A stretch of DNA of 35,497 nucleotides from Myxococcales bacterium (GTDB taxonomy: Bacteria > Myxococcota > Myxococcia > Myxococcales > JAKAPL01). Below, in pieces: positions 1 to 35,497 of the stretch (positions are counted from its first letter, which is position 1; each line of letters opens with the position of its first letter). Where the stretch lies: assembly GCA_021783235.1 (NCBI GenBank), contig JAJXUD010000049.1, positions 1-35,497 on the forward strand. Reading direction: 5' to 3'. The notes beneath the pieces are model-generated. The model was not told where the DNA came from. It did not search any database and saw only the letters and a program-made list of their open reading frames with translations. Both the position numbers and the translations under genes were made by a program.

Positions 1-291
1 GCGCCGGCCGCCGCGACCGGCTCCCCCGTCGGCAGCGCGCTCGCGCTGCTCGAGCGGGGCGAGCAGCTCGAGAACGAGGGCCACTGCGCGGAGGCCATCG
101 GGATCTTCTCCGCCATGACCGGCCAGCCGGGCAACGACCCGCTCGTCGAGCGGGCCCTCATCGGCCGCGCCCGCTGCCGCCTCGATCTCGGCCAGAACGC
201 CGACGCCGTGCGCGACCTGAAGGGCTACCTCTCGCGCTTCCCGAGCGGCGAGTTCGCGACCGAAGCCCAGCGGCTGCTGGGCGGCCTCTGA
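1..291 (+). CDS. C-terminal part of a TPR-like protein (5' end outside window)
   Basis: Frame 1 is open from the first base to a TGA at 289-291 and gives 96 residues of a protein whose start lies outside the window. The visible part is a pair of amphipathic helices in the style of tetratricopeptide repeats: an ALLERGEQLENEGHCAEAI helix, then RCRLDLGQNADAVRDLKGYL, ending in a YLSRFPSGEFATEAQRLLG segment that resembles the end of YbgF/BamD-like TPR proteins. TPRs mediate protein-protein contact, so a scaffold or envelope-assembly role is possible. The first residues (APAAATGSP) look like a Pro/Ala linker. No catalytic motif is visible and the full-length function cannot be told from this fragment. 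Confidence 0.7.
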   Translation, partial: APAAATGSPVGSALALLERGEQLENEGHCAEAIGIFSAMTGQPGNDPLVERALIGRARCRLDLGQNADAVRDLKGYLSRFPSGEFATEAQRLLGGL

Positions 292-359
292 GGGGGCGTG
301 AGTGAATCGTCGGCTCGGCTGCTCGTGACGGGAGAGGGCGTGCGCGCCCCCCCCGAACG

Positions 360-1085
360 TCACTCCGCGAGGAAGCGGTCGAGCTCGTCGTCGAGGCCGG
401 GCCCGAGCTCGGCGAGCTTTCCCGCGAAGCGGACCCGTCCGTCGCGCAGGAAGACCAGCCGGTCGGCGACGCGGCGCAGGGAGCGCATGTCGTGGGAGAC
501 CACGAGCACGCCGGTGCCGCGGCGGGCCACCGCGCGGACGAGGTCGTCGATCTGGCGAACCGCCTGGGGATCGAGGCCGCTCGTCGGCTCGTCGAGGACC
601 AGCGCGTCGGGCTCGAGCGCGAGGGCCCGGGCGACGCCCGCCCGCTGGCGCGCCCCGGCAGAGACGCGGCCCGGCAGCGCGAAGGCGAGCTCGGCGAGGC
701 CGACGCCGGCGAGCAGCTCGCGCGCCCGCGCTGCCGCCGCGCCACGGGAGAGGCGCCGCCGGTGTCGCAAGGGCAGGGCGACGTTCTCCTCGAGCGTGAG
801 CCAGTCGAGCAGCGCCGCGCCTTGCAGGACGAGCGAGGCGCCGCTGCGGCTGCGCCGCAGGGCGCCGGGCGATCGCCGGTCGAGCGGGCGCCCGGAGATC
901 CGGATCTCGCCGCGATCGGGGGTGAGGAGGCCGAGGGCGAGGCGGGCGAGCACCGACTTGCCGGCGCCGGAGCGGCCGATGACGTAGACCACCTCGCCGA
1001 ACCCCACCGATATGGCGACGTCGTCGAGCACGCGCCGCCCGCCGAACGACATGTCGAGCCCCGCGATTTCGAGCGCCGGCGTCAC
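360..1085 (-). CDS. MlaF-like ABC transporter ATPase (NBD 1, intact Q and H loops)
   Basis: A 241-residue ATP-binding subunit of an Mla/Mce-type lipid transporter. It has Walker A GRSGAGKS (37-44), a Q-loop Gln in LVLQG (88), Walker B ALVLDEPTSGLD (161-172) and the switch His in VVSHDM (198). The signature motif is unusual: VSAGARQRAG (141-150) instead of LSGGM-type. The GTG start at 1085 overlaps the stop of the upstream permease by four bases (GTGA), which implies translational coupling. It is the last gene of the ubiB-ATPase-permease-permease-ATPase operon. In the Mla family this subunit powers phospholipid movement across the inner membrane. The degraded signature complements defects in the second ATPase of the operon, so the two probably form a heterodimer. 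The family call is firm; the substrate is unknown. Confidence 0.85.
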   Translation of the reverse strand: MTPALEIAGLDMSFGGRRVLDDVAISVGFGEVVYVIGRSGAGKSVLARLALGLLTPDRGEIRISGRPLDRRSPGALRRSRSGASLVLQGAALLDWLTLEENVALPLRHRRRLSRGAAAARARELLAGVGLAELAFALPGRVSAGARQRAGVARALALEPDALVLDEPTSGLDPQAVRQIDDLVRAVARRGTGVLVVSHDMRSLRRVADRLVFLRDGRVRFAGKLAELGPGLDDELDRFLAE

Positions 1086-1777
1086 GCGAACGCCAGCCCG
1101 AGCAGGATGTCCCAGACGAGCACGCAGAGCACGCCCCAGACGACGGCCGTCGAGGCGGCGCGGGCGATGCCGCGGGGGCCGCGGCCATGGCGGCGGGCGG
1201 CGAGGAACGCCGCGAGCGGCAAGCTCGCGCCGTCGAGGCCGAGCTTCGCCCAGAAGAGGGCGAGGTCCTTGCCGTCGACGAGCCGGGGCGAGACGAAGGC
1301 CGACAGCCGCCCCGTGCCCGTGAGCTGCGCGAAGCCGCCCGCGGCGAGCGAGGCGGCGAGCACGCCGACGACGCCGACGAGCAGGGTCCCGAGGATCCCC
1401 GCGAGGAGCCGCGGCAGGTAGACCTCGCGGCCGATCCGGGCGCCGTAGAGCGAGAGCGCGTCCAACTGCTCGGAGGCGTCCATCCAGGCGAGCTCGGCGC
1501 CGGTGGCCGAGCCGAGCCGCGCGGCGAGCACGCTCCCCGCCATGATCGGCGCGAACTCGCGCACGAGGAGCTTCATGAACATCGGCCCGATCCGGTCGAG
1601 GTCGAGGAGCGCGCGCTGGGCCTGGAGCGCGGCGTGCTTCTCGAGGACCACCCCGAAGAAGGCGAGGGCGAGCGTCGCGATGGGCAGGCTCCCGAGGCCG
1701 AGCGACCAGAGCTGCCGGGCCGTCTCGGCGAGGGCGGGTCGCTCGAAGGCGACGAGGGGGGCGGGGCGGCCCCTCAC
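1082..1777 (-). CDS. MlaE-family permease 2
   Basis: A 231-residue inner-membrane permease. The diagnostic MlaE/YrbE region is present: REFAPIMAGSVLAARLGSA followed by TGAELAWMDASEQLDAL, matching the family's RELGP...GRVGS...AELGTMRVTEQIDAL. Hydrophobic segments lie around LPIATLALAFFGVVL, ILGTLLVGVVGVLAASLAA and the C-terminal VVWGVLCVLVWDILLGLAFA. The GTG start at 1777 overlaps the TGA of the preceding permease by four bases. It differs clearly from its neighbour permease, so the transporter probably uses two different transmembrane subunits rather than the usual MlaE homodimer. No MlaD (MCE-domain) gene is next to it. Confidence 0.83.
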   Translation of the reverse strand: MRGRPAPLVAFERPALAETARQLWSLGLGSLPIATLALAFFGVVLEKHAALQAQRALLDLDRIGPMFMKLLVREFAPIMAGSVLAARLGSATGAELAWMDASEQLDALSLYGARIGREVYLPRLLAGILGTLLVGVVGVLAASLAAGGFAQLTGTGRLSAFVSPRLVDGKDLALFWAKLGLDGASLPLAAFLAARRHGRGPRGIARAASTAVVWGVLCVLVWDILLGLAFA

Positions 1778-2550
1778 ATCCCCCCCGTGAGCAGGACGTC
1801 GAGGAGCAGGATCCAGCCGATGGCGTGGACCACCGCCGCGCGGGCGGCCTGCCCGACGCCGCGCCCGTTCGCCGGCGCCGCGAGGCCCGCCCGCAGGGCC
1901 GAGAGGGCGATCGCGAGCCCGAAGGCCGCCGACTTCTCGAGCCCGAGCGCCGCGTCGCGGGGCCCGAGCGAGCGGCGCATCGAGCGCCAGAACTCGAGCA
2001 CGGGGAGCCCGAGCCATCCACGGGCGGCGAGCGCGGCGGCCGCGAGCGCGACGACGTCGCCGAAGGCGGTGAGGAGCAGCACGGACGCCGCCATGCCCCA
2101 GAGCCGAGGCGCGAGGAGCGCGCGGACGCTGTCGACGCCGAGCGCCTCGAGCGCGGGAAGCTGCTCTCCCGCCCGCAGCGCGGCGACCTCGGCGGCGCGA
2201 GCGGCGCCGACGCGCCCGGCGTAGACGAGCGCGACGAGCAGCGGGCAGACCTCGCGTAGGCTCGCGTAGCCCGCGCCCCAGCCGAGGAGGCCGAGCACGC
2301 CGAGCTGCCGGATGAAGAAGCCGGTCTGAACCACGACGAGCGCGCCCGCGAGCGCCGCGGTGATCGCGACGAGGCCGAGACTCTGCGCGCCGTCCCAGGC
2401 GAGGATGCGGGCGAGCTCGCGGCCGTCGAGGCTTCCCAGGGCGGTCGCCGAGCGGCCGGCGAGCAGCGCGAGGGCGCCGGCCGCGCGGAGCCAGCCGACG
2501 AGCGGGCGGCCGACGGCGCGCCCCGCGGCGACGAGCGCTCGGTCCGTCAC
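1774..2550 (-). CDS. MlaE-family permease 1
   Basis: A 258-residue inner-membrane permease of the MlaE/YrbE family. The conserved family block is easily read: VCPLLVALVYAGRVGAARAA, then EVAALRAGEQLPALEALGVD. Hydrophobic helices include LGLVAITAALAGALVVVQTG, LWGMAASVLLLTAFGDVVAL and the C-terminal AVVHAIGWILLLDVLLTGG. The GTG start at 2550 overlaps the TGA of the upstream ATPase by four bases. It ends in ATGTGA, where the next permease's GTG begins. With the other three transporter genes it forms a fully coupled cluster, so equal production of the subunits is expected. It probably acts in lipid trafficking between inner and outer membrane; the direction is unknown. Confidence 0.87.
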   Translation of the reverse strand: MTDRALVAAGRAVGRPLVGWLRAAGALALLAGRSATALGSLDGRELARILAWDGAQSLGLVAITAALAGALVVVQTGFFIRQLGVLGLLGWGAGYASLREVCPLLVALVYAGRVGAARAAEVAALRAGEQLPALEALGVDSVRALLAPRLWGMAASVLLLTAFGDVVALAAAALAARGWLGLPVLEFWRSMRRSLGPRDAALGLEKSAAFGLAIALSALRAGLAAPANGRGVGQAARAAVVHAIGWILLLDVLLTGGM

Positions 2551-3212
2551 GTCAGGGTTTCCCAGCGGGCGCGGATCACGTCGCGAGGGCCGAGCCTCGC
2601 GGGCCGCCCCGGTTCGAGGACGAGCCCGAGATCGACGAGCTCCCAGAGCGGGCCCGGGTCCGCCGCGCCGACGACGAGCAGCCCCTCCGCCGGCGCCGAG
2701 AGCAGCGCGCCGATCTCCCGCGCCGTCACCGGATCGAGCCCGGCGGCGGGCTCGTCGAAGATCCGGACCGGCGCCCCCGAGGCCAGAGCGCGCGCGATGC
2801 CGGCCCGCTTACGCATGCCGCCCGAGAGCTCCTGGGGCCGCTTCTCCTCGTCGCTCGCGGCGAGGCCGACGCTCCGGAGCGCGGCGCGCCCCCGCGCGAG
2901 GGCCGCCTCGCGGGGGAGCCGGCGCAAGTGGAGGAGTACGTTCTCGAGCAGGCTCTCCGAGTCGAGCAGCGCGTCCCTCTCGAAGGCCATGGCGCGGGCC
3001 GGGGCGCGGCCGCCCGCCCAGTCGATTCGCCCGGCGGTCGGCCGCCGCAGCCCGGCGAGCAGCTTGAGCAGCGTGGTCTTTCCCGAGCCCGAGGGACCCG
3101 TGACGAGGAGCCGCGCCCCGGCGGAGAGCGAGAGATCGAGCGGCGCGAGCGCCCCCGCCGGGCCGGGCGCCACCGCGGCGCCCTTCAGCGCGACGAGCGG
3201 CGCGGCAGCCAT
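2547..3212 (-). CDS. MlaF-like ABC transporter ATPase (NBD 2, degenerate Q and H loops)
   Basis: A 221-residue ATP-binding subunit. Walker A is GPSGSGKTT (39-47), the signature LSGGMRKRAGIARALA (129-144) is canonical for MlaF-type ATPases, and Walker B is VRIFDEPAAGLD (149-160). Two catalytic features are missing. The Q-loop position reads MAFERDAL (Glu at 78 instead of Gln), and the switch region reads LLVVGAADPG (about 178-187) with Ala where family members have THD or SHD. On its own it should hydrolyse ATP poorly. The ATG at 3212 lies inside the end of ubiB (28-base overlap). Together with the other ATPase, which keeps Q and H but has a degraded signature, it fits an asymmetric heterodimer. 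Confidence 0.85.
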   Translation of the reverse strand: MAAAPLVALKGAAVAPGPAGALAPLDLSLSAGARLLVTGPSGSGKTTLLKLLAGLRRPTAGRIDWAGGRAPARAMAFERDALLDSESLLENVLLHLRRLPREAALARGRAALRSVGLAASDEEKRPQELSGGMRKRAGIARALASGAPVRIFDEPAAGLDPVTAREIGALLSAPAEGLLVVGAADPGPLWELVDLGLVLEPGRPARLGPRDVIRARWETLT

Positions 3213-4882
3213 CGCGAGATCCGGAGCTTCTTGATCCGGACGAGGACGAAGTACCAGGTGGCGACGGAGCCGAAGAGCATCGCGGCGAGGGCGATGGCGA
3301 TGACGGCGACGATGGGCACGCCGTGGAAGCTCCACGGCTCGCGCGCGAGGCTGATGACGGCGCCGACCACGAGCGAGGAGCCGAGCATGCCGACGAGCAG
3401 CACCACCGAGACGCGGCGCAAGGCGTCGGTCAGATCCTCGAACGGTCGTCCCTGCACGTTGACCGCGAACTTCCCGCCCTCGAGATCGAGCAGGATCTGC
3501 GAGAGCTGCGTCGGCAGATCCTGAGCCATCTCCTGCAGCCGCAGGACTCCCTTGAGGAGCCCGCCCTGGAGCGAGGCCGGGGAGAGCCCGCCGAACAGCA
3601 GCTGCCGCACGTACGGCATGGTGGTCGCGCCGATGTCGAGATCCGGGTCGAGCTGCCGCAGGACGCCCTCGGCCGACACCGAGGCGCGCGAGAGGAGGGC
3701 GTAGTCCTTGGGGATCCGGATCCGGTAGCGGACGGCGAGGTCCAGGAGATCGCGCAAGAGGCTGCTCGCCTCCACGTTCTTGAGGCTCTTGACCCGGTAG
3801 CGCGAGAGCAGCGCGGCGATGTCGCCGCGAAAGGCCGCGAGGTTCGTGCGCGCGTCCGGGATACCCACTCGGTAGAGGAGGCGGGCCACGGTGTCGGCGT
3901 CGCCGATCGCCACCGCGACGGTGAGCATCACGAGCGTCTGCTGCATCTCGGGGCTCAGCCGCCCGACGAGGCCGAAGTCGATGATCGCGGTCCGGCCGTC
4001 CGGCAGGTAGAGGAGGTTCCCCGGGTGCGGGTCGCCATGGAAGAGGCCGTCGTCGAAGAGCTGGTGGAAGCTCTCCTCGACCACCCGCTGGGCGAGCAGC
4101 TTGCGCGTCTCGGGCTCCTCGACGTCCGTGATCTTGATGCCCTGGAGGTAGGACATCGTCAGCACCGAGCGGGCGGAGAGCTCGTCGAAGACCTTCGGGA
4201 TGACGATGGCCGGGCGGCCCTCGTTCTTCTGCGCGAACTCGCGGATGTTCTTCGCCTCGTTCTCGAAGTCGAGCTCCTCGTGGATGGCGCGGTCGAACTC
4301 CTCGACGATGCCCGAGGGCGTGTAGACGCCCACCTCCTCCACCACCGCCTCGAGCGCCCGGGCGAGGTAGTCGAGCAGGTCGAGGTCGGTCTCGATCTTC
4401 CGCTCGATGTCGGGCCGCTGGACCTTCACCACCACCTCGTCGCCCCCCTTCGTGCGGGCGCGGTGGACCTGGGCGATCGAGGCCGAGGCGAGCGGCGTGG
4501 GATCGATCCAGGCGAAGGCCTCGTCCGCCGGCCTGCGGAGCGCCCGCTCGATCTGCGCTCGGACGGTCTCGAGCGGAATCGGCGGGGCCGCGTCCTGCAG
4601 GCCGCGCAGCTCGTCGACGACCTCGGCGGGGAGCAGGTCGGCGCGCGTCGAGAGCACCTGGCCGAGCTTGATGAAGGTGGGGCCGAGGTCCGAGAGCAGC
4701 TCGCGGAAGCGGCGCGCCGTCGAGAGCCGCCGCAGCTCCTCCGGCGAGGGGGCCTCGCCCTCGGGCAGGGGGACCTTGTCGCGCAGCCGCGAGCGGGCGA
4801 GCAGCTCGCCGAAGCCGTGGCGCACGACGATGGCGGAGATCTGCCGCAGCCGGGCGAGATCCTGGAAGGCTTCGCGGAGCAT
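3185..4882 (-). CDS. ubiB: UbiB/ABC1/ADCK-family atypical kinase
   Basis: A 565-residue member of the UbiB family of protein-kinase-like ATPases, needed for ubiquinone biosynthesis or lipid homeostasis at membranes. It shows the family-specific KLGQ motif (72-75), the Ala-rich loop ASASIAQVHRA (132-142) replacing the Gly-rich loop, the ATP-binding Lys in VVKVQRP (153), the catalytic segment FHGDPHPGN (281-289) and the metal-binding DFG (302-304). Two C-terminal transmembrane helices (about 491-511 and 522-548) anchor it. There is no Shine-Dalgarno before the ATG; a TAGCTT element ends nine bases upstream, suggesting a leaderless or very short-leader mRNA. It is the first gene of the operon with the Mla-type transporter, which links it by position to lipid transport. 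Length and motif order are typical. Confidence 0.93.
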   Translation of the reverse strand: MLREAFQDLARLRQISAIVVRHGFGELLARSRLRDKVPLPEGEAPSPEELRRLSTARRFRELLSDLGPTFIKLGQVLSTRADLLPAEVVDELRGLQDAAPPIPLETVRAQIERALRRPADEAFAWIDPTPLASASIAQVHRARTKGGDEVVVKVQRPDIERKIETDLDLLDYLARALEAVVEEVGVYTPSGIVEEFDRAIHEELDFENEAKNIREFAQKNEGRPAIVIPKVFDELSARSVLTMSYLQGIKITDVEEPETRKLLAQRVVEESFHQLFDDGLFHGDPHPGNLLYLPDGRTAIIDFGLVGRLSPEMQQTLVMLTVAVAIGDADTVARLLYRVGIPDARTNLAAFRGDIAALLSRYRVKSLKNVEASSLLRDLLDLAVRYRIRIPKDYALLSRASVSAEGVLRQLDPDLDIGATTMPYVRQLLFGGLSPASLQGGLLKGVLRLQEMAQDLPTQLSQILLDLEGGKFAVNVQGRPFEDLTDALRRVSVVLLVGMLGSSLVVGAVISLAREPWSFHGVPIVAVIAIALAAMLFGSVATWYFVLVRIKKLRISRWLPRRSSR

Positions 4883-5039
4883 GGCGCCGGGAAGCTACCA
4901 CGCAGTGGCGCCGCTTCGCTCGGGGGAGTGCAGTGACCTCGGATTTGGTCCCCCGGCCGGTACTGCGCCGAGGGCCTTTCGATGCGGGCAAGAGTGAGCC
5001 GCGGGGTCCACTTCTGACCGGGCCTTGAAGAGGAAGCGT

Positions 5040-5059
5040 TCGGGGAGCTCGCTCCCGGA
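5040..5059. promoter_or_regulatory. Imperfect palindrome, candidate enhancer (UAS) for the kdp sigma-54 activator
   Basis: The 20 bases form an inverted repeat with nine-base arms (eight of nine pairs match) around a two-base centre, with core GGGAGC-TC-GCTCCC. The centre is about 104 bases upstream of the -24 GG of the sigma-54 promoter at 5152, or roughly -128 from the expected transcription start. That distance is normal for upstream activator sites of NtrC-type proteins. The dyad itself is visible; that the regulator encoded at 13412-14797 binds it is inference. Confidence 0.45.
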
Positions 5060-5086
5060 CGGGCCGTTGCGGATTGCAGGGGTGGA

Positions 5087-5102
5087 TGGCAGCTTTCCTG
5101 CG
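5087..5102 (+). promoter_or_regulatory. Weak sigma-54-like site upstream of kdp
   Basis: TGGCAGCTTTCCTGCG keeps the invariant GG-N10-GC spacing of sigma-54 promoters but is poorer than the site at 5152 (CTGC instead of TTGC, TGGCAG instead of TGGCAC). It may be a decoy or a secondary promoter, or it may be chance in GC-rich DNA. Confidence 0.2.
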
Positions 5103-5151
5103 AAAGTGCACGGCGATCGCTGTGCCAGTGGCCGAGAACCGACTGCTCCAG

Positions 5152-5167
5152 TGGCACGACGGTTGCT
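5152..5167 (+). promoter_or_regulatory. Sigma-54 (-24/-12) promoter of the kdp locus
   Basis: TGGCACGACGGTTGCT matches the sigma-54 consensus TGGCACG-N4-TTGC[A/T] at every defined position, with GG and GC separated by exactly ten bases. The predicted start is about 12 bases past the GC, near 5178. It points into the outer-membrane-protein remnant (ATG 5185) and the kdp genes with no obvious terminator between. A sigma-54 promoter needs an AAA+ activator; a gene for one lies convergently at the other end of the locus, and a palindrome sits about 100 bases upstream. Confidence 0.75.
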
Positions 5168-5184
5168 GTTGCCTGCAGCTCGAG

Positions 5185-5407
5185 ATGAACGACCTCGCCT
5201 TCGCGCTCACGGCGCTCGCCGTTCCCCTGTGCGCTTCGCCCGCGATCGCTGACGGCGGCTCGCCGCCGGCCCCCTCTGCCTTCGCCGACTTCTCCTGGAT
5301 GTCGGGCAACGCCGGCGCCTCGGAGCGGCCGCTCTCGGCTGGACCGTTCGGGGGGCGAGCCGCGCGTCGACGCCGCGGCACCGCTCGCGATGCTGGTCAA
5401 CCTGTGA
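5185..5407 (+). pseudogene. Remnant of a BBP2/OmpL-like outer-membrane beta-barrel gene
   Basis: From the ATG at 5185 the frame encodes a signal peptide (MNDLAFALTALAVPLCASPAIA) and then a mature start GGSPPAPSAFADFSWMSGN followed by a PL...F segment. The run resembles the N-terminus of putative beta-barrel porins of the BBP2/OmpL type (F.F.DF.W.NGN...PL....F.PE.RVD). At a run of six G (5350-5355) the frame shifts. Reading with one G less continues as GEPRVDAAAPLAMLVNL and stops at 5405-5407. So a frameshift and then loss of the several-hundred-residue barrel are apparent. I recall such porins next to kdp genes in other genomes, but cannot check this here. It could also be a short exported peptide unrelated to porins. 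Confidence 0.45.
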
Positions 5408-5420
5408 GGTCATCGCCCCG

Positions 5421-5504
5421 ATGAGAGATCTCGTCTTCGTGCTCGCGACGGTCGGCTTCTTCGCCCTCTCTTGGCTCTATGCCGCGGGATGCGCCCGGCT
5501 CTAG
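5421..5504 (+). CDS. 27-residue single-span membrane peptide upstream of kdpF
   Basis: ATG 5421 to TAG 5504 encodes MRDLVFVLATVGFFALSWLY followed by AAGCARL. It is one hydrophobic helix with a short polar C-terminus containing Cys-Ala-Arg-Leu. The stop codon overlaps the Shine-Dalgarno of kdpF, so it sits inside the kdp operon and is probably translated with it. Its size and topology resemble KdpF, but KdpF itself is the next gene. I recall similar short peptides with an R.C.RL-type ending just upstream of kdpF in other bacteria, but cannot check. It may stabilise or modulate the Kdp complex; that role is a guess. Confidence 0.6.
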   Translation: MRDLVFVLATVGFFALSWLYAAGCARL

Positions 5505-5508
5505 GAGG
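5503..5508 (+). promoter_or_regulatory. Strong Shine-Dalgarno deciding the TTG start of kdpF
   Basis: AGGAGG lies five bases before the TTG at 5514 and overlaps the stop codon of the upstream 27-residue peptide. It supports the unusual TTG start and re-initiation by the same ribosomes. Confidence 0.7.
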
Positions 5509-5513
5509 ATCCC

Positions 5514-5603
5514 TTGGGTTTCGATGCCTTGCTGGGGCTCGTGGTCAGCGTTGGGCTCTGCGTCTATCTCGTCTACGCGCTGCTGCGTCCGGAGAGGTTC
5601 TAG
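5514..5603 (+). CDS. kdpF: KdpF, small subunit of the potassium-transporting ATPase
   Basis: A TTG-started 29-residue peptide, (M)GFDALLGLVVSVGLCVYLVY followed by ALLRPERF. KdpF proteins are single-span peptides of about 29 residues ending in a short YALL.PE.F-type tail, which this matches well. KdpF binds KdpA and helps hold the KdpFABC complex together. The gene is preceded by AGGAGG and lies three bases before kdpA. It is too short to be found by most ORF callers. Confidence 0.85.
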   Translation: MGFDALLGLVVSVGLCVYLVYALLRPERF

Positions 5604-5606
5604 GAC

Positions 5607-7328
5607 ATGACCGCCATTGGCTGGATCCAGATCATCGCCTTCTTTGCGCTCGTTCTGCTCCTCACGAAGCCGCTCGGGCTCTACCTCTACCGAGTGTTCG
5701 AGGGCAGGCGGCGGCCACTCCCGCGGATCGTGGGGCCGATGGAGCGATTCTTCCTCCGGCTCTGCGGCGTCGACCCCTCGGTCGAGCAGGACTGGAAGGA
5801 GTACGCCTTCTCTCTCCTCGCCTTCAGCCTCTTCGGCATGCTCGTGACCTATGCGCTCGAGCGCCTCCAGCACATCCTGCCGCTCAATCCGCAGCGGTTT
5901 CCCGCCATCGAGCCCGCCCTCGCGTTCGACACGGCCGCGAGCTTCACGACGAACACGAACTGGCAGGCCTATTCGGGCGAGTCGACGATGAGCGACCTGA
6001 CCCAGATGGCCGGGCTCGCCTGGCACAACTTCACCTCGGCGGCGGCGGGGATCGGCGTGGCGCTCGCGCTCGCCCGCGGGCTCACGAGACGCCAGGGACC
6101 CGACGGGGCGAAGACGCTCGGAAACTTCTGGGTGGACCTCGTCCGCGCGGTTCTCTTCGTGCTCTTGCCCATCTGCGTCGTGGCGGCGCTGTTTCTCGTC
6201 TCGCAGGGGGTCGTCCAGAGCCTCGCGCCGTACCGTGACGTGACGACCCTCGAGGGACCGAGGCAGATCCTCCCGATGGGGCCGGTCGCCTCGCAGGAGG
6301 CCATCAAGGAGTTCGGCACCAACGGCGGCGGCTTTTTCAACGCAAACAGCGCCCACCCGTTCGAGAACCCGACGCCCCTCACGAACCTCGTCGAACTCCT
6401 GCTCATCTTCGCGATCCCCGCGGCCCTGACCTACACCTACGGCCGGATGGCGCGCGACAGCCGGCAGGGCTGGGCGCTCTTCGCCGCCATGTCGATGCTC
6501 TTCTTCGCCGGGGTGGGCGTCTGCTACGGGGCCGAAGCCCGCGGCAACCCCGCGCTGCGCGGCCTCGCCGTCTCGCAGTCCACGGGGAACCTCGAGGGGA
6601 AGGAGGTGCGCTTCGGCGTCGCCGCCTCGGCGCTCTTCGCGACGGTGACCACCGACACCTCCTGTGGAGCCGTCAACTCGATGCACGACAGCTTCACGCC
6701 GATCGGCGGCCTGGTCACCCTCGCGAACATGGAGCTCGGCGAGGTGATCTTCGGCGGGGTCGGCGCGGGACTCTTCGGGGCCCTCGTGTTCGTGCTCCTC
6801 GCGGTCTTCATCGCGGGGCTCATGGTGGGGCGAACCCCGGAGTATCTGGGCAAGAAGATCGAGGCGCGCGAGATGAAGCTCGCGATGCTCTTCGTCCTCG
6901 TCTTCCCCGCGATCATCCTCTGCGGGTCGGCCTGGGCGGCGGTCGCGCCCGCGGGCGTCGCCTCGCTCGGAAACGCCGGACCGCACGGCCTCTCGGAGAT
7001 TCTCTATGCCTTCTCGAGCAGCGCCGCGAACAACGGCTCGGCGTTCGCGGGGCTGAACGCCAACACGCCTTGGTGGAACGTGGTCCTGGCGCTCGCGATG
7101 CTCGCGGGCCGCTTCCTCATGATCGTCCCGGTGCTCGCGCTCGCCGGCGGGATGGTCGGAAAGAAGGTGGTCTCTCCGGGGCTCGGGACCTTCCCGACGG
7201 ATGGCCCGCTCTTCGTCGGGCTGCTCGTCTCGGTCATCGTCATCGTCGGGGCGCTAACCTTCTTCCCGGCCCTCTGCCTGGGGCCGATCCTCGAAGAGAC
7301 CCTGGCTGGCGGCGGGAGGCTGTTCTGA
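5607..7328 (+). CDS. kdpA: KdpA, potassium-translocating channel-like subunit
   Basis: A 573-residue polytopic membrane protein, slightly longer than the E. coli protein (557). It begins with the typical [20 protein letters not shown] helix. It carries family blocks [15 protein letters not shown] (about 114-128), [20 protein letters not shown] (about 236-255) and [13 protein letters not shown] near residue 475. KdpA is related to Trk/Ktr channels; it binds K+ in a selectivity filter and passes it through a tunnel to KdpB. TGATG couples its stop to the kdpB start. It should be made under K+ limitation. Confidence 0.97.
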
Positions 7329-9376
7329 TGGCGAGTCACGGCAAGGATCTGTCGCTCTTCGACCCCGGGATCGCGCGGGCCGCTGCGATCGAGAGCCTCG
7401 AGCGGCTCGACCCGAGGGCGGTGGCTCGAAACCCGGTGATGCTCGTCGTCGAGGTCGGTAGCGCCTTGACGACGTTCCTCTGGATCCGCCAGCTCGTCGT
7501 CCATCCCCCCGGCGCGCCGCCGCCCTGGTTCGGTGGCCTCGTGAGCCTCTGGCTCTGGTTCACCGTGATCTTCGCGAACTTTGCCGAGGCGATGGCCGAG
7601 GGGCGCGGCAAGGCCCAGGCGAGCGCGCTGCGAAAGATGAGAAAGGAGGTCACGGCCCGCCGGCGGGTCGGCGATCGGGTCGAGGAGGTGTCAGCCTCGG
7701 CGCTCCGCAAGGGGGACGTCGTGCTGGTGGAGGCGGGGATGCTCGTCCCAGGCGACGGCGAGGTGATCGAAGGCGTCGCCTCGGTGGACGAGTCCGCCAT
7801 CACGGGAGAGTCGGCGCCGGTCATCCGGGAGTGCGGCGGCGACCGGTCGGCAGTGACGGGTGGCACCAAGGTGCTCTCCGACCGGATCGCCGTTCGAATC
7901 GGCGCGAACCCCGGCGAGTCATTCCTCGATCGGATGATCGCGCTCGTGGAGGGCGCGGCTCGTCAGAAGACTCCGAACGAGATCGCGCTCCACATCCTCC
8001 TCGTGGGCCTCACGATCGTCTTCCTCCTCGCCTGCGTGACCCTCGTCCCGCTCGCGATGCACCTGGGCGTCGCGCTCCCGGCCACCTCCGTGGTGGCGCT
8101 GCTCGTCTGCCTCATCCCCACCACCATTGGCGGGCTCCTCTCCGCCATCGGGATCGCGGGGATGGACCGGCTCCTACGCAAGAACGTCATCGCGACGAGC
8201 GGCCGAGCGGTAGAGGCGGCCGGCGACGTCGACACCTTGCTCCTCGACAAGACGGGAACCATCACGCTGGGAAACCGGATGGCCACCGCGCTCTTGCCGA
8301 TGCCGGGAGTGGATTCCGAGGCGCTCGCCGACGCGGCGCAGCTCGCGAGCCTCGCGGACGAAACCCCGGAGGGACGATCGGTCGTGGTCTTCGTGAAGGA
8401 GCGCTTCAGCCTCCGTGGCCGGGAGGTGGCGGCGATCGGGGCTGAGTTCGTCGCGTTCTCCGCGCAGACCCGCATGAGCGGCTGCGACCTCTCGGGCCGT
8501 TCGATTCGCAAGGGCGCCGTCGAGGCGGTGCGGAGCTGGGTCCGCTCGAACGGCGGCGAGGTGCCGGGCGAGCTCTCGGCGATCTCGGACCGGATCTCCG
8601 ACGCTGGAGGCACGCCACTGGCGGTCGCCGAGGAGCGGCGCGTCCTCGGGGTGATCCAGCTCGAGGACGTGGTGAAGGGTGGAATCCGCGATCGGTTCCA
8701 GCGCTTCCGCGCCATGGGAATCCGGACCGTCATGATCACGGGAGACAACCCGCGCACCGCCAAGGCGATCGCTCGCGAGGCTGGGGTCGACGACTTCCTC
8801 GCCGAGGCCACTCCGGAGGCGAAGCTTCGCCTCATCCGGGAGGAGCAGGCCAAGGGGAAGCTCGTCGCGATGACGGGCGACGGGACCAACGACGCCCCTG
8901 CGCTGGCGCAGGCGGACGTGGGGGTGGCGATGAACAGCGGGACTCAGGCCGCCAAGGAGGCCGGCAACATGGTCGACCTCGACTCGAACCCGACGAAGCT
9001 GCTCGAGGTGGTCGAGGTCGGAAAGCAGCTCCTGATGACGCGCGGCACGCTCACGACCTTCTCGATCGCGAACGACGTCGCGAAGTACTTCGCCATCCTA
9101 CCGGCGATGTTCTCGAGCGCTTTCCCGGAGATCGGGGCGCTGAACGTGATGCACCTCGCCTCGCCGTTCAGCGCCGTCCTCTCGGCGGTGATCTTCAACG
9201 CGCTCATCATCGTGCTCCTCATCCCGCTCGCGCTGCGCGGCGTCCGCTATCGCCCGCTCGGCGCCGCCGCGCTGTTCCGCCGCTCGATGCTCGTCTACGG
9301 CCTCGGTGGAATCGTCGCGCCCTTCCTCGGCATCAAGCTCATCGACCTCTGCCTCCAAGCCTTCGGGCTGGTATAG
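7328..9376 (+). CDS. kdpB: KdpB, P-type ATPase catalytic subunit
   Basis: A 682-residue P-type ATPase that energises K+ uptake. The phosphorylated Asp lies in LLDKTGTIT at residue 307, the same number as in E. coli KdpB. It also has the actuator-loop [21 protein letters not shown], and the hinge [20 protein letters not shown] followed by [19 protein letters not shown]. The ATG at 7328 uses the last base of the kdpA stop; an upstream extension of the open frame is rejected because it overlaps kdpA. All catalytic residues seem intact. Confidence 0.97.
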
Positions 9377-9383
9377 GAGCCCC

Positions 9384-9983
9384 GTGACGACGAACCTCCT
9401 CGTTGCGATCCGCGCGACGCTCGCGACCCTGCTCCTCACCGGCATCGTCTACCCGCTCTCCGTGACGGGCCTCGCCCAGCTGCTCTTCCCCTCGCGCGCG
9501 AACGGCAGCCTCGTGAAGGACGAGCGGGGTCGGACGGTGGGCTCCGAGCTCCTCGGGCAGCGCTTCGCCGCGCCCACCTATTTCCACTCGCGCCCGTCGG
9601 CGGCTGGCGAAGGAGGATGGGACGCCCTGGCCTCGGGTGGCTCGAACCTCGGGCCGACCTCGCGGCAGCTCCACGATCGGGCGGCGTCCGAGGTCGGTCG
9701 GCTCCTGGCCGAGGGAGGGGGCCCCGGCCCGGTGCCGGCCGATCTCGTGACCAGCTCCGGCAGCGGCCTCGACCCGGATCTCTCGGTCGAGGCCGTGGTC
9801 TTTCAGATCCCGCGCGTGGCCAAGGCACGCGGCGTCGCGCCCGAGCGGTTGAGGGTCGTCGTGGACGGGCAGATCGAGCCGCGGGAGCTCTGGGTTCTCG
9901 GCGAGAGGCGGGTGAACGTGCTCCTCTTGAACCTCGCGCTCGATCGCTGGTTCGGCGCCGGGTCGTCGCCGGGGTCGCCCTGA
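9384..9983 (+). CDS. kdpC: KdpC, accessory subunit of the potassium ATPase
   Basis: A 199-residue protein (E. coli 190) with one N-terminal membrane helix (LLVAIRATLATLLLTGIVYPLS) and a periplasmic domain. Family markers include LGQRFAAPTYFHSRPSA, VPADLVTSSGSGLDPDLS, then AVVFQIPRVAKARG. KdpC acts with KdpB, perhaps raising ATP affinity. The GTG start at 9384 follows a weak GGAG and is the only start giving the normal N-terminus. It lies seven bases after kdpB. Confidence 0.95.
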   Translation: MTTNLLVAIRATLATLLLTGIVYPLSVTGLAQLLFPSRANGSLVKDERGRTVGSELLGQRFAAPTYFHSRPSAAGEGGWDALASGGSNLGPTSRQLHDRAASEVGRLLAEGGGPGPVPADLVTSSGSGLDPDLSVEAVVFQIPRVAKARGVAPERLRVVVDGQIEPRELWVLGERRVNVLLLNLALDRWFGAGSSPGSP

Positions 9984-9986
9984 GCG

Positions 9987-11141
9987 ATGGTCGAGCCGAA
10001 GGCGCGTGCCGAGGACTTCCTCGAGCTGGTCCACCGCGCGCGCCGCGGCCGCCTCAAGCTCTACATCGGCTTCGCGGCGGGGGTCGGAAAGACCTACCGG
10101 ATGCTCGAAGAGGCGCACGCGTTGGAGAAGCGGGGCGTCGACATCGTCCTCGCCTACGTCGAGCCGCATGGGCGCGTCGAGACCGCCGCGCTGGTCGATG
10201 GACTCGAGCTGATTGCGCGCCGCTCGATCGAGTACCGCGGGGTGACGGTCGAGGAGATGGACCTCGACGCGGTGCTCGCCCGCAGGCCCGAGATCGCGGT
10301 CGTCGACGAGATCCCCCATACGAACGCCCCGGGCAGCCGGAACCGAAAGCGCTACCAGGACGTGCTCGAGATCCTCGAGGCCGGCATCAACGTCATCGGG
10401 GCGCTCAATATCCAGCACCTCGAGAGTCTCAAGGACGTGGTCGAGCGAGCGACCGGAGTCGGGATCCGCGAGACGGTCCCCGATCTGTTCCTCGAGAACG
10501 CCGATCAGGTCGTGAACCTAGACCTCTCCGTCGAGGATCTCCTCGATCGGCTGCGCGGCGGGAAGATTTACGCGCCGGAGAAGGTGCAGTGGGCGCTCGA
10601 GCACTTCTTCGAGGAGCCGCACCTCTCCGCGCTTCGCGAGCTCGCGCTGCGCGAGGTCGCCGAGAGCGTCGAGCGGACGAGCGAGGCCAAGGCGCGCTCC
10701 GGCGCGTCGGACGAGCGGGTGGCGAGGCCGGGCCGGGTCATGGTCTGCCTCTCCTCCTACCCGCCGCACGCCGCGACGCTCCTGCGGAAAGGCTCGCGCA
10801 TGGCCGGGCGACTGAGCTCCGACTGGTTCGTGGTCTACGTCGAGACGCCGCGGGAGGCGCCCCACCTCATCGACGCCGAGGCGCAGCGGCATCTGCTCGA
10901 CAACGTCGCGAAGGCCCGCGAACTCGGCGCCGAGGTGGTGCGGATCCAGGCGAAGGACCCGGTCGAGGGACTGGTGGACTTCGCCCGCTCGCACGGCGTC
11001 GGTCACATCATCATCGGCCGCTCGCATCAGCCCTGGTGGAAGCAGCTCCTCGGCCTCTCGACGCCGCTCCGGCTCGTCAGGGAGGCGTCCAGCTTCGACG
11101 TCCACATCGTCGCGTTCGACGAGGGGGAGGGGCGGTCATGA
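9987..11141 (+). CDS. kdpD: Short KdpD: N-terminal KdpD and universal-stress domains only
   Basis: A 384-residue protein equal to the cytoplasmic N-terminal half of KdpD. Residues 1-230 form the KdpD domain, with a Walker-A-like FAAGVGKTYRM (about 29-39) and AVVDEIPHTNAPGSRN (about 107-122). Residues 250-375 form a universal-stress/nucleotide-binding domain ending in VGHIIIGRSHQPWWKQLLG. The four membrane helices, GAF domain and histidine kinase core of full KdpD (about 895 residues in E. coli) are absent. The next gene, overlapping by ATGA, supplies a separate kinase. In E. coli this N-terminal region stabilises the KdpE-DNA complex and senses c-di-AMP or ATP in various species. Here it may act as a trans sensor for the kinase or for the transporter. 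Confidence 0.9.
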   Translation: MVEPKARAEDFLELVHRARRGRLKLYIGFAAGVGKTYRMLEEAHALEKRGVDIVLAYVEPHGRVETAALVDGLELIARRSIEYRGVTVEEMDLDAVLARRPEIAVVDEIPHTNAPGSRNRKRYQDVLEILEAGINVIGALNIQHLESLKDVVERATGVGIRETVPDLFLENADQVVNLDLSVEDLLDRLRGGKIYAPEKVQWALEHFFEEPHLSALRELALREVAESVERTSEAKARSGASDERVARPGRVMVCLSSYPPHAATLLRKGSRMAGRLSSDWFVVYVETPREAPHLIDAEAQRHLLDNVAKARELGAEVVRIQAKDPVEGLVDFARSHGVGHIIIGRSHQPWWKQLLGLSTPLRLVREASSFDVHIVAFDEGEGRS

Positions 11142-12961
11142 GGCTGCGGGGTAAGCTGCTCCTCGCCGAGGCGCCGATGGTCCTCGCGCTCGTGGCGATC
11201 GCGATCGCGGGAGCCATGCTCGTGTCTCGGCTGGGGCAAGGCGCAAACGCCATCCTCGAGGACAATTACCGGAGCGTCCTCGCGGCGCAGCGGATGGAGG
11301 CGGCCCTGGCCCGGCTCGACCGGGGCGCGCTCTTCGTGGTCGCTGGGGAGCGGGCGCGAGCCAAGGGGGAGATGGCCGGCCAGCGCCAGCGCTTCGAGGA
11401 GGAGCTGGAGGCCCAGGAAGAGAACATCACCGAACCGGGGGAGCGCGAGGCGACGGTGGCGCTCCGGGCGAGCTGGGCCGCCTTCGGGCGAGCGCTGGAC
11501 GGGCTCCTCTCCGAGGAGGAGCCCGGCCGCCTCGCGGCGAGCTATTTCGAGCGGCTCGAGCCGCGCCTCGATGGGACCGACCGCGCCGCCCAAGACGTCC
11601 TCGAAATCAACCAGGACGCGATGCTGAGGAAGAGCGACTTGGCCAGGAGGCTCGCGAACCGCTCGATCGGCTGGCTCACGGCCATCGCGCTCGCCGGGAG
11701 CCTGCTCTCGGTCTTCGCCTCGGCCGCTCTGACGGAGCGGGTCTTGAGGCCGCTGTCCGTGCTCGGGCAGGCAGCGCGGCGGATCGGGGAGGGGGACCTC
11801 GCCGCGCGGGCCGTGATCGAGGGTGAGGACGAGATTGCCCGGCTGGCCCGCGAGCTCAACACGATGGCAGAGCGGCTCCAGAAGTATCGGCAGAGCTCTC
11901 TCGGCGAGCTGCTCGAGGCGCAGAGAGCGTCCCAGGCCACGATCGACAGCCTCCCGGATCCGGTGCTCGTCGTCGGCCTGGGGGGCGAGCTGTTGCAGGC
12001 GAACCGGGCCGCCGGCGAGGCGCTGAAGGTCGATGTCGAGCGGGGCGGGATCGGGGTGCTCGATCCGGCCATTCGAGAGCTGGTCGAGAAGGCGATCCAG
12101 CACGTGGCGGCAGGGAGGGGAGCCTACGCGCCAGGGGTGGACCAGGCGGCGCGGCTCGTGACCTCGGAGGGAGAGCGCTACCTCCTGCCCCGCGCGAGTC
12201 CGGTCGAAGCGGACGAGGGCGGGATTTCGGCGACCACCGTCGTTCTTCAGGACGTGACGCGGCTCCTGCGCTTCGAGGAGCTGCGGAACGATCTCGTCGC
12301 CACCGTGGCGCACGAGCTCCGCACTCCGCTGACGTCGCTCCGGATGTCGGTCCACCTGCTCGTCGAACGGGTGGCCCCGGAGCTCGACGAGAAGCTCGCC
12401 GACCTCGTGTTCGCGGCGAGGGAGGACTGCGAGCGGCTGCAGTCGATCGTCGACGAGTTGCTCGATCTCTCGCGCATCCAGGCGGGCCGAATCGAGCTGC
12501 GCCGGAGCGCGGTCGCGGCGGAGGCGCTCGTGGATCGGGCCGCGGAGGCGGCGCGGGCGGCCGCCGCGGAGCGGAACATCCGGCTCGAGTCCGAGGCGCT
12601 TCCGGGGATCGGCGAGGCCTTCGTCGATCCGGAGCGGGTTCAGCTCGTCTTTTCGAACCTCATCGGCAATGCGCTCCGCGCCAGCTCCGAGGGAGGTGTG
12701 GTGACGGTGCGCGCGGTAGCGGCGCGCGACCGGGTTCGCTTCGAGGTGCAGGACGGCGGCCCCGGGGTCCCGCCGGAGTATCGACAGGCGATCTTCGAGA
12801 AGTACTTCCGGGTGCCGGGCGCGGCCTCGGGAAGCGCGGGACTCGGTCTGTTCATCTGCCGGGAGATCGTCCAGGCCCATGGGGGCGAGATCGGCGTCGA
12901 GAGCGAGCCGGGCAAGGGGAGTACGTTCTGGTTCGAGCTTCCGGCCGCCGCCGTGGAGTGA
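11138..12961 (+). CDS. KinB-like membrane histidine kinase of the kdp locus
   Basis: A 607-residue kinase with TM1 (about 12-30), a helical periplasmic domain with NYRSVLAAQRMEAALARLDR (about 43-62), TM2 (177-197), HAMP (198-252), PAS (263-375), HisKA with the phospho-acceptor His392 in TVAHELRTPLT, and a C-terminal ATPase domain with N box NLIGNA and GLGLFICREIV. The periplasmic four-helix style recalls KinB of Pseudomonas, whose partner AlgB is an NtrC-type regulator. The ATG overlaps the short kdpD stop. It ends four bases before the convergent EIIA gene. Its likely partner is the regulator at 13412-14797; this pairing rests on position and family precedent. Confidence 0.88.
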   Translation: MRLRGKLLLAEAPMVLALVAIAIAGAMLVSRLGQGANAILEDNYRSVLAAQRMEAALARLDRGALFVVAGERARAKGEMAGQRQRFEEELEAQEENITEPGEREATVALRASWAAFGRALDGLLSEEEPGRLAASYFERLEPRLDGTDRAAQDVLEINQDAMLRKSDLARRLANRSIGWLTAIALAGSLLSVFASAALTERVLRPLSVLGQAARRIGEGDLAARAVIEGEDEIARLARELNTMAERLQKYRQSSLGELLEAQRASQATIDSLPDPVLVVGLGGELLQANRAAGEALKVDVERGGIGVLDPAIRELVEKAIQHVAAGRGAYAPGVDQAARLVTSEGERYLLPRASPVEADEGGISATTVVLQDVTRLLRFEELRNDLVATVAHELRTPLTSLRMSVHLLVERVAPELDEKLADLVFAAREDCERLQSIVDELLDLSRIQAGRIELRRSAVAAEALVDRAAEAARAAAAERNIRLESEALPGIGEAFVDPERVQLVFSNLIGNALRASSEGGVVTVRAVAARDRVRFEVQDGGPGVPPEYRQAIFEKYFRVPGAASGSAGLGLFICREIVQAHGGEIGVESEPGKGSTFWFELPAAAVE

Positions 12962-12965
12962 TCCG

Positions 12966-13415
12966 TCAGCGCGCGGGAACGGCGTCGAGCAGCGCGTGGA
13001 CGTCCTCGGCGCTCTTCGCGGCGAGCAGCCGCCGCCGGGCCTCGGCGTCCGAGAGCTCCTGTCCCACCGCCGCGAGCGCCAGCAGGTGGCGGCCGCCCTG
13101 CACGGGGGAGATGAAGGCCACGAAGATGTGAACCGGCTCCCCGTCGGGTGAGTCGAACGGGATTCCTCCCTCCGAGAGCCCGAGGACTCCGACCGTTCGC
13201 GCCACAGCCAGCTTGGCATGAGGGACGGCGACGCCGTGTCCGAGCGCCGTCGAGCCGAGCTGCTCGCGCTCGATCAGCGCGGCCCGCACGAGGTCGGCCG
13301 AGAGGTCGACCTGCGCGGCGAGCAGCTCGGCGAGCTCGCCGATGGCGCCCTCCCGTTCCGTCGAGGAGAGCCGGAGGCGGATCCCGGACGCGGGGACGAG
13401 GTCGCCGAGCCTCAC
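12966..13415 (-). CDS. EIIA-Ntr (PtsN)-like phosphotransferase protein
   Basis: A 149-residue PTS EIIA domain of the fructose/nitrogen class. The active His66 lies in GHGVAVPHAKL, matching GNGIAIPHGKL of E. coli PtsN. The following TVGVLGLSEGGIPFDSPDG and VHIFVAFISPVQGGRHLLAL segments align well with PtsN. PtsN proteins carry phosphate from the NPr/PtsP chain and regulate other proteins by contact; in E. coli unphosphorylated PtsN binds KdpD and raises kdp expression. The GTG start overlaps the upstream regulator's stop by four bases. Its place beside a Kdp locus suggests a dedicated Kdp modulator. A longer upstream start is rejected because it runs into the regulator gene. Confidence 0.87.
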   Translation of the reverse strand: MRLGDLVPASGIRLRLSSTEREGAIGELAELLAAQVDLSADLVRAALIEREQLGSTALGHGVAVPHAKLAVARTVGVLGLSEGGIPFDSPDGEPVHIFVAFISPVQGGRHLLALAAVGQELSDAEARRRLLAAKSAEDVHALLDAVPAR

Positions 13416-14797
13416 GGTTCGCCTCCGCCCGGCGGCGCTTCGAGCCGCTTGCGTTTGCGCCAGAGAGTCGAGGCGTCGATCCCGAGCAGCCGCGCGGCGT
13501 CCTCGAGCGTCGGACTCCGCTGCAGCACCCGAAGGAGGTGCTCGCGCTCGATCTGCTCGAGGGTGAAGTTGCCGCCCAGCCGCGGCAGATCGACCGCCTG
13601 CGCGGCGATCCGATCGGGGAGCGCCTCCGGGATGATGGTGCCCGAAGGCCAGAGGATCGTCGCGCGCTCCATGGCGTTGCGCAGCTCGCGGACGTTTCCG
13701 GGCCACGGGTGGGCGAGCAGCGCCGCCTCGGCGGCCGCCGCGAGCTCGGGAGGGGGCCTCCCGGCCGCGCGGGCGAAGAAGGCGAGAAAGCCGCGCGCGA
13801 GGCGGGGGATGTCCGCGAGCCGCTCTCGGAGGGGGGGGACCCGCACTTCGATGACGTCGAGGCGGAAGAAGAGGTCCTCCCGGAACCGGCCGGCCTTCAC
13901 GTCGGCCTCGAGGTCGCGATTCGTGGCGGCGACGACACGCACGTCGGCGCGGCGGGTGCGGGTCTCGCCCACGCGTTCGAACTCTTTGTCCTGGAGGAAG
14001 CGCAGGAGCTTCGCCTGGAGGCCAGGTGAGATCTCGCCGATCTCGTCGAGGAAGAGCGTGCCCCCCTCGGCGGCCTCGACCCGGCCCGGCTGGTCCCGAA
14101 TCGCGCCGGTGAAGGCTCCCTTCGCGTGGCCGAAGAGCTCGCTCGCGAGCAGATCCTCCGAGAGCGTCGGGCAGTTCACCGTGACGAAGGGTCGATGGCG
14201 GCGAGGACTCTGGGCGTGCGCGGCCCGCGCCAGGAGCCCTTTGCCGGTGCCGCTCTCCCCCCGAAGAAGGATCGCCGCCTCGGAGGCCGCGGCGCGGGCG
14301 ACGACGTCGAGCGCCGTGCGCATGCGCGGAGCCTCCGTCGACAGATCGATGGCCGGGACCTCGCCGGCGAGTCGAGACTCGAGATCCGCGACCAGGCGGC
14401 TGGCCGCTCGGCGCTCTGCCTGCTTCGCGACGACGTGGCGGATCTGGTCGGGCGTGAACGGCTTCGGAAGGTAGTCGAACGCACCCCGCTTGATCGCCTC
14501 CACCGCGCTGTCGAAGGTCGCGTAGGCGGTGACGACCACCACCGACAGATCCGGGCGCGCGCTCAGCAGGCGCGGGAGGAGGTCGAGGCCGCTCTCGGCC
14601 CCGAGCCGGAGATCGACGAAAGCGAGGTCGAACGGGGTGCGCTCGAGCGCCTCGAGGGCAGCGCCCAGTCCCGGAACGGAGGTCACCCGGCAGCCTGCGC
14701 CGTCGAGGCAGACGGTCAGCGCCGTGCGGATGTTCTTCTCGTCGTCGACGACGAGGACGCGCAGCCCGCTCGAGGTCTCTGGCGCTTCCAGCGGCAC
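13412..14797 (-). CDS. NtrC-family sigma-54-dependent response regulator
   Basis: About 461 residues from the GTG at 14797: a receiver domain (phospho-acceptor Asp62 in FVDLRLG, acidic pair DD in LVVDDEKN), an AAA+ domain with GESGTGKG (180-187), the sigma-54 contact motif GAFTGA (227-232) and Walker B GGTLFLDEIG (245-254), then a Fis-type helix-turn-helix (about 425-455, LEDAARLLGIDASTLWRKRK). It should activate sigma-54 promoters when phosphorylated. A further in-frame TTG at 14833 would add 12 residues; it has a faint AAGG before it, so the start is uncertain. It is co-transcribed with the EIIA gene and converges on the kdp kinase. No KdpE (OmpR type) gene was seen. Confidence 0.92.
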   Translation of the reverse strand: MPLEAPETSSGLRVLVVDDEKNIRTALTVCLDGAGCRVTSVPGLGAALEALERTPFDLAFVDLRLGAESGLDLLPRLLSARPDLSVVVVTAYATFDSAVEAIKRGAFDYLPKPFTPDQIRHVVAKQAERRAASRLVADLESRLAGEVPAIDLSTEAPRMRTALDVVARAAASEAAILLRGESGTGKGLLARAAHAQSPRRHRPFVTVNCPTLSEDLLASELFGHAKGAFTGAIRDQPGRVEAAEGGTLFLDEIGEISPGLQAKLLRFLQDKEFERVGETRTRRADVRVVAATNRDLEADVKAGRFREDLFFRLDVIEVRVPPLRERLADIPRLARGFLAFFARAAGRPPPELAAAAEAALLAHPWPGNVRELRNAMERATILWPSGTIIPEALPDRIAAQAVDLPRLGGNFTLEQIEREHLLRVLQRSPTLEDAARLLGIDASTLWRKRKRLEAPPGGGEP

Positions 14798-14901
14798 GAC
14801 TTTAGGGATGCACCCTCGGCCCCTTTGGGTCAATCGCGACCTTTCGAGGCTGCCCGCCCGGCTACCCCGCGTCCGGGGGCTCTGTTAGCTTCTCGTCCCC
14901 T

Positions 14902-17529
14902 ATGAGCAGCGCCCCGGTCGACCTCGAGTCGCAGACGCCGATGATGCGGCAGTACCTCGAGACGAAGGCGCGCGTGCCCGACGCGCTGCTCTTCTTCCGG
15001 CTCGGCGACTTCTACGAGCTCTTCTTCGACGACGCGATCGAGGCGGCGCGGCTGCTCGAGATCACGCTCACCTCGCGCAGCAAGGGCGACGACCGGGTGC
15101 CGATGTGCGGCGTCCCTTTCCACGCGGCGAGGGGCTACGTCGCGAAGCTCGTGGCGGCGGGGCGCAAGGTCGCCATCTGCGACCAGGTCGAGGAGCCTGG
15201 GGGCGGCAGGGAGAAGCTCTTCCGGCGCGAGCTGACGCGGGTCGTCACCCCGGGGATGGTGCTCGACGACGAGCTGCTCGACCCGAAGGAGAGCCGCTGG
15301 CTCGCCGCCGCGGCGCTGCAGGGCGGCTCGGCCGGCGTCGCCTTCCTCGACCTCTCGACCGGCGACCTGCGCGCCGCCGAGCTTCAGGCCGAGCGGCTCC
15401 AGGACGAGCTCTGGCGCCACGCGCCCGCCGAGATCCTCGCGGGGGCGGGGATCGCGCCCGCGCTCCTCGAGCCGCTCGGGGCGCCCGTGCAGCCCGCGCC
15501 CGAGCCCGAGCGGGGCGAACCCGATCCGCTGGCGGCCCACCTCGGCCCCGACCGCGGCGCCTCGCAGGGGCTCGCGCCCGACGGCCCGGCCGGCTTGGCC
15601 TGCGCGCTCCTCCTCCGCTACGCGGCGCGCAGCCAGCTGCGGACCGCGGCCCACGTCGACCGGGTGACGGTCTACCGGCCGAGCGACCTGCTCGTCGTCG
15701 ACGAGGCCTCGCGGCAGAACCTCGAGATCGTCCGGACGATGCGCGACGGCGGTCGGCGCGGCTCCCTCCTCGGCGTCCTCGACCGGACGGAGACCCCGAT
15801 GGGCTCCCGGCTCCTGTGCGACTGGCTCCTCGGGCCGCTGCTCGACCTCGGGGCCATCCGGGCGCGCCACGACGCGGTGGGCGAGCTCGCGGAGCGGGCG
15901 GTGCTGCGCGAGGACCTCGCCGCCGCGCTGCGGGGCGTGCGCGACGTCGAACGGCTCTCGGCGCGCCTCTCGCTCGGGCAGGGCAGTCCGCGCGACCTGC
16001 GCGCGCTCGGCGATTCGCTCGGGCGGCTGCCGCTCTTGCGCGGGAAGCTCGCCGGCCTGGGAGCCGGCCTCTTCTCGGAGGTCTTCGAGAGGACCGACGG
16101 GCTCGACGACCTCGCGGGCACGCTCCAGGGCGCGCTCCTCGACGAGCCCGCCGCCACGCTGCGCGAGGGCGGCTTCGTGCGGCCGGGCTTCTCCGCGGAG
16201 GTCGACGAGCTCGTCGCGCTCGCCCAGGGCGGCAAGGCGACGCTCGCCGCGCTCGAGGCCGAGGAGCGAGCGCGCACCGGCATCTCCTCGCTCAAGGTCC
16301 GCTTCAACAAGGTCTTCGGCTACTACCTCGAGGTGACGACGCCGAACCTCCACCTCGTGCCGAAGGACTGGGTGCGGCGGCAGACCACGGCGGGCGGCGA
16401 GCGCTTCGTCACCGAGGCGCTCAAGGGCTGGGAGGAGAAGGTCCTCGGCGCCGAGGAGCGGCGGATCGCGCTCGAGGCGCGCCTCTTCGAGGAGCTGCGG
16501 CAGCGGGTCTGCGCGCGCCTTCCGGCGCTGCGAACCGCCGCGCGGGCGGTGGCGACGCTCGACGCGCTGCTCTCGTTCGCGCGCGCCGCCGCGGAGTACG
16601 GCTACGTGCGCCCCGATCTCGACGACGGCGACGAGCTCGTCATCGAGGACGGCCGCCACCCGGTGGTCGAGCGGATGCTCGGCATCGAGCCGTTCGTGCC
16701 GAACGACGTCCGGCTCGACCGGCGGAGCTGCCAGCTCCTCGTCCTCACCGGCCCCAACATGGCCGGCAAGAGCACCGTGCTCCGGCAGGTGGCGCTCGTC
16801 GTCTTGATGGCCCAGGCGGGGAGCTTCGTGCCGGCGCGCCGGGCCCGCATCGGCCGCTGCGACCGGATCTTCACCCGCGTGGGCGCCTCGGACAACCTCG
16901 CCCGCGGCCAGTCGACCTTCATGGTCGAGATGACCGAGACCGCCGCCATCCTCCGGCAGGCGACGGCCCGCTCGCTCGTCATCCTCGACGAGATCGGCCG
17001 CGGCACGTCCACGTTCGACGGCCTCTCCATCGCCTGGGCGGTCGCCGAGGCCCTGCACGATCGGATCGGCGCGCGCGCCCTCTTCGCGACGCACTACCAC
17101 GAGCTGACGGATCTCGCGCGCGACCGGCCGCGGGTCCGGAACGCCTCGCTCGCGGTCCGCGAGGAGGGGGGCCGGGTCGTCTTCTTGCGAAAGCTCGTCG
17201 ACGGCGGCGCGAGCCGCAGCTACGGCATCGAGGTGGCGCGACTCGCCGGGCTGCCGCGCGAGGTGATCGAGCGGGCCCGCGAGATCCTCGCGAACCTCGA
17301 GTCGGGCGAGCTCGACGAGGAGGGGATGCCGGCGCTCGCCCGCGCCGGCCGCGGCCGCGCTCGCGTGGCCCGGGCGCGAGAGCGGCAGGATCAGCTTCGC
17401 CTCTTCTCGCCGCCGCCGCCGGAGCCGTCCCCGCTCGAGGAGGCCGTGCGCGCCCTCGACGTCGATCGGACGACGCCGCTCGAGGCGCTCGCGTTCCTCG
17501 CCGACTGGCGATCGCGGCTGGGCCGCTGA
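14902..17529 (+). CDS. mutS: MutS, DNA mismatch recognition ATPase
   Basis: An 875-residue MutS (E. coli 853). The mismatch-probing Phe-Tyr-Glu lies in LGDFYELFF (about 36-44). Walker A reads TGPNMAGKSTVLRQ (about 616-629; many homologues have TGPNMGGKST), and Walker B and the signature read LVILDEIGRGTSTFDGLS (about 692-709), followed by FATHYHELTDLA. All domains are present, ending in a C-terminal region that can oligomerise. It starts mismatch repair by binding mispairs and recruiting MutL. There is no Shine-Dalgarno before the ATG; a TAGCTT element (14886-14891) ends ten bases upstream. It is divergent from the sigma-54 regulator gene. Confidence 0.97.
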   Translation: MSSAPVDLESQTPMMRQYLETKARVPDALLFFRLGDFYELFFDDAIEAARLLEITLTSRSKGDDRVPMCGVPFHAARGYVAKLVAAGRKVAICDQVEEPGGGREKLFRRELTRVVTPGMVLDDELLDPKESRWLAAAALQGGSAGVAFLDLSTGDLRAAELQAERLQDELWRHAPAEILAGAGIAPALLEPLGAPVQPAPEPERGEPDPLAAHLGPDRGASQGLAPDGPAGLACALLLRYAARSQLRTAAHVDRVTVYRPSDLLVVDEASRQNLEIVRTMRDGGRRGSLLGVLDRTETPMGSRLLCDWLLGPLLDLGAIRARHDAVGELAERAVLREDLAAALRGVRDVERLSARLSLGQGSPRDLRALGDSLGRLPLLRGKLAGLGAGLFSEVFERTDGLDDLAGTLQGALLDEPAATLREGGFVRPGFSAEVDELVALAQGGKATLAALEAEERARTGISSLKVRFNKVFGYYLEVTTPNLHLVPKDWVRRQTTAGGERFVTEALKGWEEKVLGAEERRIALEARLFEELRQRVCARLPALRTAARAVATLDALLSFARAAAEYGYVRPDLDDGDELVIEDGRHPVVERMLGIEPFVPNDVRLDRRSCQLLVLTGPNMAGKSTVLRQVALVVLMAQAGSFVPARRARIGRCDRIFTRVGASDNLARGQSTFMVEMTETAAILRQATARSLVILDEIGRGTSTFDGLSIAWAVAEALHDRIGARALFATHYHELTDLARDRPRVRNASLAVREEGGRVVFLRKLVDGGASRSYGIEVARLAGLPREVIERAREILANLESGELDEEGMPALARAGRGRARVARARERQDQLRLFSPPPPEPSPLEEAVRALDVDRTTPLEALAFLADWRSRLGR

Positions 17530-17602
17530 CCGTGCGCTTGCGGGCGAAGGGTGCCGTGCGGTAGCAAGGCGCGCGCCCGCTCTCCGGGCACCGGAGGTTG
17601 CC

Positions 17603-18955
17603 ATGACCCAGAAGCCGCTCCTCGTCGCCCTCTCCCTCTTCGGGCTCGCCGCAGGCGCGACCGGCTGCTTCCTGGGCAACTCGACGGTCGCCGAGTGCCA
17701 GAAATCCTGCCAGCACCTCTACTTCGACTGCGCCGCCGGAAGCCCGACCGAAACCGAGGCCCAGTGCGAGGCGGCCTGCGGGACCTCGAGCTCGGGGGTG
17801 AGCTGCACGAATCCCCAGGCCTTCTACAACTGCGTCAACGCGGCCTCCTGCCCCACGCTCCAAGGGCTGACCGGGCAGAGCACGATGGCCTCCTGCGCCG
17901 GCGAGGGGAGCTGTAGCTTCACGACGGGGACGGGCACGGTCATCGGCGGCAACGGTGGCTCGAGCTCGAGCGGCGGCTCGACGTTTGGCGGCGGATCGAC
18001 GTCCGGTGGCACGACCTTCGGCGGCGGCTCGACGTCCGGTGGCACGACCTTTGGCGGCGGCTCGACCTCCGGTGGCACGACCTTCGGCGGCGGCTCGACC
18101 TCCGGTGGCACGACCTTCGGCGGCGGCTCGACGTCCAGCGGCGGCTTCACGAGCGGCGGCTCGACCAGCGGAGGGAGCACGGGCGGCGGGATGACCGCCG
18201 GCTCGGCGTGCACGGCACCCGCGGCCGGCCAGACCGACCCCTGCGCGACCGCGGGGCTCGCCTGCATGTACACGGGCGGCGGGACGTCCGGCTACCAGTG
18301 CGAGCTGCCGACCGAGTTCTACCCCTGCCTGCCGGCGGTCGGCTGCGCCCAGGGCAGCCCTCCGCTCACCTGCAGCGCGATCACCCTCCCCACGGGCAGC
18401 GAGAACCTCTGCGTCGTCGACTGCGCGGCGAGCACCGGCTGCCCCACTCCGAGCACGACCTGCCAGAGCGTCTCGGGCCAGTCGGTCTGCTGGTACGACC
18501 TCTGCGGTCCCGGCAGCTCGCCGGACGGCGGCACGGCCAACGGCACGGTCTACTACGCCCCGTGCAACGCCCAGGGGAGCGGAGACGGCGTCTGCCTGCC
18601 GGTCACGTCCGGCTCCGGGACGGTCGGCATCTGCCAGCAGGGCGGACCGCTCGCGGCCGGCGCGACCGGCTGCTCGCCGATTCGCCCCGCGGGCGGCGCC
18701 CTCGCCACCCTCTGCGACGGGACCTCGTACTGCCTGACGAGCTTCTCGGGCGGCACGACCTCGCTCTGCTATCCCATCTGCGGCGCCCAGGCCCCCATGG
18801 CCGCCGACGGCGGCCCTGGTTGTGGCACCGGCACGGGCTGCGTCGGCATCGGCGGCGACTTCGGCGTCTGCCTCGAATCGTGCACCGCCGGGACGACGAC
18901 CTGCCCCTCCCCGACGAGCTGCCAGAACGTGGGCAGCAGCTACTGCCTGCCGTAG
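17603..18955 (+). CDS. Cys-rich lipoprotein with Gly/Ser/Thr tandem repeats
   Basis: 450 residues. The N-terminus is a lipoprotein signal (LVALSLFGLAAGATG then Cys22). The mature part has a Cys-rich domain (about 32-110, containing CQKSCQHLYFDC), then a low-complexity linker (about 112-200) built of 11-residue units FGGGSTSGGTT. A second Cys-rich region (about 205-450) follows, with many C-x(5-15)-C spacings typical of myxobacterial surface proteins. GGAGG six bases upstream supports the ATG. A poor -35/-10 pair (TTGCGG 17538, TAGCAA 17562) may drive it. The function is unknown; surface display on the outer membrane with disulphide-bonded domains is inferred. No enzyme motif was seen. Confidence 0.85.
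   Translation: MTQKPLLVALSLFGLAAGATGCFLGNSTVAECQKSCQHLYFDCAAGSPTETEAQCEAACGTSSSGVSCTNPQAFYNCVNAASCPTLQGLTGQSTMASCAGEGSCSFTTGTGTVIGGNGGSSSSGGSTFGGGSTSGGTTFGGGSTSGGTTFGGGSTSGGTTFGGGSTSGGTTFGGGSTSSGGFTSGGSTSGGSTGGGMTAGSACTAPAAGQTDPCATAGLACMYTGGGTSGYQCELPTEFYPCLPAVGCAQGSPPLTCSAITLPTGSENLCVVDCAASTGCPTPSTTCQSVSGQSVCWYDLCGPGSSPDGGTANGTVYYAPCNAQGSGDGVCLPVTSGSGTVGICQQGGPLAAGATGCSPIRPAGGALATLCDGTSYCLTSFSGGTTSLCYPICGAQAPMAADGGPGCGTGTGCVGIGGDFGVCLESCTAGTTTCPSPTSCQNVGSSYCLP
17984..18148 (+). repeat. 33-bp in-frame tandem repeat (about five units)
   Basis: Four near-identical 33-base units (17984, 18017, 18050, 18083) and a diverged fifth (18116) encode FGGGSTSGGTT. Units differ at a few synonymous sites (TTT/TTC, ACG/ACC, GGA/GGC). 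The repeat length is a multiple of three, so unit gain or loss changes linker length without frameshift. Such arrays commonly vary between strains by slippage or recombination. Confidence 0.9.
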
Positions 18956-18974
18956 CCCCGAACCCGAATCGGGG
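18956..18974 (+). terminator. Weak hairpin after the lipoprotein gene
   Basis: CCCCGA (18956-18961) and TCGGGG (18969-18974) pair around a seven-base loop directly after the stop codon. There is no T tract after it, so it may be a weak terminator or an mRNA 3' end stabiliser. Confidence 0.35.
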
Positions 18975-19060
18975 GCGCCCGCGCGCCTTCCTTCAGGAGG
19001 GGTGTTGGGCCCCGGGGAGAGCCGGGGGGGGCTCCGCGGTTGTCGTAGACTGACGGCTCC

Positions 19061-22000
19061 ATGCTCGAAGGCTTCCACCCCGCGGTCTCCCGCTGGTTCC
19101 TCGGCCGCTTCGAGGACCCGACCCCGCCGCAGCGGCGCGGCTGGGCCGAGATCCGCGCCGGGCGCGACACCCTCATCGCAGCGCCGACGGGATCGGGCAA
19201 GACGCTCGCGGCCTTCCTCGCCTGCCTGGACGATCTGGTGCGGCGCGGGCTCGCGGGCGAGCTGCCCGACGAGACCGTCGCGGTCTACGTCTCCCCGCTC
19301 AAGGCGCTCGGCAACGACGTCCAGAAGAACCTCGCCGTCCCGCTCGCGGGCATCGCCGCCGCCGCCGTCGAGCTCGGCCTCTCGATGCCGCCGGTCCGGA
19401 CGGCCGTGCGCACGGGCGACACGCCGCAGTCCGAGCGGGCGAGGATCCTGCGCCGGCCGCCGCAGCTGCTCCTCACGACGCCCGAGTCGCTCTACCTCCT
19501 GCTCACCTCTGCGAAGGGGCGGGAGATCCTGCGGCCGGTCCGGACGGTCATCGTCGACGAGATCCACGCGCTCGCGGACGACAAGCGCGGCGCCCACCTC
19601 GCGCTCTCGCTCGAGCGGCTCGAGGCGCTCGCGGGCCGCCGCATCCAGCGGATCGGGCTGTCGGCCACCCAGAACCCCATCGAGGAGATCGCCCGCTTCC
19701 TCGTCGGCGCCGCCCGGGTGGGAGCGGACGGCAGGCCCGACTGCGCCATCGTGGACGAGAGCCGCGGCCGCGCCCTCGACCTCGGGGTCGAGATCCCGCG
19801 GAGCGAGCTGTCCGCCGTCGCCTCGAAGGAGCTCTGGGGCGAGGTCTACGACCGACTCGCCGAGCTGGTGCGCTCCCACCGGACGACGCTCGTCTTCGCG
19901 AACACGCGGCGGCTCGTCGAGCGGATCTCGCACTCGCTCGCCGAGCGGCTCGGCGAGGAGCAGGTCGTCGCGCACCACGGATCGATGTCGCGGCAGCGTC
20001 GGCTTCAGGCCGAGGAGAAGCTCAAGGGCGCCGAGGTCCGGGTCGCGGTGGCGACCGCCTCGCTCGAGCTCGGCCTCGACGTCGGCGCGGTGGACCTCGT
20101 CTGCCAGCTCGGCTCTCCCCGCTCGCTCTCGGTGGGGCTGCAGCGGATCGGCCGCTCGGGCCACTTTCGGGGGGCGACGCCCAAGGGGCGCCTCTTTCCG
20201 CTCTCGCGCGACGAGCTCATCGAGTGCGCCGCCTTCGTGCGCGGCGTCCGCGCCGGGCACCTCGACCTCGTCCGCGTGCCGCCCGCGCCGCTCGACGTCC
20301 TCGCCCAGCAGCTCGTCGCCGCCTGCGCCTGCGAGGAGTGGGGGGAGGACGAGCTCTTCGCGCTCGCGCGCCGCGCCTGGCCCTACGCGCGGCTGACGCG
20401 GCGCGACTTCGACCGGCTGGTCGAGATGCTGTCGGAGGGGGTCGCCCCCGGCAAGAGTCGCGCGGGCGCGCACGTTCACCGCGACGGCGTGCGGCGGCGG
20501 CTGCGGGGGAGGCGCGGCAGCCGGATGATCGCGCTGACCTGCGGCGGCGCGATCCCCGACCAGGGCGTCTACTCGGTGGTCAAGGAGCCCGAGGGGATCT
20601 CCGTGGGAACGGTGGACGAGGACTTCGCCATCGAGAGCATGACCGGCGACGTCTTCTCGCTCGGCAACGCCTCCTGGCGAATCCTGCGGGTGGAGCAGGG
20701 CAGGGTGCGGGTCGAGGACGCCCGCGGCGCCCCGCCCTCCATCCCGTTCTGGAACGGCGAGGCGCCGGGTCGCACCCTCGAGCTGTCGGAGGAGGTGTCG
20801 CGCCTCCGGGAGGAGATCGAGCCGCTGCTCGCCGAGCCCGAGGCCGCGGCGACCTGGCTCTCGCGCGAGGGGGCGGTGCCGCTGCCGGGGGCGGCGCAGG
20901 TCGTGCGCTACCTCGCGGCGGGGCGCGAGGCGCTCGGGGTCCTGCCGACCCAAGGGACCCTCGTCGCCGAGCGCTTCTTCGACGAGGGGGGCGGCATGCA
21001 GCTCGTCGTCCACTCCCCGTTCGGCGCCCGGATCAACCGCGCCTTCGGCCTCGCCCTGCGCAAGTGCTTCTGCCGCACCTTCGACTTCGAGCTGCAGGCG
21101 GCGGCCACCGACGACGCGGTCCTCCTGTCGCTCGGGCCGCAGCAGAGCTTTCCGCTCGAGCTCGTCTTCGAGCTCCTCTCCCCGTCGAGCGTCCGCGAGG
21201 CGCTCACGCAGGCGGTGCTGCGGGCGCCGATGTTTCGGGCCCGCTTCCGCTGGGCGGCGACCCGCTCGCTCGCGCTCCTGCGGCAGCAGGGCGGCCGCAA
21301 GCTGCCGCCGGCGCTGCTGCGCATGAAGGCGGACGACCTGCTCGCGACGCTCTTCCCGTCTCAGGCGGCCTGCCAGGAGAACGTCGCCGGGCCGCTCGAA
21401 CCGCCCGACCAGCCGCTCGTCGACGAGGCGCTGCGCGAGTGCCTGACCGACGCGATGGATCTGGCTGGGCTCACCGCGCTCCTGGAGCGGCTGCGGCGGG
21501 GCGAGCTGCGCACGGTGGCGCGCGACCTGCCAGAGCCCTCGCCGCTCTGCCACGAGATCCTCGGGGCTCACCCGTACGCCTTCCTCGACGACGCTCCGCT
21601 CGAGGAGCGGCGGGCGCGGGCGGTCCAGACCCGGCGGAGCCTCTCGCCGAAGGACGCGAGCGAGATCGGCGCCCTCGACCCGGCCGCGATCGACGAGGTG
21701 CGGCGGCAGGCCTGGCCCGCGCCGCGCGACCCGGACGAGCTGCACGACGCCCTGATGCAGCTCGTGCTCTGGCCGAGCTCGGGGGGCGCTGTGGCGCGGG
21801 AGCGGGGCTGGGGCGGGGACGCCGCGCTCGGGTCCCCCCTCCTCGACTCCCTCCTCCAATCCGGCCGCGCCCTGCGCGTCGGCCACTGCATCGCGGCCGC
21901 CGAGCGCGAGGAGCTCGCCAGGGCGGCGCTCGCGGGCGACGAGCCGGCGCTCGACCGGGCGGTCTCGGGCTGGATGGACGCGCTCGGGCCGACCACGGGC

Positions 22001-23359
22001 GCGGCGCTCGCGACGTCCCTCGGCCTGCCGGGGCCGGCGGTGGACCAGGCGCTCCACCGGCTCGAGGGGAGAGGCAAGATCCTCCGGGGCCGCTTCACGC
22101 CGGGGACGGAGGGCGGAGGAGCCGGGCTCTTCGCGACGAGGGGCGGAGGGCGGAGGCAGGAGCAGCCGATCGAGTGGTGCGAGCGCGGGCTTCTCGCCCG
22201 CATCCACCGGCTCACCCTGGGCAAGCTGCGGCGGGAGATCGAGCCCGTCTCCACCGCCGATCTCTTCCGCTTCCTCTTCCGCTGGCAGCACGTGCAGCCC
22301 GGGACGCAGCTGACGGGCCTCGCCGGACTGCGCGAGATCCTCGGGCAGCTCCAGGGGCTCTCGGCGCCGGCCGGCGCCTGGGAGCGGGAGATCCTGCCGG
22401 CGCGCCTCTCGCGCTACGACCCCTCCTGGCTCGACCAGCTCTGCCTGTCGGGCGAGGTCGGCTGGGGACGGCTCGTGCCGCCCTCCGAGCGCGAGGCGGA
22501 CGCCCCCGCGCGCCGGCAGGCGCCCACGCGGGCGGCTCCCGTCGCCCTCTTTCGGCGCGAGGATCTACCCTGGCTCTTCGCGCTCGCCCGGGCGGGCCAG
22601 CTGCCGCCGCCGCTGCCCGAAGCGGCGGCCGACCTGCGCGATCGACTCAAGGCCCGCGGCGCCACCTTCGTCCCGGAGCTCCAGGCGGCGACCGGGCGGC
22701 TCGAGACCGAGCTCGAGCAGGCGCTCTGGGAGCTCGTGGCCGCGGGCGAGGTCGCCTGCGACGGCTTCGCGGGGCTGCGGCGGCTCGTCGATCCCATGCC
22801 AGCGGCCCAGGGCCGCCGTCGGGCCTCGTCCCGTCGCTCCGGCCGCTTCGCGCAGCGGCTGCCCTGGCAGGGCGGCCGCTGGTCGCTCCTTCGACCGGCA
22901 GTCGAGATCGCGTCCGACTCCGCCGTCGAGCCCCTGGCGCGGCAGCTCCTCCGTCGCTACGGCGTGGTCTTCCGCGACCTCTGCGCCCGCGAGCCGTGCG
23001 CGCCTCCCTGGCGCGAGCTCCTTCAGATCTTCCGCCGGCTCGAGGCGCGGGGCGAACTGCGAGGCGGCCGCTTCGCGGACGCCTTCGCCGGCGAGCAGTT
23101 CGCGCTGCCAGGGGCCGTGGAGGCGCTGCGCGCGGTCCGCCGCTGGGCGCCCACGGCCCCCGAGCGGGTCGCGCTCGGCGGCACCGATCCGCTGAACCTC
23201 GTCGGCGTCCTGACGCCTGGCGCCCGGCTCCCGGCCGTGCTGGGCCAGCGGCAGCTCTTCCAGGACGGCGTCGCGGTCGGGCCGCGGGCGGAGCCGCGCC
23301 AGGGTCGATCTCGCGGGCGCGGCGCGGGGGCCAGCGAGACGGGGAGTCCCGCATCGTAG
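19061..23359 (+). CDS. lhr: Lhr-type large DEAD/H-box helicase
   Basis: A 1432-residue superfamily 2 helicase of the Lhr class (E. coli Lhr 1538). The N-terminal core has Walker A AAPTGSGKT (about 40-48), DEIH in VIVDEIHALADDK (about 161-173), SAT in GLSATQNP, and motif VI QRIGRSGHF (about 360-368). A winged-helix and Lhr-core region follows (about residues 390-850), then a long C-terminal region with helicase-associated blocks. Lhr proteins translocate on ssDNA and unwind RNA:DNA hybrids in repair. There is no Shine-Dalgarno; TAGACT (19046-19051) ends nine bases before the ATG. No nuclease or metallo-phosphoesterase partner gene is adjacent. Confidence 0.92.
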   Translation: MLEGFHPAVSRWFLGRFEDPTPPQRRGWAEIRAGRDTLIAAPTGSGKTLAAFLACLDDLVRRGLAGELPDETVAVYVSPLKALGNDVQKNLAVPLAGIAAAAVELGLSMPPVRTAVRTGDTPQSERARILRRPPQLLLTTPESLYLLLTSAKGREILRPVRTVIVDEIHALADDKRGAHLALSLERLEALAGRRIQRIGLSATQNPIEEIARFLVGAARVGADGRPDCAIVDESRGRALDLGVEIPRSELSAVASKELWGEVYDRLAELVRSHRTTLVFANTRRLVERISHSLAERLGEEQVVAHHGSMSRQRRLQAEEKLKGAEVRVAVATASLELGLDVGAVDLVCQLGSPRSLSVGLQRIGRSGHFRGATPKGRLFPLSRDELIECAAFVRGVRAGHLDLVRVPPAPLDVLAQQLVAACACEEWGEDELFALARRAWPYARLTRRDFDRLVEMLSEGVAPGKSRAGAHVHRDGVRRRLRGRRGSRMIALTCGGAIPDQGVYSVVKEPEGISVGTVDEDFAIESMTGDVFSLGNASWRILRVEQGRVRVEDARGAPPSIPFWNGEAPGRTLELSEEVSRLREEIEPLLAEPEAAATWLSREGAVPLPGAAQVVRYLAAGREALGVLPTQGTLVAERFFDEGGGMQLVVHSPFGARINRAFGLALRKCFCRTFDFELQAAATDDAVLLSLGPQQSFPLELVFELLSPSSVREALTQAVLRAPMFRARFRWAATRSLALLRQQGGRKLPPALLRMKADDLLATLFPSQAACQENVAGPLEPPDQPLVDEALRECLTDAMDLAGLTALLERLRRGELRTVARDLPEPSPLCHEILGAHPYAFLDDAPLEERRARAVQTRRSLSPKDASEIGALDPAAIDEVRRQAWPAPRDPDELHDALMQLVLWPSSGGAVARERGWGGDAALGSPLLDSLLQSGRALRVGHCIAAAEREELARAALAGDEPALDRAVSGWMDALGPTTGAALATSLGLPGPAVDQALHRLEGRGKILRGRFTPGTEGGGAGLFATRGGGRRQEQPIEWCERGLLARIHRLTLGKLRREIEPVSTADLFRFLFRWQHVQPGTQLTGLAGLREILGQLQGLSAPAGAWEREILPARLSRYDPSWLDQLCLSGEVGWGRLVPPSEREADAPARRQAPTRAAPVALFRREDLPWLFALARAGQLPPPLPEAAADLRDRLKARGATFVPELQAATGRLETELEQALWELVAAGEVACDGFAGLRRLVDPMPAAQGRRRASSRRSGRFAQRLPWQGGRWSLLRPAVEIASDSAVEPLARQLLRRYGVVFRDLCAREPCAPPWRELLQIFRRLEARGELRGGRFADAFAGEQFALPGAVEALRAVRRWAPTAPERVALGGTDPLNLVGVLTPGARLPAVLGQRQLFQDGVAVGPRAEPRQGRSRGRGAGASETGSPAS

Positions 23360-23384
23360 CGGGCGGGCCGGCAGGGACTGTCAG

Positions 23385-23409
23385 GACCCACACATTTTCT
23401 TTGTGGGTC
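23385..23409. terminator. Hairpin with AT-rich loop after lhr
   Basis: GACCCACA (23385-23392) and TGTGGGTC (23402-23409) form a perfect eight-base stem with a nine-base loop rich in T, strikingly AT-rich for this genome. It lies 26 bases after the lhr stop. No T tract follows on either strand. It may end lhr transcription, or be a dyad operator for the downstream kinase operon. Confidence 0.4.
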
Positions 23410-23524
23410 AAGGCAACCGTCCCGCCAGGGCTTGCGCCCCGGTAGACCCGCAAGGTATCAACGGTGAACCTCCCAATGGCCACCGACTCGAAGCCCGGAA
23501 CCCAACGCTCGACCGGGCCCGTTC

Positions 23525-25749
<2,225 letters not shown>

Positions 25750-25753
<4 letters not shown>

Positions 25754-26196
25754 GCAAGGCACCGGCCGCGATCGAGGCGGCCGAGGCCAACGGCGGCCCC
25801 CGCGCGACTCCGCTGATCCTCCTCGTCGACGACTTCGTGGACAACCGCGAGATGTACGCCGAGTACCTCGCCTTCTCGGGCTTTCAGGTCGCCGAGGCCG
25901 CGGACGGCCACGAGGCGCTCGCCAAGGCCTTCGAGCTCCTGCCCGACATCATCCTGATGGACCTCTCGCTCCCCGGCATGGACGGCTGGGAGGCGACGCG
26001 GCGGCTGAAGCAGGACGAGCGCACCCGCGGGATCCCGGTCATCGCCGTCACGGGCCACGTCCTCGACGGCCACGCCGAGGGCGCGCGCGGGGTCGGCTGC
26101 GACGGCTTCGTCGCGAAGCCCTGCCTGCCCGAGGCGCTGGTCGCCGAGGTGCGCCGCATGCTGGAGCGGAGCCGCTCTGGCCGTGGAGGGCGCTGA
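25750..26196 (+). CDS. Single-domain response regulator (CheY-like)
   Basis: A 148-residue receiver domain only. It has the acidic pair in LVDDFVDN (Asp27, Asp28), phospho-acceptor Asp71 in IILMDLSLPGMDGWE, Thr101 in VIAVTGH and Lys123 in FVAKPC. A 20-residue N-terminal tail precedes the domain and no output domain follows. It likely works by protein contact or in a phosphorelay with the kinase upstream, with which it overlaps by four bases. Confidence 0.92.
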
Positions 26197-26199
26197 GCC

Positions 26200-27063
26200 A
26201 TGGAGACCGGGCAGCGCCGGCGAGAGCAGCGAGCGGCCGTCGGCGAGTTGACCTATCTCTACTGCCTCGTGCGCGGCCCGAAGCCCAAGATCGGCCGTCT
26301 TCCGCCGGGCCTGCCCGGCGCGTCGCCCGTTCGCCTCCTCGAGGTCGAGGCTCGGCCCTCCGCCGGGCCGGGGCTCTGGCTCGTCGTGTGCGGCGTTCCG
26401 CCGAGCCGCTACGACGGGCTCCGACTCGCTCGGGCCATGAAGGATCTGCGCTGGGTCTCGAGCTGCGCGGTCGCCCACGAGGAGCTGGTCGACCGGATCG
26501 GTCGGCTCGGCCCCACCCTGCCATTGAAGCGCTTCACGATCTTCCGGGACGACGCGCACGCCGTCGCCCACGCGCGCGGCGAGCGGGCACGCCTCGGGCG
26601 GCTCTTCGATCGGCTCGCCGGCCGCAAGGAGTTCGGACTCCGCGTCGAGCTCGACGAGGGGCGCGCTCGCGCTTCGCTGGTGCGGCGCATCGCGCGGGCG
26701 GGCGAGCCGGGACGCGGCGCCGCCGGGCTTCGCCAGCGGCAGCGCGAGTGGTCGGCCGCCCGGGAGCTCTCGGGCCGGGCGAGGGGCGTGGCCGCGAAGC
26801 TCTACGACACGCTCGCCGCCAAGGCCGAGCAGGCGCGCCGCCGGGGGGAGGTCGGGGGCGTCCCCGAAGCGCGGCTCCTCCTCGACGCGCTCTTCCTCGT
26901 GGCCGAGAAGCGGAGCGCCGGCTTCGCGAAGGCGGTGGACGGCGCGACCCGCCGACTCGCGGCCGACGGCCTCGACGTCTCGCTCACCGGCCCCGCGTCG
27001 CCCTACCACTTCATCGAGGACGAGGCTGCGCCGCGCGATCTCGATGGCCAAGCTCCCTCGTAG
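26200..27063 (+). CDS. Orphan GvpL/GvpF-family protein
   Basis: A 287-residue protein with the layout of GvpF/GvpL gas-vesicle proteins: an N-terminal beta segment LTYLYCLVRG, a middle segment RIGRLGPTLPLKRFTIFRDD with RKEFGLRVELD (about 144-154), a helical region (about 170-250), and the closing LDVSLTGPASPYHFIEDE typical of the family (LTGP.PPY.F). GvpF/L proteins are minor shell or assembly factors. No GvpA, GvpN or other gas-vesicle gene is visible in the window. It starts with ATG three bases after the response-regulator stop, so it appears co-transcribed with the two-component pair. The function without vesicles is unknown. Confidence 0.72.
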   Translation: METGQRRREQRAAVGELTYLYCLVRGPKPKIGRLPPGLPGASPVRLLEVEARPSAGPGLWLVVCGVPPSRYDGLRLARAMKDLRWVSSCAVAHEELVDRIGRLGPTLPLKRFTIFRDDAHAVAHARGERARLGRLFDRLAGRKEFGLRVELDEGRARASLVRRIARAGEPGRGAAGLRQRQREWSAARELSGRARGVAAKLYDTLAAKAEQARRRGEVGGVPEARLLLDALFLVAEKRSAGFAKAVDGATRRLAADGLDVSLTGPASPYHFIEDEAAPRDLDGQAPS

Positions 27064-27086
27064 ACGGCGAAGTCGCGGAGGGGACC

Positions 27087-28637
27087 ATGGCCGGCGGCGA
27101 CCTCGGGGCGTACGGGCGCAAGCGCCGCTTCGGCCGGACGCCCGAGCCGGCGCCGCTCCGGGAGGCGCCTGCTCGGACGGCCGCGGAGCGCCGCTTCGTC
27201 GTCCACAAGCACCACGCCCGGCGGCTCCACTACGACCTGCGACTCGAGTTCGACGGCGCGCTCGCCTCCTGGGCCGTCCCGAAGGGCCCCTCCTACGACC
27301 CCGCGGTGAAGCGGCTCGCGGTGCAGACCGAGGACCACCCGCTCGAGTACGCCTCTTTCGAGGGGAGGATCCCGGAGGGCGAGTACGGCGGAGGCGACTC
27401 GCTCGTCTGGGACCGCGGCAGCTGGAGCGCGGTGCCGCCCGAGGAGGCCGATCGGCAGCGCGAGCGCGGCCACCTCCTCGTCGAGCTGCACGGGGAGAAG
27501 CTCCACGGCCGCTGGCACCTCGTCCGGACCGGCCGCGGCGACGGTGGCCGGAGCTGGCTCCTCTTCAAGGCGAAGGACGAGGCCGCCGACCCCGCCTTCG
27601 ACGTCGTCGCGGAGCGGCCGGAGAGCGTCCTGACCGGCCGGCGGCTGACGCGGGGGCCGGAGCGGCGGGCGGTCCTGCGGGCGAGCCACCCGGCGCCGCG
27701 GCGGCTCCTCGAGCGCGTCTGGCCGCCGATGCTGGCGACGCTCGTGGAGCGCTTGCCGGGCGACGCCTCCCGCTGGCAGTACGAGCTCAAGCTGGACGGC
27801 TTCCGGGCGCTGGCCGGCCTCTCGGGAGGGCGCGTCGCGCTCTGGAGCCGCAACGGCCTCGACCTCGCCGAGCGCTTCCCCGGGATCGCGCGGGCGCTCG
27901 AGGGCGTGGTCGTCGGCGAGGCGGTCGTCGACGGCGAGATCGCGGCGATCGGCCGCGACGGCGCCCCTCGCTTCGAGCTCTTGCAGCGCGGCGAGGCGCC
28001 GCCCGTCTTCTTCGCCTTCGACCTCCTCTGGCTCGACGGGGAGGACCTTCGCCGCCGGCCACTCCGCGAGCGGCGCGAGCTGCTCGAGAGCCTCCTCGCG
28101 AATGCGCCCGAGGGGGTGAGGCTCTGCGAGATCGTCGGCGCCCCCGCGGAGCGGGCGCTCGAGATCGCGCGCGACGAAGGCCAGGAGGGGATCGTCGCGA
28201 AGGATCGGGCGTCGCCCTATGTGGGGACGCGATCGACCGCGTGGCAGAAGCGAAAGCTGGTGCGGTCGCAGGAGGCGGTCGTCGTCGGGATGACCCCGAG
28301 CGCGAGCGGTCGCGCCGAGATCGGGGCGCTCCTCGTCGCGGTGGCCGAGGAGGGCGGCTTCCGGTACGCGGGCAAGGTCGGCACGGGCTTCAGCGAGCAA
28401 GAGCGGCGAGCGCTCTGGGAGGGGCTCTTGCCGGCGGTGGTCGACTCGCCGACGGCGCGCGACGCGCCGCGGCTGCGGGGCGCGCGCTGGCTTCTGCCGG
28501 CGGCGGTCTGCGAGGTCCGCTTCGCCGAGTGGACGCGGGACGGCCGGATGCGCCACCCGAGCTTCCTCGGGCTGCGGCCGGACGAGGCGCCCGAGGAGTG
28601 CGTGCGCGAGCGGCCGGCGGCGGGGGAGGCTCGCTGA
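27087..28637 (+). CDS. ligD: LigD-type phosphoesterase-DNA ligase (no polymerase domain)
   Basis: 516 residues. An N-terminal 3'-phosphoesterase domain (about 35-165) shows KHHARRLHYDLRLE with His42, His48, Asp50 and Arg52, and EDHPLEYASFEG with His84 and Tyr88; these match the positions of the known Pseudomonas LigD catalytic residues. A C-terminal ATP-dependent ligase domain (about 205-500) has the nucleotidyl Lys235 in YELKLDGFR, VVDGEIAAI and GIVAKD. The primase-polymerase domain of full LigD is absent. No Ku gene is visible here. It may join breaks with another polymerase or act as a repair ligase. The start at 27087 follows GGAGGGG; a much longer upstream frame overlaps other genes and is rejected. 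Confidence 0.9.
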   Translation: MAGGDLGAYGRKRRFGRTPEPAPLREAPARTAAERRFVVHKHHARRLHYDLRLEFDGALASWAVPKGPSYDPAVKRLAVQTEDHPLEYASFEGRIPEGEYGGGDSLVWDRGSWSAVPPEEADRQRERGHLLVELHGEKLHGRWHLVRTGRGDGGRSWLLFKAKDEAADPAFDVVAERPESVLTGRRLTRGPERRAVLRASHPAPRRLLERVWPPMLATLVERLPGDASRWQYELKLDGFRALAGLSGGRVALWSRNGLDLAERFPGIARALEGVVVGEAVVDGEIAAIGRDGAPRFELLQRGEAPPVFFAFDLLWLDGEDLRRRPLRERRELLESLLANAPEGVRLCEIVGAPAERALEIARDEGQEGIVAKDRASPYVGTRSTAWQKRKLVRSQEAVVVGMTPSASGRAEIGALLVAVAEEGGFRYAGKVGTGFSEQERRALWEGLLPAVVDSPTARDAPRLRGARWLLPAAVCEVRFAEWTRDGRMRHPSFLGLRPDEAPEECVRERPAAGEAR

Positions 28638-28693
28638 GGTAGACCAGGCGTCCACCGGCGCCCGGCCCGCGAGCCTCTGGGGCCCTGATCTTC

Positions 28694-28710
28694 CGGCGGG
28701 ACTCCCGCCG
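28694..28710. terminator. Hairpin between ligD and mtnP
   Basis: CGGCGGG and CCCGCCG form a perfect seven-base stem with a three-base loop (ACT). It lies 57 bases after the ligD stop and just before the candidate mtnP promoter. There is no T tract, so termination is only suggested. Confidence 0.3.
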
Positions 28711-28714
28711 CCGC

Positions 28715-28743
28715 TTCCCGCCCGGCGCCGCCTCTGCTACCTT
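28715..28743 (+). promoter_or_regulatory. Candidate housekeeping promoter of mtnP
   Basis: TTCCCG and TACCTT with a 17-base spacer sit before mtnP, and CGGAGGA follows as a ribosome site. The boxes are only partial matches to TTGACA and TATAAT, so this is tentative. Confidence 0.3.
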
Positions 28744-28766
28744 CGCGCGCCTTCCCGGAGGATTGA

Positions 28767-29687
28767 ATGACCATCGCGCTCGGCGTCATCGGCGGCAGCG
28801 GGCTCTACGAAATCGAAGGACTCACGCGCGTCAAGAAGGTCTTGGTGAAGACGCCGTTCGGCGATCCGTCCGCCCCCTACACGCTCGGCCGGCTCGGCGA
28901 GGTCGAGCTCTGCTTCCTCCCCCGCCACGGCGTCGGCCACCGGCTGCTCCCCTCCGAGGTCAACTCGCGGGCGAACCTCTGGGGCTTCAAGAAGCTCGGC
29001 GTCGAGCGGCTCCTCTCGTTCTCGGCGGTGGGCAGCCTTCGCGAGGCCATCGAGCCCGGCGATCTCGTCATGCCGGACCAGATCTTCGATCGGACGGCGG
29101 GGCGCGAGCAGACCTTCTTCGGCGACGGCCTCGTCGCCCACGTGCCGCTCGCCGATCCGATGTGCCAGGAGCTGTCGGACATGGCCTACGCCGCCGCCAC
29201 GGCGCTCGGCGGCCGGGTCCACAAGGGCGGCACCTACCTCTGCATGGAGGGGCCGGCCTTCTCGACGCGGGCCGAGTCGCGCGTCCACCGGCTCTGGGGC
29301 ATGGACGTCGTCGGCATGACCGCCTTCCCGGAGGCGAAGCTCGCCCGGGAGGCGGAGATCTGCTACGCGACCGCGGCCCTCGTCACCGACTTCGACTGCT
29401 GGCACGCGGTCGAGGCCGACGTCTCGGTGCCCGCGGTGCTCGAGGTCCTGCGCCGAAACGTGGCGCTCGCGAAGTCGATGGTGCGCGAGATCGCGAAGAA
29501 GCTGCCGGCGCCACGGACGTGCGGCTGCGGCGAGGCGTTGCGCGACGCGCTGCTCACCGACCCGGCGCACGTGACGCCGGCGGCGCGGCGCCGCCTCGGC
29601 CTGCTCTTCGGCCGTCGCCTGCCAGCCGCGAAGGCGAAGCCCGTCGTGAAGAAGGCTCGCAAGGCCGCGCGCGCGGGGAGGAGGTAG
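28767..29687 (+). CDS. mtnP: S-methyl-5'-thioadenosine phosphorylase
   Basis: A 306-residue member of the MTAP/PNP family, which cleaves methylthioadenosine with phosphate to adenine and methylthioribose-1-phosphate. Visible blocks are LGVIGGSGLY (5-14), FLPRHGVGHRLLPSEVNSRA (50-69), CMEGPAFSTRAESR, VGMTAFPEAKLARE and LVTDFDCWH. The Met-Glu pair and the TDFDCWH region line the nucleoside site and favour MTA or adenosine. A purine nucleoside phosphorylase role (on inosine or guanosine) is less likely. The C-terminus has an unusual basic Ala/Lys/Arg tail (about 283-306). CGGAGGA lies before the ATG. It is followed closely by a PfkB kinase. Confidence 0.93.
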   Translation: MTIALGVIGGSGLYEIEGLTRVKKVLVKTPFGDPSAPYTLGRLGEVELCFLPRHGVGHRLLPSEVNSRANLWGFKKLGVERLLSFSAVGSLREAIEPGDLVMPDQIFDRTAGREQTFFGDGLVAHVPLADPMCQELSDMAYAAATALGGRVHKGGTYLCMEGPAFSTRAESRVHRLWGMDVVGMTAFPEAKLAREAEICYATAALVTDFDCWHAVEADVSVPAVLEVLRRNVALAKSMVREIAKKLPAPRTCGCGEALRDALLTDPAHVTPAARRRLGLLFGRRLPAAKAKPVVKKARKAARAGRR

Positions 29688-29690
29688 CCC

Positions 29691-30632
29691 GTGTCGATCC
29701 TCTGCGTGGGCTCGGTCGCGCTCGACTCGGTCCGCACCCCGTCGGGCGAGCGCGAGGAGGCGCTCGGTGGCTCGGCCACCTTCTTCTCCACCGCCGCCTC
29801 TTTCCTCGCGAAGGTGGACCTCGTCGCGGTGGTGGGCGAGGACTTCCCCGAGGAGCACGTCCGCTTCCTCGGATCGCGCGGGGTCGGGCTCTCGGGGCTC
29901 GAGCGGCGGCCCGGCCGGACGTTCCGTTGGCGCGGCCGCTACGACTGGGATCTGAACGAGGCGAAGACGCTCGCGACCGAGCTCAACGTCTTCGAGAGCT
30001 TCCACCCAAAGGTGCCGGAGCCGCTGCGGCGGCCCGAGATCCTCTTCCTCGGCAACATCGAGCCCGAGCTGCAGGCCGCGGTGCTCGAGCAGGTCGATCG
30101 GCCGAAGCTCGTCGCGGCCGACACCATGAACTTCTGGATCACCGGCCGGCGCGAGGCGCTCCTGCGCACCCTCGCGAAGGTCGACCTGCTCTTCGTCAAC
30201 GACTCGGAGGCGCGCCAGCTCGCGGGCGAGAGCAGCATCGTCAAGGCGGTCCAGGCCATCCAGCGGATGGGCCCGCGCATCGTCTGCGTGAAGCGCGGCG
30301 AGTACGGCGCGCTGCTCTTCCAGCCGCCCGCCGAGGAGGAGGACGGGGTCTTCGCCATCCCCGCGCTCCCCATGGAAGAGGTGCGCGACCCCACCGGCGC
30401 GGGCGACAGCTTCGCCGGGGGCTTCCTGGGCGCGCTCGCGGCCGGCGGACGGCAGGGGCCGGCCGAGCTGCGCCACGCCGCGGTGATGGGCAGCGTCCTC
30501 GCGAGCCTCGCCGTCGAGGACTTCAGCCTCGATCGCTTCCGCACGCTGCAGCCGCAGGAGATCGAGGCGCGCCGCCGTCGCTTCGAGCGGCTCACCTGGT
30601 TCGAGCCGAAGCTCTCTCGCCTGGCGGGTTGA
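29691..30632 (+). CDS. PfkB-family sugar/nucleoside kinase
   Basis: A 313-residue ribokinase-fold kinase. The C-terminal PfkB signature DPTGAGDSFAGGFLGAL (about 230-246) contains the catalytic Asp and the anion hole. The N-terminal ALGGSATFFSTAASFLA matches the GG substrate motif. The GTG start lies three bases after mtnP, so the two are co-transcribed. The substrate cannot be named; a nucleoside or pentose related to purine or methylthioadenosine salvage is inferred from the neighbour. The segment with NTMNFWITGRRE-like residues (DTMNFWITGRRE) is distinctive for this subfamily. Confidence 0.85.
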   Translation: MSILCVGSVALDSVRTPSGEREEALGGSATFFSTAASFLAKVDLVAVVGEDFPEEHVRFLGSRGVGLSGLERRPGRTFRWRGRYDWDLNEAKTLATELNVFESFHPKVPEPLRRPEILFLGNIEPELQAAVLEQVDRPKLVAADTMNFWITGRREALLRTLAKVDLLFVNDSEARQLAGESSIVKAVQAIQRMGPRIVCVKRGEYGALLFQPPAEEEDGVFAIPALPMEEVRDPTGAGDSFAGGFLGALAAGGRQGPAELRHAAVMGSVLASLAVEDFSLDRFRTLQPQEIEARRRRFERLTWFEPKLSRLAG

Positions 30633-30658
30633 CCGAGCGGCGGCTCGGCGGCTACAAT
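30629..30658 (+). promoter_or_regulatory. Sigma-70 type promoter before the PilZ gene
   Basis: TTGACC (30629-30634) and TACAAT (30653-30658) are separated by 18 bases. Each box differs from consensus at one position, one of the best sigma-70-like matches in the window. The -35 overlaps the stop codon of the PfkB gene. Transcription should start near 30665, about 65 bases before the PilZ start, and may continue into the metallophosphoesterase. Confidence 0.6.
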
Positions 30659-30730
30659 TCCAATCGAACACGGATCCGACCGGAACGGGGGGGCAGCTTC
30701 AAGGGCACCCGGTCCTGCGCGGAGCCGTTC

Positions 30731-31051
30731 GTGCGAGAGCGAAGGCGACACCCCAGAGCGGTGCTCCACGGCCGATGCTGGTGCGAGGCGAACGAGGTGG
30801 CCGTCTACGCCCAGGTCGGGAACGTGAGCGAAGGGGGGCTCTTCCTTCGCACGCCGGTCCCGTTCCCGCCCGGGACGGAGGCGCGCCTCCGCTTCGAGCT
30901 GCCGGAGCAGTCGGGCGCGCACGAGGTGGCGGCGGTGGTCGTCTGGGCGATGGCCGAGCAGGGCGTGGGGCTGCGCTTCGAAGCGCCGGGCGAGGCCGTG
31001 GTCAGTGGAATTCGCCGCTACGTCGGCGACGACGTGGAGGAGGAGGGCTGA
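30731..31051 (+). CDS. Single-domain PilZ protein, probable c-di-GMP receptor
   Basis: A 106-residue protein from GTG 30731. It has the two PilZ ligand motifs: RRRHPR at residues 4-9 (RxxxR type) and NVSEGGLFLR (D/NxSxxG type, about 32-41). These arginines and the loop bind cyclic di-GMP in the family. Myxobacteria have many such short proteins. It was chosen over a longer frame because the motif lies right at the start, as usual. It is followed by the metallophosphoesterase after three bases and preceded by its own promoter. The target is unknown. Confidence 0.82.
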   Translation: MRERRRHPRAVLHGRCWCEANEVAVYAQVGNVSEGGLFLRTPVPFPPGTEARLRFELPEQSGAHEVAAVVVWAMAEQGVGLRFEAPGEAVVSGIRRYVGDDVEEEG

Positions 31052-31054
31052 GAG

Positions 31055-31786
31055 ATGCGCTACGCGATCCTCTCGGACGTCCACAGCAACATCGAGGCGC
31101 TCGGCGCCACCTTGAAGGCGCTCGAGGGCGAGCGGGTCGACAGCTACGTCTGCCTGGGGGACGTGGTCGGCTACGGCGCCAGCCCGAACGAGTGCTGCGA
31201 CATCGTTCGCGAGCTCTGCGACGTCACGCTGCTCGGCAACCACGACGCCGCCGTGGCCGGCCGGATGGACTACTCGTTCTACTACGAGGCCGCCCGCCAC
31301 GCGCTCGACTGGTCGGCCTCGCGGGTCACCCAGGAGAACCTCGCCTGGCTCCGCTCGCTGCCGTTCTGCGCCCAGCACGGGGACCTCGGCCTCTCGCACG
31401 GCTCGCCCATCGACCCCGAGGCCTACGAGTACATCTTCGCCCTCGAGCAGGCGCAGGAGCTCGTGCCGTTCACCCAGGATCTGCCCGAGATCACCTTCAT
31501 CGGCCACTCGCACCTCTGCAAGGCGTTCGCGATCGGCCCTTCGGAGGTCGCCGACGTGGCGGCGCCCCAGTTCAACCTGAGGCGCGGCTACAAGTACATC
31601 GTCTCCGTGGGCAGCGTGGGGCAGCCGCGCGACTACGACCCGCGCTCCTGCTGCGTCGTCTACGACAGCGAGGCGCGCAGCGTCCGCTACGTTCGCGTCG
31701 AGTACGACGTCGAGGCCTCGGCGCAGAAGATCTTCGACGCCGACCTCGCGCTCAACTTCGGAAAGCGGCTGTTCCTGGGCGTCTAG
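31055..31786 (+). CDS. Calcineurin-type metallophosphoesterase
   Basis: A 243-residue dinuclear metal phosphoesterase. All metal-binding motifs are visible: SDVHSN (Asp8, His10), GDVVGYG (Asp36), GNHD (Asn62, His63), LSHGS (His115) and GHSH (His151, His153). The order and size match the YfcE/protein-phosphatase-like family. Possible substrates are phosphodiesters, nucleotides or phosphoproteins; it cannot be narrowed. It follows the PilZ gene by three bases, so the two may act on a common pathway. Its TAG lies nine bases before the convergent TAG of the next gene. Confidence 0.92.
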   Translation: MRYAILSDVHSNIEALGATLKALEGERVDSYVCLGDVVGYGASPNECCDIVRELCDVTLLGNHDAAVAGRMDYSFYYEAARHALDWSASRVTQENLAWLRSLPFCAQHGDLGLSHGSPIDPEAYEYIFALEQAQELVPFTQDLPEITFIGHSHLCKAFAIGPSEVADVAAPQFNLRRGYKYIVSVGSVGQPRDYDPRSCCVVYDSEARSVRYVRVEYDVEASAQKIFDADLALNFGKRLFLGV

Positions 31787-31795
31787 CTGGCTGGC

Positions 31796-34039
31796 CTAGA
31801 CGATCGAGAGGAACGTCCCGAGGGAGAAGGCCACCACCGGTCCCTCTTCCTCGGCGCAGTAGATCGACAGCTCGTCGTCGAGCGCGATCCAGTCGGGGAC
31901 CAGGTGGCGCTCGCCGGCCGTCCCGAGCAGCCGCCCAGACGTCAGATCCAGTATCGCGAGGCCGCGCTCGGCGGGCAGCAGCGCGACGCCGCGCCGGGCG
32001 AGGGGGAGCGGGCCGAACGGCACCTCCTCCTCGAAGGCGCGCCGCCAGCGGGGCCGGCCGTCCTCGCCGAGGAGCGCCGTCTCGCGGCTGCCCCGGACGA
32101 GCAGCCCCTCGGGACAGCGAACGAGCTGCGGGACGCCGGGGCCGAGCGAGGCTCCCTCCCCGGGGAAGCGCCAGGCGAGCTGCCCTTCGGGGGTGAAGCC
32201 GACGACGACGCCTTCGCCCGCGGCGCTGCCGGCGAGCGCGAGGCCCGGGCCGGCGGCGACGATTCCACCCGTTCGCCCGAGGGCGGGCTGCTCGAGCGGC
32301 GCGAGCCGCCCGGTCCGAAGGTCGACGCAGGCGAGCAGCGCTCCCTCCGGCCGCTGCGTCGGCAGGAAGGCCCGCCCGCCGAGGAGCAGCGGCGGCCCGA
32401 GCGGCCGCGCGTTGGTCCTCGCGCGAAAGAGCAGCCGTCCGGCGCGGGGGTCGATGCCATAGAGCCGGCCGTCCGAGGTCGCCGCGACGAGCTCGGGGCC
32501 CGAGATCGAGAGCTTGAGGGAGCTGCAGCCGGGCGGGGAGAAGCGCCAGAGGGCATCGCCCTGGCGGAGCGAGAGCGCGACGATCTCGCCCTCGGAGGCG
32601 GCCACGGCCACTTCGCCGTGGACGCAGCTCGAGTCGATCTCGGCGCCGCGTCCCCAGGGGGAGCTCTGCCAGCGGACGCGACCGCGAACGTCGAGCCGGG
32701 CGAGGCCGCCGGCGGCGGTGGCGACGAAGCCGCCGTCCGGCAGCGGCTCGAAGGGCCGGATGCCCGGCGGGCTTCGCCAGCGCAGCGCGCCGCTTCCCGG
32801 CGAGAGCGCGACGGCGCCGCGCTCGGTCGAGGCGACGAGCAGCTTCGAGCCGAGGCAGAGGCCGGTGATCCCGCGGACGTCCACCGACCAGATTCGGCGG
32901 AAGGCGACGCGGCGCAGCCGGCCGGGCGCCGGGGCGATGGGGGGGGCGGCTTCGGCCGAAGGCGGGGCCGTCCCGCTGGCCGGGGGGCGCGAGGGCCGCC
33001 GCGCGGACGGCGGGGAGAGCTCGGCGATCTCGGCCCGGCCGCCCTCGGCGCTCCGCGAGAGGTCGGAGAGGTAGCCGTTCTTCCGCTGCCGCGGGTTCTC
33101 GAGCGCGACGGCCTCGGCGAAGGCGGAGGTCGCGCGCAAGAGCGAGGAGGCGAGCGGAAGAGGGGCGCACTCGAGCTCGTTTCCTTCGCGAAATCGACCC
33201 GTTCCGCGCTCGAGATCGAGATCGAGCTCGGCGTCGCCGAGCGTCAGCCGGTGGCGCGGCTCGGCGTCCCGAACGGCGCGGACGAGCCCGAGCGCGCTCT
33301 CCGAGAGCTCCCGCAGGGCGAGGAACGGGTGCCCCTCCCAGCGCAGGAGCGGAGCCCGGGCCGCGAGCCGCAGGGTGACGACGCCGGGCACGAGCAGGGA
33401 AGGGAGGTCGCGCGCGCCGCCCGAGAAGCTCCGGAGGAGCCCCTCGGCGTCCGAGAGCTCGAAGCGGCAGCTCGGCGCCTTCGTCCCGGAGCCGCCCCGA
33501 AGGCTCTGGCGCTGGAGCGCCGGCTGGCGCGAGGGGCGCTGGACGGCCTCGGACGCCTCGCCCAGCCGGGCCACCGCCGTGGAGAGCTGCCGGACCGCCT
33601 GGCTCCGGGAGAGGGCTGGGTTGATGGCGCGCAGCTCCCGGAGGAGCGCGATGCCGCAGTCGAGCGTGGCGCGCCGAAAGGCCGCGAGGTCCACCTGGAC
33701 GCCCCGCATCAGCACGGCGGCGGGCCGGTCGAGCCGGACGAGGGAGAGGCCGATCCGGTCGTCGCGCCGGTCGAGGAGGAGCACGACCCCGTCGCCTCGG
33801 AAGGCGACGGAGTCGCGGCGAGCGCCCCCCGAGAGCCGCGCGACCGCGCGGGCGAGCTCGGCGGTGATGGCGACGACGCTCCCCTCCGCGAGGCCCGCCG
33901 CGAGGTCGACCCCGTCGACCTCGATCCCCACGGCGTCGACGAGCGCCTGGTCGAGCGCGAGCATCCCCCGGGGGCCTCGCAGCTCCGAGAGGAGCCTCGC
34001 GTCGAGCCGCCAGGCCCGCCCCGGCTGGATCCGAATCAT
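31796..34039 (-). CDS. PQQ-type beta-propeller repeat protein
   Basis: 747 residues. The N-terminal half (about 1-340) is not recognised by motif; it contains alpha/beta-looking segments and no signal peptide or membrane helix. A Pro/Ser/Ala-rich linker (about 335-375) separates it from a C-terminal propeller (about 380-747). The propeller has repeated units in the style DVRGRVRWQSSPW, SLRQGDALWRFSPP, DPRAGRLLFRAR, TPEGQLAWRFPGEG and GEDGRPRWRRAF, which are PQQ-enzyme/BamB-like blades with W at a fixed place. Absence of a signal suggests a cytosolic protein. The ATG has no Shine-Dalgarno; TAAACT lies six bases upstream on the same strand, fitting a leaderless mRNA. The function is unknown. 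Confidence 0.8.
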   Translation of the reverse strand: MIRIQPGRAWRLDARLLSELRGPRGMLALDQALVDAVGIEVDGVDLAAGLAEGSVVAITAELARAVARLSGGARRDSVAFRGDGVVLLLDRRDDRIGLSLVRLDRPAAVLMRGVQVDLAAFRRATLDCGIALLRELRAINPALSRSQAVRQLSTAVARLGEASEAVQRPSRQPALQRQSLRGGSGTKAPSCRFELSDAEGLLRSFSGGARDLPSLLVPGVVTLRLAARAPLLRWEGHPFLALRELSESALGLVRAVRDAEPRHRLTLGDAELDLDLERGTGRFREGNELECAPLPLASSLLRATSAFAEAVALENPRQRKNGYLSDLSRSAEGGRAEIAELSPPSARRPSRPPASGTAPPSAEAAPPIAPAPGRLRRVAFRRIWSVDVRGITGLCLGSKLLVASTERGAVALSPGSGALRWRSPPGIRPFEPLPDGGFVATAAGGLARLDVRGRVRWQSSPWGRGAEIDSSCVHGEVAVAASEGEIVALSLRQGDALWRFSPPGCSSLKLSISGPELVAATSDGRLYGIDPRAGRLLFRARTNARPLGPPLLLGGRAFLPTQRPEGALLACVDLRTGRLAPLEQPALGRTGGIVAAGPGLALAGSAAGEGVVVGFTPEGQLAWRFPGEGASLGPGVPQLVRCPEGLLVRGSRETALLGEDGRPRWRRAFEEEVPFGPLPLARRGVALLPAERGLAILDLTSGRLLGTAGERHLVPDWIALDDELSIYCAEEEGPVVAFSLGTFLSIV

Positions 34040-34129
34040 GGGGCCAGTTTAGAGGGCCCGCCGAAAAAGGCCAGAGGTCAGGGCAGCTTCGCGAGCCGGG
34101 AGGCCCGAATGGTTCGCGCCGCAGAGCCG

Positions 34130-34159
34130 TTGACGGCCCCTCGCCGGGAACGCTAAAAT
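34130..34159 (+). promoter_or_regulatory. Sigma-70 type promoter before the HARE-HTH gene
   Basis: TTGACG (34130-34135) and TAAAAT (34154-34159) with an 18-base spacer. Both boxes are near consensus and the AT run is unusual here. The start would be near 34166, giving a leader of about 125 bases that holds two strong hairpins before the ATG at 34291. Confidence 0.6.
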
Positions 34160-34167
34160 GCGCCCGC

Positions 34168-34261
34168 GCCCGAAGGTGGCTCCACCCAGTGGGGCATCGG
34201 GCCACGGCACGAGCGCCGACGGCACCCTCGCGTGGCACTTCGCCACGCTGCCGGGTCGGCG
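34168..34261 (+). ncRNA. Structured 5' leader (candidate cis-regulatory RNA)
   Basis: Hairpin A pairs GCCCGA (34168-34173) with TCGGGC (34197-34202) and holds further inner complementarity. Hairpin B is long: CGCCGAC (34214-34220) with GTCGGCG (34255-34261), then GGCA with TGCC, then GCGTGGC with GCCACGC around the loop ACTTC. That is 18 nested pairs with one internal loop and a small bulge. The structure starts almost at the predicted transcript start and ends about 30 bases before the ATG. It does not match any riboswitch consensus I know. It could be a regulatory leader, an attenuator or a small RNA. Confidence 0.45.
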
Positions 34262-34290
34262 GGCCAAACTCCGAATGAAACGGAACTTCA

Positions 34291-35497
34291 ATGACTTTTC
34301 ACGAAGCTGGGCTCACCGTCCTGGAGCGGGTGGGTAAGCCGCTCTCCTACCAGGAGATCACGACCCGGGCGATCCAGGACGGACTTCTCTCCCACGTCGG
34401 CCAGATTCCCGAGCAGACCATGCGCCAGCGGCTGGTGGCGCTCGCGAGGCGCAGCCGCAACCGGCGCATCGCCGTGGTCGCGCCGGACCAGTTCGCCCTG
34501 ACCGACTGGGGCCTCCCCGAGGACCACGAGGCGCTCACGGCGCTCGAGAACGCCTCCGAGCCGGACGAGGGGCGCCCCTACCGGGGGCGCGAGCGGCACC
34601 CGCCGCTGCTGCAGCCCCGCGGACGAGAGGATCGCGAGGGACGGCGTCGCCGCAAGCGGCTGCCGCCGCTCGCCGAGGTCGCTTTCGAGATCCTCTCGGA
34701 GGCGAAGAGCTCGCTGCCGGTCGAGGAGATCCTCGAGCGGGCGCGCGAGCGCGACCTCGTCGGGGCGGATCTCTCGGTGGAGGCGCTCTCGAGCGCGCTC
34801 GCCGACGAGAACCGCCGCCGCTCGGAGGCGGGCCGCCGGCCGGCCTTCGCGTTCGCCGAGTCGGGCGCGGTCGAGGTGGTCGAGGCGCCGAGCGAGGGCG
34901 AGCGGGAGGAGGCGCGGTCGGACGCCCGCCGCGGGCCGTCGCCGCGCCCCTCGTCCAACGGCCTCTCGCAGTCGCTGGAGTCCAAGCGCAACGCCGCCCG
35001 GCAGCTTCGGCGGCGGCTCGCCGAGCTCGATTCCGGATCCTTCGAACGGCTCGCGCTCGCGCTCCTCGAGAAGAGCGGCTACGGGGACGGCCGCCTGGTC
35101 CGGCGCGGCTCCGGCCGGGAGGGCTCGCTCTTCGTCGCGCGCAGGCGGCTCGGCCTCACCGACTTCCGCTTCGCGGTCAAGCTCGTCACCCAGGGCGAGG
35201 CGAGGCGCGAGGACGTCCAGGAGATCCGCCAGGAGCTCGCCCCGCTCGCGGCGCACGCCGGGATCGTGATCTCGGCGGCCGACGCGACGAGGGACGCCCG
35301 CGCCGAGGCGCTCGCGGTCGGCCAGCCGCTCGTGACCCTGCTCTGCGCCGACGCGCTCGCCGAGGAGCTCGTGACGCGGCAGATCGGCTGCTACAGCTAC
35401 GAGTCCTGCGCCGTCGACGACGCCTTCTGGCGCACGCTCCGGCAGCGGCCGAGCGCCCCGGCGGTCGAGCCGGCCGCCGGCCGCGCGGGGGGGCGCC
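34291..35497 (+). CDS. HARE-HTH protein with degenerate Mrr-like nuclease domain (3' end outside window)
   Basis: At least 402 codons, open at the window edge. Residues 1-80 form a HARE-HTH winged helix (LTVLERVGKPLSYQEITTRA, then MRQRLVALARRSRNRR and FALTDWGLPE), the domain found in RNA polymerase delta and in some chromatin and restriction proteins. A second, HARE-like helical segment (about 128-190) follows an Arg-rich linker. Residues about 245-365 align with the Mrr-type restriction endonuclease fold (FERLALALLEKSGYG; later AGIVISAADATRDARAEA). The usual catalytic GxD and QxK are changed to GREGSL and AVK, so nuclease activity is doubtful. The ATG is the only sensible start. A DNA-binding regulator is more likely than a restriction enzyme. 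Confidence 0.75.
   Translation, partial: MTFHEAGLTVLERVGKPLSYQEITTRAIQDGLLSHVGQIPEQTMRQRLVALARRSRNRRIAVVAPDQFALTDWGLPEDHEALTALENASEPDEGRPYRGRERHPPLLQPRGREDREGRRRRKRLPPLAEVAFEILSEAKSSLPVEEILERARERDLVGADLSVEALSSALADENRRRSEAGRRPAFAFAESGAVEVVEAPSEGEREEARSDARRGPSPRPSSNGLSQSLESKRNAARQLRRRLAELDSGSFERLALALLEKSGYGDGRLVRRGSGREGSLFVARRRLGLTDFRFAVKLVTQGEARREDVQEIRQELAPLAAHAGIVISAADATRDARAEALAVGQPLVTLLCADALAEELVTRQIGCYSYESCAVDDAFWRTLRQRPSAPAVEPAAGRAGGR

Follow-up and report, generated by a model that had tools for sequence, protein, structure and literature searches.

A predicted sigma-54 promoter and a degenerate two-site enhancer upstream of the kdp operon in a Myxococcales bacterium

Results

Organization of the kdp locus

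The window is the whole 35,497-nt stretch of Myxococcales DNA that was analysed (contig JAJXUD010000049.1), and all positions are counted from its first letter. The kdp locus in it contains the following features.

Starts at 4882, minus strand: ubiB (ABC1 kinase), the upstream neighbour
5040-5059, plus strand: dyad of the earlier note, TCGGGGAGCTCGCTCCCGGA, judged a chance palindrome outside the system
5068-5078, plus strand: predicted distal enhancer site, TGCGGATTGCA, differing from TGCA-N3-TGCA at one position
5099-5110, plus strand: predicted proximal enhancer site, TGCGAAAGTGCA, degenerate, its half-sites separated by one extra base
5152-5167, plus strand: predicted sigma-54 -24/-12 promoter, TGGCACGACGGTTGCT, from the consensus match and positional counterparts in relatives
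5185-5424, plus strand: truncated BBP2-type porin ORF of 79 codons (signal peptide and N-terminus, frameshifted), from pairwise matches
5421-5504, plus strand: small membrane-peptide ORF of 27 aa, MRDLVFVLATVGFFALSWLYAAGCARL
5515-5604, plus strand: kdpF, TTG start, MGFDALLGLVVSVGLCVYLVYALLRPERF
5607-7328, plus strand: kdpA (PF03814, 816 bits)
7332-9376, plus strand: kdpB, start inferred from relatives
9396-9983, plus strand: kdpC, start approximate
9987-11141, plus strand: short kdpD with the KdpD sensor domain and Usp but no kinase, from domain search
11138-12961, plus strand: separate histidine kinase (HAMP-PAS-HisKA-HATPase)
12966-13415, minus strand: ptsN-like EIIA gene; the activator gene's end overlaps it
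13412-14833, minus strand: NtrC-type response regulator, proposed kdp activator (receiver, sigma-54 AAA+ with GAFTGA, Fis-type HTH)

The stop of the porin ORF overlaps the start of the next ORF (ATGA). The MRDLVFVLATVGFFALSWLYAAGCARL peptide is kept ahead of kdpF in many relatives. The kdpD product has 384 aa without HisKA and is not a full-length KdpD of the E. coli type; its best match was the NCBIfam model KdpD_non_kinase, at a score below that model's cutoff. All three domains that define the NtrC class are intact in the regulator. No OmpR-family KdpE was detected among the window ORFs searched against Pfam, and the only other receiver-domain ORF found among them was a lone receiver at 25750-26196.

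The regulator and ptsN-like genes are convergent to the kdp operon. The linkage of ptsN to the regulator was not seen in the relatives, which gave weak and distant matches only. Since EIIA-Ntr acts on KdpD in E. coli, a link of the ptsN-like gene to K+ control is conceivable by analogy.

A sigma-54 promoter is predicted upstream of kdp

The site TGGCACGACGGTTGCT lies in the intergenic stretch between ubiB and the kdp leader. It has no mismatch to the sigma-54 consensus at the defined positions, with GG and GC 10 bp apart within TGGCACG-N4-TTGCW. The 35-kb window has no other exact match and the 4.58 Mb genome has just one more; the reversed-pattern control also gave one match in the genome. 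When both strands of the window were scored with an approximate sigma-54 matrix, TGGCACGACGGTTGCT reached 19.4 versus 12.1 for the runner-up; for scores of at least 17, the expectation is about 0.0025 sites in 1,500 nt. Among the promoters of all loci examined, TGGCACGACGGTTGCT is the nearest to consensus. Transcription is predicted from the sequence to start near 5178. The genome also carries rpoN (210 bits).

These results bear out the claim of the earlier note that a near-perfect sigma-54 promoter stands here. Its placement upstream of kdp was correct too, though kdpF is about 350 nt and kdpA about 440 nt downstream, and the remnant porin ORF and the small ORF lie between the promoter and kdpF. 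A simple scan detected neither a sigma-70-like promoter nor a terminator between 5152-5167 and kdpA, and the Rfam search over the window gave zero matches.

The other exact sigma-54 match of the genome (G000:C96:29781-29796; L002, 1501-1516, minus strand) lies between an NtrC-type regulator gene, which closely precedes it, and a strong hairpin with a T run (96 nt, z -4.7), which closely follows it; TGCA-containing repeats are found upstream of the site. Rfam gave no match. By its sequence, this site looks like the promoter of a sigma-54-driven small RNA or attenuator.

A conserved enhancer pair in relatives and its degenerate copy in the window

Any gapped palindrome was searched for de novo in the 220 nt upstream of the relatives' promoters, with the window excluded. 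TGCA-N3-TGCA was found in 15 of 17 independent groups, while across 200 shuffles no palindrome exceeded 7. The usual arrangement in relatives is two copies of this motif, 31 or 32 bp apart. The motif was then examined in 20 held-out loci that had not been used in its discovery. An exact TGCA-N3-TGCA together with a sigma-54-like site in range was present in 15 of the 20, versus 1 of 160 shuffled sequences, and the distance from the enhancer site down to the -24 element was exactly 74 nt in most. Also among the 20 were a locus with neither regulator nor site (L071), one with one-mismatch sites including one at 74 nt (L087), and one with a promoter-like site but no enhancer site at up to one mismatch (L082). 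The arrangement of enhancer and promoter was seen in none of 17 further loci without a linked regulator.

In the window, TGCGGATTGCA and TGCGAAAGTGCA lie in register with a spacing of 32 bp, at -84 and -52 relative to the -24 element. They form the best-scoring pair of the whole window under the two-site model (joint p ~0.0005), but the pair score is 12.7 versus 27-40 in relatives. The sequence TGCGAAATGCA, present in two relatives (L051 and L085), is intact and near-identical to TGCGAAAGTGCA. A search of the window's own genome for the enhancer pair, allowing 3 mismatches at most, returned a single place, unrelated to the window pair; the latter is missed because it is too degenerate for the pattern. 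Judged by its sequence, the window appears to carry a degenerate version of the conserved enhancer pair.

The earlier note had placed the enhancer at a different dyad, 5040-5059. A palindrome does exist there: TCGGGGAGCTCGCTCCCGGA is imperfect, with 8 of 10 pairs matching, and is centred about 103 nt before the -24 element and about 128 nt before the predicted start. Such 20-mers are expected by chance at 0.78 per 250 bp of the window, and a second comparable one occurs at 5107-5126. Against the conserved enhancer motif TCGGGGAGCTCGCTCCCGGA scored very poorly (-8.6), and no counterpart was found in the relatives' loci. The dyad was rejected as an enhancer on these three grounds: chance-level frequency, motif score and lack of conservation. 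In the NtrC-type arrangement of enhancer plus promoter that the note had described, the promoter was retained and the named dyad gave way to the conserved-type sites at 5068-5078 and 5099-5110. The corrected position spares a binding experiment aimed at the wrong dyad.

Promoter, enhancer and regulator are inherited together

In relatives whose kdp locus carries the regulator, sigma-54-like sites occupy one of two places. Either they immediately precede kdpF, about 205-260 nt ahead of kdpA, or they immediately precede a BBP2 porin gene that is itself followed by kdpF, about 1,340 nt ahead of kdpA. No sigma-54-like sites were found at matching positions in the regulator-less kdp loci. GG and GC are invariant in a tally of 41 sites, a result that is partly circular because the sites were picked with the sigma-54 matrix or pattern; the enhancer spacing is free of this matrix circularity.

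A search of 60 relatives detected KdpA in 37. Orthologues of the regulator (at least 548 bits, versus about 480 or less for paralogues) were present in 82 other Myxococcota genomes. KdpA and the regulator occur together in 81 of 195 Myxococcota genomes; 2 have the regulator without KdpA, 21 have KdpA without the regulator, and 91 lack both. KdpA accordingly accompanies the regulator in 81 of 83 genomes (Fisher p = 6e-32, uncorrected for phylogeny), and the KdpA-only genomes mostly have a divergent KdpA (~50-60% identity). In about 20 fetched relatives the regulator is within about 13 kb of kdpA, in several gene orders.

The earlier note had proposed conservation in related genomes as a check, and the outcome was divided. 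Order-level relatives that have the activator have the site as well, but the single same-family genome with kdp (G001; locus L040, G001:C113) has kdpABC-kdpD-kinase with neither a regulator orthologue nor a sigma-54 site. The sigma-54 kdp system seems to have been lost there. Sigma-54 control by an NtrC-type activator of the same locus, as that note had suggested, is nevertheless well supported at the sequence level by conservation, co-occurrence and absence in activator-less loci.

The same architecture at other loci

A pattern scan for the enhancer pair plus promoter over about 85,000 genomes returned 89 stretches, mostly from Pseudomonas, of which 80 were examined. In a Deferribacteraceae genome the architecture is found at kdp, with regulator, promoter, kinase and kdpA in a row. 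In two Corallococcus genomes it lies upstream of the regulator gene itself, and in many Pseudomonas genomes it is ahead of genes other than kdp. Because of these Pseudomonas copies, the enhancer pattern does not by itself point to kdp, and this type of enhancer therefore serves a wider group of regulators.

In Pseudomonas, mainly the fluorescens group, L105, L131 and about 50 other loci (L102-L180) have the tandem TGCA-N3-TGCA and sigma-54 site followed by two small ORFs. The architecture is 113 nt long in nearly all of them, and there is no kdp gene. An opposite-strand ORF further downstream looks, by eye, like an MgtE-type Mg transporter.

A porin lies between promoter and kdpF in many relatives

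An intact BBP2 (PF07642) porin is encoded between the promoter and kdpF in many relatives. In the window its remnant consists of a signal peptide and about 40 residues, followed by an apparent frameshift and truncation in the assembled sequence. The Pfam search of the 57-aa remnant gave no match, and pairwise matches alone reveal the porin. The remnant matched the porin beside kdp in G001 at 77% over 39 aa and was closest to the porins that are divergent from kdp in L034 and L040. Loss of the porin seems to have happened independently in another genome (G054), which kept the promoter beside kdpF.

In a Myxococcales MAG (L125, 1035-1127, minus strand), a BBP2 porin of weak similarity is preceded by the enhancer pair and a sigma-54 site, and no kdp genes are present within the fetched stretch. 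This suggests that the porin may be an unlinked target.

Discussion

Our analysis suggested that the sigma-54 promoter very probably transcribes the leader and kdpFABC-kdpD-kinase, and that it is activated by the NtrC-type regulator of the same locus at two TGCA-N3-TGCA dyads 31-32 bp apart. The promoter, the conserved enhancer pair, the gene set, the synteny and the co-inheritance can all be seen in the sequence. From these we infer how the system would work. Low K+ would be sensed by the kinase-less KdpD (KdpD and Usp domains) in partnership with the separate kinase, which would phosphorylate the regulator. The regulator would bind and oligomerise on both TGCA-N3-TGCA sites, and its GAFTGA AAA+ domain would open the sigma-54 polymerase complex at the putative transcription start.

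Three points weigh against this reading: the weak pair score of the window enhancer relative to relatives, the same-family genome without regulator orthologue or site, and a leader of about 430 nt to kdpA that contains a broken porin ORF. The first two would also fit a different situation, in which another promoter or regulator (e.g. an OmpR-type KdpE encoded elsewhere) mainly controls kdp and the sigma-54 site is a decaying relic left after partial loss of the enhancer. We consider this unlikely, since no promoter at the other loci examined comes as close to consensus as that of the window, the regulator gene has an intact ORF, and the simple scan detected no sigma-70-like promoter in the leader. 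That the sigma-54 match arose by chance in a GC-rich intergenic region is far less probable still. The second exact match in the genome and the single match of the reversed control pattern would be in keeping with chance, but the score is far above background, and the site is conserved with a spaced enhancer in the held-out relatives and absent in regulator-less loci.

Another possibility refines the preferred explanation rather than excluding it, and we give it slightly less than an even chance. The promoter and enhancer may originally have driven the BBP2 porin, in a single porin-kdp operon whose distal part was kdp; the porin would have decayed in the present genome, and the promoter would now serve kdp alone. 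Many relatives have the promoter just upstream of an intact same-strand BBP2 porin preceding kdpF, a truncated porin N-terminus directly follows the window promoter, and the porin-less G054 retains the promoter next to kdpF. However, other relatives have the promoter directly upstream of kdpF with no porin, the spacing in the window (-84/-52) is more like that of the porin-less class than that of the porin class (-106/-74), and in L034 and L040 the porin that the remnant resembles is divergent from kdp.

E. coli uses a full-length KdpD and the OmpR-family KdpE. The locus studied here shares with it the pump, the KdpD sensor domain and a two-component system beside the pump genes, whereas the E. 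coli kdpFABC promoter is a sigma-70 promoter and the present regulator is sigma-54-dependent, with the kinase as a separate protein. For E. coli, the remark of the earlier note that sigma-54 control of kdp is not the textbook mode is true, but this mode had already been reported in Desulfovibrio vulgaris (PMC3333781, PMC4641369). In strain Hildenborough, DVU3334 is reported to regulate the kdp operon, according to DAP-chip mapping and sigma-54 promoter prediction (PMC3333781, PMC4641369), and it is listed with GAFTGA under potassium uptake in the sigma-54 regulome (PMC4641369). Known cases of sigma-54 control of kdp are this sulfate reducer and two relatives which the published work names (PMC3333781, PMC4641369). 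The window holds the gene set of the D. vulgaris type (PMC3333781; PMC4641369): an NtrC-family GAFTGA response regulator in the kdp locus, and a divided KdpD, with the K+ sensor and UspA in one protein and the kinase in another. The two differ in that DVU3334 regulates its own operon (DVU3334-3339), which is also targeted by two further regulators, while the regulator gene in the window is convergent with the operon and is followed by ptsN.

NmpR of Myxococcus xanthus is likewise a myxobacterial NtrC-like regulator with paired dyads upstream of sigma-54 promoters (PMC11841059). It is a different regulator with a different signal (oxygen), and it acts from GCGCA-N5-TGCGC, preferring a gap of 14-15 nt (PMC11841059), compared with TGCA-N3-TGCA and a gap of 20-21 nt here. 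A literature search, mostly of open-access papers, returned nothing on sigma-54 control of kdp in myxobacteria. The mode itself is known, and the present case is therefore a solid extension of the D. vulgaris precedent and not a new principle. What is new is its extent in Myxococcota, the enhancer, and the coupling to an outer-membrane porin, truncated in the present genome.

Sigma-54 control is probably the prevailing wiring in Myxococcota with this type of kdp, and the two TGCA-N3-TGCA dyads 31-32 bp apart supply a testable enhancer. Joint control of porin and pump is also suggested. We propose tentatively, at somewhat below even confidence, that in most Myxococcia with this kdp type a sigma-54 activator has replaced KdpE, that one two-site enhancer switches the porin and the Kdp unit, and that the same enhancer code recurs at kdp in Deferribacteres. 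If this is true, K+ entry across the outer and inner membranes would be switched together by one two-site enhancer.

Follow-up and report, generated by a model that had tools for sequence, protein, structure and literature searches.

Introduction

Gas vesicles are organelles known for providing buoyancy, and a histidine kinase (HK) paired with a CheY-like regulator and a downstream effector is a generally known arrangement. Of the gas-vesicle systems closest to the locus considered here, GvpF of Anabaena PCC7120 and Microcystis has been solved structurally (PDB 6l5d, 4qsg), and ArsA homologues with two domains have been described from gvp clusters (PMC2963123). In Halobacterium salinarum, GvpF is reported to be the sole GvpA partner among eight accessory proteins tested; a GvpA fragment of residues 1-22, the first helix, suffices for GvpF binding and gives the strongest signal, and residues R15, K19, G20, D24, R28 and E40 matter (PMC7688916).

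Here we consider a 35,497-nucleotide stretch of DNA from a Myxococcales bacterium (the window), in which a gvpF-type gene directly follows the genes of a two-component pair. Numbers preceded by G, L and f denote the genomes, loci and families of our survey, and the labels gvpA1, gvpA2, gvpJ and gvpF1-F3 were assigned by Pfam family and position. The features of the locus are as follows:

23360..23524, + strand: gap between the lhr helicase gene and the kinase gene; no gvpA or derivative in the three frames read
23525..25753, + strand: HK, 742 aa, with two PAS regions, HisKA and HATPase_c (Pfam)
25750..26196, + strand: single-domain CheY-like response regulator (RR), 148 aa, without an output domain (Pfam PF00072)
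26200..27063, + strand: gvpF2-type GvpF/L gene, 287 aa, ATG start (Pfam, tree, conservation, AlphaFold model and structure match)
27087..28637, + strand: ligD, with phosphoesterase and ligase domains (Pfam), a neighbour outside the module

The HK and RR genes overlap by 4 bases. The RR gene ends 3 bases before gvpF2, and 23 bases separate the gvpF2 stop from the ligD start (27087), in agreement with the layout given in a preliminary description of this DNA. That description spoke of a GAF/PAS kinase; the PAS part stands, and Pfam found no GAF domain in the window kinase at E 0.1. HisKA and HATPase domains in the HK and a receiver domain in the RR are those of a two-component pair. Like other HK-CheY pairs with a downstream effector, the window operon combines a PAS kinase with a receiver-only regulator; unlike the usual pairs, its partner is a gas-vesicle assembly protein.

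A diverged GvpF of the F2 subfamily

The window gene encodes a GvpF/L protein with the GvpF fold. PF06386 (GvpL_GvpF) matches residues 18-272 at E 1.8e-37 and 130.2 bits (cut-off 23.6), and since the match to the NCBIfam GvpL equivalog NF045778 is weak (44.5 bits, under the 200-bit cut-off), we assign the protein to the GvpF/L family and not to the equivalog. An AlphaFold model built with 34 relatives reached a pLDDT of 88.8. Foldseek with this model retrieved 6l5d (E 2e-11) and 4qsg (E 5.5e-11), and structure comparison gave Z scores of 18.4 and 16.9, respectively, over 231-236 aligned residues, so that the comparison with GvpF proposed in the preliminary description gave a match; matches other than GvpF (Z <8) were common ferredoxin-like arrangements and were left aside. 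A profile search against the PDB clearly matched 6l5d (E 2.6e-11), whereas phmmer with the single window protein gave a weak match (6l5d, E 1.7). The window protein thus has its whole fold in common with the GvpF of Anabaena PCC7120 and Microcystis, but it is only 14-16% identical to them and its genome has no vesicle wall gene.

A tree of 73 GvpF/L proteins resolved F1, F2 and F3 as one clade each (support 96, 98 and 99), and the window protein fell within F2 (SH-aLRT 98); this tree and the kinase tree used below are of the 'quick' type, and the window and G002 are long-branched. In a scan of named genomes, of which the best 80 among 419 confirmed places were kept, the nearest GvpF2 is 45% identical to the window protein, and no close relative of the window module turned up.

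How should this divergence be read? One answer, which we consider rather unlikely, is that the operon is a decaying remnant: the vesicles were lost, the HK and RR have another job or none, and gvpF2 has simply not yet been deleted. In favour of decay, the window protein keeps 30 of 37 near-invariant columns, the second lowest count among 35 sequences, and the C-terminal GPWP hallmark, present in all 34 others of the alignment, has become GPAS (W266A, P267S), a departure from its own subfamily that sets it apart from the solved GvpF systems (6l5d, 4qsg), GPWP being a habit of F2 in this alignment and not a published criterion. The window branch is also long (0.94), but so are other F2 branches (0.07-1.48). 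G001, a member of the window's family, gave no match to PF06386, PF00741 or the kinase under the limits applied, so that the module is dispensable there, and gvpF1 is decaying in G036. Against decay stand the intact 287-codon frame, the 3-base spacing behind the RR gene, a GC3 of 0.91 compared with 0.95 in the two operon neighbours, the retention of the predicted GvpF fold and the selection acting on a parallel module in the Myxococcaceae, described below.

Remainder of a gas-vesicle cluster with its own two-component pair

The window genome (4.58 Mb, 133 contigs, 97.45% complete) contains no PF06386 match other than the window gene, which agrees with the earlier view of an orphan GvpF/L protein. 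A genome search for gvpA and gvpJ, suggested at the same time, was negative: PF00741 (GvpA, GvpJ and kin) had no match there, the same search being positive in 31 of the 145 genomes of the order, and a GvpA protein query found nothing up to E 10. Queries with GvpK, ArsA and GvpF3 found nothing within the window. The genome thus lacks the GvpA-family shell gene by which a gas-vesicle cluster is recognised, and on present evidence the window gene does not belong to any functioning gas-vesicle system.

From where, then, did this gene come? We searched for orthologues of the window HK across the order (145 genomes) and the phylum (195 genomes). At the limit of E 1e-120 or better, 61 of the 195 phylum genomes had one, all of them in the window's order. 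Every one of these 61 genomes holds a PF06386 gene, which in 60 shares the contig of the kinase at a distance of no more than about 1 kb (compared by eye); in G114 the two genes are both at contig ends. The neighbourhood of kinase, regulator and GvpF/L is therefore more strongly conserved than the preliminary description had guessed. Full-length orthologues are 48-58% identical to the window HK, with E as low as 1e-220; the window HK is the orthologue both of the kinase found in HK-type gvp clusters and of that in the Myxococcaceae module. RR orthologues are 60-74% identical and immediately follow the kinase in relatives.

In families f1 (G002), f5 and f8, the clusters have the order gvpA2-gvpA1-HK-RR-gvpF1-arsA-gvpF2-gvpJ-gvpF3-gvpK; this and our other gene orders are based on tblastn (with Pfam of one cluster), a simple gene caller overlooking short or overlapping genes, and arsA had no match in the G002 cluster. 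The HK-RR cluster type, present in Myxococcota, extends further: among the 80 best-scoring places kept from the scan of named genomes, the identical order was found in records of Rokubacteria, Acidobacteria and Planctomycetota. The clusters have the two-domain ArsA (PF02374) like those of PMC2963123, which is not known to describe HK or RR genes; relative to those ArsA-bearing clusters, the window has lost arsA.

Several further observations concern this cluster type. The HK-RR pair lies between gvpA and gvpF in L099, L103, L107, L110, L111, L113-L118, L120 and others, from several phyla. L108 (Rokubacteria), with HK-RR-arsA-gvpF2, one gvpA2 match and no gvpF1 or gvpA1 match, is another partly reduced cluster. 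This kinase is missing from the gvp clusters examined in G018 (f6) and G056 (f4). In f8 genomes and in records that match them, a different ATP-dependent DNA ligase (DNA_ligase_A_N/M/C) lies next to the cluster and converges on gvpK (L041, L042, L045, L046, L053, L099, L101, L105, L110, L122 and L168).

The window gene is almost certainly the gvpF2 of an HK-RR-type gvp cluster. Kinase and regulator belong to this cluster type as regular components, so that the window holds its remainder. The window retains HK, RR and F2; gone are F1 and arsA, which in clusters lie between RR and F2, and the flanking genes on both sides, and the position 5′ of the kinase that in clusters and Myxococcaceae modules holds gvpA or a derivative is the gap listed above. 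The window lineage would thus have lost gvpA, gvpJ, gvpF1, arsA, gvpF3 and gvpK, with HK-RR-gvpF2 staying behind as one tight operon. The association of kinase and regulator with GvpF/L, noted in the preliminary description, stands; that they are new partners of a stray Gvp protein does not. The kinase tree joins the window to G002, which is of the same family and has a full cluster, at a support of 82, which is not strong.

The full cluster in G002 and the draft state of the window genome (133 contigs, 97.45% complete) give some room to the idea that the organism makes vesicles and that the rest of its cluster, in unassembled sequence, uses the window protein. We consider this very unlikely, and reject gas vesicles in this organism, given the absence of a PF00741 or second PF06386 match and the replacement, in one contig, of the normal junctions gvpA-HK, RR-gvpF1 and F2-gvpJ by lhr, RR-F2 and ligD.

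The position of ligD, on the same strand after a gap of only 23 bases, might suggest that the window gene belongs to a DNA-repair operon, and the preliminary description placed the two side by side. A link between them is unsupported, and such an operon is hardly credible: none of the four Myxococcaceae module loci L049-L052 has a LigD match, and the ligase near some f8 clusters is of a different kind, with another domain make-up and a convergent orientation, matching the window LigD at just 31-36%. We therefore reject a LigD partnership and regard LigD, in which Pfam found no polymerase domain, as an unrelated neighbour of the window module. Four lhr loci in relatives had no HK, RR, GvpF or LigD alongside, and G001 and G002 had no lhr match at 1e-50.

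A vesicle-free module in the Myxococcaceae

Family f4, which we take as the Myxococcaceae, presumably with the common laboratory myxobacteria among its members, holds 53 of the 61 kinases. The G099 kinase belongs to a cluster; each of the remaining 52 lies apart from any gvp cluster, together with a short GvpA-derived protein, the RR and gvpF1, the last beside the RR in 51 of the 52 modules (G114 included, although split). PF00741 is absent from 39 of the 53 genomes; the 14 with a match include G099 and G095, and of the two matches in G095 one is to the small GvpA-derived protein itself. In L215 (G036), gvpF1 is broken at 3458-3807, and the genes for the small GvpA, HK and RR look intact.

The small open reading frame (ORF) directly 5′ of the kinase encodes 63-77 aa in the first 41 loci read (L049-L052, L060-L070, L072 and L074-L098), and its start, MPVER..SLVDVLDRVLDRG, resembles that of the cluster gvpA1, MPVER..SLIDVLDRVLDKG. 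With the further intact ORFs of L215, L216 and L218-L224, it is intact in 50 of 50 readable loci; in the other two of the 52 (L073 and L225), the contig ends before the ORF. A GvpA query independently found the small ORF before the kinase in 10 f4 genomes (E 3e-11 to 1e-4); in G124 it lies on another contig. Among five small proteins searched with PF00741, four scored 15.7-20.0 bits over positions 1-14, under the cut-off of 25, and the fifth, that of L083 (G095), passed with 29.8 bits over positions 1-26 of 39; judged by its sequence, it looks like an intermediate form. Mean hydropathy of residues 24-50 is -0.10 over 41 small proteins, compared with 1.54 in one cluster gvpA1 (L045), which indicates loss of the strands that form the wall. 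The second half of the small protein diverges more in L097 and L219 than in other loci.

The four module genes in the Myxococcaceae are under purifying selection. A plain Nei-Gojobori count, pooled over 20 pairs drawn without overlap from these 41 loci and rough in its absolute values for such GC-rich genes, gave dN/dS values of 0.46 for the small GvpA protein (bootstrap 0.39-0.55), 0.25 for HK, 0.14 for RR and 0.41 for gvpF1, compared with 0.84-2.7 for a shifted-frame control on the same genes. Single-pair values scatter; for the small protein, two exceeded 1 and one was undefined. By part, the small protein gave 0.22 for residues 1-27, 0.68 for the middle and 0.45 for the end.

We placed the positions of H. 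salinarum GvpA on the small protein by spacing. So placed, R15 and G20 are kept in 41 of 41 small proteins and D24 as D or E in 38 of 41; the K19 position is R in 31 and Q in 10, R28 is kept in 14 of 41 and G33 in 3 of 41. Because the first helix, R15 and G20 are kept and residues 1-27 have a dN/dS of 0.22, the most strongly selected part of the small protein would correspond to the GvpF-binding part reported for another organism, H. salinarum (PMC7688916). The small protein resembles H. salinarum GvpA in keeping the first helix as the reported GvpF contact and differs from it in having no wall-forming strands and in being coupled to an HK and RR, whereas the window, compared with the H. salinarum GvpA-GvpF pair, is without any GvpA derivative.

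Two reductions and a proposed function

Did the window and the Myxococcaceae module arise by the same reduction? First, the kinases of the vesicle-free f4 modules (13 in the kinase tree) form one clade with a support of 100, and a clade forced to contain these and the window kinase is rejected (AU p 0.0015). Second, the GvpF paralogue retained is F2 in the window and F1 in f4. The two reductions therefore look independent, and the repeated retention of this HK-RR pair beside a GvpF protein speaks for an HK-RR-GvpF link that functions.

On the basis of gene order, we propose a functional link between RR and GvpF. The HK, with its PAS part as the sensor of a signal, would phosphorylate the receiver-only RR, and as this regulator has no output domain, its operon partner GvpF, which binds clients and acts in scaffolding during vesicle assembly, would be the natural output. 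In full clusters, HK-RR-GvpF would time vesicle assembly; in the Myxococcaceae, the kinase may control whether GvpF holds or releases the small GvpA-derived ligand, a general scheme suggested by the module under selection there. We infer that the window operon is still used and that its regulator acts on GvpF; the reading that this HK-RR-gvpF2 remnant of a gvp cluster now works without vesicles, with GvpF as partner or output of the regulator, has in our judgement about an even chance of being right. A repurposed function, as suggested in the preliminary description, is likely for the Myxococcaceae set, where selection and a conserved, altered GvpA support a turn to signalling; for the window operon it is possible, with decay as the main rival. 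We suggest more tentatively, at slightly less than even chances, that vesicle parts have turned at least twice into vesicle-free two-component modules: in the Myxococcaceae, the GvpA helix may have become a GvpF ligand or adaptor under a PAS kinase and a receiver, and in the window the same HK-RR would work with another GvpF paralogue and no GvpA part.

In the titles and abstract openings from one open-licence library, we found no description of HK-RR genes in gvp clusters or of a vesicle-free GvpF module. Such genes would mean that some of these clusters are wired to a phosphorelay. If the proposal is true, this conserved, selected and vesicle-free set is a clear case of an organelle toolkit reused for signalling, and the module may account for GvpF/L annotations in bacteria without vesicles. 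A minor observation concerns seven further kinase matches in f4, for five of which no PF06386 match is listed in the genome: these kinases reach 61-65% identity, confined to the C-terminal 270 residues, and they occur in G030, G068, G070, G071, G089, G090 and G130.
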